Of a stretch of 64,000 nt of DNA, positions 1 through 64,000 are shown piece after piece. Origin of the DNA: Paenarthrobacter sp. (GTDB lineage Bacteria; Actinomycetota; Actinomycetes; Actinomycetales; Micrococcaceae). Within the stretch, counting starts at the first letter, position 1, and every line of letters starts with the position of its first letter. The notes below the pieces were generated by a model, which was given only the letters and a program-made list of their open reading frames with translations, was not told where the DNA came from and did no database searches. Location: positions 288,743-352,742 of the forward strand of contig JAPSHX010000001.1 in assembly GCA_031179305.1 (NCBI GenBank), in the 5' to 3' direction. The position numbers and the translations under genes are program-made.

Positions 1-218
1 TTTGTGGGGCCTGGTGTGCAGGGTATGGGGCACGCTATGGGTGCTGAGTGGGCCTCGCAACGCAGGGGGGTAATTTGTGGGGCCTGGTGTGCAGGGTATG
101 GGGCACGCTATGGGTGCTGAGTGGGCCTCGCAACGCAGGAGGGTAACTTGTGGGGCCTGGTGTGCAGGGTATGGGGCACGCTGAGGGCGCTGAGTGGGCC
201 TCGCAACGCAGGGGGTAT
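1..218. repeat. Three tandem copies of a 73-bp repeat upstream of purH
   Basis: Units start at about 1, 74 and 147, with an exact 73-bp period. Units 1 and 2 are almost identical; unit 3 differs in a few bases and has one G fewer at its end. Each unit carries TGTGGGGCC near its left end and CGCAACGCAGGGG near its right end, which can be read as diverged inverted arms. The array may extend left of the window. A related single element lies at 27488-27563. No protein-coding signal was seen. Bases 219-320 hold the purH leader. Confidence 0.9.
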
Positions 219-320
219 CGAGACGCAAAACGGGACCAATCACGAAACGCGATAAACTCTCCGTATCCCACACCCGCGACACCACCCGCGACATTTACGC
301 GAACTAAGACGGAGACTTTT

Positions 321-1991
321 GTGAGCTTGACGCAGCTTGACCGTGTTCCCATCCGCCGTGCACTGATCTCGGTTTACGACAAGACGGGACTGGAGGAGCT
401 CGCGAAGGGCCTGCATGCAGCTGGCGTCGCCATTGTTTCCACCGGCTCCACCGCCAAGAAGATCGCCGCCGCAGGCATCCCGGTCAAGGAAGTCGAAGAA
501 GTCACCGGCTCCCCGGAAATGCTGGACGGCCGCGTCAAGACCCTGCACCCACGCGTGCACGGCGGCATCCTGGCTGACCGTCGCGTCCCGGCGCACATGG
601 ACACCCTCGCGGGCATGGAGATCGAGACTTTCGACCTCGTTGTGGTGAACCTCTACCCGTTCGTCGAGACCGTGAAGTCCGGCGCGGCACAGGACGATGT
701 TGTTGAGCAGATCGACATCGGAGGCCCCGCCATGGTGCGTTCGGCCGCGAAGAACCACGCAGCGGTCGCCATTGTCACGGACCCGAACTTCTACGGCGCA
801 GTAGTCGACGCCGCAGCACACGGCGGCTTCGACCTGAACACCCGTCGCCGCCTGGCTGCCAAGGCCTTCGCCCACACGGCCAGCTACGACAACGCTGTGG
901 CCAGCTGGACCGCCAGCCAGTTCCTGGACGAAGACGGCGACGGCATCATCGACTGGCCCGCTTATGCAGGTCTGTCCTTGGAACGCTCCGAGGTCCTCCG
1001 TTACGGCGAAAACCCGCACCAGCAGGCCGCACTTTACGCGGACAAGGCTGCCCCGGCCGGCATCGCCCAGGCTGATCAGCTGCACGGCAAGGCCATGAGC
1101 TACAACAACTTCGTCGACGCCGATGCCGCCCTTCGCGCTGCCTTCGACTTCGCAGAGCCCGCCGTTGCGATCATCAAGCACGCCAACCCGTGCGGCGTAG
1201 CTGTTGGTTCCGCCGACGCTGCGGATCCGATCGCTGACGCCCACGCCAAGGCCCACGCCTGCGACCCCGTCTCGGCTTTCGGTGGCGTCATTGCTGCGAA
1301 CCGTACGGTCACCGCAGGCATGGCCCGCACTGTTGCGAACATCTTCACCGAGGTTGTCATCGCCCCGGACTTCGAGCCAGAAGCCGTGGAGATCCTCTCC
1401 AAGAAGAAGAACATCCGCCTCCTCGCCCTGCCCGAGGGCTACGGCCGCTACCCCTCCGAGATGCGCCAGGTCTCCGGTGGCGTCCTGGTCCAGATGAGCG
1501 ACAAGGTGGACGCCGACGGCGACAACCCCGCCAACTGGACCCTCGCAGCCGGTGAAGCCGCCGACGAAGCAACGCTCGCCGACCTCGCCTTCGCCTGGAC
1601 TGCCTGCCGCGCCGCCAAGTCCAACGCCATCCTGATCGCCAACCACGGTGCAGCTGTGGGCATCGGCATGGGCCAGGTCAACCGCCTGGACTCCTGCCGC
1701 CTTGCCGTGGAGCGCGCCAACACGCTGGGCGTGAAGGTGGAGTCCGACGTCGAAGGTGCCGGCGGTGCGTCGAACGCCAGCGCTGGCGACGCACCTGAGC
1801 GCGCACGCGGTGCAGTTGCATCCTCGGACGCGTTCTTCCCGTTCGCTGATGGGCTGCAGATCCTGATCGACGCCGGTGTCCGCGCCGTCGTCCAGCCGGG
1901 CGGTTCCGTCCGCGACGAGGAAGTCATCGCCGCGGCCAACGCTGCCGGCATCACCATGTACTTCACGGGAGCACGTCACTTCTTCCACTAG
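321..1991 (+). CDS. purH: Bifunctional AICAR formyltransferase / IMP cyclohydrolase
   Basis: This enzyme carries out the last two steps of IMP synthesis: it formylates AICAR with 10-formyl-THF, then closes the ring. The protein has 556 residues. An N-terminal MGS-like cyclohydrolase domain (about 1-200, with [15 protein letters not shown] near 68-82) precedes the AICAR transformylase domain, which contains KHANPCGVA with K286-H287. The GTG start at 321 is chosen because GGAG lies 6 bases upstream and the protein then begins at the conserved core; the reading frame stays open further upstream into the repeats, which is not real coding. Residues about 471-500 form an Ala/Gly/Ser-rich stretch before SSDAFFPF that looks longer than in most homologues. 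The gene ends at a hairpin terminator. Confidence 0.97.
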
Positions 1992-2010
1992 AAGAAGGCC
2001 CAGCCGCACG

Positions 2011-2050
2011 GCACAAAGCGGCGCAAAGCGGCACAAAGCAGCACAACGCA
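2011..2050. repeat. Short 10-bp tandem repeat after purH
   Basis: Four tandem copies of the decamer GCACAAAGCG, each with zero to two changes, sit between the purH stop codon and its terminator. Their role is unknown; the array may be a length-variable microsatellite. Confidence 0.8.
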
Positions 2051-2084
2051 ACGGCGGCCGCCCCCGCAAGGGGACGGCCGCCGT
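2051..2084. terminator. Hairpin between convergent purH and protease genes
   Basis: The arms ACGGCGGCCG-CCCC and GGGG-a-CGGCCGCCGT pair with one bulged base around a GCAA-type loop. Position between two convergent genes fits a bidirectional terminator. No long T run follows. Confidence 0.7.
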
Positions 2085-2132
2085 CGTGCTTAACACGTAC
2101 TTAACAGGGACGTGCCAGATACATCAGAAGCG

Positions 2133-3137
2133 CTACGAAGCCGCCGCTGCAGTGTTGTACGTGGACTGGATCACGGTGCCCCAGTACGGGCCGTACATGG
2201 TGGTGGAGTTGCTGCCGTAACCGTAGCTGTTCACGGAGTTCTGGTAGCCGGTGGAGCTGGTGCCAATGAACCACGGACCGCCCGAGGACCCGCCGGTCAT
2301 GTTGCAGGGGATTCCCTGGCTGTTGAACTGCGGGTTGTAGGGATCGTTGGTGGCCTTGCCGGAGCAGCTCTTGAGCGATTCGCCGTTGAAGGGCGAGCCT
2401 GCCGGGTAGCCGAAGGCCTTGTAGCTCAGGCCGCGGGCTGCGTTGAACTGGACGCCGGAGGAACCTACGACGTCGGCGAGGCGCTTGCCGTTGAGGGTGT
2501 TCATGACGGCGAACGCGGTGTCGTACTGCATGTTGCCGTTGGAAGCCCACTGGGTGGGGGCGTACAGCGCCTTTGCCGTCCACTTCCCGTAGGGTGCTGA
2601 ACCGTTGAGGTAGGCGGGAACGAAGACGAAGTTGGTGGCGTAAGCGCCCGGGCCTTCGTTGAGGCAGTGTCCTGCGGTGGACACGGTGCTCTTGTTGGCT
2701 GCGGTGACGGAGTTGCCTGAGCAGACGTAGTTGGAGCCGCCCAGGGTGAAGAAGACCTTGCCGATGTGCTTGACCGGCGTTTCGCTCTGGTTCACCTTCC
2801 GGTCAATGGTCTTGGAGTCGGTTGCTGCAGGCTGTCCTGCGATGCTGCTGATGGCGCCCGGGGCTTCAGTGACCGGGGCTTTGCCGAGGTTGAGGAGCTT
2901 GCCGCGTTCCAGTGCTTTGGCGGCAAGAATTTCGCCGGATTGAGCATTCTTCATGCGTTCCGGCGTCCAGTAGTCTGCAGCGCCGGCGTCCGACACTACA
3001 TGGCTGCTGACCGCAGCGCCGCTGGAGTCTGAATTCTTGGCCGGGGCCGCGTTGGCACTGGTGGTTCCAACCAGCGCCAGGATTGCGGCAGCGGACAGAC
3101 TCAGCAGGCTTGTGGCCAGGGTCTTGGTTTTTGTCAC
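2133..3137 (-). CDS. Secreted trypsin-like serine peptidase
   Basis: A 334-residue exported protease of the chymotrypsin/trypsin fold. The N-terminus has a short basic stretch, a hydrophobic core and an A-N-A-A type cleavage site near residues 28-31, so it is a Sec signal peptide; a pro-region follows to about residue 120. The catalytic triad is visible: His in STAGHC (about 157), Asp in QYDTAF (about 206) and Ser in GSSGGP (about 285). Cysteine pairs flank the His and Ser regions. The GTG start at 3137 has AGGAAC just upstream and puts the signal peptide at the true N-terminus; the frame is open to 3242 but that extension is implausible. The substrate is unknown. It is divergent from the DUF2243 gene. 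Confidence 0.9.
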   Translation of the reverse strand: MTKTKTLATSLLSLSAAAILALVGTTSANAAPAKNSDSSGAAVSSHVVSDAGAADYWTPERMKNAQSGEILAAKALERGKLLNLGKAPVTEAPGAISSIAGQPAATDSKTIDRKVNQSETPVKHIGKVFFTLGGSNYVCSGNSVTAANKSTVSTAGHCLNEGPGAYATNFVFVPAYLNGSAPYGKWTAKALYAPTQWASNGNMQYDTAFAVMNTLNGKRLADVVGSSGVQFNAARGLSYKAFGYPAGSPFNGESLKSCSGKATNDPYNPQFNSQGIPCNMTGGSSGGPWFIGTSSTGYQNSVNSYGYGSNSTTMYGPYWGTVIQSTYNTAAAAS

Positions 3138-3163
3138 GTTGTTCCTACCTATCGAGGGAGTGA

Positions 3164-3186
3164 GGCGGTCAGTGATGGCGACCGCC
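3164..3186 (-). other. Small hairpin in the protease 5' leader
   Basis: GGCGGTC (3164-3170) and GACCGCC (3180-3186) are perfect inverted arms separated by 9 bases, about 27 bases upstream of the protease start. It may be a leader-RNA structure; its function is unknown. The rest of 3138-3371 holds the two divergent promoters, with TTTACA and ATACCT 17 bases apart as a possible protease promoter. Confidence 0.45.
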
Positions 3187-3371
3187 GACTGACGAAACTG
3201 AAGGTATCGAACGTATGACAAGTTTGTAAAGAGATGTTTCATAGTTTGTGATAATTTGCTGTCACTTCCTTGTTAAGTGGCGAGGTCCTTTTGGCGTGCG
3301 GTTGCAAGGGCCGGGGATTGCATGAGTTACTAAGGGTACTGCGTATCTGGCTAGTGCGGATGGGAACTGAC

Positions 3372-3938
3372 ATGGCCCAAACCTCATCGGACAGGAAACC
3401 TGGCCGCAGGCTGGGGGATATCGGCCTACCGGGAATCATTCTGGGGATCGGCCTGGGTGGGTTCGTGGACGGAATCCTGCTCCACCAGATTCTCCAATGG
3501 CACCACATGCTGTCCAGTTCGGAGACGGCAAATATCGACGTCGGCGCCTACCCGGTGACCACCGTTCACGGTCTTCAAATGAACACGTTATGGGACGGGT
3601 TGTTCCACACGGTGACCTGGCTGGCGGTGTTGATTGGTCTCGGGATGCTCTACTCGCGGCTGAACAACACGCGCTCCCGGAACAGGGTCTGGGCCTCGCG
3701 ATTGTTGTGGGGCTGGATGTTGTTCGGCTGGGGTTTGTTCAACGTGGTGGAGGGCCTCGTCGACCACCAGATCCTGGGCATCCATCACGTCATCACCGGC
3801 GAGTTCCAAGTCCTGGCCGACGTCCTGTTCCTGGTGTTCGGGGCGCTGTTGATGGTGGGCGGTTGGCTGCTTCAGCGCAGCGCGGAACCCGCGCAGCGCG
3901 GAACCACTGAACGCGGAACCACTGAACAGGATCGCTGA
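3372..3938 (+). CDS. DUF2243 integral membrane protein
   Basis: A 188-residue membrane protein with four predicted hydrophobic segments, His-rich loops (FVDGILLHQILQWHHM near 32-47; VDHQILGIHHV near 130) and a basic/acidic tail. The family is DUF2243, whose function is not established, but it is repeatedly found next to CtaG-like genes as here, suggesting a shared membrane metal or cytochrome-related role. The start ATG 3372 has GGGA upstream; an in-frame ATG at 3360 is the alternative. The C-terminus contains a short duplicated RGTTE, matching a small DNA repeat. The CtaG gene begins 3 bases after the stop. Confidence 0.85.
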   Translation: MAQTSSDRKPGRRLGDIGLPGIILGIGLGGFVDGILLHQILQWHHMLSSSETANIDVGAYPVTTVHGLQMNTLWDGLFHTVTWLAVLIGLGMLYSRLNNTRSRNRVWASRLLWGWMLFGWGLFNVVEGLVDHQILGIHHVITGEFQVLADVLFLVFGALLMVGGWLLQRSAEPAQRGTTERGTTEQDR

Positions 3939-3941
3939 GGC

Positions 3942-4781
3942 ATGCACCCGCACCACGCCGAGACCGGCCCGCCAGGCATCCTGATCGCCCTCGTTGCGCT
4001 GGCAGCCGTGTACTTTGTCATAGCCGCCAAGCAAAACAAGCAACCCAAGGGCTGGCCGCGCTGGCGAACGGCACTCTTCCTCTCAGGGCTGGCAGTCCTC
4101 GGATTCGGCCTGACCCCGCAGCTCTCGCCCTACCCGCACGGGAGCCTGCCTGCCCACATGTTCCAGCACCTCCTGATCGGCATGTATGCGCCGATTGGCC
4201 TGGTTCTCGGGGCGCCCGTGACGCTGCTGCTCCGGACTATTCCACGGAAGCAGGGCCGAAGGCTGGGGCGGGTCCTTCGCTCCAGACCCTTGCACGTCAT
4301 AGCGCACCCCGTCACTGCGTTGGTCCTCAACGTTGGCGGCCTCGCAGTCCTGTACTTCACCCCGCTGTACGAGGCGGCAACGCACAATCCCACCCTGCAC
4401 ATGCTCATCCACGTCCACTTCATCGCAGCCGGAATCCTCTTTGCCTGGGCAATTGCCGGACCGGATTCTGCTCCACACAGGCCCTCCGTCCCCGCCCGGC
4501 TGATGGTGTTGGGCGTGGCAATCGCCGGCCACGCGATCATTTCCCAATTGCTCTACGCGGGCCTCTTCGTCCAGGTGGCCGGATCCGCCGTGGAACGAAG
4601 GCAAGCGGGGGAGCTCATGTACTACGCCGGCGACATCGCCGAACTGTTGTTAGCGTTCGCCCTCGTTTCATCATGGCGACCCGCACGTGGCAACGGGAGG
4701 GGGAGGCAGGCCGGAACGGAAAGCAGCCAGCGCTCGACGACGGTGGGCAGCAACGGCGGTCAGGCCGCCGTCGGGCGTTAA
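3942..4781 (+). CDS. CtaG-family (caa3-type oxidase assembly) membrane protein
   Basis: A 279-residue polytopic protein with about seven hydrophobic segments and conserved His residues (PAHMFQHLLIGM; LHMLIHVHF; AGHAIISQLLYAG), typical of the cytochrome c oxidase assembly factor CtaG/YtaF family of actinobacteria and bacilli, which is distinct from proteobacterial CtaG/Cox11. The family is linked to oxidase assembly and probably copper supply; in this window no oxidase subunit genes are adjacent. It is translationally close-coupled to the DUF2243 gene. The last 45 residues are hydrophilic and low complexity, probably cytoplasmic. Confidence 0.85.
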   Translation: MHPHHAETGPPGILIALVALAAVYFVIAAKQNKQPKGWPRWRTALFLSGLAVLGFGLTPQLSPYPHGSLPAHMFQHLLIGMYAPIGLVLGAPVTLLLRTIPRKQGRRLGRVLRSRPLHVIAHPVTALVLNVGGLAVLYFTPLYEAATHNPTLHMLIHVHFIAAGILFAWAIAGPDSAPHRPSVPARLMVLGVAIAGHAIISQLLYAGLFVQVAGSAVERRQAGELMYYAGDIAELLLAFALVSSWRPARGNGRGRQAGTESSQRSTTVGSNGGQAAVGR

Positions 4782-4850
4782 TCACCGGAGAGTGGTAACG
4801 AACACGTGATCCCGGACACGAAGGGCCGTCAAAACGGTCTACTCGGGTAA

Positions 4851-7115
<2,265 letters not shown>

Positions 7116-7129
7116 TCCCGGCATAACGG

Positions 7130-7168
7130 AACCGGCCCGCAGGCAATGCCTGCGGGCCGGTTGCTTTT
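7130..7168. terminator. Strong bidirectional terminator after icd
   Basis: A 15-bp GC-rich perfect stem (7130-7144 with 7148-7162) with a 3-base loop, followed by GCTTTT. It lies between convergent icd and the flavin oxidase gene. Confidence 0.93.
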
Positions 7169-7178
7169 AAGTGTGGAT

Positions 7179-8288
7179 TCAGCGGTCCGCGTGGAACCGC
7201 TCTGGTGCCACACCGCCGTCGACGATGTCCTTCAAAACCCGGCCAATAGCCGGCGTGAACTTGAAACCATGACCCGAGAAACCAGCGCCCACCACCAGCG
7301 GACCGAAATGGTCCAGCACGAAGTCCTCGTTGGGCGTGGTGGTGTAAGTGCAGCTGATGGGAACCGCGGTGGAAGGGTCGACGCCGGGGAGCCACTCTTC
7401 TGCGTACCGCACCAACGCTTCCATTTGGTGGGGGATGGGCTCGAACGTGCGCTCGTCCGGATCCATGACCGGGCCGACTCCGTGCCAGCCGGCCTTCACG
7501 CCTTCGCCGGGGGTGAGCATTCCATAGACGGGGCTGTACCAGTATTCGTAGGCTTCGTTGTTCGGATCGGGGTCCGGGCTGTGGTTGAAGCTCGGCCACA
7601 CCAGCGTGTTATCCCTGGGCGTGAAGTGGGCTGGCTGCTCCTGGGTTACCACCAATGCCGGCAGATCCGTGAGCTTGCCGATGAGCTTCGGAGTCCAGGC
7701 ACCGGCCGTAACCACCACGCGGCTGGCCGTGTACTCCGTCTCTTCCGTCACCACCACCGCGGACTCGCCGCCAGTTACACGGATGTCCTTGACCGGCGTC
7801 GAGTACTTGAAAACGGCACCGTGGGCCTCAGCTGATTTCCGCAGCGCGAGCAAAGCGTCAGCGGAGCGGATCCGGCCCGAGCCTGGCACGAAGAGCACGT
7901 CGGTGGCGAAGTTCATCCCCAGCCAGCGGTTAGCGGCTTCGTCGGGGGAGATGAAGTAGCTTTCGATGCCACGGGCCTGGTGGGCCTCCCGAACCTGCTG
8001 CAGGAGGGGGACGTTTCCGTGGTTCACGAGCCCCACCATGTCCAGGAGCGGTGCGCCGTGCTCTGCCGCGAGCTCGTCCCAGAGGATCTTTGACTCGGCG
8101 AGCAGGTCCAGGTAGTCGGCTTCTGCGTACGCGGTGTTGAAGTTGCGCGTGGCGCCGTGAGATGCGCCGATGTGGTGACCGGCCTCGAACTGCTCCAACA
8201 GAACCACTGAGCGACCCGCCCGGGCGAGTTGCCACGCGGCAGCCGATCCCATGGCTCCTCCGCCAACAACTACAACGTCAATCTGCAT
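7179..8288 (-). CDS. FAD-dependent amine oxidase, monomeric sarcosine oxidase / N-methyltryptophan oxidase family
   Basis: A 369-residue DAO-family flavoenzyme expected to oxidise a secondary (often N-methyl) amine to imine with H2O2 release. It starts with the dinucleotide-binding motif VVVGGGAMGSAA (about 5-16); the C-terminal part has SCTYTTTPNEDF, whose Cys matches the covalent-FAD cysteine of monomeric sarcosine oxidases, and GFSGHGFKF near 339-347. ATG 8288 is chosen because GGAG lies upstream and the Rossmann motif follows at once. It lies downstream of phnE on the same strand, separated by a 66-bp palindrome, so it may belong functionally to the phosphonate island. The substrate is not known: sarcosine, another N-methyl amine or N-methyl-2-aminoethylphosphonate are possible. 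Confidence 0.85.
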   Translation of the reverse strand: MQIDVVVVGGGAMGSAAAWQLARAGRSVVLLEQFEAGHHIGASHGATRNFNTAYAEADYLDLLAESKILWDELAAEHGAPLLDMVGLVNHGNVPLLQQVREAHQARGIESYFISPDEAANRWLGMNFATDVLFVPGSGRIRSADALLALRKSAEAHGAVFKYSTPVKDIRVTGGESAVVVTEETEYTASRVVVTAGAWTPKLIGKLTDLPALVVTQEQPAHFTPRDNTLVWPSFNHSPDPDPNNEAYEYWYSPVYGMLTPGEGVKAGWHGVGPVMDPDERTFEPIPHQMEALVRYAEEWLPGVDPSTAVPISCTYTTTPNEDFVLDHFGPLVVGAGFSGHGFKFTPAIGRVLKDIVDGGVAPERFHADR

Positions 8289-8365
8289 GCCTGCTCCATC
8301 CACCGTCGGCCCTCTCGAAAACGCGACCCCCCGAAGAGGGCCACCTCCCATTCTGCCCCTCCTCA

Positions 8366-8431
8366 CCCAACTAGGTAGCAGATCAGGTCGTTTTCAGCGC
8401 TGAGAACGACCTGAAGTGCTACCTAGTTGGG
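8366..8431. repeat. 66-bp palindromic dispersed repeat, copy A
   Basis: Two 33-base arms pair at 30 of 33 positions around the centre TTCAGC/GCTGAG. It begins and ends with CCCAACT/AGTTGGG. It lies 12 bases after the phnE stop and before the flavin oxidase gene. The pair GGTAGCA/TGCTACC replaces GGTCGCA/TGCGACC of other copies, a compensatory change. It would form a long hairpin as RNA and may terminate the phnDCE transcript. Confidence 0.92.
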
Positions 8432-8443
8432 TCGGCAGGCACG

Positions 8444-9298
8444 TTACGCAGCTAGTCGCCTGCGGATCCACGCGGAGAACTGGTCCACCACGATGATCAG
8501 CACCAGCACGATCAAGATGTGCGTGAGCATGGAGTCGAACTGGAAAGACTTGATGGACTGGTTGATCAGGAGCCCAATACCACCGGCACCCACCAAGCCA
8601 AGGACCAGCGACGACCGTACGTTGACGTCGAAGCGGTACAGCAGCAGGCCCACGAACTGCGGAACCACCATGGGCAGCGTCGCGTTGGCTACCTGTTGGA
8701 TCCGGTTGGCACCGGCGGTCCGCAGAGCTTCCTGGGGGCCAGCGTCGATCTCCTCCATCGATTCCGCCCACAGCTTGCCCATCACCCCGGTGTTGTGGCA
8801 GATCAGCGCGAGCACGCCCGCAAACGGTCCAAGGCCGACGGCGGTGACGAAGATGAGCGCGAACACGATGTCCGGCACGGCGCGGAAGAAGGACAGGACG
8901 GCGCGCGCAGCTTGGTAGACGAGCCGGTGAGGGCTGGTGTTCTCAGCAGCCAGAGCTGCGAGCAGCAGCGCGAACGGCACGGACAACGTAGTTCCCAGCA
9001 GCCCGATCCACAGGGTAACAAGGGTTGCTTCGAGGCCGGGCTTGAGCGTCTTCTCCCAGCTGAGGTCCGGCGGGAAGGCGTCGCCAATGAACGCGGCCAT
9101 GCCCTTCCAGCCATCAACCAAAAGCTCCGGTTTGAAGTCGGTCCCTTCGATGGCCACGGCGTGAAGTCCGACGACGGCAGCCGCCACTGCCGCCGTCGTG
9201 ATCCACCGCAACGGCTTCTTCGGGCGGATCAGTGCCACCCGGGTTTGGGCAGAAGAGCCACGTCGCACGACGGCCGGGGTCAAGGTGTGGGGAGTCAT
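8444..9298 (-). CDS. phnE: Phosphonate ABC transporter permease
   Basis: A 284-residue inner-membrane permease of the PhnE/MetI type, expected to form the channel for phosphonate import with PhnC and PhnD. About six hydrophobic segments are present, with the cytoplasmic EAA-type loop ESMEEIDAGPQEALRTAGAN at about 173-192. The ATG at 9298 overlaps the phnC stop codon (ATGA), so translational coupling decides this start; the open frame further upstream is only phnC read in another frame. It is the last gene of phnD-phnC-phnE, followed by a long palindrome. Confidence 0.92.
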   Translation of the reverse strand: MTPHTLTPAVVRRGSSAQTRVALIRPKKPLRWITTAAVAAAVVGLHAVAIEGTDFKPELLVDGWKGMAAFIGDAFPPDLSWEKTLKPGLEATLVTLWIGLLGTTLSVPFALLLAALAAENTSPHRLVYQAARAVLSFFRAVPDIVFALIFVTAVGLGPFAGVLALICHNTGVMGKLWAESMEEIDAGPQEALRTAGANRIQQVANATLPMVVPQFVGLLLYRFDVNVRSSLVLGLVGAGGIGLLINQSIKSFQFDSMLTHILIVLVLIIVVDQFSAWIRRRLAA

Positions 9299-10068
9299 GC
9301 TGCCTGTGTCCTGTCTACGGAAGGGTTCCTGTCCGGGGCGTACAAGGTGTCGAGGTGCTCGGCCGTGATCTCTGTGGAGGGGAGGTCGAAAGTCATGGAG
9401 CCTTGGAGGAGCCCGATGGACCTGTCCGCGTACCTGAGTGCGAGGTCGGGCTGGTGCAGCACGGCGGCTACGGCCAGTCCTTCCGAATGCGCGAGTTCCC
9501 GCAGCAGCGCCATGACTTGTTCGGCGGCGTGCGGATCCAATGCGGACACCGGCTCGTCGGCGAGTACGACGTCGGCCCGTTGGCAAAGTGCCCGGGCTAC
9601 GGCCACGCGCTGCTGCTGTCCCCCGGAAAGCCGACCCACGCGGTCGAAGGCACGGTCCGCCAGGCCTACCCGGTCCAAGCAGTCGAGGGCTTCCTGCTGA
9701 ACGTCGGCCGGGAACAGCAAGGGAGTGAGTGAGCGGACGGTCGGGATCCGCGACAGGGCTCCTGCGCAGACGTTGTCCAAGGCCGTGCGACGGGGGACCA
9801 AATGGATCTTCTGGAAGATCATGGCCATCCGTTGCCTGGTCTGCTGGAGTTCACGGCCTTGCAAGGAATCCAGCGCAGCTCCGTCGATCCTGATGCTGCC
9901 CGAATCCGGCGAAGTGATACCCATGACGCAGCGCAACGTGGTGGACTTGCCGGAGCCGTTGGCGCCCAGGAAGGCCACCAGCTCGCCGGCTGCAACGGAG
10001 AAGTCGACACCCTCCAGGACGTTCCGCCCGTTGAAGGACTTACGCAAGCCTTGGACAGAAAGAAGCAT
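9295..10068 (-). CDS. phnC: Phosphonate ABC transporter ATP-binding protein
   Basis: A 257-residue ABC ATPase that energises phosphonate uptake. Walker A GANGSGKST lies at 35-43, the signature LSGGQQQRVAVARAL near 143-157 and Walker B VVLADEP just after. The order D-C-E and the mutual overlaps (1 base with phnD, 4 bases with phnE) identify it as PhnC rather than another importer ATPase. The ligand is probably 2-aminoethylphosphonate or an N-alkyl derivative, inferred from the neighbouring amine oxidase and phosphonatase-like hydrolase. Confidence 0.93.
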   Translation of the reverse strand: MLLSVQGLRKSFNGRNVLEGVDFSVAAGELVAFLGANGSGKSTTLRCVMGITSPDSGSIRIDGAALDSLQGRELQQTRQRMAMIFQKIHLVPRRTALDNVCAGALSRIPTVRSLTPLLFPADVQQEALDCLDRVGLADRAFDRVGRLSGGQQQRVAVARALCQRADVVLADEPVSALDPHAAEQVMALLRELAHSEGLAVAAVLHQPDLALRYADRSIGLLQGSMTFDLPSTEITAEHLDTLYAPDRNPSVDRTQAA

Positions 10069-10982
10069 TACAGGTCCTTCTCGGTGAGGCCCATGGTCTC
10101 GGCAAGCTCAAACAAGGGCGTGTAGTTGTCCTTGGTGACCTCCAGTAAAGGTCCCGGAGGGGTGACATCAAGGAACTCGCCCACTTTGGCAATGTCCGCA
10201 GGATCAAGGCTCAGGAACGCATCCTTCACGGCCGCCTTGAATGCGGGATCGGCATCGCCGCGGACGGTGATGGGGTCGTTGGGGATGGGGTTGGACGTCC
10301 ACACCTGACGGAAGTCACCCGGAGTGAAGGTGCCAGCGGCAATCGCCGTAGCAAGCGTCTGCGAGTTGATTTGCGCTGCATCCACCTTGCCGTTGGTCAA
10401 TGCCAGCAAGGCTTCAGGATGACCGCCGGTGTAGTCCATCTTGATGTCGGCATCGGCGATTCCGGCTTCCCGGAGGCCGAAACGGGGCAGGACATCGCCT
10501 GAGGTCGAACCAACACTGCCCAAGGCGAGGGACTTGCCATTCAAATCACCAATCGCCTGGATGGAGCTGTCCTTGGGGACCCAAATCCCCGCGGTGTAGG
10601 TGCTGAGTTCCTTCTCCGCAGTGCCGAACGAAACCAGCGGCTCAGCACCCGCTTTGGCGTCAGCGAACACGTAGCCCAAGGGACCGAACTGGCCCAGGTC
10701 CAGCTTGCCGTTGCGCATGGCCAGGACCTCGGCCGCATAGTCTTCAACCACTTGGACGCTGACCGGGCATTCAAGCTTCTTGGACAGGGCTGCAGCCAGG
10801 ACATCGTAGGCCGGCTTGAGCTTGGCTGGGTCTTCGTAGGGCTCGATGCCGAACTTGATCTCGCCGTTCGGGCAGGTAGCCGTTGTGGTCTCGGGGGAGG
10901 ACTGTGCCGGGCCGCCGCAGGCAGTGAGCGCCAGGACGGTGGCGAGGGCAAGCGCGGAACCGGTGAGGAGCGTGGTTTTCAT
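10068..10982 (-). CDS. phnD: Phosphonate-binding lipoprotein
   Basis: A 304-residue solute-binding lipoprotein of the PhnD/phosphate-phosphite-phosphonate class. The N-terminus is a lipoprotein signal with lipobox LTAC (Cys about 22). Family-typical stretches are FGIEPYEDP (about 46-54), LDLGQFGPLGYVFA, and GSVGSTSGDVLPRF, the S-T-S loop that binds the phosphonate group in homologues. It is anchored outside the membrane and delivers ligand to PhnE. The gene lies 53 bases downstream of the FAD oxidoreductase gene, so all four minus-strand genes may be one operon controlled from the GntR operator region. Confidence 0.92.
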   Translation of the reverse strand: MKTTLLTGSALALATVLALTACGGPAQSSPETTTATCPNGEIKFGIEPYEDPAKLKPAYDVLAAALSKKLECPVSVQVVEDYAAEVLAMRNGKLDLGQFGPLGYVFADAKAGAEPLVSFGTAEKELSTYTAGIWVPKDSSIQAIGDLNGKSLALGSVGSTSGDVLPRFGLREAGIADADIKMDYTGGHPEALLALTNGKVDAAQINSQTLATAIAAGTFTPGDFRQVWTSNPIPNDPITVRGDADPAFKAAVKDAFLSLDPADIAKVGEFLDVTPPGPLLEVTKDNYTPLFELAETMGLTEKDL

Positions 10983-11035
10983 GGGAATCCTTATGCGAAG
11001 GGGATTGAAGGGGGAGAACGGATGCCAAAGATGAA

Positions 11036-12253
11036 TCAGCGCAGGCGCGATACGTTGCGGTGTGCCAGGCCGAAGGACAGGGTCATGCCGACGCCGGAGG
11101 TCACGGACACCACCGTGACGCCGGGCTGGACTTCGCGGACCAGGATCGGCGCTACGTCGGAGGACGCGTAGATGCCCTGCCAGCGCTGGACGATTTCCAG
11201 TGGTGCTCCGATTCGGCCGGTGATTTCAGTGTTGAGTGTGTCGGTCACGGATTCGTCCAGGAACGGATCGGCCGTGCGGTGGTAGTGGTGCGAGTCGCCC
11301 AGGATGATGGTCCCGTCGGGGCGTTGGGTGAACATGACGTTGGCGCCGATCTCCAGCAGTTCCGGCTGCTTCGCCAATACTTCGGAGTACAGGGCCGCGG
11401 CGGCGGGCATTTCCGTGAAAGCCGGGTACCGCAGCATCGATGTCGCAGTGAGAACCGCTGGCGCGAACTCGATGCCGGACGGCTTGGCCGCCAGCGACAT
11501 CTGCAGGGCGCATCGTTGAATCCGGTGTTCCTCGGCCAGGTCCGGGAAGAGGTAGTCGACGTCGTGGCCGACGCACACGAAGACCTGCTGCGCGCGGAGC
11601 TCGCCGCGCGACGTCTGGACGGTGACACCGTCCGGATTCTGGTTGAAGCCCAGTGCGGCCGTGTTCCAGTGAAGTTCGACGCCGGGTTGCTGGCTTAGCC
11701 ACTCGGCCAACTTTGCGACTGTTGTACGGGGATCTACCCGGAGGTCGTCCCGGAGGAAAGCACCGCCCACCACGCCGGGCCATTCGCCGCCCGAAGTACC
11801 GCCGTCGTCGTGCGCTTCTTCTGCGGTGGACGCAGAAGCACCCAACAGGGCCCGCGTAGTGGCGGGGGAGAGCAGCTCGACCTGTCCCGGTTCCCGCACC
11901 GCGGAGAGCTCGCGAAGGACATTCATTTCGGCTTCAGATCGGGCAAGGACCACGGCTCCCGCTTCGGCAGCCCAGAATCCGGCGCGCTTGGCAAACTCGA
12001 GCCAGTACTTCCGGGAGGTCTGCGCGAGTTCATACAGTTCGCCGGATTGGGCCGTGATGCAGCAGTGGCCGAAGTTGCGCACGGAAGCGCCGGCTGCGTG
12101 GTGGTCGCGCTCGATGACGGTGACGGTCAGGCCGTTGGCAACAGCGTGGGCGGCGTGGGCCAGTCCCACAATTCCAGCGCCGACAATGACGACGTCGGCA
12201 GGCTGGCTGGGGCTGCTGTTGGCGGCTTTGGGAGAGGTGCTCGGGTTGTTCAC
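11036..12253 (-). CDS. FAD-dependent oxidoreductase of the phosphonate-cluster type (TIGR03364-like)
   Basis: A DAO-fold flavoenzyme of about 405 residues with the FAD motif VVIVGAGIVGLAHA near residue 21 and RNFGHCCITAQSG near 60, features of the family that co-occurs with phosphonate transport and PhnX-like genes. Members of this family have been shown to oxidise N-methyl-2-aminoethylphosphonate, and some also 2-aminoethylphosphonate, to phosphonoacetaldehyde. That activity would replace PhnW, for which no gene is seen here. Start uncertain: GTG 12253 is preferred; TTG 12289 is in frame and closer to the promoter; neither has a clear ribosome site. It is first in the minus-strand group and divergent from gntR. 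Confidence 0.85.
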   Translation of the reverse strand: MNNPSTSPKAANSSPSQPADVVIVGAGIVGLAHAAHAVANGLTVTVIERDHHAAGASVRNFGHCCITAQSGELYELAQTSRKYWLEFAKRAGFWAAEAGAVVLARSEAEMNVLRELSAVREPGQVELLSPATTRALLGASASTAEEAHDDGGTSGGEWPGVVGGAFLRDDLRVDPRTTVAKLAEWLSQQPGVELHWNTAALGFNQNPDGVTVQTSRGELRAQQVFVCVGHDVDYLFPDLAEEHRIQRCALQMSLAAKPSGIEFAPAVLTATSMLRYPAFTEMPAAAALYSEVLAKQPELLEIGANVMFTQRPDGTIILGDSHHYHRTADPFLDESVTDTLNTEITGRIGAPLEIVQRWQGIYASSDVAPILVREVQPGVTVVSVTSGVGMTLSFGLAHRNVSRLR

Positions 12254-12300
12254 ACCACTGACATTGGCCGTTCCGGGAAGGGGAATCAAGCCAGATCCGG

Positions 12301-12316
12301 ACTTGTATATACAAGT
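12301..12316. promoter_or_regulatory. Perfect 16-bp palindrome, probable GntR operator
   Basis: ACTTGTATATACAAGT is a perfect palindrome between the divergent FAD oxidoreductase and gntR genes. Its core GTATATAC fits the GT-N-TA-N-AC pattern known for HutC-subfamily GntR regulators. It overlaps a possible -10 (TATACA) of the minus-strand operon, so repressor binding would block transcription. Confidence 0.75.
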
Positions 12317-12399
12317 TAATCTGAATTTAACATTTGTTTACCCGAGTTCACGACGAGTTCATCTGGAATGCCTCAATTGAGCCTCGGGAAGCCGCGCAG

Positions 12400-12415
12400 A
12401 CTTGTATGATCAACT
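12400..12415. promoter_or_regulatory. Second GntR half-site overlapping the gntR -10 box
   Basis: ACTTGTATGATCAACT repeats the left half of the 12301 palindrome exactly (ACTTGTAT) and keeps part of the right half. It contains TATGAT (12405-12410), a good -10 box exactly six bases before the GTG start of gntR, suggesting autoregulation and a leaderless mRNA. Confidence 0.6.
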
Positions 12416-12416
12416 C

Positions 12417-13184
12417 GTGAGCACGCAGCAGAACGCACCCCTTCATGTCCGTCTTAGCGAGGAATTCATGCGCCGGATCACTGACGGCGACTGGCCTCCG
12501 GGCTTCCAGCTGCCCAGTGAGGCGGAACTGTGCCGCGAGTTCGGAACATCGCGTGGTCCGATCCGCCAAGCGCTCGCATTTCTTCGTTCGGAAGGAGCCG
12601 TGACAGGCGGACGCGGGCGACCACCCATGGTTCGTTCGTCCGTGCCGTCGCAATCGTTCTCCACCTTCAACTCGTTCACCGAATGGGCCAGCGGGATCGG
12701 AAAAAAGCCCGGCCAGCGGACCCTGGAAGTGGCGCGGCGCGAAGCCAGTCCGGAAGCGGCCGAGGCACTGGCCCTCCTGCCCGGGACCACAGTGGTGGAG
12801 GTCCTGCGCGTCCGCTACCTGGATGAGGTTCCCGCCATGATCGAGCGCACCACGTTCATCCTGGATGTGGGCCGGAAGCTGTTCGACTTCGATACCGATT
12901 CCGGGTCCATTTTCGCGTTCCTCAAGGAACAAGGCGTAGACCTGCACAGTGCCCGCCACACCATCGACGCTGTCGCTGCCAGTGACGAGGACGCCGAACT
13001 GTTGGAGCAGCCCGAAGGCATTCCGCTCCTGCGTGAACGCCGCATTACCCGATCCGCCGACGGGCAACCCCTCGAATACTCCGAGGACCGCTACCTGCCG
13101 GCATTGACCAACTTCACCATCGACAACACCGTGGACCGCCGGGCCGCCCTGGTCCGCATCCATACTGAAGGAGCCACCCCATGA
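12417..13184 (+). CDS. GntR-family regulator, HutC subfamily, phosphonate locus
   Basis: A 255-residue regulator with an N-terminal winged helix (about 8-70; LPSEAELCREFGTSRGPIRQ is the recognition region) and a C-terminal UTRA effector domain (about 90-245). Expected to repress both divergent transcripts until a phosphonate or its degradation product binds. GTG 12417 is chosen: TATGAT ends six bases upstream, giving a leaderless transcript, and the protein begins at the right distance from the helix-turn-helix; a TTG at 12402 would sit inside the promoter. Its stop overlaps the ATG of the phosphonatase-like gene (ATGA). Similar in type to PhnF. Confidence 0.9.
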   Translation: MSTQQNAPLHVRLSEEFMRRITDGDWPPGFQLPSEAELCREFGTSRGPIRQALAFLRSEGAVTGGRGRPPMVRSSVPSQSFSTFNSFTEWASGIGKKPGQRTLEVARREASPEAAEALALLPGTTVVEVLRVRYLDEVPAMIERTTFILDVGRKLFDFDTDSGSIFAFLKEQGVDLHSARHTIDAVAASDEDAELLEQPEGIPLLRERRITRSADGQPLEYSEDRYLPALTNFTIDNTVDRRAALVRIHTEGATP

Positions 13185-13852
13185 TCCAGCTCGTTGCCTG
13201 CGATATGGCCGGAACCACCATTGACGAACACGGCGACGTATACGTAGCCCTTGCCCGCTGCGTTGAAGAAACCGGCGTGACCACCACAGCAGAGGCTGTG
13301 CAGGAATGGATGGGCGCGGACAAAGTTGAGGCCATCACGGCGCTCATTGAAGCCGGGGGAGGAGCGGCCACGCCGGAAGTAGTGGCTGCCGCCTTCAAGC
13401 GCTTCAAGGAATTGCTCGTGGAGTTCTACGACGCCAACCCGCCGGTTGCGCTCGAAGGCGTAGAAGACGCGTTCCGCGAACTCCGCCGCCAAGGCATCAA
13501 GGTGGCCTTGACTACCGGCTTCTCACGCGACGTCGCCGAACCGATCCTTGAGCGGCTGGGCTGGGGCGTGGAAGACGACAACCTGCTGGACGCCGTCGTT
13601 TGCTCCGACGAAGTAGCCGCTGGCCGCCCTGCACCGCACATGATCCACAGGGCCATGGAACTGACCGGTGTGCAGGATGTCCGCGCAGTCATTGCCGCTG
13701 GCGATACCGTCAACGACCTCGCCGCTGCCAATAACGCGGGCGTCACCGCAGTGGGTGTCCTCACCGGCAAGCTGGACCGCGACGCCTTGGCCGCGCACCC
13801 GCACCACCACATCCTGGATGGTGTGAAGGACATTCCTGCGCTGCTGTCGTAG
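13181..13852 (+). CDS. Phosphonatase-like HAD hydrolase
   Basis: A 223-residue HAD-superfamily protein closest in type to PhnX (phosphonoacetaldehyde hydrolase). Motif I is DMAGT with nucleophile Asp8 and Ala at the +2 position, as in PhnX instead of the usual Asp. The cap region has MGADK, in which Lys48 aligns with the Schiff-base lysine of PhnX (MG-x-x-K). Motif II is TTGFS (about 107-111), motif III Lys/Arg region GRPAPHMI and motif IV AAGDTVNDLAA (about 170-180). It would split phosphonoacetaldehyde into acetaldehyde and phosphate, completing the pathway from transport through amine oxidation. It is co-translated with gntR. Confidence 0.85.
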   Translation: MIQLVACDMAGTTIDEHGDVYVALARCVEETGVTTTAEAVQEWMGADKVEAITALIEAGGGAATPEVVAAAFKRFKELLVEFYDANPPVALEGVEDAFRELRRQGIKVALTTGFSRDVAEPILERLGWGVEDDNLLDAVVCSDEVAAGRPAPHMIHRAMELTGVQDVRAVIAAGDTVNDLAAANNAGVTAVGVLTGKLDRDALAAHPHHHILDGVKDIPALLS

Positions 13853-13915
13853 AACCAGCCGTGTTGGCGCAAGCCGTGTTGGCGGCAGGCACGCAGGCAT
13901 GGAAGATTGGAATCC

Positions 13916-14356
13916 GTGAAATTCCTTCACCCGTCTCCCAAGTCCTCTGCCCGCGGCGTCACCATCCTGCGAGTGGTGTTCGGTGCGCTCCTCATGGTGC
14001 ACGGCTTCCAGAAGTTCATGGCAGGGCATGCTGCATTCGCCGCGTCGGTTGCTGCCATGGGCGTGCAGAAGCCGGAGATTGTGGCGTGGCTTGTGATCGC
14101 CGGTGAACTGGGCCTTGGCCTGCTCCTGGTACTGGGCGCCCTGACCCGAGTGGCTGGATTCCTGGCGGCGATCATGTTCGCGGGGATCTGGTTCGTGACG
14201 GAGGCGGGCAAACCCCTGCTCACCGGCAAGTCCGGCGTCACGGCCGAGCTCCTGATTATTTACGTCGCCATCTCCATAGCGTTCGTCTTCCTCGGGCCCG
14301 GCGCGCTGTCCTTGGACCGCAAGCTGGCTAGGCAACCAGCACGCCAAGGGCGTTAG
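13916..14356 (+). CDS. DoxX-family membrane protein
   Basis: A 146-residue membrane protein with four hydrophobic segments and the family features RVVFGALLMVHGFQKF near residues 17-32 and ELGLGLLLVLGALTR in the middle. DoxX/DoxD family proteins of actinobacteria have been linked to redox homeostasis; the exact role here is unknown. GTG 13916 has GGAAG 10 bases upstream and is preferred over TTG 13907. It faces the Gfo/Idh gene. Confidence 0.85.
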   Translation: MKFLHPSPKSSARGVTILRVVFGALLMVHGFQKFMAGHAAFAASVAAMGVQKPEIVAWLVIAGELGLGLLLVLGALTRVAGFLAAIMFAGIWFVTEAGKPLLTGKSGVTAELLIIYVAISIAFVFLGPGALSLDRKLARQPARQGR

Positions 14357-14403
14357 TACAGTTGAGTTAACTCACGACGGCGGCACTCACCGGCCGGGGC
14401 GGG

Positions 14404-15474
14404 TCACCGTGCGTCGTTCGGATACCGGATCCCCAGCTGGGAGCGCACGCCGTCAAAAAGGCGCATGACGTTAATAGAGTCTTCCAACGGCATGACCGGG
14501 CTTTCGGTGAGGCCTTGTTGGATGCAGCGGGTCACTTCCCGGAGTTCATACGTGTAGCCGATGCCCACCACGTCAAAGTGCTCGCGACGCGGCTCGTCCC
14601 AACCAATTCGGATCATCAGCTCGCGGGGGTTGTTGACGGAGCCCACGGTTTGCAGGAAACCGAGCCCGCCGGCCACCGTTGCGGTCCGGGGTCCATGCGC
14701 CATCAGCGACGATGTCAGCTGCGCCTGTGCGCCGGTATCGTAGCCGAGGGTCAAGGCGTTCTGGCTGTCCACACCGTCGTCGTTGAGGGTGCCGATCGCG
14801 GTGACCGACTGCGGAAAGCCCAACGTTCCCAAGGCCCAGAGCAGTGGGTAGACGGTGATGTCCAGGAGCGCTCCACCGCCGTCGTTGAGGGCCCAAATTC
14901 GGGCGGCGGGATCGAAGGGTGCCGGGAAGCCGAGGTCGGCGCTGACCCATTGGATCTGGCCGAGCTCCCCGGAGGCCGCAATGGAAAATGCCCTCTGCAT
15001 GCTGGGCAGGAAACGGCTCCAAACGGCTTCCATGAAGAACACCTTCTGCTCCCGGGCAAGTCTCACCAGCTCGCTGGCTTCCCGGGCGTTGATGGTGAGG
15101 GCTTTCTCGCACAGAACATGCTTACCGGCCCGCAGAGCGGCGGCTGCGATCTGGAAGTGCTGGGCATGCGGCGTGGCAACGTAGACCACGTCCACGGCGG
15201 GATCGTCGAACAAGCGCTGGTAGCCGGGTACGCCGTCGTCGTCCCCGTAGCCCTTGGTAAAGCCAAGCGTATGGGCGAACGCATCCGCAGCAGACTGGGT
15301 GCGGGAACTCACGGCGTACAGCTCCGCATCTTCAAGCAACGCCAGGTCCTGGGAAACGCTGTTGGCGATGTTTCCTGTGGACACTACTCCCCACCGGAGG
15401 GACCGGCCTGTGGCCGCCCGGGGATCCTGGTTGGTTTGGGTGGAAAGCCACGGCACGGCGATAGGAAGTGTCAT
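14404..15474 (-). CDS. Gfo/Idh/MocA-family NAD(P)-dependent oxidoreductase
   Basis: A 356-residue dehydrogenase. A Rossmann fold begins at residue 28 (WGVVSTGNIA), and CEKALTINAREA contains the EKP-like catalytic Lys region (here EKA, so Lys is kept and Pro replaced). The C-terminal half is the alpha/beta domain with DITVYPLLWAL. Members act on sugars, inositols or trans-dihydrodiols; the substrate cannot be told from sequence. It is not in an operon: DoxX is convergent and the next minus-strand gene ends 45 bases upstream. Confidence 0.88.
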   Translation of the reverse strand: MTLPIAVPWLSTQTNQDPRAATGRSLRWGVVSTGNIANSVSQDLALLEDAELYAVSSRTQSAADAFAHTLGFTKGYGDDDGVPGYQRLFDDPAVDVVYVATPHAQHFQIAAAALRAGKHVLCEKALTINAREASELVRLAREQKVFFMEAVWSRFLPSMQRAFSIAASGELGQIQWVSADLGFPAPFDPAARIWALNDGGGALLDITVYPLLWALGTLGFPQSVTAIGTLNDDGVDSQNALTLGYDTGAQAQLTSSLMAHGPRTATVAGGLGFLQTVGSVNNPRELMIRIGWDEPRREHFDVVGIGYTYELREVTRCIQQGLTESPVMPLEDSINVMRLFDGVRSQLGIRYPNDAR

Positions 15475-15519
15475 GCCGTTTATCCTCTCATTCCGCCCGC
15501 AATGACCGGAATGCTGGGG

Positions 15520-16515
15520 TCAACCGGCTAGCTGCAACTGCTCCAAGTCGGCCATAGCGCCTGTGGATTCAAAGGTCAGCCTGACGTTGACGTTGTAGGC
15601 ACCAGGCCTTCCGAGATCGGGGATCCAAATCTCCGCGACACCGGCATCGTGGGGCGTGGTTGCCACGATCCTGTACGCGAGGTTTTCGGCTTTCCAACTC
15701 TCGGATACATCGAGGCCATCCAAGGACCAGGTCAGGAGCATGGGGACGTGGGCCAGTCCCTCAAGATCGATCCTCACGGCGACGGTCCACCCCAAGGGGT
15801 CTTTGCCCTGGCTGCTTTCGATGACCATGACTTCCTCCAGCGCCTCCACCAGTTCTGCTGCCACTTGCGCAGGGGGAAGCAGTTCGCCATCCTCGTTGAC
15901 AGTTACGGGCGGAAGGAGGGCCGGGAGGATTACAAGGGCTCCGGAAACGTAGCCTTCCAACTCTTTCTGGTCCGAAACGGCGGAGCGATATTCCGGCGGC
16001 GGAGGAGTCGCGATCTTGTTCGCGATGGTGGGGTTGCCGGAGGAAGTGCTTTGTGTGGGAGATGTTGCCACAGGCGTGGCCGGAGGCGTCGAAGGCGTGG
16101 GTGTGATGGTTGCCGTGGACGTCGTCGGGGGAGGGGTGGTGGGTGGGATCGTGGTGGGTTCCGGCGTTGTCGTCCCGTTGGACGCCGTCAGATTTACGGA
16201 TGCCGCGAGATTTACGGAAGACGGTTCAAGGGCAGCCGCAGCCGGTTGAAGGGCCAAGTCCTTGCCCAAGTCTGCCGGCGCGAAGGCCGCGAGGGATGTT
16301 TGCTTGACGAGGGTGAGCGATTCGATGGTGGCAACGTCCTCGGTATTCGGGGGAATGATCCGGTCCCATAGGGCGATGATGCTGATAAGCGCTGCCGCCA
16401 CGGCCCCCGCGGTGATGATCAGTGTCTTGGCACGCCGAGACAACGGTGTCTTCTTTTTCTTTTTCCTTTTCTTTTTTGTTCGCGTCGATTGATCCGTGTT
16501 CTTAGGTGTAGCCAT
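15520..16515 (-). CDS. Membrane-anchored protein with polylysine N-terminus and Pro/Thr-rich stalk, unknown function
   Basis: A 331-residue protein I do not recognise. The N-terminus has a nearly pure Lys/Arg run (TKKKRKKKKK, about 13-22), then one transmembrane segment (about 32-50), giving a single-pass topology with the C-terminus outside. Residues about 105-165 are a Pro/Thr/Ser-rich stalk that could be glycosylated. The C-terminal 140 residues look folded, with beta-strand-like ends (PGAYNVNVRLTFEST). The coding DNA for the lysine run is a long pyrimidine tract on the plus strand (about 16449-16478). It is divergent from the HlyD-like gene across a 201-base gap, in which I see only promoter-type sequence. 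Confidence 0.75.
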   Translation of the reverse strand: MATPKNTDQSTRTKKKRKKKKKTPLSRRAKTLIITAGAVAAALISIIALWDRIIPPNTEDVATIESLTLVKQTSLAAFAPADLGKDLALQPAAAALEPSSVNLAASVNLTASNGTTTPEPTTIPPTTPPPTTSTATITPTPSTPPATPVATSPTQSTSSGNPTIANKIATPPPPEYRSAVSDQKELEGYVSGALVILPALLPPVTVNEDGELLPPAQVAAELVEALEEVMVIESSQGKDPLGWTVAVRIDLEGLAHVPMLLTWSLDGLDVSESWKAENLAYRIVATTPHDAGVAEIWIPDLGRPGAYNVNVRLTFESTGAMADLEQLQLAG

Positions 16516-16716
16516 GCCGCCACCTCCTGCCCCTGCTCACAGATTGCTCCTGCGCCGGAACAGCGTCAACCCTGCGCAGCAGTGGATTATGCGCGACACT
16601 TCCGTGTCGCGCGCTGTCAAGTCACACGGATGTCCGGACATGGAACTTTCCTCGCTTAGGCTTAGGCAATCATCCCTCGCAGAGGTTCTGTGGGGAGTTA
16701 CCGAAATGGAGCAGGG

Positions 16717-17811
16717 ATGGGTACTTTTCGGCGCGTCATTTTGCCGGTTGCCTGGTTGTTGGTTTTCGCGATTATTGCGGTGGCCTTGGTCAAGATTGCT
16801 TTTGTGGATGGACTGGAATCGGCCGCCGCCGAGCCCGCCCCTTTGGCGCAGGTGGATATCCCGGTAGTCCCGGCCACTCGAGCTACCGTTACCAACACCG
16901 TGGAAATCAAGGGCACCGTACAGAGCGACGCCGCCGAGACCGTCCGCAGCACCTCAGCGGGAAAAGTGGTCCAGGTGTTCGTGGAGCAAGGCACCACCGT
17001 CGCCAAGGGCGAGGTCCTTTTCCAGGTCAAGGCTGAGCGCGCGGTTACCCCCACGCAGACCTCACAGGAGGGGCCGCAAACGGCCCCCAAGCCGGTCTAC
17101 GACTACTTCGATATCCTCGCTCCGAGCGCCGGGACCCTGCAGCAGCTGACAACCCTCATTGACCAGCAGGTCACCGTGGGCGAGTCCGTGGGCAAGATCG
17201 ATCCCGGAACGTACACCGTTGCGGGATCCGTCACCGCCGCGCAGCAGTACCGCCTGCTGGGCAAACCCGGTCCTGCGGAAATCGCTTTGGTAGGTGGACC
17301 GGCGCCGTTCCAGTGCGCCGACGTGACGCTCAAGAACAATGCGTCCGACGACGGCGGAGCCGCCTCGGGCGGGCTGGCCGCCACAGGCGGCGGTGCCGGA
17401 ATGGGCGTCGGCGCAGCGATTGCGGGTCCCGGAGGAGGCAACCAACCGGAAGAGGGCGGCACTCCTACGGGAACGCTGAGCTGCCCGATTCCCTCAGGCC
17501 AACAGGTCTTCGCAGGACTTGGAGCCACCATGACAGTCAGCGCGGGTGTTGCACCTGACGTGGTGACTGTTCCGCTGACATCCGTGAAGGGCAGCGTGAA
17601 GGACGGGATCGTGTGGATTGCCGGCCCGGGAGGAACGGGGGCTGCTCCCGAGCAGCGCACTGTCCAGCTGGGGCTCAACGACGGTTCCGTGGTGGAAGTT
17701 ACCTCCGGCCTGACCGAAGGCGAACAAGTCCTCGAGTTCGTTCCCGGGGCACCGGCCGTTCAAGATCCCATGATGGGTCCGGGCCAGGCCGTCTACGGCC
17801 CGATGGGCTAA
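16717..17811 (+). CDS. HlyD/MacA-like adaptor subunit of an ABC exporter
   Basis: A 364-residue membrane-fusion-type protein. One N-terminal transmembrane segment (about 6-28) is followed by a short lipoyl-type domain (EIKGTVQSDAAETVRS; GKVVQVFVEQGTTVAKGEVLF) and beta-barrel domains; a Gly-rich low-complexity loop lies at about 210-250 (GGGAGMGVGAAIAGPGGG). It probably links the ABC ATPase and permease that follow to the cell envelope. ATG 16717 has GGAG five bases upstream; GTG 16690 is in frame but lacks support. The next gene starts 14 bases after the stop. Confidence 0.83.
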   Translation: MGTFRRVILPVAWLLVFAIIAVALVKIAFVDGLESAAAEPAPLAQVDIPVVPATRATVTNTVEIKGTVQSDAAETVRSTSAGKVVQVFVEQGTTVAKGEVLFQVKAERAVTPTQTSQEGPQTAPKPVYDYFDILAPSAGTLQQLTTLIDQQVTVGESVGKIDPGTYTVAGSVTAAQQYRLLGKPGPAEIALVGGPAPFQCADVTLKNNASDDGGAASGGLAATGGGAGMGVGAAIAGPGGGNQPEEGGTPTGTLSCPIPSGQQVFAGLGATMTVSAGVAPDVVTVPLTSVKGSVKDGIVWIAGPGGTGAAPEQRTVQLGLNDGSVVEVTSGLTEGEQVLEFVPGAPAVQDPMMGPGQAVYGPMG

Positions 17812-17825
17812 GGGCAACTAACAGC

Positions 17826-18554
17826 ATGGACGAAACAACCAAAGAAACCCTCGTCAGCCTCAGGTCAGTCACCCGATCCGTCAGGCTCCCCGATGACCAG
17901 CAACTGAATATCCTCAGGGGCATCGACCTCGAGGTCCACAGTGGAGACCACACCGCCATTGTTGGCCGTTCCGGTTGCGGCAAGTCAACACTGCTGAATC
18001 TGCTTGGCCTTTTGGACATCCCGACGTCGGGCGAGCTGGATTTCCTTGGCCAGCCCGCGGACCGGCTCGGCAACAACGCCCGAGCCCGGCTACGGGGCTC
18101 CACGGTGGGCTTCGTGTTTCAACAATTCAACCTGTTGCCCGGACGCAGTGCGCTGGACAACGTTATTACGCCGCTCTTTTACGCTAAAGGCAAGGAATTC
18201 TGGAGGCGTCGCGAGATTGCCATGGACATGCTGGACCGGGTTGGCCTGGCCTCCCGCGCCACGACCATGCCCAACATGCTTTCCGGTGGCGAGCAGCAGC
18301 GCGTGGCCATCGCCCGTGCCCTGGTCCGCAGGCCGAGGCTGATCCTCGCCGACGAACCAACCGGTGCGCTGGACGTGGAAACGGGGCAGTCCGTGATGGC
18401 CCTGTTGGATACCGTGGCCACGGAAACGGCAGCTGCGTTAGTAACCATCACGCACGACACCAACGTGGCAGCCTTGGCTCGGGCCTGCTACCGCTTGGAT
18501 TCCGGGGTGCTCAGCCCCCTGCCGGCGCCGGCTCCGGCAGGAGTCGGTACATGA
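17826..18554 (+). CDS. MacB/LolD-type ABC transporter ATP-binding protein
   Basis: A 242-residue ATPase of the FtsE/LolD/MacB group. Walker [10 protein letters not shown] is at 47-55, the Q-loop lies in [13 protein letters not shown], the signature [15 protein letters not shown] is near 154-168 and Walker [13 protein letters not shown] follows. This LSGGEQQ plus ADEPTGALD pattern is typical of mechanotransmission exporters that do not carry cargo through the membrane lumen. ATG 17826 lies 14 bases after the adaptor gene, and its stop overlaps the permease start (ATGA), so adaptor, ATPase and permease form one operon. Confidence 0.92.
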
Positions 18555-19732
18555 CCGGCTTCATTTCCACGCTCGTCGAAGCGTGGCAGGAACTCCGCAT
18601 CAACAAGGTTCGCATTCTCCTGGCCCTGCTGGGTGTTGCCTTGTCCGTTGCCGCGCTGACCTCGGTGGTGGGCGTAGGCAGTTTGGCCCGGGAAGGAATG
18701 AAAGTTCAGTCCGAACGTAACGGCGGCCGGGTGGCCACGCTGTCCTTGAACGTCCAAGGTCCAACCATGCCGGACCCGGTGAAGCTTGAGAAGGCCTACC
18801 AAGGTATTCAACAGCGCTACGGCATCACCACCTCCACACACGTTGGCCAGAGCCAAGCCGGTTTTCAGTTTCCCCGTGGAGTGACAACCGTGAACGTGAC
18901 CATTGTGGATGTCGGCTACGGCGTCATCCACCGGGTCCCGCTTCAGCAAGGAAGCTGGTTCGCTGCCGACGACGGCAAAAGGCTCGCACCCGCCGTCGTC
19001 GTCTCTGAATCCTTCTATAACCAAGCGGGCAGGCCCAACCTCACCACCCACCCCACGGTGAGCATCCCCGGAGATCAGCCGGCAACGGCGGTGATTATCG
19101 GGGTCGTGCCTGATTCCTACCCGGACTCGCCGCCTTCCGCGTTCATCCTTACCGAGGGCGCGGTCATGACCGGGATCAAGCCGCAGATGTCGGAGTTCAA
19201 AATGTGGGTTGGCGAGGCACAGGCCGGAGCCCTCACGGCTGCAATCACGGCCGATCTCCAAGGCCAGTTCCCCGGCTATTACGCCCACGCCAACCGTATG
19301 GACTATGCAACATGGGGAGATCCCCTTGCCCCCGTTCAGCTGGTGGTGGGCGGCGTGGCCGGACTGGTGCTCCTGCTCGGAGCCGTGGGAATGCTCAACA
19401 TTTCCATGGTGACCGTGCGCTACCGGGTCCGCGAGATCGGCATCCGGCGAAGCTTCGGAGCAACATCCGGACGGATTTTCGTGGGCGTCATGATGGAATC
19501 CGTGGTGGCCACGGCAGTTGCCGGCCTGGCGGGCGTCATGCTGGCGGTGGCAGTGGTGAAACACCCGTGGATCGAATCCAAGGTAGCGCCGGGGCTTACC
19601 GAATATCCGGCCTTCCCCATCGACGCCGCGTTGATGGGCTTTGGCGCGGCAGTCCTGGTGGGCGCACTCGCCGGAGCCATCCCGGCGCTCGTGGCGGTGC
19701 GCGTCAAAGTCATCGACGCGATCCGGTTCTGA
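18551..19732 (+). CDS. MacB/FtsX-type ABC transporter permease
   Basis: A 393-residue permease with one N-terminal transmembrane helix (about 18-40), a large extracytoplasmic domain and three C-terminal helices containing VRYRVREIGIRRSFGAT, the REIGIRRALGA-type coupling motif of MacB. Together with the adaptor and ATPase it forms a MacAB-like exporter. The substrate is unknown; peptides, lipids or antibiotics are usual for the family. Its last 23 bases overlap the end of the convergent ATPase gene of another MacB-like system. Confidence 0.9.
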   Translation: MTGFISTLVEAWQELRINKVRILLALLGVALSVAALTSVVGVGSLAREGMKVQSERNGGRVATLSLNVQGPTMPDPVKLEKAYQGIQQRYGITTSTHVGQSQAGFQFPRGVTTVNVTIVDVGYGVIHRVPLQQGSWFAADDGKRLAPAVVVSESFYNQAGRPNLTTHPTVSIPGDQPATAVIIGVVPDSYPDSPPSAFILTEGAVMTGIKPQMSEFKMWVGEAQAGALTAAITADLQGQFPGYYAHANRMDYATWGDPLAPVQLVVGGVAGLVLLLGAVGMLNISMVTVRYRVREIGIRRSFGATSGRIFVGVMMESVVATAVAGLAGVMLAVAVVKHPWIESKVAPGLTEYPAFPIDAALMGFGAAVLVGALAGAIPALVAVRVKVIDAIRF

Positions 19733-20402
19733 CCTCCTCGGTGAGCCTGCCCTGCTGAAGACGGAAGCAGCGCTGGGTTTTCTGCGCCAGGCTGCGATCA
19801 TGCGTGACCACCAGGATGGTGGTGTTGTGATCGCGGCTCAGGGAACTCAGCAGCTCGATGATGTGCCCGCCGGTTTGCTCATCCAGGTTTCCCGTTGGCT
19901 CATCGGCGAGGATCAGCTTGGGCTCGTTGGCCAAAGCACGGGCAATTGCGACGCGCTGCTGCTCACCACCGGACAAGCGGTTGGTGCGTCGCGAATGCTT
20001 CTCCGGGTCCAACTGCACCTGCTCCAGCAGCTCCTTGGCCCGCTGCAGTCGCGCTGCTTTGCGGATGCCTGAGAACTCCATGGGCAGCATGACGTTGTCC
20101 ACGGCGCTGAGGTTGGGAATCAGGTTGAACTGCTGGAACACGAAGCCGATGTCCCGGCGACGGTACTCCGTCAGTTTGCCGTCCGGCAGTCCCGCGAGGC
20201 TGACGCCGTCCACGACGACGTCACCGGAGGTGGGCTTGTCCAGCGCACCCAGGAGGGACAACAGAGTGCTTTTGCCGCTGCCGCTCTTGCCGACGATGGA
20301 CGCCAGCGAGCCCTTGTCGAGCTCAAAGCTGACCCCGTTTACCGGCTTGATGGTCCGGTCACCGGACTTGAACTGACGAACCAGGTCCTTGACTACGATC
20401 AC
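19710..20402 (-). CDS. MacB/LolD-type ABC transporter ATP-binding protein (second system)
   Basis: A 230-residue ATPase with Walker [10 protein letters not shown] at 38-46, Q-loop [12 protein letters not shown], signature [15 protein letters not shown] and Walker [13 protein letters not shown]. It resembles the ATPase at 17826 in type but differs throughout, so it is not a recent duplicate. It follows its own permease gene with a two-base gap and overlaps the convergent permease of the first system by 23 bases. Confidence 0.92.
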
Positions 20403-20404
20403 GG

Positions 20405-21871
20405 CTATTCTCCTCGGAGTACTTCGATAGGACGGATTCGGGCGGTCAGCAACGCCGGGACCAGCGCGCCGATGATGGCTACCGTGAAGACTGCGGCGAT
20501 GCCTGCAGCGAGGACGCCGGGGGAGACGTTCGCCGTGACGGAGGTGAGCAGCTGCGACGCGCCACCGAAGGGGCCGCCTTGGCCGTCGCCTGAGAGGCCG
20601 CCGCCGGGCATCCCGCCACCAGGGACTGTGCCGTTGGGCGTGGTCCCCGCAAGCCCGCCGCCGCGCTGGGTGGTGGCCGCCGTCGTGGTGGTGTTCGAAC
20701 TTACGAGTGCCGACGCGATACCGCCGCTGGCCAGTGAAGCGATCACCGCGCCAACAACACTGCCGAGGGCAACCAAAACCAGCGACTCGAGGACGAACTG
20801 CAGGCCGATAGTGCGGTTCCGGGCACCAATGGCCTTCAAGACGCCGATTTCGCGGCGGCGCTCGCGGACCAGCATCACCATGATGAGGAGGATGATGATT
20901 CCGGCGGTGGCTAGAGCCGCAATGAAGGCGATCATCGAGATGTTCTTGACGCTGTCCAGTGAATTGACGGCGGTCTCGAGGTTGCGCTGGCCTTGCGTGA
21001 CGTCTGCCTTGTCCGTGCCGAGTGCATCCTGGACCGCAGTTTTGGTGCTGTCCACGTTCTCCATGCTGTTGACCGTGACGATCATGGTGGACAGCTCGTC
21101 CGGGGTCTCCGCCAGCGTCTGCGCTTCAGGGAGCGTCACGTACACGGCGTTGTTTCCGAAGGTGGTGCCGGCGTCGAAGATGCCTGCCACGGTGAAGGTC
21201 TTGTCCTGGATGGTGAACGTGGAGCCTACGGTCAGGCCGTTCTTCTCAGCCAGGGACGTGCCCATCAGGGCCTTCGCCTCGGATGCCGTGTAGTCGCCCA
21301 AGCCTGTTCCGTTGGTGATCTCCAGGGCCTTGCCGGTGCTGTCCACTTCGGCGCCAATGCCCGTAGCGGTGATCGGCAGGGTGCGGGTCGCTTGAGAGCC
21401 GGTGTTTCCGCTCGCGTTGTTTCGGTTTCCCAGCGTGCCGGCGTCGACGGCGGCCGTCAGGTTGGTTGTGACCGTCGCCTGCTGCCCGGCCGGACCGAAG
21501 CCGCCGCCCGGGCCTGTCTGCTGGGTGGCTCCGGTGGCTGAATCGCTGTTGCTGGTGGCGGTGGTCGCTGTCTGCACGCGCAGTGCCTTTGTGCCAACTA
21601 CTGACGTCACGTTGGCGACCGACGCCGCAGTCTCAGCCTCCGCCGTCGTGAGGGGTTCGCCGCCACCTTCGAAACCTTGGCCGCCTGCCGGATTTACCGT
21701 CAAGGTGGTACCAACGGAGGCGTTGAGCTCCTGGATCTTGGCGCCCACTGCCTGGTTGGCCACGAGCATGGCCAGTGCCAGGCCGATGGCTAGGGCCAGA
21801 ACGGCGACAACCGCCGCCGTTCTGATTTTGTTGCGGAAGGCATTGCCTACACTTCGGGCAAGGACGCTCAC
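20405..21871 (-). CDS. FtsX-like ABC transporter permease with Gly-rich loop
   Basis: A 488-residue MacB/FtsX-type permease: one N-terminal helix (about 16-40), an extracytoplasmic domain, then three helices with RERRREIGVLKAIGARNRTIG before the last two. Two low-complexity insertions stand out: a Thr/Ser/Gly region near 100-150 and a Gly/Pro/Thr-rich loop between the last helices (GGGMPGGGLSGDGQGGPFGG). GTG 21871 is chosen for AGGAG five bases upstream. It forms an operon with the ATPase that follows. No adaptor gene lies beside it; it could share the one at 16717, but this is speculation. Confidence 0.88.
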   Translation of the reverse strand: MSVLARSVGNAFRNKIRTAAVVAVLALAIGLALAMLVANQAVGAKIQELNASVGTTLTVNPAGGQGFEGGGEPLTTAEAETAASVANVTSVVGTKALRVQTATTATSNSDSATGATQQTGPGGGFGPAGQQATVTTNLTAAVDAGTLGNRNNASGNTGSQATRTLPITATGIGAEVDSTGKALEITNGTGLGDYTASEAKALMGTSLAEKNGLTVGSTFTIQDKTFTVAGIFDAGTTFGNNAVYVTLPEAQTLAETPDELSTMIVTVNSMENVDSTKTAVQDALGTDKADVTQGQRNLETAVNSLDSVKNISMIAFIAALATAGIIILLIMVMLVRERRREIGVLKAIGARNRTIGLQFVLESLVLVALGSVVGAVIASLASGGIASALVSSNTTTTAATTQRGGGLAGTTPNGTVPGGGMPGGGLSGDGQGGPFGGASQLLTSVTANVSPGVLAAGIAAVFTVAIIGALVPALLTARIRPIEVLRGE

Positions 21872-21987
21872 GTTTCTCCTCTTGACCTGCAAATTCGTTG
21901 TTCCCACTCGACATGGGCTGCAGATCCAACACTCGTGAAGGCTGCTGTGCGGGAAGCCTGCCGAAGCTATGCGTGGGCTGTGAAAGC

Positions 21988-22024
21988 AAAAGCCCCGGCC
22001 CGCCAGTGGCGGACCGGGGCTTGC
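21988..22024 (-). terminator. Terminator of the sugar ABC operon
   Basis: A 15-bp stem with one mismatch and an AGT-containing loop, GC-rich, read on the minus strand and followed by CTTTTGCTTT. It lies 24 bases after the substrate-binding protein stop. Bases 21872-21987 otherwise hold the leader of the downstream permease gene. Confidence 0.85.
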
Positions 22025-22047
22025 TGTGAAGCGGTGTTATTTGGTGC

Positions 22048-23157
22048 TTACTTGGTGATCGGGCCGAGTACCGGATCGTCGACGTAAGCGGTCTTGACGT
22101 TCTCCACGGTGACGATCTGTGGCTCAAGGAGGTAAGCCGGGACGGTCTTGACGCCGTTGTTGTAGGAGTCCTTGTCGTTGATCTCCAGTTCCTTGCCGGC
22201 CTGGAGGTCCTTCACCATGGTGATGGCGTGCTCAACGAGCTTGCGGGTGTCCTTGTTGATGGTGGAGTACTGCTCGCCGGCCATGATCGACTTGACGGAC
22301 TCAACCTCGGAGTCCTGGCCGGTCACCACGGGGAGCGGCTTGCCGGCGGCCTTGACGGACGTCAGCACTGCACGGGCCAGGGTGTCGTTCGGGGACAGGA
22401 CGCCGTCCAGCGAAGCGCTGCCGTAGCTGCCGGTGAGGAGCGTGTCAGCACGGCGCTGGGCGTTCTCTGCCTTCCAACCCTGGGTAACAGCCTGCTCGAA
22501 CGAGGTCTGGCCGGAGACAACCTTGAGGGTGCCGTCGTCGATCTTCGGCTTTAGGACGCTCATGGCGCCGTCAAAGAAGACCTTCGCGTTGGCATCATCG
22601 GGAGAACCGGCAAAGAGCTCGATGTTGTACGGGCCGGACGGCTTCTTGGCCATCATGCCGTCCAACAGCGCCTGGCCCTGGAGCTCACCAACCTTGAAGT
22701 TGTCGTACGCCACGTAGTAATCCACGTTCTCGGTGTTGAGAAGCAGGCGGTCGTAGGCAATGACTGTGGCGCCGGAGTCCTTGGCCTGCTTGAGCTGCGT
22801 ACCCAGCTGGGCGCCGTCGATGGCTCCCACGATGATCACCTTGGCACCCTTGGTGACCATGGCGCTGATCTGGTTCTGCTGCTCGGACACGCCGCCGTTG
22901 GCGAACTGGACGTCGGGCTTGAACCCGGCGCTGCTGAGGCCATCGTTGAACAGCTTCTCCGCGAGGACCCAGTTTTCACTGGTCTTCTGCGGAAGTGCGA
23001 CGCCGATCATTGAGTCCTTGGGGAACGCTTCCCCGCCTGCTGTGCTGCTGCTTGAGCCGCTGTCAGTGCGGCCGCAGGCTGTCAGCGCCAGTGCCGCGAT
23101 GGCAGCGACTGCTGCTGCCTTTCCTGCTTTACCAAACATTCGCATATCTTGGTTCAC
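22048..23157 (-). CDS. chvE: ChvE-type sugar-binding lipoprotein
   Basis: A 369-residue periplasmic-binding-type lipoprotein of the ChvE/XylF class (type 1 sugar-binding fold), with lipobox LTAC near Cys28. Landmarks are MIGVALPQKTSENW near the N-terminus, YDRLLLNTENVDYYVAYDN, ELFAGSPDDANAKVFFDGA and SPNDTLARAVLTSVKAAG. It delivers a monosaccharide (xylose, glucose, arabinose or galactose class) to MmsB. The start is uncertain: GTG 23157, or ATG 23145 four codons later. It is the last gene of mmsA-mmsB-chvE and is followed by a terminator. Confidence 0.9.
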   Translation of the reverse strand: MNQDMRMFGKAGKAAAVAAIAALALTACGRTDSGSSSSTAGGEAFPKDSMIGVALPQKTSENWVLAEKLFNDGLSSAGFKPDVQFANGGVSEQQNQISAMVTKGAKVIIVGAIDGAQLGTQLKQAKDSGATVIAYDRLLLNTENVDYYVAYDNFKVGELQGQALLDGMMAKKPSGPYNIELFAGSPDDANAKVFFDGAMSVLKPKIDDGTLKVVSGQTSFEQAVTQGWKAENAQRRADTLLTGSYGSASLDGVLSPNDTLARAVLTSVKAAGKPLPVVTGQDSEVESVKSIMAGEQYSTINKDTRKLVEHAITMVKDLQAGKELEINDKDSYNNGVKTVPAYLLEPQIVTVENVKTAYVDDPVLGPITK

Positions 23158-23198
23158 TTTCTGTGTGGGTGGGGTGGAGCGAGTCTGTTGGAAACCGG

Positions 23199-24467
23199 TC
23201 AGGATTCCTTGGAGATGACCTCTTTGGTGGAGGTGGTTTCATCGGGCTTGATGTCACTGTTGCGCTGGAAGTTCTGCATCAGCAGGCCGGTGATGGACCT
23301 CTTGCCCTGGGACTTGTTGTAGACATCGAAGGCCACTGCGGCCAGGAGAACCAGGCCCTTGATGATCTGGGTAAGGTCGGCGCCAACACCGAGGAGCTGG
23401 AGACCGTTGTTGAGGACGGCCATCACCAGGCCACCGACGATCGAGCCGATGACGGTACCAACACCACCGGTGACGGCGGCGCCACCGATGAAGACAGCTG
23501 CGATCGCGTCAAGCTCCCAACCGACACCATCGAACGGGCCGGAGGCTGTAGAACGGCCAACGAAGATCATGCCGGCCAGGCCGGCCAGGATGGACATGTT
23601 CATCATGACCAGAAAGTTGACCTTCTTGGACTGCACGCCGGAGAGTTCGGCTGCGTGGCGGTTGCCACCCACGGCGTAGACGTGACGGCCCAAGACCGTC
23701 TTGTCGGCGACGAATCCGTAAATGAGGACCAGCACGGCCAGGATCAGGCCGGGAATGGGGAAGGAAGTTCCGGGGCGGCCTGTAGCGAACAGGTACGTCG
23801 CGTAGAGGATGGCACCGCAGATCAGGACCAGCTTGGTGACCTCAACCCAAAGCTCGGGAACGTCGGCACCCAGTGCTTTGCTGGAGGCCCGGGCACGGAG
23901 GGACATGATGACTACCAGTGCGGCAGCTACCAGGCCGATAAGCAGCGTTAGGTTGTTGAAGCCCGTGTCCGGTCCTATTTCCGGAAGGTAGCCTGAGCCG
24001 AGGAACTGGAAGTCGGCGGGCACCGGGATCGTGTTGGACTTACCCACGAACTGGTTGAACCCACGGAAGAGGAGCATGCCCGCCAGCGTCACGATGAAGG
24101 CAGGGATACCCACATACGCTGTCCATAGCCCTTGCCAGGCACCGATCACCGCGCCCAAGAGCAGGCCGAACAGGACACCCATGTACCAGGGGAGGCCCCA
24201 GTCCCGCATGGCGAGAGCTACTGAAACTCCCACGAACGCTGCGACGGAACCCACGGACAGGTCGATATGGCCGGCAATGATGACCAGGACCATGCCGATC
24301 GCGAGGATCAGGATGTAGGAGTTGCCGTTGAACAGGTTGATCACGTTGCCGGGCGTCAGGGTGCGACCGTCCGTGAAGATCTGGAAGAAGACGATAAGTG
24401 CCACCAGGGCGAAGATCATGCCGAACTGGCGGGTATTGCCACCAAATAGCTTCTTGAGCGCGTTCAT
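23199..24467 (-). CDS. mmsB: Multiple-sugar ABC transporter permease
   Basis: A 422-residue permease of the RbsC/XylH/GguB class with about ten hydrophobic helices and the family motif IIAGHIDLSVGSVAAFVG near 63-80. The late segment NRHAAELSGVQSKKVNFLVM is the conserved coupling loop. It sits between the ATPase and the binding protein, with 41 bases to chvE and 45 to mmsA. The C-terminal 40 residues are hydrophilic and end in a lysine/serine-rich tail. Confidence 0.93.
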   Translation of the reverse strand: MNALKKLFGGNTRQFGMIFALVALIVFFQIFTDGRTLTPGNVINLFNGNSYILILAIGMVLVIIAGHIDLSVGSVAAFVGVSVALAMRDWGLPWYMGVLFGLLLGAVIGAWQGLWTAYVGIPAFIVTLAGMLLFRGFNQFVGKSNTIPVPADFQFLGSGYLPEIGPDTGFNNLTLLIGLVAAALVVIMSLRARASSKALGADVPELWVEVTKLVLICGAILYATYLFATGRPGTSFPIPGLILAVLVLIYGFVADKTVLGRHVYAVGGNRHAAELSGVQSKKVNFLVMMNMSILAGLAGMIFVGRSTASGPFDGVGWELDAIAAVFIGGAAVTGGVGTVIGSIVGGLVMAVLNNGLQLLGVGADLTQIIKGLVLLAAVAFDVYNKSQGKRSITGLLMQNFQRNSDIKPDETTSTKEVISKES

Positions 24468-24512
24468 TGTTTTGGTCCTTGTGTCAGGAAGGGGCGGGGC
24501 GGGGCCAAAGGG

Positions 24513-26069
24513 TCAGGCTGCTTTGCGGGCGGACGTCATAAGCTTCATCAGGCTTTCCTGGCTCGCTTCGTTCTTGTCCAGGACGCCTGTGATGGCGCCT
24601 TCAAAGATGGTGTAGATGCGGTCGGACAGGCCCAGAAGCTCAGGAAGCTCCGAGGAAATGACAATCACTCCCTTGCCTTGGTTCGCCAGCTTCTGGATGA
24701 TGCCGTAGATCTCGTACTTGGCGCCGACGTCAATGCCACGTGTGGGTTCGTCCAGGATCAGGAGATCCGGATCTGTGAACATCCATTTGGCCAGGACCAC
24801 CTTCTGCTGGTTGCCGCCGGAAAGCTTGGCAACGCCTTCTTCAACGGAAGGGGTCTTGGTCCGCAGCGACTTCCGATACTCCTCTGCAACCGTGAACTCC
24901 TTGCGGGTGTCCACCACCGTGTAGTTGCTGATGGCTCGGAGGTTTGCCGCCACCGTGGTGGTCTTGATGTCATCCAGGAGGTTGAGCCCAAGCGACTTGC
25001 GGTCCTCGGTGACATAGCCGAGTCCGGCGTCGATCGCTTGGCGAACGGTGCGCAGGTTGACTGGCTTGCCGTCCTTGTAGACCTGGCCCTTGATGAACCG
25101 GCCGTAGGAATGCCCAAACAGCGAGCGGGCCAGTTCCGTGCGGCCTGCCCCCATGAGCCCGGCGAACCCGACGATTTCACCGCGGCGTACGAAGAAATTG
25201 GAGCCTTTGCAGATCAGGCGGTCCTGGATCTGCGGGTGCCCAACGGTCCAGTCCTTCACCTCGAAGAAGACCTCGCCAATCTTGGGTTCGTGATCCGGGA
25301 AGCGGGACTCGAGCGTCCTGCCCACCATGCCCTTGATGATGCGGTCCTCATCCACGCCGTCACGCTTGACGTTCAGCGTTTCGATTGACTTACCGTCACG
25401 GATGATGGTGATCTCGTCAGCGATCTGTTCGATCTCATTGAGCTTGTGGGAAATGATGATGGACGTTATCCCGCGGCCCTTGAGGCCAAGGATCAGGTCC
25501 AGCAAGTGCTGGGAGTCCGATTCATTCAGCGCGGCCGTGGGCTCATCCAGGATCAGGAGCTTCACGGACTTGTTCAGGGCCTTGGCGATCTCCACCAATT
25601 GCTGCTTGCCAACGCCGATTTCCTTGATAGGGGTATCAGGGTCTTCACGAAGCCCCACTCGGGCCAGCAGCTCGGTTGAGCGCTTGCGGGCTTCGGCCCA
25701 GTCGATGACGCCCCACTTGGTGGGTTCGTTACCGAGGAAGATGTTCTCCATGATGGACAGTTCCGGGATCAGCGCCAGTTCCTGGTGAATGATCACGATC
25801 CCGGCCGCTTCACTGGCCCGGATGTCCTTGAACTGCTGGGTTTCGGCTTGGTACACGATGTCACCCGTGTAGCTGCCGTAGGGATAAACGCCGGAAAGAA
25901 CCTTCATCAAGGTGGATTTCCCAGCGCCGTTCTCACCGCAAATAGCGTGGATTTCGCCGGCCTTTACGCGCAGGCTCACATTCGACAAGGCCTTCACTCC
26001 AGGGAATTCCTTGGTGATGGAACGCATCTCCAAAAGGATGGGTTCACCTTGCGTGCCGAGGGTTGTCAT
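24513..26069 (-). CDS. mmsA: Multiple-sugar ABC transporter ATPase (tandem domains)
   Basis: A 518-residue ATPase with two fused ABC domains. The N-terminal one has an intact Walker [10 protein letters not shown] (45-53) and [12 protein letters not shown]; the C-terminal one has the usual degenerate GLMGAGRTE and [15 protein letters not shown] with [12 protein letters not shown]. This arrangement is that of the RbsA/XylG/MmsA sugar importers. It is the first gene of the operon. A promoter TTGACG-18-TTTACT lies about 70-100 bases upstream, with a ROK-operator-like repeat over the -35. Confidence 0.95.
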
Positions 26070-26137
26070 CAGCCCTTACGCCTCCAATGCATGACTTCGT
26101 TGTCGGCTCCGCAAACGTCGGAGCTGTCTGATGAGAA

Positions 26138-26181
26138 AGTAAACTGGATCACGGGCCTTGTCGTCAAGACTTGAACGCAAG
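26138..26181 (-). promoter_or_regulatory. mmsA promoter with probable ROK operator over the -35 box
   Basis: On the minus strand TTGACG (26162-26167) and TTTACT (26138-26143) are 18 bases apart. The plus-strand sequence GTCAAGACTTGAACGCAAG (26163-26181) contains the perfect palindrome TCAAG-A-CTTGA (26164-26174), which overlaps the -35. The same 19-base motif with three differences recurs upstream of the ROK gene. Confidence 0.65.
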
Positions 26182-26199
26182 ACCCTGCTAACAATTTCG

Positions 26200-27390
26200 T
26201 TACCTGCCGGTAATTCCAGCGTGTTGGAACACGAGGGCCGCTGCGCCAAGAGCCTCTGCCCGCGCCCCCAACGAGGACATGGCGAGGTGCGTCGTTTCAC
26301 CCACCACGGGCACGGCATGCCGCACCAGGCCTCGACGGATGGGGTCCAGCAGCAGGTCGCCTAGTCCCGCAAGGGGTCCTCCGACAACGATCACTTCAGG
26401 GTTGATCAAGTTGGAAACGTTGCCCAAGGCGCGGCCCACTGCCAAGCCTGCATCGTCAACCACGCGCTGGGTCGCGGAGTCTCCGGCCAAGCAGTTGCGG
26501 ACAATGTCCTGCGGAGTCAGCAGCCTCTCCTGCCCGCGACCCAGCAGCTCAATCATGGTGGTGGTTGAGGCAATGGTTTCCAGGCATCCGCGGTTGCCAC
26601 AGCGGCATACCAGTCCATGTTCATGGATGGTTGCATGGCCGATTTCACCGGTGATGCCCACGTTCCCGTAGTAGGGAAGTCCATTAAGGATCAGCCCTGC
26701 ACCGATGCCCGAGCCGATCTTGAGAAACATGAGGTTCGAGACCCCGCTATGCGGTCCCCACGTTACCTCGGACAAGGCGCCGAGATTGGCGTCGTTGTCA
26801 ACAAAGACGGGACAGTTGAGCGCTTCCTCCAAGCGATGAAGTATGTCGATTCCCACCCACTCCGGGAGGATGGCGCCTTGGGCGACCGTGCCTGTGCGGC
26901 GGTCGATTGGCCCCGGAATACCGGCACCTGCTCCCACTACTGCGGTGCGATCGATGTCGTTTTCGCTCAGGAGCCGGTCAAGGAGGGGTACTGCGGCGGC
27001 GATCCCCTCTTCCGCTTGGTGACCCAGGGGCAGCTCTATGTAATCCTCGGCGATCACGTGGTAGCCGAGCGATGCCAACACCACCCTCAGGTGCCGGCGC
27101 CCGAAGTCGATTCCGACGGCGACAGCACCGTTGCTGTTCAGCCTCACGTTGGTTGCCCGGCGCCCGGAACTGGTGGTCGGCTCGGTGGAAACCAGTCCGG
27201 CGTCCTGCATGATTTTCACGATGTTGGAGATGGTGGCGGTGGAAAGTCCGGTCTGCCGGGAAAGCTCCGCTTGCGTGGACGGCCCGCTCAGCAAACATTC
27301 GATGATGCGCTGCTGGTTGAGGTGGCGGAGCGCGGACTGCGAGCCGGGCTTTCTTGGATGGCTCTTCGTTGAGCGCTGCGTAGCGGGCAT
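26200..27390 (-). CDS. ROK-family transcriptional repressor
   Basis: A 396-residue XylR/NagC-type repressor. An N-terminal winged helix (about 37-60, TQAELSRQTGLSTATISNIV) precedes a ROK sugar-kinase-like domain with VGAGAGIPGPID, DNDANLGAL and the zinc motif CRCGNRGCLE. It should sense the sugar or sugar phosphate and repress the adjacent mmsA-mmsB-chvE operon and itself. ATG 27390 is chosen; a TTG at 27411 would lie within the promoter. The putative -10 (27398-27403) is so close to the ATG that the transcript may be leaderless. Confidence 0.9.
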   Translation of the reverse strand: MPATQRSTKSHPRKPGSQSALRHLNQQRIIECLLSGPSTQAELSRQTGLSTATISNIVKIMQDAGLVSTEPTTSSGRRATNVRLNSNGAVAVGIDFGRRHLRVVLASLGYHVIAEDYIELPLGHQAEEGIAAAVPLLDRLLSENDIDRTAVVGAGAGIPGPIDRRTGTVAQGAILPEWVGIDILHRLEEALNCPVFVDNDANLGALSEVTWGPHSGVSNLMFLKIGSGIGAGLILNGLPYYGNVGITGEIGHATIHEHGLVCRCGNRGCLETIASTTTMIELLGRGQERLLTPQDIVRNCLAGDSATQRVVDDAGLAVGRALGNVSNLINPEVIVVGGPLAGLGDLLLDPIRRGLVRHAVPVVGETTHLAMSSLGARAEALGAAALVFQHAGITGR

Positions 27391-27397
27391 GACAAGA

Positions 27398-27441
27398 AGA
27401 TTGCCCCACAAGCCTTGTTGTAGTCAAGAAGTGAACGCAAC
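27398..27441 (-). promoter_or_regulatory. ROK gene promoter and operator
   Basis: On the minus strand TTGACT (27422-27427) and CAATCT (27398-27403, weak -10) are 18 bases apart. GTCAAGAAGTGAACGCAAC (27423-27441, plus strand) matches the motif before mmsA at 16 of 19 positions and lies in the same place relative to the -35, supporting autoregulation. Confidence 0.55.
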
Positions 27442-27487
27442 GAGTCAACGCTGCCCGACATACTCCAACGCAAGAACAAGGGCTACG

Positions 27488-27563
27488 TACCCCCTGTGGG
27501 GCCCACTCTGCGCTCTATGAACCCATGTTTGCCTGCAGAGCGGGCCCCGCAACGCAGGGGTGT
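27488..27563. repeat. Diverged copy of the purH-upstream repeat
   Basis: This single interrupted palindrome has left arm CCCCTGTGGGGCCCACTCT and a right arm that reads, in reverse complement, CCCCTGCGTTGCGGGGCCC and onward. It shares CGCAACGCAGGGG and TGTGGGGCC with the 73-bp tandem units at the left end of the window. It lies between the ROK gene and the amidase gene. The rest of 27391-27694 holds the ROK promoter and the amidase leader; no gene is seen. Confidence 0.7.
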
Positions 27564-27694
27564 GTGCATTGCGTCCCGATCCGGAGGCCCCCGGGTCCAA
27601 TTGCCTCACCCGATGCGTGGGTGCCGCACCTAGGCTGGAAGCAAGAAACGTCCCGGGCCCGTGTACGAGGCCCTCGGCAACAGGAGAAACGAAG

Positions 27695-28504
27695 GTGGTA
27701 ATGATGCTGCTCTCAGTCCTACAGGCGAACGCTTCCGTCATGGACGTTGAGGCGAACCTGCGCACAATAGACGACGCCGCGCAGCGCGCCGCCCAAGCCG
27801 GGGCCGGGCTGCTCCTCACTCCGGAGCTGTTCCCTGTGGGCTACGCACCCTTGCGCCTCCACGTCGAACTGGACCCGTCCACGCTCCCCGGCATCCGTGA
27901 ACGGCTGGCCGGGATCGCCCGGACCAACGGCATTGGCTTGGTGTACAGCCTTCCGGCGCCGGCAGCGGGAAGCGAAGGAAGCTGGCACATCACCGCCACC
28001 CTCCTCGACGCCGAAGGCAACGAGGTCCTCAACTACGCCAAGGTGCACCTCTTCGGTCCGGAGGAGCACAAAGCGTTCGTCGGCGCCCAAGAACCTCCCG
28101 CCGTCGTGGATTTCAACGGGATCCGCACATCGATGCTGATTTGCTACGACGTCGAGTTCCCGGAAGCCGTGCGTGCCGCTGCCACAAGAGGTGCCGAACT
28201 CCTGCTGGTGCCAACTGCCCTTTCCGCCGGTTTCGACAACGTGCCGCAGGTCCTGATCCGTGCCCGCGCATTGGAGAGCCAACTCAACGTGGCCTACGCC
28301 AACCACAGTGGGCACGAGGACATCTACAACTTCCTGGGCGGTAGCGTTGTTGCCGGACCAGACGGATCGTTGCTTGCCGCTGCGGGGGAGTCCGCCACGC
28401 TGTTGTTCGCAGAGGTCGGCACGGACACAGTAAAAGCGGCACGCGAAGAAGTCCCGTACCTGCGCGAACGCCGGCCGGAGCTCTACGAGGAGTGGGACAG
28501 CTAG
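27695..28504 (+). CDS. davA: Nitrilase-superfamily amidase, probable 5-aminovaleramidase (DavA-like)
   Basis: A 269-residue carbon-nitrogen hydrolase with the full Glu-Lys-Cys triad: E44 in TPELF, K116 in NYAKVHLFG and C150 in LICYDVEFPE. Stretches such as VHLFG, GAELLLVPTA and the C-terminal VPYLRERRPELY resemble Pseudomonas DavA, which hydrolyses 5-aminovaleramide to 5-aminovalerate and ammonia. A DavB-like oxygenase lies 4.5 kb away in the same island, supporting the assignment; a 4-guanidinobutyramide amidase is the main alternative. GTG 27695 has AGGAG eight bases upstream; ATG 27701 is also possible. Its stop overlaps that of the convergent pucR. Confidence 0.75.
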   Translation: MVMMLLSVLQANASVMDVEANLRTIDDAAQRAAQAGAGLLLTPELFPVGYAPLRLHVELDPSTLPGIRERLAGIARTNGIGLVYSLPAPAAGSEGSWHITATLLDAEGNEVLNYAKVHLFGPEEHKAFVGAQEPPAVVDFNGIRTSMLICYDVEFPEAVRAAATRGAELLLVPTALSAGFDNVPQVLIRARALESQLNVAYANHSGHEDIYNFLGGSVVAGPDGSLLAAAGESATLLFAEVGTDTVKAAREEVPYLRERRPELYEEWDS

Positions 28505-30114
28505 TCGCCCGTCGAATCACCGGAAAGGCCGGCGACCAGCTCATCCACGTACTGCAAAGCAAACCACAACTCGGCCCGAACCTGTGCCTGGTTGAGGTCC
28601 ATGTCCAGCAGCTCGCCGAGCACGCCGATCTGCCGCCGAACGCTGTTGCGGTGCAGCCCCAGTAGCTTGGCCGAGCCGTCCCAGCTGCCATTTTCGCTGA
28701 GCCAACCGTGCAAAACGGCAAGGAGCGGGTCCCGGCGGTCCGGTTCAAGCGCGAGCACGGGGGCAAGGAATCGTTCGGCCAGCATGGTCCCGGCTTCGCG
28801 TCCCAACAGTCCTGTGACAGACCACGTGACTTCGTCAACGCGAGCACTCTTCCCGGTGGTCACCACGCGGCTACGCAGGGAGTTCGCCCGTTGGTAGGCG
28901 GCCTGGAGCCCCAGGAGTTCCGTCGGCTCGCCAATCACCAGCCGCCAGCCCAGCTTCTCCACATCGGAGAGCAGCGAGTCATCCACCTTCAGCCGGGTAA
29001 TGGCAGCGAAGCCGTAGTCTGTGAGCTCCACCAGCTTGGTGTCGAAAAGCCTCCGCCACTGCAGCAGCTCACGGACCGGCCCATCGTCTGCCGCGCCGTT
29101 CACCCTGATGCCCTGCACCACCCGCAGCTGTGCCGAACGGGTGGAGGACAAGCTCTGTGCCAGCAGGTCTTTGAGCCCGTTGACGTGTTTAGTGCCACCC
29201 GACGCAAGCGAATCCGGGTGCAACAGTACAGCCGTAGCCAGCTGGCTCGGTGCCAACGAGCCACTGGTCCGCTGCCTCACCAACAACTCCAGCAAGCCCA
29301 CGGCCGACTGCACCACATTGTTCTGCGCAGGCGTCAGCGGCGCATCCGAGCCGAGAATCAAGGCGCCAAGGTTGGCGTCCTTGGTGCTACGCAACGGGTG
29401 CCCGAACACCAGCGCCGAACCTGGCTGTTCGAAACCGTCCATCTCCACCCGCGGACCGCTGCCGGACAGCAACCGCTCCAGCAGAGGACCCAACAAGGAA
29501 TGCTCGACGCCGCTGCTGCCGCCGGCGTTGTGCCCCCGGGCACGGACTCGTCCGTCAGCGCCCACGAGAACAGCCCATACGGGCACCCTCTGGACCAGGG
29601 CCGCCAAAAGTTCATGTTCCGGCCGGGGGGACAGGACCGCCCGCATGAGTTGGCGGTTTGTCTCGGCCAGTTGCCGGAAGACCCTCGCGTTGTCAGTCTC
29701 CAGGAGCTGCGAGAACTCCAAGCCGATCGCCGCGAAAGGCACAGACTCCGGTACCTCGAACAAGGTGAGGTTGTGCTTGCGGCAAGCGTCCAGCAGGACG
29801 TCCGGGACGGCGTCGAAATAGGGTCTGATCCCGAAACCGAGCGCCGCAACTTTTGCACCCACTAGCCGCCGCACGTAGGCATCCACCTTGGCCGCCGAGC
29901 CACCCTTCCCAAGGAAAGGCAGCCCGGCGGTGAGGAGGAACTCGCCCTCCGGCAGGTACGGCGTGGGGTCTTCGAGCTCACTCGGTTCCACCCACCGCAG
30001 CAGCGAGGCGCCACTGCCGCCGTCGTGAAGCATTTTCAACTCCGGCGGCAACTGCTCCAGGAACTGTTCGAGCGTGACGAAACTCAGGCGGGCGGTTGCG
30101 GGCTCAGGCGACAT
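28501..30114 (-). CDS. PucR-family transcriptional regulator
   Basis: A 537-residue regulator with the PucR layout: an N-terminal PucR sensor domain (about 5-135), a central GGDEF-like region without catalytic motif, and a C-terminal helix-turn-helix (about 480-525; DGSAKLLGLHRNSVRRQIGVLGEL in part). It probably controls this amino-acid catabolic island in response to substrate. ATG 30114 is chosen: it lies 11 bases inside the end of the racemase gene, a coupling overlap, and the upstream open frame is low-complexity shadow. Its stop and that of the convergent amidase share the bases CTAG. Confidence 0.87.
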   Translation of the reverse strand: MSPEPATARLSFVTLEQFLEQLPPELKMLHDGGSGASLLRWVEPSELEDPTPYLPEGEFLLTAGLPFLGKGGSAAKVDAYVRRLVGAKVAALGFGIRPYFDAVPDVLLDACRKHNLTLFEVPESVPFAAIGLEFSQLLETDNARVFRQLAETNRQLMRAVLSPRPEHELLAALVQRVPVWAVLVGADGRVRARGHNAGGSSGVEHSLLGPLLERLLSGSGPRVEMDGFEQPGSALVFGHPLRSTKDANLGALILGSDAPLTPAQNNVVQSAVGLLELLVRQRTSGSLAPSQLATAVLLHPDSLASGGTKHVNGLKDLLAQSLSSTRSAQLRVVQGIRVNGAADDGPVRELLQWRRLFDTKLVELTDYGFAAITRLKVDDSLLSDVEKLGWRLVIGEPTELLGLQAAYQRANSLRSRVVTTGKSARVDEVTWSVTGLLGREAGTMLAERFLAPVLALEPDRRDPLLAVLHGWLSENGSWDGSAKLLGLHRNSVRRQIGVLGELLDMDLNQAQVRAELWFALQYVDELVAGLSGDSTGD

Positions 30115-31351
30115 TGCCCTGCCCGGCGGCGGCCGGCTCCTGGTAGTCGGGGCACTCGTACGCGGTATCCTGGTTGGCACTGCTTGAGTAGGCGCGTGGC
30201 AGGCGCGGTGCAATCCTGTTGATGATCTCGTCGCCGTGGCTTCCGATCGCGGCACCCCAGTCGTCGGCGCTCGCCGCCCCGCAGGCCGGGTCACCGAACA
30301 ACACTGCGGTGTCCCCGACGTCGATTCCCGAAGCGTCCGGTCCGAGGTCCACCATGAACTGGTCCATGCAGACCTTGCCGATCACCGGCACCGCGCGTCC
30401 GGCCACGTTCACAACGGAACGGCCGCTGATGCCCTTGGGGATACCGTCCGCGTAACCCAGCGGGATGAGCCCGAGGTAGCGCGGTTCGTAGGTGATCGCC
30501 TGGTGTTCGTAGCTGACGCCTGTGCCTGCGGGAACCTTCTTGACCATGACCAGCGGAGCAGTCACGCTGAGTGCCGGACGCAATCCAAAGTCAGCCGGGT
30601 TCAGGTGATCGGCCGGGGCGAGTCCGTAGATGGCGAGCCCGGCGCGGACCATGTCGAAATGGAATTCGGGCCTGTCAAGGATGTTCGCCGAACTGGAAAC
30701 GTGCCTGAGCTCCGGGGCCAGTCCTGCCTCCCGTGCTTGCCGAACTGCGTCTTCGAACTCCGCGACGGCGGTGACGTTACCGGGGTGGGCTGGGACATCG
30801 GCCCAGGCGAGATGGGTCCATAGGCCTCGTACCCGCAGGGTCCCATCGATTTCGGCTTGCCGTGCCTGTGCCACAAGTTCAGCCCAGTCTTCCTTGCGGG
30901 CGCCTCCGCGGCTGAGGCCGCTATCGAGTTCCAAATGCACGACGGCGGGACGGCCAAGGCGTGTCGCGATCCCTGCGAGCACCTCCAGTTGGCTGATGCT
31001 TCCGAGGGAAACATCAATGTCGTATTTCAGTGCCTCAAGGATGGTGGCACTTGTCTGGGATGCCAGATACAGCCAGGAAAGGATGGGGACAGTGATGCCT
31101 GCTTGGCGGAGTGCGATAGCTTCACTGAGCTGGGCTGTGCCAAGCCAGTCCGCCCCGGCATCCACTGCCGTGCGGGCGACTTCAACCAGCCCATGGCCGT
31201 AGGCGTTGCCCTTGACTACGGCCATGAAATGCGGAGCTTGGGTGCGCATTTTCAGGGCTTTGACATTGTCTGAAATGGCGGACAGGTCCACGTTGACCTG
31301 CCCGGAAAGGGCCGCAGGGGCAGCCTCTTGATAGTGTGCATTACGTCTCAT
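30104..31351 (-). CDS. Alanine-racemase-family PLP enzyme (possible lysine/broad-specificity racemase)
   Basis: A 415-residue fold-type III PLP enzyme. The PLP lysine is K47 in AVVKGNAYGHG and the second catalytic base Y281 in GVSYEHQ. Other typical motifs are ELDSGLSRGG and GKVCMDQFMVDLG. The N-terminal motif is VKGNAYGHG, where housekeeping Alr usually has VKADAYGHG, and the gene is in an operon with pucR inside a lysine-type catabolic island. It may therefore racemise lysine or another basic amino acid; this is inference, and a cell-wall alanine racemase cannot be excluded. The ATG follows a TATAGT box by eight bases, so the mRNA may be leaderless. Confidence 0.85.
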   Translation of the reverse strand: MRRNAHYQEAAPAALSGQVNVDLSAISDNVKALKMRTQAPHFMAVVKGNAYGHGLVEVARTAVDAGADWLGTAQLSEAIALRQAGITVPILSWLYLASQTSATILEALKYDIDVSLGSISQLEVLAGIATRLGRPAVVHLELDSGLSRGGARKEDWAELVAQARQAEIDGTLRVRGLWTHLAWADVPAHPGNVTAVAEFEDAVRQAREAGLAPELRHVSSSANILDRPEFHFDMVRAGLAIYGLAPADHLNPADFGLRPALSVTAPLVMVKKVPAGTGVSYEHQAITYEPRYLGLIPLGYADGIPKGISGRSVVNVAGRAVPVIGKVCMDQFMVDLGPDASGIDVGDTAVLFGDPACGAASADDWGAAIGSHGDEIINRIAPRLPRAYSSSANQDTAYECPDYQEPAAAGQGNVA

Positions 31352-31359
31352 GGTTGAAC

Positions 31360-31394
31360 ACTATAGGTCATTTTGCACCGCGGTGAGAGGTGGC
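31360..31394. promoter_or_regulatory. Divergent promoter region of racemase and permease
   Basis: TATAGT on the minus strand (31360-31365) is a good -10 for the racemase gene. The adjoining bases contain the perfect palindrome CACCGCGGTG (31376-31385) and, partly overlapping it, the short repeat GTGAG...CTCAC (within 31382-31397), candidate PucR-binding sites. Confidence 0.45.
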
Positions 31395-31449
31395 TCACAT
31401 GCCAGTCTTGTGGAGGGGAAATCGAAACTACTTTGAAGGGACGTCAAGG

Positions 31450-32976
31450 GTGACTGTGCCTGTGAACACCAAAAACCCGGCCGCGGCAAGCGTCGCCAGG
31501 CCGAGCCTCGGCGCGCAACTGCTGCGCCGCAAGCCAATTGGCCAGATGGTCAGCGAAGCCGGAAGCGGCGAAGGCGGAACGCCGCTGGTCCGCAGCTTTG
31601 GCGTCCTTCAGCTGACCATGATCAGCGTCGGCGCCACGCTCGGCACCGGCATCCTGGTCATCCTTGGCGAATCCGTGCCGCTGGCCGGTCCGGCCATCTG
31701 GATCTCGTTCGTGATCGCCGGGCTGGCTGCACTCCTTTCCGCTGTGTCCTACGCTGAGATGGCGGGTCTGGTCCCGGTGGCCGGTTCCAGCTATTCCTAC
31801 TCTTACGCCACCATGGGCGAGGGCATGGCCTGGATTTGTGGCTGGTGCCTGGTCCTGGAATATGCAGTCTCCGTAGCGGCCGTGTCCGTGGGCGCGGGCC
31901 AGTATGTCAACGAAACGTTGGCCGCTTTCGGAGTGTTCCTCCCGGATGCCATCAGCCAGCCACCCGGAGAGGGCGGCGTGGTGAATGTTTCGGCCATGGT
32001 GATTGTGCTGCTCGCCATGGTGCTGCTGGTCCGGGGCGCCCGTGAGAGCGCGTGGGTCAATACAGCGATCGTGGCCATCAAGGTGGGCATCCTGCTCTTC
32101 TTCTGCGCCGTGGCCTTCACTGCATTCAGCGCCGGCAACTTCGAGCCACTCCTGCCCATGGGTGCAGCCGGGGTGTCCGCTGCCGCCTCGAGTGTCTTCT
32201 TCTCCTACATCGGCTTTGATGCCGCCTCCACTGCCGGCGAGGAAGCCAGGAACCCCAAGCGCGACCTGCCGCGGGCCATCATGCTCTCCATGGTCATCGT
32301 CACCAGCATCTATGTGTTAGTAGCCGTGGCCGCAATTGGCGCGCGGCCATGGGGCTGGTTCGAGGGTACTGAAGCCGGCTTGGTGCAGATTTTGCATGAG
32401 ATCACCGGCCAACCCTGGATAGCCCTGGCATTCTCCGCCGGTGCTGTGCTCGCCATTGCCAGCATCGTGCTGACCGTTCTTTACGGACAGACACGCATCC
32501 TGCTCTCCATGTCCCGCGACGGAATGGTGCCCAAGGTCTTCGGCCGAGTGTCCCGCCGCACCGGCACTCCGGTGGCCGGAACGCTGATAGTGGGTATCGC
32601 CGTTGCTGTCACCGCCGGTTTGGTTCCCCTGGGAACGTTGGCGGACGCCACCAGCATCGGCACGTTGTTTGCCTTCGCATTGGTCAACGTTGCTGTGATC
32701 TACCTGCGGCGGAACCGACCGGACCTTGAACGGAGCTTCCGCGTTCCGCTGTACCCGCTGACTCCCGTCCTCGGGACCCTGATGTGCGCCTTCCTGATGC
32801 TAAACCTCGGAGCCGATACCTGGATCACCTTCGGTATTTGGATGCTGGTGGGCATCGCCATCTACTTCGGCTACGGACGCCGGAACTCCAAGGTAGCCAC
32901 GCTCAGCGAGCAGGACTACCGTGAACTAACCACCAGGGCCGTGAGCCCGGAACCTGTGAAAGCAGACAACTCATGA
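31450..32976 (+). CDS. APC-family amino acid permease
   Basis: A 508-residue transporter with about twelve transmembrane segments. The first helix holds SVGATLGTGILVILG (near 60-74), the APC substrate-binding GxG motif, and the protein has IGFDAASTAGEEARNPKRDLPRA, the conserved cytoplasmic loop of the cationic-amino-acid transporter group. It probably imports the amino acid degraded by the monooxygenase whose ATG overlaps its stop (ATGA). Start: GTG 31450 with GAAGGGA eight bases upstream; GTG 31456 and 31462 are alternatives, and the open frame before this is not supported. Confidence 0.88.
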   Translation: MTVPVNTKNPAAASVARPSLGAQLLRRKPIGQMVSEAGSGEGGTPLVRSFGVLQLTMISVGATLGTGILVILGESVPLAGPAIWISFVIAGLAALLSAVSYAEMAGLVPVAGSSYSYSYATMGEGMAWICGWCLVLEYAVSVAAVSVGAGQYVNETLAAFGVFLPDAISQPPGEGGVVNVSAMVIVLLAMVLLVRGARESAWVNTAIVAIKVGILLFFCAVAFTAFSAGNFEPLLPMGAAGVSAAASSVFFSYIGFDAASTAGEEARNPKRDLPRAIMLSMVIVTSIYVLVAVAAIGARPWGWFEGTEAGLVQILHEITGQPWIALAFSAGAVLAIASIVLTVLYGQTRILLSMSRDGMVPKVFGRVSRRTGTPVAGTLIVGIAVAVTAGLVPLGTLADATSIGTLFAFALVNVAVIYLRRNRPDLERSFRVPLYPLTPVLGTLMCAFLMLNLGADTWITFGIWMLVGIAIYFGYGRRNSKVATLSEQDYRELTTRAVSPEPVKADNS

Positions 32977-34679
32977 CCATCGCCACAGAACTCCCCCTCA
33001 TCGAGGAACCAGGCGCGCCCGACGCGGCCGCCGGAGCACCGATCACCATGCTGAACCCGGACTTCCCGTTCAGCTACGACCACTACTTGGCGCACTCCGA
33101 CGGACTCGGCTCAATCCCGGAAGAGCTCTACGGCACGGAAGTAGCCATCATCGGGGCAGGCCTGTCCGGGCTGGTCACGGCCTACGAGCTGATGAAGCTT
33201 GGTCTCAAGCCGGTCATCTACGAGGCCGACCAGATTGGTGGACGCCTCAGGACCGCGAGCTTCCCCTCGGCTCCCGGCGTTGTGGCGGACCTGGGCGGCA
33301 TGCGCTTCCCGGTTTCGGGCAAGGCCTTCTACCACTACGTGGACCTGCTTGGCCTGGATACCAACGAGTTCCCAAACCCCATGGCGCCGGCAACCTCTTC
33401 TACGGTGATCGAGCTTGCGGGCAAAAAGCACTACGCCACCACTGCAGATGAGCTACCGGAGTTCTTTCTCGAAGTAGCCGACGCCTGGAAAGCAGCAGTC
33501 AACGATGGCGCCGCCTTTGCGGAGATGCAGGAAGCCATCAAGGCCCGCGACACCAAGCGGATCAAGGAACTCTGGAATGCGCTCCTCCCGGAACTGGACG
33601 AGCAAACCTTTTACGGCTTCATCGCCGCCAGCAAATCCTTCAAAGAGGCTGGTTTTGCGCATCGCGAGGCCTTCGGCCAGGTGGGCTTCGGTACTGGCGG
33701 TTGGGACACCGATTTCCCCAACTCCATCCTCGAAATCCTCCGCGTGGTCTACACCGACGCCGACGACCAGCACCGCTCCATTGCGGGAGGAGCGCAAAGG
33801 CTCCCTGAGGCACTCTGGAACCACGCGCCGTCGGGCCTTACGTACTGGCCCGAGGGCACCTCGCTCGCATCCCTTCACTCCGGCTCGCCCCGCGGAGCCG
33901 TGGACAACATCCGCCGGGTTGAGAACGGCGACCTCCTGGTCCGCGAGAACTGGGGCCGCGAAGCTACCTATCAGGCCGTGGTGACCACCTGCCAGTCCTG
34001 GTTGCTGTCCACCCGCATCCACACTGAGGAAGCGCTGTTCCCGGCCGAACTGTGGACCGCGATCGAGCGCTCGCATTACATGCAGTCTTCAAAGACTTTT
34101 GTGATGGTGGATCGCCCGTTCTGGAAGGACATCGATCCTGAGACCGGACGCGAAGTCCTTTCCATGACCCTCACCGACCGCCTCAACCGGGCCACGTACC
34201 TGCTCGACGACGGCCCGGACAAGCCCGCTGTCATGCTCCTGTCTTACACATGGAACGACGACGCCCTGAAATGGCTGGCCCTGACCGCGGACGAGCGAGT
34301 GAAGCTGATGCTGCACTCCTTGGAACAGATCTACCCGGGCGTGGACATTGCGAGCCACATCGTCGGGCAGCCGATCACGGTGTCTTGGGAAGCGGACCCT
34401 AACTTCATGGGTGCGTTCAAAGCCAACCTGCCCGGCCACTACCGGTACCAGCAACGCTTGTTCACCCACTTCAAGCAGGACCAGCTGCCAGAGCACCAGC
34501 GCGGTATTTTCCTGGCCGGTGACGACGTGTCCTTCACCGCCGGCTGGGCTGAGGGTGCTGTGACCACGGGCCTGAACGCCGTATGGGGAGTGGTGAATCA
34601 CCTGGGCGGTTCGTCGGCTGCCGGAAACCCCGGACCGGGTGACCTCCTTGACGAGCTCGGCCCGATCTCCCTGGACTAA
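32973..34679 (+). CDS. davB: Flavin-dependent L-amino-acid 2-monooxygenase, DavB (lysine 2-monooxygenase)-like
   Basis: A 568-residue flavoprotein of the amine-oxidase fold. The FAD motif AIIGAGLSGLVTAYELMKLG starts at residue 59, and AELGGMRF-like VADLGGMRFPVSGKAFYHYVD follows. The central QVGFGTGGWDTDFPNS and the C-terminal AGDDVSFTAGWAEGAVTTGLNAVWG closely resemble Pseudomonas lysine 2-monooxygenase (DavB) and its arginine, phenylalanine and tryptophan monooxygenase relatives. It would convert L-lysine and O2 to 5-aminovaleramide, CO2 and water. The nearby DavA-like amidase would take the amide onward. Substrate choice among lysine, arginine and aromatic amino acids cannot be settled by reading. 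It is co-translated with the permease. Confidence 0.82.
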   Translation: MTIATELPLIEEPGAPDAAAGAPITMLNPDFPFSYDHYLAHSDGLGSIPEELYGTEVAIIGAGLSGLVTAYELMKLGLKPVIYEADQIGGRLRTASFPSAPGVVADLGGMRFPVSGKAFYHYVDLLGLDTNEFPNPMAPATSSTVIELAGKKHYATTADELPEFFLEVADAWKAAVNDGAAFAEMQEAIKARDTKRIKELWNALLPELDEQTFYGFIAASKSFKEAGFAHREAFGQVGFGTGGWDTDFPNSILEILRVVYTDADDQHRSIAGGAQRLPEALWNHAPSGLTYWPEGTSLASLHSGSPRGAVDNIRRVENGDLLVRENWGREATYQAVVTTCQSWLLSTRIHTEEALFPAELWTAIERSHYMQSSKTFVMVDRPFWKDIDPETGREVLSMTLTDRLNRATYLLDDGPDKPAVMLLSYTWNDDALKWLALTADERVKLMLHSLEQIYPGVDIASHIVGQPITVSWEADPNFMGAFKANLPGHYRYQQRLFTHFKQDQLPEHQRGIFLAGDDVSFTAGWAEGAVTTGLNAVWGVVNHLGGSSAAGNPGPGDLLDELGPISLD

Positions 34680-34696
34680 TCTCCCCGCATTCGTGG

Positions 34697-35215
34697 TTAG
34701 GCGTGCATTTCCCTGTGCGCCGCAGCGAGTTCCTTGTAATGCGCGGCGTTGTGCTTGACGCCCTCGAACTCTTCGTCGGTGAGTTCACGGCGGACCTTGG
34801 CGGGTACACCGGCAACCAGTGAGCGCGGGGGAACGACGGTACCTTCCAACACCACCGCCCCGGCAGCGATGAGCGAGCCTGTGCCGATCACCGCGCCGTT
34901 GAGGATGGTGGCGCTCATGCCGATGAGGCAGTCGTCCTCCACAGTGCATCCATGGACCACCGCGCTGTGCCCAACGGAGACGCGCTCGCCTACCGTGCAG
35001 GGGAAGCCGGGGTCGGCGTGGAGCACTACGTTGTCCTGGAGGTTGGAGCCCGCGCCCACGCTGATCGCGGCTGTATCGGCGCGGACGGAGACACCGTAGA
35101 ATGCACTTGAGCCTTCGGCCAACGTGGCCTTGCCAATAATGGAAGCTGTGGGCGCCACGAAGGCGGTTTCGTGGATGGCCGGGGTGTCCCCGGCGAAAGT
35201 GTAAGAGGGAGCCAT
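34697..35215 (-). CDS. Gamma-carbonic-anhydrase-like hexapeptide-repeat protein
   Basis: A 172-residue left-handed beta-helix protein with repeating hexapeptides from about residue 15 to 125. Metal-ligand histidines of the gamma-carbonic anhydrase/PaaY/YrdA group are present (LHADPGFP; VSVGHSAVVHGCTVEDD). Actual carbonic anhydrase activity varies in this family. It converges on davB, 17 bases away, and is followed upstream by a 66-bp palindrome and a methyltransferase gene. Confidence 0.9.
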   Translation of the reverse strand: MAPSYTFAGDTPAIHETAFVAPTASIIGKATLAEGSSAFYGVSVRADTAAISVGAGSNLQDNVVLHADPGFPCTVGERVSVGHSAVVHGCTVEDDCLIGMSATILNGAVIGTGSLIAAGAVVLEGTVVPPRSLVAGVPAKVRRELTDEEFEGVKHNAAHYKELAAAHREMHA

Positions 35216-35230
35216 GGAGCCAGCTTAGTT

Positions 35231-35296
35231 CCCAACTGGGTCGCAGATCAGGTCGTTCTCAGCGCTGGGAACGACCTGATCTGCGACCTACTTGGG
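35231..35296. repeat. 66-bp palindromic dispersed repeat, copy B
   Basis: The inner 42 or so bases around AGCGCT are nearly perfectly paired (GATCAGGTCGTTCTCAGC with GCTGGGAACGACCTGATC). The outer ends are CCCAACTGGGT and ACCTACTTGGG. The right arm contains the TAG stop codon of the methyltransferase (35288-35290). It lies 15 bases upstream of the carbonic-anhydrase-like gene. Confidence 0.93.
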
Positions 35297-35953
35297 TGCG
35301 GGGGTGCGGAGGACCAGGAACTGGTAGTGCTGGGACCAGTTTCCTGCGCCCGGGCCGGACTCCACGCCCAGGCCCTCCGGCCACGTCCGGAAGTGCTCCA
35401 CCGCGCCGTGCTCACCAAAAATCCGCTGGACTGTATCGTCGCTGCGGCGGCTAAAGAATCGCCGCGGTTCCTCAAGGTCTTCCGGGTTCAGTACTTCGTC
35501 GTCCTCACCTGACCAGAGCCCGACGGCGATTGGCGCACCAGGTGCGGTGACCCGCACAAGTTCGCGGACGACGTCGTGAATCCCGCTGTTGGGGACGTGC
35601 AGAAGAGTGCTCATGGTCCAGGCAGCTGAAAAGACGGCATCCGGAAACGGCAGGCTGCGGCCGCTGGCAACAGTGGCCTCAAGCCTGGCCGAGCGCGCCA
35701 AATGAACGCTCTCCGAGGACAGATCCACGCCGGTGTAGTGCAAGCCGGCGCGGACAAACTCCACGCCCTCAACCCCAGTGCCGCAACCCAGCTCAAACAA
35801 CGAAAGACGATGTTCGGACTTCAGCAGCCGGATGAACCACTCCCGGCATTCAACCCGATGCGGCGTCAGCGCGCGGGTGTTCCTCGCCGGTGCTTGGCGG
35901 TCGTAGAAGACAGCCAGGTCAGCCTCATGGTCGGCGTCAGGGATGCCCCGCAT
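35288..35953 (-). CDS. Class I SAM-dependent methyltransferase
   Basis: A 221-residue protein with SAM-binding motif I LFELGCGTGVEGVEF near 52-66, an acidic post-I loop YTGVDLS and motif IV FSAAWTMSTLLHVP. The substrate is unknown; small-molecule methyltransferases of the Methyltransf_11/25 type look like this. The last two codons and the stop lie inside a 66-bp palindromic repeat, so the present C-terminus (APAPK-like end) was probably defined by insertion of the element. The purU gene ends 21 bases upstream. Confidence 0.87.
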   Translation of the reverse strand: MRGIPDADHEADLAVFYDRQAPARNTRALTPHRVECREWFIRLLKSEHRLSLFELGCGTGVEGVEFVRAGLHYTGVDLSSESVHLARSARLEATVASGRSLPFPDAVFSAAWTMSTLLHVPNSGIHDVVRELVRVTAPGAPIAVGLWSGEDDEVLNPEDLEEPRRFFSRRSDDTVQRIFGEHGAVEHFRTWPEGLGVESGPGAGNWSQHYQFLVLRTPAPK

Positions 35954-35974
35954 ACCCCCAGCATAGGAGTGGCG

Positions 35975-36826
35975 TCAGTTGAACACCACGGTGCGAGTCC
36001 CATCCAGGAGCACACGGTGTTCGGCGTGCCACTGGACTGCCTGAGCCAGCGTGCGGCCTTCGACGTCGCGGCCCATCTGGACGAACTGGGCAGCCGTGCG
36101 CGCGTGGTCAACGCGGATGACTTCCTGCTCGATGATCGGACCCTCGTCGAGGTCCGCCGTCACGTAGTGGGCAGTGGCACCGATGATCTTCACGCCGCGG
36201 GCGTGTGCCTGGTGGTACGGCTTGGCGCCCTTGAAGGAGGGGAGGAACGAGTGGTGGATGTTGATGGCCTTGCCGTTCAACTCCGTGCAGAGATCGTTGG
36301 AGAGGACTTGCATGTATCGGGCCAGGACAGTGAGTTCCACGTCGTGCTCGGCAATCAGTTTCAGCAACTGCGCCTCGGCCTGGGGCTTGGTTTCCGGCGT
36401 CACCGGGATGTGGTGGAACGGGATGCCATAGAACTCCGCCAACGACTCCAAGTCCCGGTGGTTGGACACGATGGCCGGAACGTCAATGGGCAAGGTGCCT
36501 GTGCGCTGCTGGAACAGGAGGTCGTTGAGGCAGTGCGCGTCCTTGGAGCACAGGATGATCGTGCGGACCTTTTCGCCAACAGGGTTGATCTGCCAGGTCA
36601 TGCCGAAGGATTCGGCCACCGGCCGGAGGGCAGTGGCCAGTTCTTCCTGGGAGGACGACGTCGTTGCCTCCACGCGCATGAAGAAGTTGCCTGTGCTGGG
36701 GCTTCCGTACTGCTGGGAGTCGGCGATGTTGCAGCCGGCGTCGAGGAGGGCTCCGGCTACGGCGTGGACGATGCCGGGGCGGTCGGGGCAGGAAAGTGTT
36801 ACAACGAAAGCGGTGGAATCAGTCAC
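35975..36826 (-). CDS. purU: Formyltetrahydrofolate deformylase
   Basis: A 283-residue enzyme that hydrolyses 10-formyl-THF to formate and THF, balancing one-carbon pools. An N-terminal ACT domain (about 1-80, VVTLSCPDRPGIVHAV) precedes the formyltransferase-like catalytic domain with the Asn-His-Asp triad: IVSNHRDLE, FHHIPVT and INIHHSFLPSFKGAKPYHQA, then GATAHYVTADLDEGPII. GTG 36826 gives the usual length. It is divergent from the ZTP-riboswitch/glyA unit, 40 bases from the aptamer. Confidence 0.95.
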   Translation of the reverse strand: MTDSTAFVVTLSCPDRPGIVHAVAGALLDAGCNIADSQQYGSPSTGNFFMRVEATTSSSQEELATALRPVAESFGMTWQINPVGEKVRTIILCSKDAHCLNDLLFQQRTGTLPIDVPAIVSNHRDLESLAEFYGIPFHHIPVTPETKPQAEAQLLKLIAEHDVELTVLARYMQVLSNDLCTELNGKAINIHHSFLPSFKGAKPYHQAHARGVKIIGATAHYVTADLDEGPIIEQEVIRVDHARTAAQFVQMGRDVEGRTLAQAVQWHAEHRVLLDGTRTVVFN

Positions 36827-36865
36827 ACGATCAAGCCTACCTGTGCCGCGTTGTTGTACTGTTAA

Positions 36866-36944
36866 CGGGTCGCAACTGGCGTTGGGTGGACTACCACCAG
36901 GGAGCGGCAATCATGAAGACCACGGATCGTACGCCTGGGCCGAG
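36866..36944 (+). promoter_or_regulatory. ZTP (pfl-motif) riboswitch upstream of glyA-folD
   Basis: The conserved ZTP aptamer blocks are present in order: GGGTCG-ca-ACTGGCG (36867-36881), the stem GGTGG/CCACC, GGGAGC (36900-36905) and, after a variable linker, CGCCTGGGC (36932-36940), which forms the pseudoknot. The class binds ZMP/ZTP (AICAR nucleotides) and turns on one-carbon genes when formyl-THF is short. The element lies before glyA, a classic target. CCTGG of the pseudoknot strand is complementary to CCAGG overlapping the glyA ribosome site, a possible translational switch. Confidence 0.9.
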
Positions 36945-36948
36945 GGTC

Positions 36949-37020
36949 ATGTCTTACCGCTGCACGCAAGTGACCGATCCCTCAGCAACCAAGGGGACGC
37001 GGGAATGCTGCTGCCGGTAG
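36949..37020 (+). CDS. Possible 23-residue Cys-rich leader peptide
   Basis: An ATG at 36949, right after the aptamer, opens a 23-codon frame that ends ECCCR-TAG, with three consecutive TGC Cys codons and a fourth Cys at position 5. A weak GAGGG lies close upstream. It fills most of the riboswitch expression platform before glyA. It may be a translated leader, or only part of the RNA structure; evidence is limited to the frame itself. Confidence 0.25.
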   Translation: MSYRCTQVTDPSATKGTRECCCR

Positions 37021-37062
37021 CCTGACCTGTAGCACCACCCGTTGCCTAGCCAGGAGATCTCC

Positions 37063-38358
37063 GTGACTACCACAACCACTTCCGCGTCTGTCAGCAACCA
37101 GTCGCTCGCCGATCTCGATCCCGAGATCGCAGCAGTCCTCAACCAGGAACTCGGCCGCCAGCGCGGCACCCTGGAAATGATTGCGTCCGAAAACTTCGCC
37201 CCCCGCGCCGTCATGGAAGCCCAGGGCTCCGTCCTGACCAACAAGTACGCCGAGGGCTACCCGGGCCGCCGCTACTACGGCGGTTGCGAATACGTCGACG
37301 TCGCCGAGCAGCTTGCGATCGACCGCGTCAAGGAACTCTTCGGCGCCGAGTACGCCAACGTCCAGCCGCACTCCGGTGCCCAGGCCAACGCTGCAGCACT
37401 GTCCGCCATGATCACTCCGGGCGATAAGATCCTGGGCCTCTCGCTGGCACACGGCGGCCACCTGACCCACGGCATGAAGCTTAACTTCTCCGGCAAGCTC
37501 TACAACGTCGCTGCTTACCAGGTTGAGGAAGACAACTTCCGCATCGACATGGACAAGCTGCGCGAGCAGGCCATCGCCGAGAAGCCGCAGGTCATCATCG
37601 CCGGCTGGTCCGCGTACCCGCGCCACCTTGACTTCGCTGCCTTCCGCTCCATCGCGGACGAAGTTGGCGCCCTCCTCTGGACGGACATGGCACACTTCGC
37701 CGGCCTGGTTGCAGCAGGCCTGCACCCGAGCCCGGTCCCGTACTCCGACGTCGTCACCTCCACGGTTCACAAGACCCTCGCAGGTCCGCGTTCCGGTGTG
37801 ATCCTGGCCAAGCAGGAGTGGGCCAAGAAGCTCAACTCCAACGTCTTCCCGGGCCAGCAGGGTGGACCGCTCATGCACGTCATCGCCGCCAAGGCTGTTG
37901 CCTTCAAGATCGCCGGCAGCGAAGAGTTCAAGGAGCGCCAGGAGCGCGTCCTCGAAGGTGCCAGGATCATCGCTGACCGCCTGAACCAGTCCGACGTCGC
38001 CGAAGCGGGCGTCTCGGTCCTCACCGGCGGCACCGACGTTCACCTGGTCCTCGTTGACCTCCGTAACTCGCAGCTGGACGGCCAGCAGGCCGAAGACCTC
38101 CTGCACTCCGTGGGTATCACCGTGAACCGCAACGCTGTTCCGTTCGACCCCCGCCCGCCGATGGTCACCTCCGGCCTCCGCATCGGTACACCTGCCCTGG
38201 CTACCCGCGGATTCGGTGCAACCGAGTTCACCGAGGTTGCCGAGATCATCGCCACCGCGCTCAAGGCAGGCTCCGCCGCCGACGTCGAAAGCCTCCAGGC
38301 CCGCGTCGACAAACTGGCCGCTGACTTCCCGCTGTACCCGCAGCACGAGCAGTGGTAA
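37063..38358 (+). CDS. glyA: Serine hydroxymethyltransferase
   Basis: The 431-residue PLP enzyme interconverting serine + THF and glycine + 5,10-methylene-THF, the main source of one-carbon units. The PLP lysine is about K237 in [14 protein letters not shown]; other hallmarks are [34 protein letters not shown] and [12 protein letters not shown] 37063 is chosen for AGGAG seven bases upstream; the palindrome GGAGATCTCC spans that ribosome site. Expression is predicted to be controlled by the upstream ZTP riboswitch, in concert with folD downstream. Confidence 0.98.
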
Positions 38359-38409
38359 TCCGCTTTTCCGCGGATAAATAAGCACCACCCGGGCCTTGAA
38401 CCGGAGCCT

Positions 38410-38447
38410 ACGGGATCCGCCGCCACACCTACGGCGGCGGATCCCGT
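38410..38447. terminator. Strong hairpin between glyA and folD
   Basis: A perfect 15-bp stem (38410-38424 with 38433-38447) and 8-base loop; no T run follows. It may attenuate or stabilise the glyA mRNA end, leaving partial read-through into folD. Confidence 0.75.
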
Positions 38448-38489
38448 TGGCATGAGCCATTAGGTCACCCACCAGAAAGAGCAGATGGA

Positions 38490-39383
38490 ATGACACAGTC
38501 CACCGCACAGATCCTTGACGGCAAGGCCACCGCCGCAGCCATCAAGGCAGAACTGACCACTCGCGTTTCCGTCCTGGCCGCCAAGGGAATCGTCCCGGGC
38601 CTGGGCACCATCCTGGTGGGTTCCGACCCAGGCAGCACCTGGTATGTCGGCGGCAAGCACAAGGACTGCGCCGAGGTTGGTATCCAGTCCATCCGCCGCG
38701 ACCTCCCCGAAGACATCAGCCAGGAAGACCTCCTGAAGGTGGTCCGCGAGCTCAACGACAACCCGGAATGCACCGGCTACATCGTCCAGCTGCCGCTGCC
38801 CAAGCACATCGACCAGGACGTCATCCTGGAAGCCATGGACCCTGACAAGGACGCCGACGGCCTGCACCCCATGAACCTTGGCCGCCTGGTGGCCAACGTC
38901 AACGGCGAAATGAAGTCGCCGCTGCCCTGCACGCCCAAGGGCTGTGTGGAGTTGCTCCGCCGTCACAACATTGAGCTCAAGGGCAAGCGTGTCCTGGTGG
39001 TTGGCCGCGGCGTAACGATCGGCCGCCCCATCGGCCTGCTGCTGACCCGCAAGGAAGTCAACGCCACGGTCATCCTCGCCCACACCGGAACGGTGGACCT
39101 GCCCGCGGAACTCAAGCAGGCCGACGTCGTGATTGCCGCTGCCGGCGTGCCGCACATGATCAAGGCCGGAGACCTCAAGCCGGGTGCCATTGTGCTCGAC
39201 GTCGGCGTCAGCCGTGTGGACGACGGCAACGGTAAGGCTGTTGTCACCGGAGATGTGGACCCGGCAGCTGCCGACGTCGCCGCCTGGCTGTCCCCGAACC
39301 CCGGCGGCGTGGGCCCGATGACCCGTGCCATGCTGCTCGCGAACGTCGTGGAGAGTGCGGAGCGCCAGGCGGGCATCGCGTAG
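38490..39383 (+). CDS. folD: Bifunctional methylene-THF dehydrogenase / methenyl-THF cyclohydrolase
   Basis: The 297-residue enzyme oxidising 5,10-methylene-THF to methenyl-THF and hydrolysing it to 10-formyl-THF, the cofactor of PurH. The catalytic Tyr-Lys pair is in [10 protein letters not shown] (about 51-60), followed by [13 protein letters not shown], and the NADP site has [13 protein letters not shown] and the signature PGGVGPMT. It lies 131 bases after glyA on the same strand, with a hairpin between. The ATG is preceded by GAGCAGATGG-type purines. Confidence 0.97.
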
Positions 39384-39422
39384 GTTTCCGCGAACCACAG
39401 CAAGGCCCATTACGGGGCTAAG

Positions 39423-39458
39423 CTGCCGAAGATGCCGTTCGCACGGCATCTTCGGCAG
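39423..39458. terminator. Hairpin after folD
   Basis: A perfect 15-bp stem CTGCCGAAGATGCCG (39423-39437) with its complement at 39444-39458 and a TTCGCA loop, 39 bases after the folD stop. Probable terminator without a T run. Confidence 0.75.
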
Positions 39459-39512
39459 GGAACCCTCGAAATGGCCTCGCATAAGTCGGTGGGCGCTACT
39501 AGTCTGCTGAGG

Positions 39513-40502
39513 GTGCACAATGAAGCAATCCGCTCCGCAACTCCCACTGAATCGCCCCAATCCGGCTTCGACATGAACCGACCACTCGTCATCAGCGCGC
39601 GGAACCTCACCAAGGCCTATGGTGATCTCACCGCCGTGGACAACATCTCCTTCGACGTACCGGCGGGGGAGTCCTTCGGGCTGCTGGGCCCCAACGGTGC
39701 CGGCAAATCCACCACGATGAAAATGATCGGCGGCGTCTCCCAACGCACCTCGGGCACACTCAACATTATGGGCTTGGATCCTGAGTCTCACGGTCCGGAA
39801 GTCCGGGCGCATCTGGGTGTGGTCCCACAACAGGACAACCTGGATGAAGAGCTCAAGGTTCGCGAGAACCTGATCGTCTATGGACGCTATTTCGGCCTGC
39901 CTTTGAGCTATTTGCGCCCGAAAGCTGACGAGCTGCTGGAATTCGCGCAGCTGACGGACAAGGCCAATTCCAAGGTGGACGCGCTCTCCGGGGGCATGAA
40001 GCGACGGCTCACAATAGCCCGGTCGCTTATTAACGAGCCCCGCATTCTTCTCCTCGACGAACCCACCACGGGCCTGGATCCGCAGGCACGCCACATCCTC
40101 TGGGACCGGCTGTTCCGGCTCAAGGAAAGCGGGGTCACGCTCATCCTCACCACGCACTACATGGACGAGGCTGAGCAACTCTGCGACCGCCTAATCGTGG
40201 TGGACAAGGGCAGGATCATGGCCGAGGGATCGCCGGCCGCCCTGATTCGTGAGCATTCCTCGCGCGAAGTACTCGAGCTCAGGTTCGGGTCCGAGCGGAA
40301 CGCCACCATCGGCGTCGAGCTTCAAGGCATCGGTGAGCGGCTGGAGACGCTGCCCGACCGCGTACTCGTCTACGCACACGACGGCGAGGCCGCCTTGGAG
40401 CAGGTCACTGCCCGCGGGCTGCACCCCTTGACTTCCTTGGTGCGTCGCTCGTCGCTGGAAGACGTGTTTCTGCGGCTTACCGGTAGGAGCCTCGTTGACT
40501 GA
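39513..40502 (+). CDS. ABC-2 type exporter ATP-binding protein
   Basis: An ATPase of about 329 residues of the DrrA/NodI/CcmA group: Walker A GPNGAGKST follows the motif ESFGLL, the signature LSGGMKRRLTIARSL and Walker B ILLLDEPTTGLDPQ are intact, and the C-terminal 90 residues form the regulatory domain of drug/daunorubicin-type ATPases. Expected to export a lipid, polysaccharide or drug with the two permeases that follow. Start uncertain: GTG 39513, with TACTAG about 11 bases upstream as a possible leaderless promoter, or ATG 39573. Its last codons overlap the next gene. Confidence 0.88.
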   Translation: MHNEAIRSATPTESPQSGFDMNRPLVISARNLTKAYGDLTAVDNISFDVPAGESFGLLGPNGAGKSTTMKMIGGVSQRTSGTLNIMGLDPESHGPEVRAHLGVVPQQDNLDEELKVRENLIVYGRYFGLPLSYLRPKADELLEFAQLTDKANSKVDALSGGMKRRLTIARSLINEPRILLLDEPTTGLDPQARHILWDRLFRLKESGVTLILTTHYMDEAEQLCDRLIVVDKGRIMAEGSPAALIREHSSREVLELRFGSERNATIGVELQGIGERLETLPDRVLVYAHDGEAALEQVTARGLHPLTSLVRRSSLEDVFLRLTGRSLVD

Positions 40503-41358
40503 GTCGGTGAACAAACCACGCACGACGGCGGAGCTGCCGTTGCGTGCCCACTCACCTGAGGTTTCGGCCGCCCGGGCGCGACGCTGGGGTTCCTTTTTCT
40601 ATGCAGAGCAAGTGCTCCGCGTCATGCGTAACTACGGCTGGTCCGTGATCCTGTACAGCGTGGGGCAGCCCGTGGCGTATCTCTTTGCCATGGGAGTGGG
40701 GCTCGCCAGCTTGGTGGACGCCAACAGCGCAGCGGCGTTCGGAGGTGTCAGCTACCTCGAGTTCGTGGCGCCTGCGCTGCTGGTTTCTGCGGCGGTGATG
40801 ACGGCGTCGGGGGAATTCTCCTACCCCGTCATGGACGGGTTCAAATGGCGCCGGGTGTTCTATGGCCCGCATGCCTCGCCGCTGATTCCGGAGCAGATTG
40901 CCAGTGGCCACATCATGGCCAGTTCCCTGCGCTTCCTGTTGCAGTCGGTGGTCTATTTCGTGGTGGTGGCCATGTTTGGTGCTTCGCCGAGCCCGTGGGG
41001 TTGGGTGTCCGCGATCGTGGCCACAGTGGCAGCCCTGTCCTTCGGCCTGCCGTTGATGGCGTACGCGGCCAGCATCAAGCAGGACAAGGGGCAGTTCGCG
41101 TTGGTACAACGGTTCATCGTCATGCCCCTCTTCCTGTTCTCCGGGACCTTCTTCCCGCTTGATACGTTGCCGATCGCAGTTCGTTGGATCGGTTGGATCT
41201 CGCCCGTGTGGCACGGAACAGAGTTGGGCCGGGTGTTCACCTACGGCATGGACCACAACCCGCTGCTGACCATCACGCACGTGGTGTTCCTGCTGGTGAC
41301 CGCCACTGTTGGTTGGGTGCTGGTCCGCCGCCAATTTGTGAAGAGGATGGGCTCATGA
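40495..41358 (+). CDS. ABC-2 type exporter permease, first subunit
   Basis: A 287-residue permease with about six helices (DrrB/NodJ class); the motif RFIVMPLFLFSGTFFPLDTLP (in part, about 202-222) is the conserved ABC2 signature. TTG 40495 is chosen because GGAG lies five bases upstream and it overlaps the ATPase stop by eight bases; GTG 40507 is too far from that site. Works with the second permease to form a heterodimeric channel. Confidence 0.87.
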   Translation: MTESVNKPRTTAELPLRAHSPEVSAARARRWGSFFYAEQVLRVMRNYGWSVILYSVGQPVAYLFAMGVGLASLVDANSAAAFGGVSYLEFVAPALLVSAAVMTASGEFSYPVMDGFKWRRVFYGPHASPLIPEQIASGHIMASSLRFLLQSVVYFVVVAMFGASPSPWGWVSAIVATVAALSFGLPLMAYAASIKQDKGQFALVQRFIVMPLFLFSGTFFPLDTLPIAVRWIGWISPVWHGTELGRVFTYGMDHNPLLTITHVVFLLVTATVGWVLVRRQFVKRMGS

Positions 41359-42188
41359 GCGTCCTGACCGGTGGCCACAGCGCCACGGATCTTGCCCGTG
41401 AGCGTAAGTTCGGTTCGCTCTACTCCCGCAACGCAAAAGCCGTGGTGGGCCGCGGGCTGACGGCTGCCAAGAGCAGCACGTGGCTGGTGATGGTGTCCGG
41501 GTTCTTTGAACCTGTGCTGTTCCTACTGGCCATGGGCGTGGGCATGGGCTCCATCGTGGGTACGGTCCAAGGTCCAGGCGGCGAGGAAATCAGCTACGCG
41601 GCGTACATTGCCCCGGCGCTACTTGCCGTTTCGGCCATGAATGGAGCCATCTATGACTCCACCTGGAACGTTTTCTTCAAGATGAACTTCGCCAAGCTGT
41701 ACCAAGGGATGCTCTACACATCCCTGGGGCCGCTGGACGTTGCGATCGGCGAAATCTTCCTGGCTCTCCTTCGGGGCCTGCTGTACGCCACGGGATTCAC
41801 CGCCGTCATGGGGGTGATGGGCCTGCTCACCAGTTGGTGGGCCATCCTGGTTATTCCCGCATCAGTGCTGATCGCGTTCGGTTTCGCGAGCTTCGGGATG
41901 GGCATCACCAGCTTCATGAAGACGTTCCAGCAGATGGACTGGATCAACTTCTTCCTGCTGCCCATGTTCCTGTTCAGTGCCACGTTCTACCCGCTCAGTG
42001 TCTACCCGCAGGTCATCCAGTGGTTCATCCAGGCCATGCCGTTGTGGCACGGGGTGGAACTTCTGCGCCAAATCAGCGTGGGCTCGTTCAGCCCGGCCAC
42101 TGCCATCCACGTGGGTTACTACCTGGTGATGATCGCGCTAGGGATCATGCTGACCACCGCGAGGCTGCGCCAGCTGTTCCTGAAATGA
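41355..42188 (+). CDS. ABC-2 type exporter permease, second subunit
   Basis: A 277-residue permease related to the preceding one, with six helices and FFLLPMFLFSATFYPLSVYP as the ABC2 signature. Its ATG overlaps the stop of the first permease (ATGA), so the three genes are translationally coupled. The substrate is unknown. A short CCGTCCG/CGGACGG hairpin at 42201-42220 follows. Confidence 0.9.
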   Translation: MSVLTGGHSATDLARERKFGSLYSRNAKAVVGRGLTAAKSSTWLVMVSGFFEPVLFLLAMGVGMGSIVGTVQGPGGEEISYAAYIAPALLAVSAMNGAIYDSTWNVFFKMNFAKLYQGMLYTSLGPLDVAIGEIFLALLRGLLYATGFTAVMGVMGLLTSWWAILVIPASVLIAFGFASFGMGITSFMKTFQQMDWINFFLLPMFLFSATFYPLSVYPQVIQWFIQAMPLWHGVELLRQISVGSFSPATAIHVGYYLVMIALGIMLTTARLRQLFLK

Positions 42189-42251
42189 CTCCTGTGTTCG
42201 CCGTCCGTGGAAGCGGACGGGGCACCTTTCCGCATTTGAGAGAATGGGTTC

Positions 42252-42818
42252 ATGCAATCTCTCGGTGACCCGCACCCGTCCACGTCCCCCGCCGGTAAAG
42301 GCATGTTCAAGGGCTTCCGCATCGGCGGCCTGGGGATGACAGTCGTCATCATCGCTTTCCTGGTAGCCGTCATCTTTGCGGCCAACCAGAACGATGTTGT
42401 GGGCTGGGTTGTGGCTGTGGTTGCTTTCGGGTGGCTTGCCCTTGCAACGTTCGTGGTGCTGAGCATCCGCAAGGCCGCGCAGCGGGCCGGCGCCAAGCTG
42501 ACCGAAGCGCAAAATGCCTTCAACGCCGCAGCTGGCCGCGCGCCGTCGTCGTCCGCCGCTGACAACGGTGGCACGCGCGTAGTTGCCGAGCGCAGCAAAG
42601 CCGATGAAGTCCGTGACCTCAAGCTGGACCACTCATTCAAGATTGTCCAGGTGCAGGTCCGCGTGGTGGACGAGGAACGAGCCAAGGGGGCGACGGCCAA
42701 CCAGGACACCATCAATCGGGCGCTGGAAACCATCGCTATTACAGCAACAAATGCACGGGACATGATCAAGTCTTCGGGTGGCTCGGACGAGCCCGTTGCC
42801 GGCACCATCATCGACTAG
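42252..42818 (+). CDS. Two-helix membrane protein of unknown function
   Basis: A 188-residue protein with two adjacent transmembrane helices (about 29-46 and 50-70) separated by a short QNDV turn and a long cytoplasmic, Ala-rich and charged C-terminal part (about 72-188) that looks helical. I do not recognise a named family. It precedes xth by 10 bases, and the xth GTG may have its own leaderless promoter inside the end of this gene. Confidence 0.7.
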   Translation: MQSLGDPHPSTSPAGKGMFKGFRIGGLGMTVVIIAFLVAVIFAANQNDVVGWVVAVVAFGWLALATFVVLSIRKAAQRAGAKLTEAQNAFNAAAGRAPSSSAADNGGTRVVAERSKADEVRDLKLDHSFKIVQVQVRVVDEERAKGATANQDTINRALETIAITATNARDMIKSSGGSDEPVAGTIID

Positions 42819-42828
42819 AGTAGAGCGG

Positions 42829-44807
<1,979 letters not shown>

Positions 44808-44841
44808 GTCCATGTGCTCAGCTGGCCAGCTCAACGTCAAG

Positions 44842-44865
44842 ACCGGCACCCGAGAGGGTGCCGGT
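44842..44865. terminator. Hairpin after trpS
   Basis: A perfect 10-bp stem ACCGGCACCC/GGGTGCCGGT with a GAGA loop, 34 bases after trpS. Its place supports the later start (44923) for the next gene. No T run follows. Confidence 0.75.
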
Positions 44866-44922
44866 CCGGACGACTCCCGCCAGCCCGCTGTTTCCGGCAC
44901 CGATTGCGGCGCTGGAGACACC

Positions 44923-45489
44923 ATGTGCGTCGGCGTGATCCTTGGCTTCCCACCGGAGATCGCCCGTGAACTCCAGGAATGGAGGGCCTCCTTCGGTGAT
45001 CCGATGGCTGAGGTCATTCCTGCCCACATCACCCTGATCACCACCACACCCACCCAGGACTGGGCCGCCACCCGGGAGCACGTCAGGGAAGTCGCAAGGA
45101 CCCAGGAACCTTTCGAAATCACCATTTCAGGCACGGGATCTTTCCGTCCCATCTCGCCGGTGGTGTTCGTGAACGTCGAGGAAGGCTTTGAGGAGTGCGT
45201 GCAGTTGCACGAGAAACTTCAAACAGGCCCACTCGAGCGGAGGTTGCCCTTCCCGTACCACCCGCACGTGACCGTAGCGCACGATGTCGCCCAGGAAAAC
45301 CTTGACGAGGCCGAAACGGTCCTCAGGGATTACCGGGCGACGTTCCCTGTGGTTAGCATGGGACTTTACGAGCACGACACCAATGGAATTTGGCAGCTAC
45401 GGGAAGAGCTCGACTTTGGCGGCGATACTGACGAAGCACAGCAAGCGGATCCAAGCCGCAGAGGCGGACGTTCCTCCGCTGCCAACTGA
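44923..45489 (+). CDS. 2'-5' RNA ligase-family (2H phosphoesterase) protein
   Basis: A 188-residue 2H phosphoesterase with both H-x-T motifs: H35-I-T37 in PAHITLIT and H115-V-T117 in HPHVTVAH. The family includes 2'-5' RNA ligases and cyclic phosphodiesterases acting on RNA or nucleotide ends; the activity here is not proven. ATG 44923 has GGAG five bases upstream; an in-frame ATG at 44812 would place a hairpin inside the gene and adds 37 low-complexity residues. Its 3' end overlaps the next gene. Confidence 0.88.
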   Translation: MCVGVILGFPPEIARELQEWRASFGDPMAEVIPAHITLITTTPTQDWAATREHVREVARTQEPFEITISGTGSFRPISPVVFVNVEEGFEECVQLHEKLQTGPLERRLPFPYHPHVTVAHDVAQENLDEAETVLRDYRATFPVVSMGLYEHDTNGIWQLREELDFGGDTDEAQQADPSRRGGRSSAAN

Positions 45490-46501
45490 GCTGGCGAAAC
45501 TCAAACTCCAACTTCTCCGCAAAAGGCAGGAATGGGGCCATGCGAAGCGCGCAGGCGAGGGCTTGCCGAAGAAGGTTGGTGCCTTCTTTGCACTCTTTCT
45601 CGCGAGGCTGAACACCAACCGGGCCATGCGTTCCTTTCAGCACTACACCCGGCAGCACGGGCCATTGTTGAGCGCCGGTATCGGCTTCAACATGTTTTTC
45701 TCCGTGACCGGTCTGCTCACTACTGGCTTCGCCATTGCAGGAATAGTTCTGGGCGGTAATCCCGCACTGCAGGATGCCGTAATCGAGAGTGTGGCAGCGG
45801 CTGCCCCGGGGCTCCTTCAGGTGGATGGCGGCGAAGGGCTGGTGGATCCACAATCCTTGCTTAACCCGTCGGGGCTCGGGTGGACGGCCCTCATCGCAGC
45901 GGTTGTCACAGTTTTTGTTTCCCTTGGCTGGATTGCCAGCATCAGGGAAGGTCTTCGGGGGATCATGAAAGCTGATCCCCTGGTGCGCAATCCGATCCTT
46001 CAAAAGCTCATCGACGCCGGCACCCTGCTGCTCCTCGGCGTCATCCTTGTGATCAGCGCAGGTGTCTCGCTCGTCTTTGGCACCGCAGCGGGCTGGCTCA
46101 TAGCTTTGCTCAAATTGGACGAAGGCGTTGCCGAGCCCGTAGCAGCCACGGTCAAGATCGTCGTCCCGCTCCTCCTGAACTGCGCGACGGCGGCAGTGCT
46201 GTTCCGCATTGCAGGTGGGCTGAAGCTGGGGCGCCGCTCATTCCTGGAGGGCGTGGTGCTGGCAGGCGTGGGGACAACGGTCCTGCAATTCTTCAGCACC
46301 GAACTTTTGGCCCGGTCAGGCAACAATCCGGTTCTGGCATCGTTTGCCATTATCATCGGCCTGCTCATCTGGTTCAATCTTGTGAGCCAGGTGTACCTCG
46401 TCTCGGCGTCGTGGTCTGCTATTCGCGAGGCTGACACGGCGTCGGGGGAGTCGCCGCGCAAGAAAGTCCTGGGTTCGCGGCGCGTGGCGCCCCGCACCTG
46501 A
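45416..46501 (+). CDS. YihY/virulence factor BrkB family membrane protein
   Basis: A 361-residue membrane protein with about six hydrophobic helices from residue 85 on, including SAGIGFNMFFSVTGLLTTGFA and LIWFNLVSQVYLVSASW, typical of the YihY/BrkB (formerly RNase BN) family. The function is unknown. TTG 45416 has GGGAAGAG seven bases upstream and is preferred; ATG 45383 without a ribosome site is the alternative. It overlaps the end of the RNA-ligase gene by more than 70 bases, suggesting coupling. Confidence 0.87.
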   Translation: MAAILTKHSKRIQAAEADVPPLPTELAKLKLQLLRKRQEWGHAKRAGEGLPKKVGAFFALFLARLNTNRAMRSFQHYTRQHGPLLSAGIGFNMFFSVTGLLTTGFAIAGIVLGGNPALQDAVIESVAAAAPGLLQVDGGEGLVDPQSLLNPSGLGWTALIAAVVTVFVSLGWIASIREGLRGIMKADPLVRNPILQKLIDAGTLLLLGVILVISAGVSLVFGTAAGWLIALLKLDEGVAEPVAATVKIVVPLLLNCATAAVLFRIAGGLKLGRRSFLEGVVLAGVGTTVLQFFSTELLARSGNNPVLASFAIIIGLLIWFNLVSQVYLVSASWSAIREADTASGESPRKKVLGSRRVAPRT

Positions 46502-46521
46502 AAGTTTTAGCTGGAGGCCGC

Positions 46522-46674
46522 ATGAACAACCAACTGTGGATCGCCTGCCTGCTTGGGGCTGCAGCCGGACTCGTCGTTGGCCAGCTGATCTTCAATTCGC
46601 CCTTTCTGGGCATCCTCATTGGCGTTGGCCTTGGTGCCTTGGTGGGCGCCGCTTTGGGACCCCGCCGGGGTTAG
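46522..46674 (+). CDS. Small 50-residue membrane protein
   Basis: A short gene with a clear ribosome site (GGAGG) about five bases before its ATG. The product has two hydrophobic stretches rich in Gly (LLGAAAGLVVGQLIF and GILIGVGLGALVGAALG), the latter a glycine-zipper-like helix, and a basic end PRRG. It follows the YihY gene by 20 bases and is probably in the same transcript. No named family recognised. Confidence 0.65.
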   Translation: MNNQLWIACLLGAAAGLVVGQLIFNSPFLGILIGVGLGALVGAALGPRRG

Positions 46675-46727
46675 CAGGCGAGGTCCTGTTGCGATAATAT
46701 CCCAAGGCGGCCATCGGCAAGTAAGTA

Positions 46728-46793
46728 CCCATGTAGGTCGCAGATCAGGCCGTTATGAGTGCTCAGAACGACCTGATCTGTTACTTACTTGGG
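46728..46793. repeat. 66-bp palindromic dispersed repeat, copy C
   Basis: The most diverged copy: the core CAGATCAGGCCGTT...GAACGACCTGATCTG is kept, while the centre reads ATGAGTGCTCAG and the outer arms TAGGTCG and TTACTTA do not fully pair. It lies between the convergent small membrane gene and the alpha/beta hydrolase, 10 bases from the latter's stop. Confidence 0.88.
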
Positions 46794-46803
46794 TGGGGGC
46801 GGG

Positions 46804-47580
46804 TTATCCAGCGTCGCTGACCTCGAGGTAGGGGTCCGCCCAAGCGCTGATGATCCGTGCAACCCGTGCTGCCTGACCCTTCCCGGTGAGGAGATGTTCG
46901 CTGCCCTCCAGGGAGATAAAACTCCGGGGGTGGCGGGCGGTGCGGAAAATTTCGCTGGCGTTATCGATCCCCACAGTGTTGTCGGTGGGGGAGTGCATCA
47001 CCATCAGCGGCTTGTGGAGGGTGCGGATGCAGTCGCGCAGATCGGCGCGTTCCACATCCTCCACAAAGTGGCGCCGGACCTCCATGGGCCGTCCCCCAAG
47101 GTCAACCACAGCGCTGCCGTCCCGCAGGATGGAGTCGATTTCCGTGTCGAACATGTGCTCAACGTGTTTGGGTTCGTAGGGTGCACCAACCGTCACCACG
47201 GCGTTGAGGCCGGGGATGTCGCGGGCTGCGGCGAGAACCGCTGCACCTCCGAACGAGTGGCCCACCAAGAGTGAGATTCCCCGGCCTTCCTCCCGCATGA
47301 AGTCCGCAGCCAGGATGGTGTCGGCTACTTTGACGCTGAACGACCCCGCAGACCATTCACCTGCGGAGTTGCCCAAGCCGAGGTTGTCGAAGCGCAGCAT
47401 CCCCACACCCTGCTCGGCGAGTCCTTTGCAGATCCGGGATGCGGCGGGGCTGTCCTTGCCGAGCGTCAGGCCGTGCGAGTACAGCCCCCAACCCCGGACG
47501 GGTCCTTCGGGCACGTCCACGATGCCGGCCAGGGTGTCGCCAGTACTTCCCGTGAAGCTGATCTTCTCAGAGCGTGACAC
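46804..47580 (-). CDS. Alpha/beta hydrolase
   Basis: A 258-residue hydrolase with nucleophile motif GHSFGG (Ser about 108), a likely acid Asp in HSPTDNTV and the catalytic His in GSEHLLTG. HGLTLGKDS near residue 36 would give the oxyanion hole. It resembles the hydrolase domain that in some bacteria is fused to an OsmC-like domain. The substrate is unknown. GTG 47580 has AAGGAG upstream. Confidence 0.87.
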   Translation of the reverse strand: MSRSEKISFTGSTGDTLAGIVDVPEGPVRGWGLYSHGLTLGKDSPAASRICKGLAEQGVGMLRFDNLGLGNSAGEWSAGSFSVKVADTILAADFMREEGRGISLLVGHSFGGAAVLAAARDIPGLNAVVTVGAPYEPKHVEHMFDTEIDSILRDGSAVVDLGGRPMEVRRHFVEDVERADLRDCIRTLHKPLMVMHSPTDNTVGIDNASEIFRTARHPRSFISLEGSEHLLTGKGQAARVARIISAWADPYLEVSDAG

Positions 47581-47637
47581 GCTGATCTCCTTGCGTTGGA
47601 TGAGGGTTGCGGTGATGACAGGCTACGACACTGGATT

Positions 47638-47687
47638 AACGACGACGGCGCCGCTCACCATCAGTGGTGAGCGGCGCCGTCGTCGTT
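47638..47687. terminator. Perfect 23-bp hairpin after the sdh operon
   Basis: Arms 47638-47660 and 47665-47687 are perfectly complementary over 23 bp with a TCAG loop. It lies 25 bases after the sdhB stop and upstream of the hydrolase gene. It should end the sdhCDAB transcript. Confidence 0.88.
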
Positions 47688-47711
47688 TGGTTCCTTAGGA
47701 GACCGGCAAAA

Positions 47712-48494
47712 CTAGATCTTGCGGGCCAGAATGGCCTGCTTGACCTCGGCGATTGCTTGGGTCACCTGGATGCCACGGGGGCATGCTTCCGAGCAGTTGA
47801 AGGTGGTGCGGCAGCGCCACACGCCTTCTTTGTCGTTCAGGATCTCAAGGCGCATGTCTCCGGCGTCATCACGGGAATCGAAGATGAAGCGGTGTGCGTT
47901 GACGATCGCTGCCGGGCCAAAGTACTGGCCATCGGTCCAGAAGACCGGGCAGGAGGACGTGCACGCAGCGCACAGGATGCACTTGGTGGTGTCGTCAAAG
48001 CGCTCACGGTCCTCAACGGACTGCAGGCGTTCCTTGGTGGGCTCGTGGCCCTTGTTGATCAGGAACGGCATGACTTCGCGGAAGGACTGGAAGAAGGGTT
48101 CCATGTCCACAATCAGGTCCTTCTCCACGGGAAGGCCCTTGATGGGCTCCACGGTGATGGGCTTGGTGGTGTCCAGGTCCTTCAGGAGAGTCTTGCAGGC
48201 CAGGCGGTTGCGGCCGTTGATGCGCATGGCATCAGAACCACAAACACCGTGGGCGCAGGAACGGCGGAACGATACGGAGCCGTCGATTTCCCACTTGACC
48301 TTGTGGAGGGCATCCAACACGCGGTCCGTGCCGTACATGGTCAGTTTGTAGTCGTCCCAGCGTGCTTCGTCCGAGATTTCGGGATCGTAGCGGCGCACGC
48401 GCAGCGTGATATGGAACGTGGGAATTTCACCGTCGCCGGCAACACTTGCCGGAAGCTCGATCTTGGAAGCGGGCTCTGCCATTTCGGTCGTCAT
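47712..48494 (-). CDS. sdhB: Succinate dehydrogenase iron-sulfur subunit
   Basis: The 260-residue electron-transfer subunit of complex II. The 2Fe-2S site is in RRSCAHGVCGSDAM with the following RLAC, the 4Fe-4S site in CILCAACTSSCP and the 3Fe-4S site in CRTTFNCSEACP. It passes electrons from SdhA to quinone at SdhC/D. Its ATG overlaps the sdhA stop by one base, and a 23-bp hairpin terminator follows. Confidence 0.97.
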   Translation of the reverse strand: MTTEMAEPASKIELPASVAGDGEIPTFHITLRVRRYDPEISDEARWDDYKLTMYGTDRVLDALHKVKWEIDGSVSFRRSCAHGVCGSDAMRINGRNRLACKTLLKDLDTTKPITVEPIKGLPVEKDLIVDMEPFFQSFREVMPFLINKGHEPTKERLQSVEDRERFDDTTKCILCAACTSSCPVFWTDGQYFGPAAIVNAHRFIFDSRDDAGDMRLEILNDKEGVWRCRTTFNCSEACPRGIQVTQAIAEVKQAILARKI

Positions 48495-50293
48495 TAGTAC
48501 TTACGCTCCATCGGCTCGTAACGGGTGAAGATGACGGGCTTGGTCTCAAGACGGATGCCCGCGACGGATTCCGCCGAGGAGTCGACGGTGACGGACGTGT
48601 CCAGGTAAGCCATGGAGTGCTTCATGAACTTTTCGTCGTTGCGGTCCGGGAAGTCCTCGCGGTAGTGACCACCGCGGGATTCTTCACGGTGGAGGGCACC
48701 AACGGTCATGACCTTGGCCATGTCCAGCAGGAAGCCAAGCTCCACGGCCTCCAGGAGGTCAAGGTTGAAGCGCTTGCCCTTGTCCTGCACAGTGACGTGC
48801 TTGTAGCGCTCTTCGAACGAGGCGATGTCGCGAAGGACCTGCTCCAGCGATTCCTTGGTGCGGAACACCTGCATGTTGGCGTCCATGGTGTCCTGCAGTT
48901 CCTTGCGGATTTGGGCAACACGCTCGGTGCCATTGCCCGTCAGCAGGCCGTCCAGGATGCCGCGGGTCATTGCCTCAGGGTCCTCGGGAAGCTCGACGAA
49001 CTCAGCGGTCTTCGAGTACTCCGCAGCGGCAATACCGGCGCGCTTACCGAACACGTTGATGTCCAGTAGCGAGTTGGTGCCGAGACGATTCGAACCGTGC
49101 ACGGAAACGCAAGCAACTTCACCGGCTGCGTAGAGGCCCGGCACAATGGTGTCGTTGTCCTGCAGCACTTCGGTGGTGATGTTGGTGGGGATGCCGCCCA
49201 TAGCGTAGTGCGCCGTGGGGAAGACGGGGACAGGGTCGGTGAACGGCTCCACACCCAGGTAGGTGCGGGCGAACTCCGTGATGTCCGGAAGCTTGGCCTC
49301 GATGTGTGCAGGCTCAAGGTGGGTCAGGTCCAGGAGGACGTAGTCCTTGTTGGGGCCGCAGCCGCGGCCTTCGCGCACTTCGTTGGCCATGGCGCGGGCC
49401 ACGATGTCGCGGGGTGCGAGGTCCTTGATGGTAGGGGCGTAACGCTCCATGAAGCGCTCACCCTCCGAGTTACGCAGGATGGCACCTTCACCACGTGCGC
49501 CCTCGGTAAGGAGGATGCCCAGGCCGGCGAGGCCGGTCGGGTGGAACTGGAAGAACTCCATGTCTTCCAAGGGGATGCCGCGACGGAACGCGATGCCCAT
49601 GCCATCACCGGTGAGGGTGTGTGCGTTGGAGGTGGTTTTGAAGACCTTGCCGGCGCCGCCGGAGGCGAACACCACGGACTTGGCCTGGAACACGTGCAGT
49701 TCGCCGGAGGCGAGGTCGTAGGAGACCACGCCGGCGACACGCTTCTGCTTGTAGGGGGTTCCGTCTTCGCGTACTGCGTCTTCTTCGACGATCAGCAGGT
49801 CCAGGACGTAGTACTCGTTGTAGAACTCAACGTTGTGCTTGACGCAGTTTTGGTACAGCGTCTGCAGGATCATGTGGCCCGTACGGTCGGCTGCATAGCA
49901 AGCGCGGCGGACGGGTGCCTTGCCGTGGTCACGGGTGTGGCCACCGAAGCGGCGCTGGTCAATCCGGCCCTCGGGCGTGCGGTTGAAGGGCAGACCCATC
50001 TTTTCCAGGTCCAGCACGGCGTCGATGGCTTCCTTCGCCATGACCTCGGCTGCGTCCTGGTCAACCAGGTAGTCGCCGCCCTTGATGGTGTCAAAGGTGT
50101 GCCATTCCCAGTTGTCTTCTTCGACGTTGGCCAGTGCTGCGCACATTCCACCCTGGGCCGCACCGGTGTGCGAGCGGGTGGGGTAGAGCTTGGTCAGTAC
50201 CGCGGTGCGTGCTCGCTGACCGGATTCGATCGCGGCGCGCATGCCGGCGCCACCTGCACCGACAATGACGACGTCGTACTTATGGACCTGCAT
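48494..50293 (-). CDS. sdhA: Succinate dehydrogenase flavoprotein subunit
   Basis: The 599-residue catalytic subunit oxidising succinate to fumarate. Covalent FAD His is H42 in SHTGAAQGG after the dinucleotide motif [12 protein letters not shown] (9-20). The substrate site shows [14 protein letters not shown] and the later [21 protein letters not shown] is also present. ATG 50293 is preferred, with GAGAGAG upstream; TTG 50314 is in frame. The gene lies between sdhD (99 bases upstream) and sdhB. Confidence 0.97.
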
Positions 50294-50391
50294 ACCAGAT
50301 GCTCTCTCTTTCAAAATTCAGATGGTCGGCGGAGGCTGCTCCGCTACGTCAGGCGAACCGGTTCACTCAAAGGAGTAACCGGAGGGCGCCG

Positions 50392-50868
50392 CTACGGGGC
50401 CGGGCAGAAACCGCCAGGCAACTGGACGCCGTCGACGACGGGGCACGGGTCGAAGGTGAAGATCACCAGTGTGCCGAGGATGATGATGACCAGGGTGGCC
50501 GCGTAGAGGACCATCTTGAGCCAGAAGCGCGTGGAATCCTTCTCGGCGTAGTCGTTGATGATGGTGCGGACGCCATTGGTTCCGTGCAGCATGGCAAGCC
50601 ACAACATGGCAAGGTCCCAGAACTGCCAGAACGGATCGGCCCACTTGCCGGCAACGAAGCCGAAGTCGATGGCGTGGATGCCCTCGCCCACCAGCAGGTT
50701 CACGAACAGGTGGCCGAAGATCAGCACCACCAGGACGATGCCGGAGAGGCGCATGAAGAGCCAGGCGATCATTTCGAAGTTGCCACGGCTGGAGCCGGTG
50801 CGGTTGTACTTCGGAGCGATCTTGCCGGAGCCGATTTTTCCACTGCGTGGGGATTCGATGGTTGTCAT
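50392..50868 (-). CDS. sdhD: Succinate dehydrogenase membrane anchor subunit
   Basis: A 158-residue membrane subunit with three helices. RLSGIVLVVLIFGHLFVNLL and LAMLHGTNGVRTIINDY are the quinone/haem-side motifs of SdhD proteins. The C-terminal tail (PCPVVDG, PGGFCPAP) has two Cys. It starts three bases after sdhC. Confidence 0.9.
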   Translation of the reverse strand: MTTIESPRSGKIGSGKIAPKYNRTGSSRGNFEMIAWLFMRLSGIVLVVLIFGHLFVNLLVGEGIHAIDFGFVAGKWADPFWQFWDLAMLWLAMLHGTNGVRTIINDYAEKDSTRFWLKMVLYAATLVIIILGTLVIFTFDPCPVVDGVQLPGGFCPAP

Positions 50869-50871
50869 GGC

Positions 50872-51252
50872 TTAGTGGCCTCCCAGCGCGAGGGAAAGGT
50901 GGCGGATGGCGAAGCCTGCGAACGTGACAAGCCACAGCGCAAGCACGACCCACAGCAACTGGCGCTGGTACTTCGCGCCCTTCTTCCAGAAGTCGATGGC
51001 GATCACACGCAGGCCGTTGAAGGCGTGGAAAATGATCGCGGCGACCAGGCCCGTTTCACCCAGGGCCATGAGGGGGTTCTTGTATGCGCCAATGACGGCG
51101 GTGTAGGCCTCAGGGGACACGCGCACCAATGAGGTGTCCAGCACATGGACCAACAAGAAGAAAAAGATCACTACACCTGTAATGCGGTGTCCAACCCAGG
51201 ACCACATGCCTTCACGGCCGCGGTACAAGGTGCCAGCTGGTTTTGTCGGCAC
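50872..51252 (-). CDS. sdhC: Succinate dehydrogenase cytochrome b subunit
   Basis: A 126-residue, three-helix subunit. MWSWVGHRITGVVIFFFLLVH in part is the conserved Ser/Arg quinone-site helix and IIFHAFNGLRVI carries a haem-binding His. GTG 51252 has AGGAAGG upstream. It is the first gene of sdhCDAB. Bases 51253-51507 form the divergent promoter region with manC; they contain a small GCCTA-AATC-TAGGC hairpin (51337-51350) but no gene. Confidence 0.92.
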   Translation of the reverse strand: MPTKPAGTLYRGREGMWSWVGHRITGVVIFFFLLVHVLDTSLVRVSPEAYTAVIGAYKNPLMALGETGLVAAIIFHAFNGLRVIAIDFWKKGAKYQRQLLWVVLALWLVTFAGFAIRHLSLALGGH

Positions 51253-51507
51253 TGATTAAACCTTCCTGCAACACAGCGGCGCTGGCATGGGATCCACGCG
51301 GGGGGAACGCCTGCTGCGAGAGCACTCGTAGCTCACGCCTAAATCTAGGCTTCGCTAACAGCATATTCAATTTAGGACGGGCTTCTCTGCTTGTTAATTC
51401 CATGTTTCCTGCCGATATTCAGGCGATTTTCGGCAGTGCCTGAGACGAACGCCACACGTGTGTCCCGCTGCGGGGGCTTGTCGCCCGGCACAGGATAAAG
51501 TGTTGCG

Positions 51508-52641
51508 GTGAGTACAGAAGACGCGAAATACCCGGAATCGCCATTGAACCGCTTCCATGCGGTTATTCCGGCGGGCGGTGTGGGGACCCGGCTATGGCCA
51601 CTCTCGCGTGCCGCTGCGCCCAAGTTCCTCCACGATCTGACCGGTTCGGGCAGCACGTTGTTGAGGGCTACCTATGACCGCCTGGAACCGCTGGCCGGTG
51701 AACGGGTCCTTGTTGTTACCGGCGAAGCGCACCGCGCAGCCGTATGCCGCCAACTCCCCGAAGTCGGGGACGACGAGTTGGTGCTGGAAAGTGAGCCCAA
51801 GGACTCCGGTGCCGCCATCGGGCTCGCCGCAGCCATCCTTTACCGTCGCGATCCGGACACCATCATGGGTTCGTTTGCGGCGGACCATGTCATCAGCCCG
51901 GACAACCTGTTTCAAGAGACTGTGCGCGAGGCCATCTACACCGCGGCTACAGGGAAGATCGTCACCATCGGCATCAAGCCCACTCATCCATCTGTCGGAT
52001 TTGGATACATCCGCTCCGGTGCGGCGTTGAATGTTGACGGTGCCCCGAACGCACTTGCTGTTGCTGAGTTCGTGGAGAAGCCCAGCCAGGAAGTGGCTAA
52101 CAAATACGTCGAAGCGGGGGACTACGTCTGGAATGCGGGCATGTTTGTCGCTCCGGTGGCGCTCATGCTCAAGCACCTGGAAGCCAACCAGCCGGAGTTG
52201 TTCAAGGGCCTCCAGGAAATCGCCGAGGCGTGGGACACGCCGGAGCGCTCGGAAGTGACGTCGCGCGTGTGGCCCACGTTGCCGAAAATCGCCATCGATT
52301 ACGCCGTGGCTGAGCCCGCAGCGGAAGCTGGCGACGTCGCCGTCGTGCCTGGTACTTTCCGTTGGGACGACGTCGGCGACTTCGCCGCGATCGGCCGCCT
52401 CAACAATGCCGGCGATGTTGATGAAGTGACGGTGCTTGGTGAAGGTGCACGTGTGTTCGCGGAGAATGCCAGTGGCGTGGTGGTTTCCGATACCAAGCGC
52501 GTCATCGCGTTGATCGGCATCAAGGACGTGGTCATTGTGGACACGCCGGACGCGCTCCTTGTTACAACCAAGGAACACGCGCAACTGGTCAAGGGCACTG
52601 TTGACGCCCTCAAAGCCAGTGGCGACACGGACGTGCTCTAA
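51508..52641 (+). CDS. manC: Mannose-1-phosphate guanylyltransferase
   Basis: A 377-residue nucleotidyltransferase that makes GDP-mannose from mannose-1-phosphate and GTP for glycans. The GTP-binding signature PAGGVGTRLWPLSR is at 21-34, and FVEKPS and WNAGMFV lie mid-protein. It is the short single-domain type, without a C-terminal isomerase domain. The GTG start is preceded at six bases by TAAAGT, a possible -10, so the mRNA may be leaderless. Confidence 0.92.
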   Translation: MSTEDAKYPESPLNRFHAVIPAGGVGTRLWPLSRAAAPKFLHDLTGSGSTLLRATYDRLEPLAGERVLVVTGEAHRAAVCRQLPEVGDDELVLESEPKDSGAAIGLAAAILYRRDPDTIMGSFAADHVISPDNLFQETVREAIYTAATGKIVTIGIKPTHPSVGFGYIRSGAALNVDGAPNALAVAEFVEKPSQEVANKYVEAGDYVWNAGMFVAPVALMLKHLEANQPELFKGLQEIAEAWDTPERSEVTSRVWPTLPKIAIDYAVAEPAAEAGDVAVVPGTFRWDDVGDFAAIGRLNNAGDVDEVTVLGEGARVFAENASGVVVSDTKRVIALIGIKDVVIVDTPDALLVTTKEHAQLVKGTVDALKASGDTDVL

Positions 52642-52660
52642 GGCATCCGCTTATACCGTG

Positions 52661-52718
52661 AGCCACCTCTTTGGTTGTCCTGCGTCTGAACGCAGCGTAA
52701 CCAAGAGGTGGCTTTCGT
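52661..52718 (+). terminator. Terminator after manC
   Basis: A long stem AGCCACCTCTTTGGTT/AACCAAGAGGTGGCT with one bulge encloses a second hairpin CTGCGT-CTGA-ACGCAG, followed by TTCGTTCTTC. Confidence 0.8.
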
Positions 52719-52751
52719 TCTTCGGGTCCCCCGCATGGCTAGAGTTGTGAC

Positions 52752-53957
52752 GTGCGCAATTACACGACTGAAACCGAGCCCGCTCCCGTTGTGAGTCCTT
52801 GGGTTGATGAACTGCTTCCCGGACTCATCGACTTCCGGCGTGACCTCCATGCGCACCCCGAGCTTTCCTTCAAGGAATTCCGCACCACCGACAAACTGGT
52901 GGAGCGGCTTGAAGCAGCCGGATTGAAGCCGCGGCGCCTGGAGGAGACCGGACTGACGGTGGACGTGGGCGAGGGCCCCATTGCTACGGCCCTTCGCGGG
53001 GACATCGACGCACTGCCGATCATTGAGGAAACCGGCCTGCCGTTCGCGTCGAAGAACCATGGCGTTACCCACGCTTGCGGCCACGACGTCCACACCACTG
53101 CGATGCTCGGCATTGCCTTGACGCTGCAACGGATGCACAAGAACAATCCGCTGGGCGGGACGGTCCGGATCATCTTCCAGCCTGCCGAGGAGACCATGCC
53201 CGGCGGTGCACTGTCCTGCATTGAGCAGGGAGTGCTTGAAGGTGTGCCGCGTATCCTGGCGCTGCACTGCGATCCCCGGATCAACGTGGGCCAGATCGGC
53301 ACCCGCATCGGTGCCATCACCTCCGCCTCGGACACCATTAAAATTGAGCTCTCCGGCCGAGGCGGACACACGTCGCGGCCGCACCTGACCGAGGACCTTG
53401 TCTTCGCGTTGGCGCAAATAGCGGTCAACGTGCCGGCTGTCCTTTCCCGCCGGGTGGATGTCCGCAGCGGCGTATCGGTGGTGTGGGGCCAGATTTCAGC
53501 GGGCTCCGCACCGAACGCCATCCCGGGCACCGGCTACATGGCGGGCACCATGCGTTGCCTCGATCGCGATGCCTGGCACAGTGCGGGGGAGCTGCTGGAC
53601 GACGTCGTGAGGCAGGTCGCCGCGCCCTACGGCGTGGACGTCCACTTGGAGCACACCCGTGGCGTACCGCCTGTAGTGAACTCTGAGCACGAAACGGCCC
53701 TCATCGAAGCCTCAGCCCGCGCGGAACTTGGCGAAAATGCGGTGGTCCTCACGCCGCAGTCCATGGGTGGCGAGGACTTTGCCTGGTTCTTGGCCGACCT
53801 GCCAGGGGCCATGATGCGGCTGGGCACGCACACCCCCGGCGGCGAAGAATACGACCTCCACCGTGGCGACTTCATCGTTGACGAGCGTGCTCTCGGCTAC
53901 GCCATCCGCGTCCTGACAGCAGCTGCCCTGCGCACCATCCGCGACCTCGAACCGTAA
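52752..53957 (+). CDS. M20-family amidohydrolase
   Basis: A 401-residue zinc-dependent hydrolase of the M20D group (hippurate/IAA-amino-acid hydrolase, N-acyl amino acid amidohydrolase). Metal ligands are seen in THACGHDVHT (about 111-120), PAEETMPGGAL and LHCDPRI; the dimerisation domain starts at about 200 with SGRGGHTSRPH, and MGGEDFAWFL is near the end. The natural substrate is unknown. GTG 52752 lies six bases after TAGAGT, another leaderless-type start. Its stop codon is followed immediately by a 66-bp palindrome. Confidence 0.92.
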   Translation: MRNYTTETEPAPVVSPWVDELLPGLIDFRRDLHAHPELSFKEFRTTDKLVERLEAAGLKPRRLEETGLTVDVGEGPIATALRGDIDALPIIEETGLPFASKNHGVTHACGHDVHTTAMLGIALTLQRMHKNNPLGGTVRIIFQPAEETMPGGALSCIEQGVLEGVPRILALHCDPRINVGQIGTRIGAITSASDTIKIELSGRGGHTSRPHLTEDLVFALAQIAVNVPAVLSRRVDVRSGVSVVWGQISAGSAPNAIPGTGYMAGTMRCLDRDAWHSAGELLDDVVRQVAAPYGVDVHLEHTRGVPPVVNSEHETALIEASARAELGENAVVLTPQSMGGEDFAWFLADLPGAMMRLGTHTPGGEEYDLHRGDFIVDERALGYAIRVLTAAALRTIRDLEP

Positions 53958-54023
53958 CCCAGCTGAGTCGCAGTTCAGGTCGTTCTCAGCGCTGAGAACG
54001 ACCTGAACTGCGACCCAGTTGGG
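53958..54023. repeat. 66-bp palindromic dispersed repeat, copy D
   Basis: The best palindrome of the four: CAGTTCAGGTCGTTCTCAGC pairs perfectly with its mirror arm around AGCGCT, and the ends are CCCAGCTGAGT and ACCCAGTTGGG. The GTTCAG/CTGAAC pair replaces GATCAG/CTGATC of copy B, a second compensatory change. It directly abuts the amidohydrolase stop codon and lies upstream of ohrR. Confidence 0.95.
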
Positions 54024-54045
54024 TAAGCACGGCATACTTCGGTTG

Positions 54046-54064
54046 TGCACAATTGAATTGTGCA
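54046..54064. promoter_or_regulatory. OhrR operator
   Basis: TGCACAATTGAATTGTGCA is a 19-base palindrome, perfect except for the single centre base, 14 bases before the ohrR ATG. The core ACAATT-AATTGT matches known OhrR operators. Reduced OhrR should repress ohrR and probably ohr from here. Confidence 0.88.
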
Positions 54065-54078
54065 CTATCGTTTTATCC

Positions 54079-54513
54079 ATGAGTGATGCACCACGCCTCC
54101 GCCATCAGGTCTGCTTTGCGCTGTACTCAGCGTCCAAGGCAGCGACGGCGGTCTACCGCCCGGTATTGGAAGACCTCGGCCTGACGTACCCGCAGTACTT
54201 GGTGATGCTGGTCCTCTGGGAGCAGGAACCGCGCAGTGTCCGCGACCTCGGTGCGGAACTGGGCCTCGACTCCGGCACCCTATCGCCCCTGCTCAAGCGC
54301 CTGGAGGCCATGGGGCTGGTGGAACGCCATCGCTCGGCAGAGGATGAACGCCGGGTGGACGTGGTCCTTACCGACGCCGGCACCGCCTTGAGTGCCCGGG
54401 CACAGGCTGTGCCCAAGCGTCTCGCCGACGCCGCCGGCCTATCGCCCGAAGAGATCGAGCAGCTACATGCCACACTCGGCAAGCTCACGGCAGCACTGAA
54501 TAGCTCACTCTGA
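54079..54513 (+). CDS. ohrR: Organic-peroxide-sensing MarR-family repressor
   Basis: A 144-residue MarR-family protein with the OhrR features: the peroxide-reactive Cys12 in LRHQVCFALYSASK and the following TYPQYLVMLVLWE, with a winged helix at about 55-100 (LGLDSGTLSPLLKRLE). Oxidation of Cys12 by organic hydroperoxides releases the operator. ATG 54079 gives the standard length; upstream frame would run through the operator. ohr begins 51 bases after. Confidence 0.95.
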   Translation: MSDAPRLRHQVCFALYSASKAATAVYRPVLEDLGLTYPQYLVMLVLWEQEPRSVRDLGAELGLDSGTLSPLLKRLEAMGLVERHRSAEDERRVDVVLTDAGTALSARAQAVPKRLADAAGLSPEEIEQLHATLGKLTAALNSSL

Positions 54514-54564
54514 CAGACTCCCGAAAATCCCGGGACATCCATTCCCAAAGAGAACGGAAACACC

Positions 54565-54996
54565 ATGAAGACTCTTTACACCGCCGAGGCATTGGCATCC
54601 GGCGAAGGCCGCGACGGCAACGCCCGCACCAACGACGGAAAATTGGACGTCGCCCTCGCCAGCCCCGTGGAGCTCGGAGGCAACGGGGAAGGAACCAACC
54701 CCGAGCAGTTGTTCGCAGCTGGCTACGCAGCGTGCTTCCACTCGGCTTTGCGCCTGGTGGGCCGTAAGGAACGCGTCGACCTCAGCGACTCGGCCGTTGC
54801 AGCCAAAATTCACTTCGGTGCACTGACGGACAGCGAAGGATATGGACTGGCCGCCGAACTCGAAATCGCGCTGCCCGCCCTGGACCGCGGTACTGCGGAG
54901 CAGTTGATGGCCAAGGCGCACCAGATCTGCCCCTACTCCAACGCAACGCGCGGCAACATGGCCGTAGACCTCAAGCTCGTGGAGTTCGCAGCATGA
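54565..54996 (+). CDS. ohr: Organic hydroperoxide resistance protein
   Basis: A 143-residue Ohr/OsmC-fold peroxidase that reduces organic and lipid hydroperoxides with lipoylated proteins as reductant. The peroxidatic Cys57 is in AACFHSAL and the resolving Cys122 in ICPYSNATRG; the catalytic Arg lies in the N-terminal loop. AGAACGG lies upstream of the ATG. Its stop overlaps the start of the oxidoreductase gene (ATGA). Confidence 0.96.
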   Translation: MKTLYTAEALASGEGRDGNARTNDGKLDVALASPVELGGNGEGTNPEQLFAAGYAACFHSALRLVGRKERVDLSDSAVAAKIHFGALTDSEGYGLAAELEIALPALDRGTAEQLMAKAHQICPYSNATRGNMAVDLKLVEFAA

Positions 54997-56006
54997 GCGC
55001 CGTGACAACCGAAACCCGCGAAATCCAGCTTGCCTCCCGCCCGGTCGGCCGCCCTGCTCCGGAGAACTTCCGGCTGGCAACAGCGCCCCTTCCCGAGCTC
55101 GCGGAGGGCCAGCTCCTGGTGAAGAACCAGTTCATGTCCGTGGATCCGTACATGCGTGGCCGCATGAACGACGTCAAGTCGTACTCGGCGCCCTTCCGCC
55201 TGGATGCAGCGCTCGACGGCGGTGCGGTAGGTGAGGTGATCGCGTCCCGTTCGGACGCGCACAAGGTGGGTGACGTCGTCGTGCATCAACTTGGCTGGCG
55301 CGAGCACGCGGTGGTGGACGCCGCGGCGACTACGCCGGTCCCCAGTGGCCTTGCCCCAACATCAGCGTTTCTTGGTGCTTTGGGAATGACCGGCCTGACT
55401 GCCTACGCTGGTTTGCTGAAAGTTGCCGAGTTCAAAGAGGGCGATGTGGTCTTCGTGTCCGGAGCGGCAGGTGCCGTCGGTTCGATGGTTGGCCAGATCG
55501 CCAAGGCCATGGGCGCTGCCAAGGTCATCGGCAGTGCCGGATCGCCGGAGAAGGTGGCCCGCTTGTTGGAGCTCGGCTTCGATGCTGCCTTCAACTACAA
55601 TGATGCTCCCGTGCTGGACCAGCTGACGGAAGCAGCAGGGGAGCGCGGCATTGACGTCTACTTCGATAACGTGGGCGGCGAGCATCTCGAAGCAGCCCTG
55701 GCAACGCTCACGGTTGGCGGGCGGGTAGCAATGTGTGGCGCCATTGCCCAGTACAACTCTACGGAGCCTCCGGTGGCTCCGAGGAACCTGGCGGTTGCTA
55801 TCGGGAAGCAGCTCACCCTGCGCGGATTCCTGGTGGGCGGGCAGCGACAGCACGCCGCCGAATTCGCGCAGAAGATGGCCGGTTGGCTCGCCGATGGGTC
55901 TGTCAGCTACGACGAAACAATCGTGGATGGACTGGAAAATGCTCCGCAGGCATTCATGGACCTGTTGGACGGCGCGAACACGGGGAAGATGCTGGTTCGC
56001 CTCTAG
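54993..56006 (+). CDS. NADP-dependent MDR-family oxidoreductase (CurA / leukotriene B4 dehydrogenase type)
   Basis: A 337-residue zinc-free medium-chain reductase. FMSVDPYMRGRMNDVKSY in part near 45-62 is the family's N-terminal signature, and the Rossmann motif is VSGAAGAVGSMVGQIAKAMG (about 152-171). Relatives reduce alpha,beta-unsaturated aldehydes and ketones. Its overlap with ohr suggests a joint job: clearing enals that arise from lipid peroxides; this is inference from context. Confidence 0.9.
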   Translation: MSAVTTETREIQLASRPVGRPAPENFRLATAPLPELAEGQLLVKNQFMSVDPYMRGRMNDVKSYSAPFRLDAALDGGAVGEVIASRSDAHKVGDVVVHQLGWREHAVVDAAATTPVPSGLAPTSAFLGALGMTGLTAYAGLLKVAEFKEGDVVFVSGAAGAVGSMVGQIAKAMGAAKVIGSAGSPEKVARLLELGFDAAFNYNDAPVLDQLTEAAGERGIDVYFDNVGGEHLEAALATLTVGGRVAMCGAIAQYNSTEPPVAPRNLAVAIGKQLTLRGFLVGGQRQHAAEFAQKMAGWLADGSVSYDETIVDGLENAPQAFMDLLDGANTGKMLVRL

Positions 56007-56060
56007 CCCATACGTAAAAACGCGTGTGACTTGCGCACCCGGCTACTGCTTGGTAACAAA

Positions 56061-56078
56061 AGGTCAACAATCTGACCT
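56061..56078. promoter_or_regulatory. Inverted repeat upstream of the nucleoside transporter
   Basis: AGGTCA-acaatc-TGACCT is a perfect 6-bp inverted repeat with 6-base spacer in the 246-base gap before the BMP lipoprotein gene; it could bind a nucleoside-responsive repressor. The gap also has TGCGC-TTCG-GCGCA (about 56136-56149), a small tetraloop hairpin. No coding sequence or known riboswitch was seen there. Confidence 0.4.
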
Positions 56079-56252
56079 GCAGTGATCATTTGTGGTAGCT
56101 GGGTGTGTTGCAGGCCACTAGTGTTGGTTTCATCAATGCGCTTCGGCGCAGCTGCGAGCATCAGTGAAAACAGAATTTCTGCCTCGGGTATAGGAAACGG
56201 ACACTCATTGACCATCCGTCGTAGCGCCAATCACTTTCTTCCTGGAGGAAAA

Positions 56253-57359
56253 TTGAAGAAACCACTGCGTGCCACCCTGAAGCGCGGTTCAATGGCCGGT
56301 GTTGCCACCCTCGGTGCAGCAGCGCTCCTGCTGACCAGCTGCGGCCAAGCTCCCGACGCCGGATCCGGTGCGGCGACCAAGAGTGACTTTACGGGCTGCA
56401 TCGTGTCGGACTCCGGCGGATTTGATGACCAGTCCTTCAACCAGTCCTCGTTCGAAGGCCTCAAGAAGGCAGAGACTGATTTGGGCATCACGGTGAAGTC
56501 GGCCGAATCCAAGGCCAACAGCGACTTCGAGACCAACCTCAACGGCATGATTTCCGCCGGCTGTAACCTCACTGTCACCGTTGGCTTCCTCTTGGGCGAT
56601 GCCACGAAGGCCGCCGCAGAAAAGAACACCGACAAGCACTTTGCGATCGTCGACTACACATACGAGACTCCGATCGCCAACGTCAAGCCGATCGTCTATG
56701 ACACGGCACAGGCGGCATACTTGGCAGGCTACGCAGCTGCCGCAACGTCCAAGACCGGCAAGGTGGGTACCTTCGGCGGCATCAAGATCCCCACGGTAAC
56801 CATCTTCATGGACGGCTTCTACGACGGTGTGCAGGCCTACAACACGGCCAAGGGCAAGAGCGTCCAGGTTGTTGGCTGGGACAAGAACACCCAGGACGGT
56901 TCGTTCACGGGCGACTTCGAGAAGCAGGACACGGGCAAGCAGGTCACCATCAACCTGCTGGATCAGGGCGCGGACATCATCATGCCCGTAGCCGGACCGG
57001 TTGGTAAGGGCGCCGGTGCTGCGTTGAAGGAAGCCAAGGCTGCCGGCAAGGACGTCAAGCTCATCTGGGTTGACTCCGATGGCTACCTCACCGCTCCCGA
57101 GTACAAGGACCTGATGCTGACCTCCGTGGTCAAGCAGATGGGCGAAGCCGTTGAAGCCGTGGTGAAGGACGACACGGAGGGCAAGTTCAACAACGAAGCC
57201 TACGTCGGCACGTTGGAAAACGATGGTGTTGCCATCGCTCCGTTCCACGATCTCGACTCCGCCGTCCCCGCTGAAACCAAGTCCGAGCTCGATGCCCTGA
57301 AGGCTGACATCGTCTCCGGCAAGCTGGTTGTCGAATCGGCAGCGAGCCCCAAGAAGTAA
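56253..57359 (+). CDS. BMP-family nucleoside-binding lipoprotein
   Basis: A 368-residue lipoprotein of the BMP/PnrA/Med family that binds purine or pyrimidine nucleosides. The signal ends at lipobox LTSC (Cys about 31). CIVSDSGGFDDQSFNQSSFEG in part near the mature N-terminus is the family signature with ligand-contacting Asp and Phe, and IVDYTY and GGIKIPTVTIFMDGF follow. TTG 56253 is chosen for GGAGG four bases upstream and the correct signal-peptide length. It is followed by a strong terminator, so it is likely made in excess over the membrane subunits. Confidence 0.92.
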   Translation: MKKPLRATLKRGSMAGVATLGAAALLLTSCGQAPDAGSGAATKSDFTGCIVSDSGGFDDQSFNQSSFEGLKKAETDLGITVKSAESKANSDFETNLNGMISAGCNLTVTVGFLLGDATKAAAEKNTDKHFAIVDYTYETPIANVKPIVYDTAQAAYLAGYAAAATSKTGKVGTFGGIKIPTVTIFMDGFYDGVQAYNTAKGKSVQVVGWDKNTQDGSFTGDFEKQDTGKQVTINLLDQGADIIMPVAGPVGKGAGAALKEAKAAGKDVKLIWVDSDGYLTAPEYKDLMLTSVVKQMGEAVEAVVKDDTEGKFNNEAYVGTLENDGVAIAPFHDLDSAVPAETKSELDALKADIVSGKLVVESAASPKK

Positions 57360-57371
57360 ATCAATTCCTGG

Positions 57372-57414
57372 ACGCGCCGCCAGTACCGAGCCCCGGTACT
57401 GGCGGCGCGTTTTT
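57372..57414 (+). terminator. Intrinsic terminator between the lipoprotein and ATPase genes
   Basis: A perfect 16-bp stem ACGCGCCGCCAGTACC/GGTACTGGCGGCGCGT (57372-57387 with 57395-57410), 7-base loop and T run. Partial read-through would lower expression of the ATPase and permeases relative to the binding protein. Confidence 0.95.
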
Positions 57415-57494
57415 GCCCTGACTACGCTGGGCCTCAAAGCCAGTGGCTTTGGAGCAGTACAGCCGTCCCTCGGACTCACAGAACGGTGGGAGTT

Positions 57495-59015
57495 GTGAAA
57501 CTCGAATTGAAGGGGATCTCGAAAGCCTTCGGGACCTTCTACGCCAACCAAGACATCGACCTCGTGGTCGAATCCGGCCAGATCCATTGCCTCCTCGGCG
57601 AAAATGGTGCCGGCAAATCAACCCTCATGAACGTGCTGTACGGGCTGTACGAGCCCACAGCCGGCCAGATCCTGGTGGATGACCAACCGGTCAATTTCCG
57701 CGGACCCGGGGATGCCATGGCTGCCGGAATTGGCATGGTGCACCAGCACTTCATGCTGGTTCCCGTTTTCACTGTTGCTGAGAACGTGGCCCTCGGCGCT
57801 GAGCCGACCACGTTCGGAGGTGTCCTCGGCATCGAAGAAACCCGCAAGAAGATCCGGGAGATTTCGGACAAGTACGGTTTCGACGTCGATCCCGACGCCT
57901 TGGTGGAGGACCTGCCCGTGGGCGTCCAGCAGCGAGTCGAGATTATCAAGGCGCTGGTGCGTGAGGCGAAAGTCCTTATTTTGGACGAGCCCACCGCCGT
58001 GTTGACGCCTCAGGAAACCGATGAACTCCTGGACATCATGAGGCAGCTCAAAGCTGGAGGCACGTCCATCGTCTTCATCTCACACAAGCTTCGCGAAGTG
58101 AAGGCCGTCTCTGATGTCATCACGGTGATCCGCCGCGGCAAAGTTGTGGGGGACGCGCCTCCCACGGCATCAGCCACGGAACTGGCCTCCATGATGGTGG
58201 GCCGCCCGGTGAGCCTGAGCCTGAACAAAGCTCCAGCCCAGCCTAAGGAAACCACGTTCGTCGTGGAAAACCTGACGGTGCGCGCGGCCAACGGCACCAA
58301 CGTGGTGGACGGGATCAGCTTCGACATCGCCCAAGGTGAGATCCTCGCCGTCGCCGGTGTCCAGGGTAATGGCCAGACGGAACTGACCGAGGCAATCCTG
58401 GGTATTCAGGAACACGTGACCGGTTCCGTGACACTGGACGGCAAGCAACTGCTGGGCCTTCCCGTCAAGGATGTCCTGCGTTCCGGCGTTGGGTTTGTTC
58501 CAGAGGACCGCTCGGTGGACGGACTGGTTGGTCCGTTCTCCGTGGCAGAGAACCTGGTCCTCGACCTTTACGACCAAGCCCCGTTTGCCAGCGGCATCAG
58601 CATGAAGCCTGCAAAGGTTGTGGAGCACGCGAACTCCAAGATTGAGGAATTCGATATCCGGACTCCTTCCGCGGCATCGGCCGCCGGAACGTTGTCCGGC
58701 GGCAACCAGCAAAAAGTGGTCATGGCCAGGGAACTGTCCCGGCCCTTGCGGTTGTTTATCGCGAGCCAGCCCACGCGCGGCGTGGACGTCGGCTCCATCG
58801 AGTTCCTGCACAAGCGCATTGTTGCCGAGCGCGACGTCGGAACGCCGGTCATGATCGTTTCCACTGAACTTGATGAGGTCATTGAGCTCGCCGACCGGAT
58901 TGCCGTGCTTTACAAAGGCAAGCTCGTGGGCATTGTCCCTGCTGGAACACCGCGCGACACCCTTGGCTTGATGATGGCCGGCGTCGGCCCTGAAGGAGGC
59001 TCCGATGACAACTAA
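57495..59015 (+). CDS. Nucleoside ABC transporter ATPase (tandem domains)
   Basis: An ATPase of about 506 residues with two ABC domains, as in NupA of lactococci and other BMP-linked importers. The first has Walker [10 protein letters not shown] (35-43) and [14 protein letters not shown]; the second has a degenerate GVQGNGQTE, then [17 protein letters not shown], and lacks a normal Walker B (LFIASQPTRGVD), as usual for the type. Start uncertain: GTG 57495 with GGGAG close upstream, or GTG 57486. Its end overlaps the first permease by 11 bases. Confidence 0.92.
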   Translation: MKLELKGISKAFGTFYANQDIDLVVESGQIHCLLGENGAGKSTLMNVLYGLYEPTAGQILVDDQPVNFRGPGDAMAAGIGMVHQHFMLVPVFTVAENVALGAEPTTFGGVLGIEETRKKIREISDKYGFDVDPDALVEDLPVGVQQRVEIIKALVREAKVLILDEPTAVLTPQETDELLDIMRQLKAGGTSIVFISHKLREVKAVSDVITVIRRGKVVGDAPPTASATELASMMVGRPVSLSLNKAPAQPKETTFVVENLTVRAANGTNVVDGISFDIAQGEILAVAGVQGNGQTELTEAILGIQEHVTGSVTLDGKQLLGLPVKDVLRSGVGFVPEDRSVDGLVGPFSVAENLVLDLYDQAPFASGISMKPAKVVEHANSKIEEFDIRTPSAASAAGTLSGGNQQKVVMARELSRPLRLFIASQPTRGVDVGSIEFLHKRIVAERDVGTPVMIVSTELDEVIELADRIAVLYKGKLVGIVPAGTPRDTLGLMMAGVGPEGGSDDN

Positions 59016-60351
59016 AGACGAGTCAGGCAAGGACCAAACACCCGAAGAATCCACCTCCGAAGTGCGGGCGGCAGACGTCGCATTGGACACCGCCGGAGGG
59101 ACCCTGGAACCTTCCATAGTGCCTGTTTCCTCCCAAAGCGGGGACCCCGGACACCAGCAAGGCGGCCTCATGCGCCGTATCGTGATGGGCAACGGCTTTG
59201 TCTCCATCCTGGCGGTCGTTGTGGCGCTGTTCCTCGGCGGCCTGTTGATCGCCAGCACGGACGCCCAGGTGGCCAAAACAGCCGGCTACTTGTTCGCACG
59301 CCCCACGGACTTCCTGAGCGCGTTGTGGACAGCCATGACCGAGAGCTATGTTGCACTCTTCCAAGGCGCCGTGTTCAATCCACGTGAAGGCTTCAAGCCC
59401 GTGCTTGAAACCATGACCGTGGCAACCCCGCTGATCTGTGCCGGCCTTGGTGTCGCACTGGCGTTCCGCGCCGGCCTGTTCAACATCGGCGCCCAAGGGC
59501 AGATCATCATCAGCGCTACGCTCGCTGCCTACGTAGGGTTCGCCTGGCACTTGCCGTTCGGCCTCCACCTGCTGGTAGTCATCGTCATGGGCGTCTTGGG
59601 CGGTGCTCTGTGGGGTGCCATTGTGGGCATCCTTAAAGCCCGGACCGGCGCGCATGAGGTCATTGTCACCATCATGCTGAACTACGTGGCCTTGTTCTTG
59701 CTCGACTTCCTGCTGAACACTGCTGCGTTCCGGCGTCCGGGGGACAACAGCCCCATTTCGCCCCGCCTCGACGAATCGGCAACCTACCCTGTCCTCATCC
59801 CGGGATCCCGACTCCACGTGGGCTTCCTGGTAGCAATCGCGCTGACCTACGGCGTGTGGTGGCTGCTGAACCGATCCACCATCGGCTTCGAGTTCCGTGC
59901 CGTGGGTGCCAACCCCGTCGCAGCGCGGACCGCCGGCGTCAAAGTATCCCGCGCCACCATCCTGGTGATGGCCATGGCCGGCGCCCTCGCCGCGTTCGGT
60001 GGTATTGCCCAAGTGGCCGGTACCGAAAAGGTGCTGACAGGCGGCGTCGCTGCCCAGATCGGCTTCGACGCGATCACTGTTGCCCTGTTGGGGCGCAGTA
60101 CACCATGGGGAACGTTCTTTGCGGGACTGCTGTTCGGAGCTTTCCGTGCAGGGGCAGTGCAGATGCAGATCCAGACCGGAACGCCTATCGACATTGTGCT
60201 GGTGGTGCAATCGCTGATTGTGCTCTTCATCGCTGCTCCACCCCTCATCAGGTCGATCTTCCGGCTTGAGCCCAAAAAGAAGAACAAGAACAAGACACCG
60301 AAGGCGGCCCGGAAAGCTGCCCTTGCCAACGCCACCGGAGGTGCCAAGTGA
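59005..60351 (+). CDS. Nucleoside ABC transporter permease, first subunit
   Basis: A 448-residue permease with a long hydrophilic N-terminus (about 60 residues) and about nine helices. LICAGLGVALAFRAGLFNIGAQGQ near 148-171 (in part) is the RbsC-like family motif and GAHEVIVTIMLNYVALF follows. The C-terminal tail is Lys-rich (KKKNKNK). ATG 59005 has GAAGGAGG seven bases upstream. It overlaps both neighbours, ATPase and second permease. Confidence 0.92.
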   Translation: MTTKDESGKDQTPEESTSEVRAADVALDTAGGTLEPSIVPVSSQSGDPGHQQGGLMRRIVMGNGFVSILAVVVALFLGGLLIASTDAQVAKTAGYLFARPTDFLSALWTAMTESYVALFQGAVFNPREGFKPVLETMTVATPLICAGLGVALAFRAGLFNIGAQGQIIISATLAAYVGFAWHLPFGLHLLVVIVMGVLGGALWGAIVGILKARTGAHEVIVTIMLNYVALFLLDFLLNTAAFRRPGDNSPISPRLDESATYPVLIPGSRLHVGFLVAIALTYGVWWLLNRSTIGFEFRAVGANPVAARTAGVKVSRATILVMAMAGALAAFGGIAQVAGTEKVLTGGVAAQIGFDAITVALLGRSTPWGTFFAGLLFGAFRAGAVQMQIQTGTPIDIVLVVQSLIVLFIAAPPLIRSIFRLEPKKKNKNKTPKAARKAALANATGGAK

Positions 60352-61637
60352 GCGCGACAACCACCGCTCCAAAGTCGGGATCCACGGCTTTGCCGGCATT
60401 CCGGCCTTCCATGAAAGTTCCGCTTTCGCTCGGCATCCTGGCGCTCATTGCGTTGGTTTTCTTCGGGTTCCTTGGCCCGGACCAGACTGCCGAGATGAAG
60501 ATCAGCGACGCGGGCGACGCCGTTGCCGTTCCTGCGTTGATGATTCCGGGGCAGGTGGGCGGCATTGTCCTAGGCATCCTGCTGCTCGCCATGGCCGCCT
60601 ACTCGATTTACCTCTGGACGCAAGGGGAGAGATCACCCAAGTGGCTGCCCATCGCCTTCGCCGTGGTGTTCGTCTTCGCCTTGCTTGTATGGATCGTGGC
60701 AGGCGCCCGCCAGCCCTCCATCTCACTGGCAGGCCTCGTCGCCGGCTCGGTGACACTTGCAGTCCCACTGGTTTTCGGCTCGCTCTCCGGCGTGCTCTGT
60801 GAGCGTGTGGGTGTTGTGAACATCGCCATCGAGGGGCAGCTCCTCGGCGGAGCCTTCACTGCCGCCCTGGTGGCCACCATGACGGGCAGTCCGTACATCG
60901 GCCTGATTGCAGCCGCTGCGGCTGGTGCTGCTGTGTCAATGGTTTTGGCCGTGTTCAGCATCAAATACCTGGTCAACCAAATAATCGTAGGTGTGGTCCT
61001 GAACGTCTTGGTGTCAGGCCTCACGGGCTTCCTCTACGGCACGCTGATGGTGCCCAACAAGGAGCAGTTCAACACTCCGGGCCGCTTGGACATCCTGCCG
61101 ATCCCGCTGCTTTCGGACATCCCTATCATTGGGCCCATCCTCTTCGAGCAGTCCATCGCGGGCTACCTCATGTACATTGCGGTGGCCGTGGTGTGGTTCG
61201 GCTTGTTCAAGACCCGCTGGGGCTTGCGGGTCCGTGCCGTCGGCGAACACCCGCAAGCCGCCGACACGTTGGGTATCAACGTCAACGCAACCCGTTTCTG
61301 GAATGTCACGTTGGGTGGTGCGATCGCGGGCATCGGTGGTGCCGTGTTCACGTTGGTGACCATTGACTCCTTTACCAAGGACATCTCCGGTGGTCGCGGC
61401 TTCATTGCCTTGGCTGCCCTGATCTTTGGCCGGTGGAACCCGATCGGCGCCTTCCTGGCCTCGCTGCTGTTCGGCTTCGCCTACAACCTGCAGTCCATCC
61501 TGGGCATCATCGGTACCCCGGTACCGAGCCAGTTCATGGCCATGCTGCCGTACCTGGTGACCATCTTCGCCGTCGCCGGTCTAGTGGGTAAGTCGCGGCC
61601 ACCGGCCGCAAGCGGCATACCGTACGTGAAGGGTTGA
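60348..61637 (+). CDS. Nucleoside ABC transporter permease, second subunit
   Basis: A 429-residue permease with about ten helices, including VVNIAIEGQLLGGAFTAALV, the family motif. It forms the heteromeric channel with the preceding subunit. GTG 60348 overlaps the stop of the first permease (GTGA). The cytidine deaminase gene starts two bases after its stop. Confidence 0.92.
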   Translation: MSATTTAPKSGSTALPAFRPSMKVPLSLGILALIALVFFGFLGPDQTAEMKISDAGDAVAVPALMIPGQVGGIVLGILLLAMAAYSIYLWTQGERSPKWLPIAFAVVFVFALLVWIVAGARQPSISLAGLVAGSVTLAVPLVFGSLSGVLCERVGVVNIAIEGQLLGGAFTAALVATMTGSPYIGLIAAAAAGAAVSMVLAVFSIKYLVNQIIVGVVLNVLVSGLTGFLYGTLMVPNKEQFNTPGRLDILPIPLLSDIPIIGPILFEQSIAGYLMYIAVAVVWFGLFKTRWGLRVRAVGEHPQAADTLGINVNATRFWNVTLGGAIAGIGGAVFTLVTIDSFTKDISGGRGFIALAALIFGRWNPIGAFLASLLFGFAYNLQSILGIIGTPVPSQFMAMLPYLVTIFAVAGLVGKSRPPAASGIPYVKG

Positions 61638-61639
61638 CG

Positions 61640-62044
61640 ATGCCAGCGGAAGATATCGACTGGCCCGCCTTGGAAGATGCGGCCAAGCAGGCCATGCAAC
61701 GGGCCTATGCTCCGTATTCCAAGTTCCCGGTGGGGGCTGCGGCGCTCACCGACGACGGGCGGATTGTCAGCGGCTGCAACGTAGAGAACGCCAGTTACGG
61801 GCTGACCCTCTGTGCCGAGTGTGCCCTTGTAGGGCAGCTCCACATGACAGGGGGCGGAAAAATCGCCGCGTTCTACTGCGTGGATGGCCAGGGCAACATC
61901 CTTATGCCGTGCGGGCGTTGCCGCCAACTGCTCTACGAATTCAGGGCGCCCGGAATGCAGCTCATGACAACTCAGGGAATCAAATCCATGGACCAGGTGC
62001 TGCCTGACGCCTTCGGTCCCGAACATCTGGAGGAAACCACGTGA
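61640..62044 (+). CDS. cdd: Cytidine deaminase
   Basis: A 134-residue zinc enzyme converting cytidine and deoxycytidine to uridine forms. The substrate motif GCNVENASYG, the zinc site TLCAECAL (Cys and catalytic Glu) and the second zinc motif PCGRCRQ are intact, as in the small tetrameric type. ATG 61640 is chosen over an in-frame TTG at 61634 that overlaps the permease stop. Its stop overlaps the deoA GTG. Confidence 0.97.
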   Translation: MPAEDIDWPALEDAAKQAMQRAYAPYSKFPVGAAALTDDGRIVSGCNVENASYGLTLCAECALVGQLHMTGGGKIAAFYCVDGQGNILMPCGRCRQLLYEFRAPGMQLMTTQGIKSMDQVLPDAFGPEHLEETT

Positions 62045-63351
62045 CCAGCACAGAAGCGTTCGACGCCGTCCAGATCATCTCGATTAAACGGGACAAAGGC
62101 ACGCTCACTCCCGAGCAGATCGACTGGACCATCGACGCCTACACCCGCGGCGTGATTGCCGAGGAACAGATGGCGGCACTGAATATGGCCATCCTGCTCA
62201 ACGGCATGGACCGTTCTGAGATCTCGCGGTGGACTTCCGCCATGATCGCCTCGGGCGAGCGGATGGACTTTTCGTCCCTGACAAGGCCCGACGGCGGCAT
62301 GAAAGCTACCAGCGACAAGCACTCTACCGGTGGGGTGGGGGACAAGATCACGTTGCCGCTGGCGCCGCTGGTGGCAGTTTTCGGCGTGGCTGTTCCGCAG
62401 CTTTCGGGTCGCGGCCTCGGCCACACCGGCGGGACGCTTGACAAGCTGGAGGCCATTCCCGGGTGGCGTGCCAACCTGAGCAACGACGAAATCATGGCCC
62501 AGCTTCAGGACGTAGGCGCAGTCATCTGTGCCGCAGGTTCAGGGCTCGCCCCCGCGGACAAGAAGCTCTATGCCTTGCGTGACGTCACTGGAACGGTGGA
62601 AGCCATTCCGTTGATTGCCTCCTCGATCATGAGCAAGAAGATTGCCGAAGGAACCGGCTCCTTGGTGCTGGACGTCAAAGTGGGTTCCGGTGCCTTCATG
62701 AAAGACGAAGCACGGGCCCGGGAGCTTGCAGAGACCATGGTGGCTTTGGGCAAGGATGCAGGCGTGCACACCGTCGCGCTGATCACGGACATGTCCACGC
62801 CACTAGGGTTGACCGCGGGTAACGCCATCGAGGTTGAGGAATCTGTGGAGGTCCTTGCCGGCGGCGGTCCGGAAGACGTCGTCGAACTGACCGTCCGTCT
62901 GGCCGAGGAGATGCTCGCCGGTGCCGGAATCCACGACGCCGATCCCGCAGCCGCCCTGAAGGACGGACGAGCCATGGACGTCTGGAACCGGATGATTGAA
63001 GCCCAGGGCGGAGATCCCCGGGCCGCGCTGCCCGTGGCCAGGGAATCCGAGGTTGTCTACGCGCCGGCGGACGGCGTCCTGGTGGAACTGGACGCGCTGT
63101 CCGTGGGTGTTGCCGCCTGGCGCCTGGGTGCTGGCCGTGCCCGCAAGGAAGACCAAGTCCAAGCCGGGGCCGGTGTCCGCCTGCACGCCAAGCCCGGCGC
63201 CCTGGTCCGTGCCGGCGAGCCCCTCATGACGCTCCTCACCGACACTCCGGAGAAGTTCGAACGGGCCAAGGAAGCGCTTCAGGACGCTGTAGTGATCGCG
63301 CCTGAGGGGTCACGCCCGGCACGTCAGCTGATCATCGACCGCATCGCCTAG
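62041..63351 (+). CDS. deoA: Thymidine / pyrimidine-nucleoside phosphorylase
   Basis: A 436-residue phosphorylase splitting thymidine or uridine with phosphate to base and (deoxy)ribose-1-phosphate. The signature SDKHSTGGVGDKITLPLAPL spans 91-110, and AVPQLSGRGLGHTGGTLDKLE follows (in part). GTG 62041 overlaps the cdd stop (GTGA). With the transporter and deaminase it gives uptake, deamination and phosphorolysis in one operon. Confidence 0.95.
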   Translation: MTSTEAFDAVQIISIKRDKGTLTPEQIDWTIDAYTRGVIAEEQMAALNMAILLNGMDRSEISRWTSAMIASGERMDFSSLTRPDGGMKATSDKHSTGGVGDKITLPLAPLVAVFGVAVPQLSGRGLGHTGGTLDKLEAIPGWRANLSNDEIMAQLQDVGAVICAAGSGLAPADKKLYALRDVTGTVEAIPLIASSIMSKKIAEGTGSLVLDVKVGSGAFMKDEARARELAETMVALGKDAGVHTVALITDMSTPLGLTAGNAIEVEESVEVLAGGGPEDVVELTVRLAEEMLAGAGIHDADPAAALKDGRAMDVWNRMIEAQGGDPRAALPVARESEVVYAPADGVLVELDALSVGVAAWRLGAGRARKEDQVQAGAGVRLHAKPGALVRAGEPLMTLLTDTPEKFERAKEALQDAVVIAPEGSRPARQLIIDRIA

Positions 63352-63358
63352 GCTTAAG

Positions 63359-63392
63359 TGTTCCGGGCTGTTTCCAGGAACAGCCCGGAACA
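63359..63392. terminator. Terminator of the nucleoside operon
   Basis: A perfect 14-bp stem TGTTCCGGGCTGTT/AACAGCCCGGAACA with a TCCAGG loop, just after deoA. Confidence 0.88.
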
Positions 63393-63435
63393 TTAGCCAT
63401 CCGGCGCCCGTGGGGCCGTCTACCGTAAGGAAACC

Positions 63436-64000
63436 GTGCAGGGCATCAATGATTTCATCCTCGCCGCGGCGGAACAGCCGTGGGTGTTGGTCCTGGTGCT
63501 GGCGTGCTGCGTGATCGATGGTTTCTTCCCCCCCATCCCCAGCGAATCCGTGGTGGTGGGCTTGAGCGCTGTTTCCGGCAGCAGCGGCTCACCCAACGTG
63601 TGGCTGCTGGGCGTGATGGCAGCCATCGGCGCGTTCTCCGGGGATAACATCGCCTACATCATTGGGCGTCGGATCGGAATCCGACGCTGGCGGTGGATGC
63701 GCACCCAGCGGATGCAGGGCGCCTTTCGTTGGGCGGGCAAGGAACTCCGACGCCGGTCAGCCTCGCTCATCATGGTGGCCCGGTTCATCCCTATCGGCAG
63801 GGTGGCCGTCAATCTGACGGCCGGCGCCACGCACTTCCACCACCGCAAATTCGTAGCCCTTACCGGCATGTCGGCCGTCCTGTGGGCAACGTATTCGGTG
63901 ATCCTCGGCTACTTCTTCGGTGTCTGGTTCGAGGACAACCACCTCCTGGGTGCCGTCATAGCGATCGTGGTGGCCGTGATCCTCGGGATCATCATTGATC
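63436..64000 (+). CDS. DedA-family membrane protein (partial, runs off the window)
   Basis: The first 188 codons of a DedA/SNARE-associated (VTT) family protein, thought to act in membrane lipid homeostasis or as a scramblase/transporter. The start is GTG 63436 with AAGG five bases upstream and TACCGT before that. Helices and the conserved DGFFPPIPSE and GDNIAYIIGR are visible, then VARFIPIGRVAVNLTAG, the F/Y-x-R-x-x-P-x-x-R motif of the family. The 3' end is outside the window. Confidence 0.88.
   Translation, partial: MQGINDFILAAAEQPWVLVLVLACCVIDGFFPPIPSESVVVGLSAVSGSSGSPNVWLLGVMAAIGAFSGDNIAYIIGRRIGIRRWRWMRTQRMQGAFRWAGKELRRRSASLIMVARFIPIGRVAVNLTAGATHFHHRKFVALTGMSAVLWATYSVILGYFFGVWFEDNHLLGAVIAIVVAVILGIIID

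What the first reader, a model, noticed from the sequence alone, without database searches (positions are those of the whole stretch)
1..218. 73-bp tandem repeat array upstream of purH, with a distant relative at 27.5 kb
Three copies with exact 73-bp period lie right before purH. The core CGCAACGCAGGGG and TGTGGGGCC recur at 27488-27563 as a single diverged interrupted palindrome. This makes a second dispersed repeat family that has expanded in tandem in one place. It may separate purH from upstream genes or vary in copy number between strains.
Basis: seen in the sequence. Interest (0 to 1): 0.5.

Follow-up and report, generated by a model that had tools for sequence, protein, structure and literature searches.

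The report
Palindromic repeats partnered with a nuclease
The short repeat in front of purH is one of about 70 scattered copies of a 61-bp DNA palindrome that flanks a small DNA-binding nuclease gene next door, and many relatives of that nuclease in soil actinobacteria are flanked by palindromes of their own, which suggests a nuclease/palindrome partnership that has not been described in the literature searched here.

Summary
Window 1-218 is three 73-bp units, each a 61-bp imperfect palindrome plus a 12-bp linker; 27493-27553 is a single copy of the same family. The array continues left of the window for at least three more units, into a 100-N scaffold gap. The genome carries about 70 copies, nearly all exactly 61 bp and intergenic, median 11 bp after a stop codon. 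Downstream copy number at purH varies from 0 to 9 between Paenarthrobacter-type species.

The array adjoins a nuclease gene directly left of the window (AbiEi-like N-terminus, Vsr-like PD-(D/E)XK C-terminus). All ten purH-locus orthologues examined are flanked on both sides by these palindromes; two close relatives lack both.

Many homologues, in the genus and across the order, are flanked by their own roughly 60-bp palindromes of unrelated sequence. Nuclease and palindrome similarity co-vary (Mantel r=0.77, 0/5000). For a second family, 31/31 genomes with the nuclease have its palindromes, against 10/30 without. The window holds four copies of another family whose nuclease lies 5 kb to its left.

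Y1/RAYT transposases are absent from every repeat-bearing genome tested. Best reading: a REPtron-like partnership with a non-RAYT enzyme. The association is shown; recognition and mobilisation are inferred.

The parts
1..61 (+). family-A palindrome, copy 1 of the window part of the purH array
74..134 (+). family-A palindrome, copy 2
147..207 (+). family-A palindrome, copy 3, followed by the purH leader
321..1991 (+). purH, the gene downstream of the array; its leader starts right after copy 3
27493..27553 (.). single family-A palindrome, intergenic between a - gene and a + gene
   Evidence: CM R1 54.1 bits, E 4.5e-13; context
8365..8432 (.). family-E palindrome, cognate of the nuclease at contig C21 282985-283917
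35230..35297 (.). family-E palindrome; the stop codon of the - strand gene on its right lies inside it
46727..46794 (.). family-E palindrome between convergent genes
53957..54024 (.). family-E palindrome abutting the stop codon of the + strand gene on its left

Best explanation
The repeat is the palindrome half of a two-part module. The other half is the roughly 309-aa protein encoded immediately left of the window (contig C21 about 287504-288430): an AbiEi-like DNA-binding N-terminus joined to a Vsr/DUF559-like PD-(D/E)XK nuclease. Shown: the gene is flanked on both sides by family-A palindromes in every orthologue examined, many homologues are flanked by their own palindrome family, palindrome families co-diverge with nuclease clades, and copies are dispersed through the genome at gene 3' ends. 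Inferred: the AbiEi-like domain recognises its palindrome, and cleavage by the nuclease domain promotes copying of the palindrome to new places (analogous to RAYT/REP or homing). Copies are tolerated or kept just after stop codons, where they may act as bidirectional 3'-end hairpins. The tandem array at purH is a later local duplication of the 73-bp unit next to the gene.
For: Flanking copies on both sides in ten orthologues (1-3 upstream, 1-9 downstream), both absent in G023 and G033. Hairpin (score >=13) on either side of nuclease homologues 29/37 in the genus and 19/25 in the order, against 0/37 and 0/24 at 900-1150 bp away; on both sides 16/37 against 3/56 ordinary window genes. Shared 8-mers between the two flanks 24/36 against 2/56 window genes, p=3e-11. 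Mantel r=0.77, 0/5000. Family B: 31/31 genomes with the nuclease have strong palindromes, 10/30 without (p=5e-9). Family A: 8/8 with against 3/53 without. Family E: about 63 copies in this genome, with the cognate nuclease flanked by the same palindromes. Catalytic-type residues conserved (E202, D235, H252, D262, R265). AbiEi match E 7e-13 for the family-E protein. PDB 3hrl E 0.004 and PF18741 E about 1e-5. No Y1 transposase in any repeat-bearing genome.
Against: No new insertion was caught: in the one syntenic region compared, sites are old and the only missing copy leaves a remnant. Some genomes hold many copies without the cognate nuclease (G023, G033, G005 for A; ten for B), so copies persist without it. 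Some paralogues lack clear palindromes (C63:54270, C20:52091). Pfam hits to the nuclease domain are below the curated cut-off. Species relatedness inflates the co-occurrence p-values. The shared-8-mer measure does not discriminate against distant coding controls.
Confidence: 0.6

Rival explanations
1. The palindromes are host 3'-end elements (bidirectional transcription terminators or mRNA stabilisers) that accumulate after stop codons, and nuclease genes merely happen to be bracketed by them.
For: Median 11 bp from a stop codon, 151/204 within 30 bp. Family E lies mostly between convergent genes (21/31 against 8/59 adjacent pairs in the window), with some gene stop codons inside the palindrome. 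At an orthologous site other species carry unrelated perfect hairpins. Strong single-strand folds.
Against: Does not explain upstream flanking of the nuclease gene in divergent gaps, the match of palindrome family to nuclease clade, or the co-occurrence. Family-A wobble polarity does not follow transcription (20 against 14).
Confidence: 0.2
2. The palindromes are operators: the AbiEi-like domain autoregulates its own gene, and the dispersed copies form a regulon.
For: AbiEi of Streptococcus and Mycobacterium tuberculosis binds inverted repeats to autoregulate its own operon (PMC7319586, abstract). Upstream copies lie about 40-120 bp before the start of the protein match.
Against: Dispersed copies sit mostly after stop codons rather than at promoters, and downstream copies and arrays are as regular as upstream ones.
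Confidence: 0.08
3. The repeats are MITEs moved by a DDE transposase.
For: Short elements with inverted ends in dozens of copies.
Against: 99 of 116 single family-A copies have no direct repeat at their ends. The gene bracketed by the repeats is a nuclease, not a DDE transposase. No autonomous insertion sequence with these ends was seen, but it was not searched for exhaustively.
Confidence: 0.04
4. They are RAYT-mobilised REPs.
For: Extragenic palindromes at gene 3' ends, flanking a cognate gene.
Against: PF01797 found in only one of 61 genomes, G032, which showed no match to the family-A model. Elements are 60-61 bp and begin GTTG or other sequence, without a GTAG or CGTC tag.
Confidence: 0.02
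5. Passive repeats: slippage and duplication of a chance palindrome, unconnected with any protein.
For: The purH array itself looks like simple tandem duplication (units 95% alike).
Against: Fixed 61-bp length in 262 of 271 copies, maintained pairing with covariation in family B (0/500 shuffles), and linkage to nuclease clades.
Confidence: 0.05

Closest known systems
REP/RAYT systems (REPtrons, REPINs; GTAG- and CGTC-tagged REPs, PMC3733652, PMC3116915)
   Same: Dispersed extragenic palindromes, mainly after stop codons; a cognate gene flanked by its own palindrome family; several families per genome; relic copies without the gene.
   Different: The enzyme is AbiEi-like plus PD-(D/E)XK, not a Y1/HUH transposase; palindromes are about 60 bp, not 20-40; no GTAG or CGTC tag; Actinomycetota.
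AbiE type IV toxin-antitoxin, AbiEi antitoxin (PMC7319586, PMC3985639)
   Same: N-terminal part matches AbiEi models, and AbiEi binds inverted repeats.
   Different: Carries a nuclease domain; no AbiEii toxin was sought or noticed beside it; palindromes are dispersed genome-wide.
Vsr-like REases, MTES_1575 REase and DUF559 (PF18741, PF04480; PMC3710099)
   Same: C-terminal domain with conserved acidic and histidine residues; weak sequence match to 3hrl.
   Different: Hits are below Pfam cut-offs; the founding MTES_1575 protein is a multi-domain HEPN/helicase protein.
Mycobacterial MIRU tandem repeats (from general knowledge, not tested)
   Same: Tandem intergenic repeats of similar unit length that vary in copy number.
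   Different: MIRUs are not known to me to be palindromic or tied to a nuclease.
Clusters of terminator hairpins (PMC8355165)
   Same: Adjacent hairpins downstream of stop codons.
   Different: Not a sequence family and not tied to a gene.

Membership tests
REP/RAYT (REPtron) | Y1/HUH RAYT transposase encoded by the genome | tested here: not met
   PF01797 in 1 of 61 genomes (G032), in none that matched the family-A model
REP/RAYT (REPtron) | GTAG or CGTC tag and 20-40 bp palindrome | tested here: not met
   61 bp, ends C|GTTG...CAAC|G
REP/RAYT (REPtron) | cognate gene flanked by its own palindromes | tested here: met
   (met by a different enzyme)
REP/RAYT (REPtron) | dispersed, extragenic, mostly 3' of genes | tested here: met
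   1 of 173 clusters inside a gene; median 11 bp after a stop codon
MITE | target-site duplication | tested here: not met
   99/116 without any abutting direct repeat
AbiE type IV TA | AbiEi-like antitoxin domain | tested here: met
   PADLOC AbiEi best E-values 8.8e-6 to 7.3e-13 over five homologues
AbiE type IV TA | adjacent AbiEii nucleotidyltransferase toxin | not tested
   Neighbours are a kinase-type gene and purH by ORF reading; no dedicated search
Vsr/DUF559 PD-(D/E)XK nucleases | conserved catalytic residues | tested here: met
   E202, D235, H252, D262, R265 invariant or nearly so in alignments A2 and A4; catalytic role itself not tested
Vsr/DUF559 PD-(D/E)XK nucleases | family profile above curated cut-off | tested here: not met
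   PF18741 18-29 bits against 38.2; DUF559 13-18 against 20.6
Rfam RNA families | match at gathering score | tested here: not met
   one search found only a tRNA

The most novel reading that the evidence does not exclude
A new class of selfish or symbiotic nuclease/palindrome systems, widespread in the order: an AbiEi-like, Vsr-type nuclease recognises and multiplies its own roughly 60-bp palindrome family, targeting gene 3' ends, independently of any known transposase.
Probability: 0.45. Interest if true: 0.9.

Novelty: new variant of a known kind. Interest (0 to 1): 0.75.

Why it matters
REP-like palindromes are common in bacteria, and the only enzyme credited with moving them is RAYT; CGTC-type REPs were reported to lack a dedicated transposase (PMC3733652). 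A second, unrelated enzyme partner in Actinomycetota would show that this partnership arose more than once, would give a function to a poorly annotated nuclease family, and makes a direct test possible because each nuclease comes with its own predicted substrate.

Tried and rejected
CRISPR (73-bp period): rejected, because whole units are repeated and the palindrome spans most of the unit. Integron attC: rejected, since the ends do not fit RYYYAAC/GTTRRRY (by inspection). RAYT/REP: no Y1 transposase. MITE: no target duplications. RNA function read from G.T wobble polarity: polarity is intrinsic and not linked to transcription (20 same, 14 opposite), and family A shows no covariation above shuffles in this genome. 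Clean empty sites: none in the syntenic region. AlphaFold single-sequence model: pLDDT 32, discarded. The first flank scans did not reorient minus-strand loci; corrected. The flank-sharing 8-mer statistic fails against coding controls and is used only against ordinary gene flanks. The first codon-trained gene caller was replaced.

Full report
The observation. The first 215 bases of the window are 2.9 copies of a 73-bp unit. Each unit is a 61-bp imperfect palindrome (consensus GTTGYGRGGCCYGCTYTGCG, 21-bp middle, CGCAGAGYGGGCCYCRCAAC) and a 12-bp linker. The copy at 27493-27553 is the same element with a stronger stem. Left of the window the array goes on (288443, 288516, a truncated unit) to a 100-N scaffold gap, so the copy number in this draft genome (82.8% complete) is at least six and not known exactly.

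Family in the genome. A covariance model of 50 copies finds 139 matches on the two strands, about 70 distinct places. In 173 clusters from this genome, named genomes and relatives (some orthologous, so partly redundant), 262 of 271 copies are exactly 61 bp, tandem periods are 72-79 (mostly 73-75), one cluster lies inside a predicted gene, and the median distance to a stop codon is 11 bp (151/204 within 30 bp) against 80 bp to a start codon. Most single copies have no target duplication (99/116 none) and show a preferred outer base, C|GTTG...CAAC|G. Rfam has no match.

Distribution. Of 60 relatives in the genus, those rich in the repeat are the nearest by purH identity, plus G013.

The neighbour. 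Directly left of the array is a gene of about 309 codons. Its product matches AbiEi models in the N-terminal part in PADLOC and Vsr-like REase models in the C-terminal part, below Pfam's cut-off; a profile of 30 homologues has a weak PDB match to 3hrl. In ten orthologues at the purH locus, including distant G013 and the named strain cf158, the gene has 1-3 family-A palindromes upstream and 1-9 downstream. G023 and G033 have neither gene nor repeats there. Stops first reported inside some genes lie upstream of the likely start codon.

Other nuclease families. Paralogues in the genus are flanked by palindromes of other sequence: B (ATCGATTGCTCCGTA...), C, D, E and F. Counting hairpins of score 13 or more, either flank is positive in 29/37 genus and 19/25 order loci, against none in control stretches 900-1150 bp away, which are mostly coding. 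Against flanks of ordinary window genes the contrast is smaller but clear: both sides 16/37 against 3/56, either side 29/37 against 20/56. Protein identity and palindrome similarity correlate over 44 loci (Mantel r=0.77, 0/5000). Family B palindromes keep pairing, with compensatory changes in 14 of 26 pairs, 0/500 shuffles. Family B nuclease (300 bits or more, or split into fragments, as in two genomes) and strong family B palindromes (best E below 1e-14) co-occur: 31/31 against 10/30. These thresholds were set after seeing the tables, and related genomes are not independent.

Second family in the window. Four family-E palindromes lie in the window. Their cognate nuclease is at C21 282985-283917, flanked by the same palindromes. 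About 63 copies are in this genome. Among 31 copies read, many begin at the base after a stop codon or carry the stop codon of the neighbouring gene inside their arm (for example proteins ending in ...PK or ...PN), and 21/31 lie between convergent genes against 8/59 adjacent pairs in the window. Distances of -1 and -10 depend on the boundary chosen for the element. Family E copies in relatives run from 126 two-strand matches (G060, nuclease present) to 0 (G005, absent), but G033 and G048 keep about 60 without it and G041 has only 10 with it, so copy number follows the nuclease only loosely.

Mechanism. Shown: flanking, co-divergence, co-occurrence, dispersal, position. Inferred: the AbiEi-like domain binds the palindrome (AbiEi proteins bind inverted repeats, PMC7319586), the REase domain cuts at or near it, and repair or copying spreads it. 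The alternative that palindromes are kept as bidirectional 3'-end hairpins is compatible with the positions and may be true as well: at one orthologous site two species carry unrelated perfect hairpins in place of family A. No insertion event was observed.

Literature. The searches made here found no description of this partnership. The library holds open-licence papers only, so absence there is weak evidence of novelty.

Noticed in passing
window 8365-8432, 35230-35297, 46727-46794, 53957-54024: Four copies of a second palindrome family (E), some overlapping or abutting stop codons of neighbouring genes.
   Followed up: yes
G000 C21 288643-288742, just left of the window: 100-N scaffold gap inside the repeat array: the assembly did not resolve the copy number.
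   Followed up: partly
window 39407-39474: Another long palindrome with GGCAGGGAACCC in one arm; a similar one lies near the nuclease paralogue L041 (3206-3265), possibly a further family.
   Followed up: no
window 47638-47687 and 57369-57413: Long hairpins between genes, the second ending in TTTT; ordinary terminator candidates.
   Followed up: no
window 2009-2046: Short 10-bp tandem repeat (CGGCACAAAG) right after the purH stop codon.
   Followed up: no
L022 site 15879-16387 against L136 and L140: At the same site after a gene, G023 and G033 carry unrelated perfect hairpins instead of the family-A array; the one in G033 resembles family E at its outer ends.
   Followed up: partly
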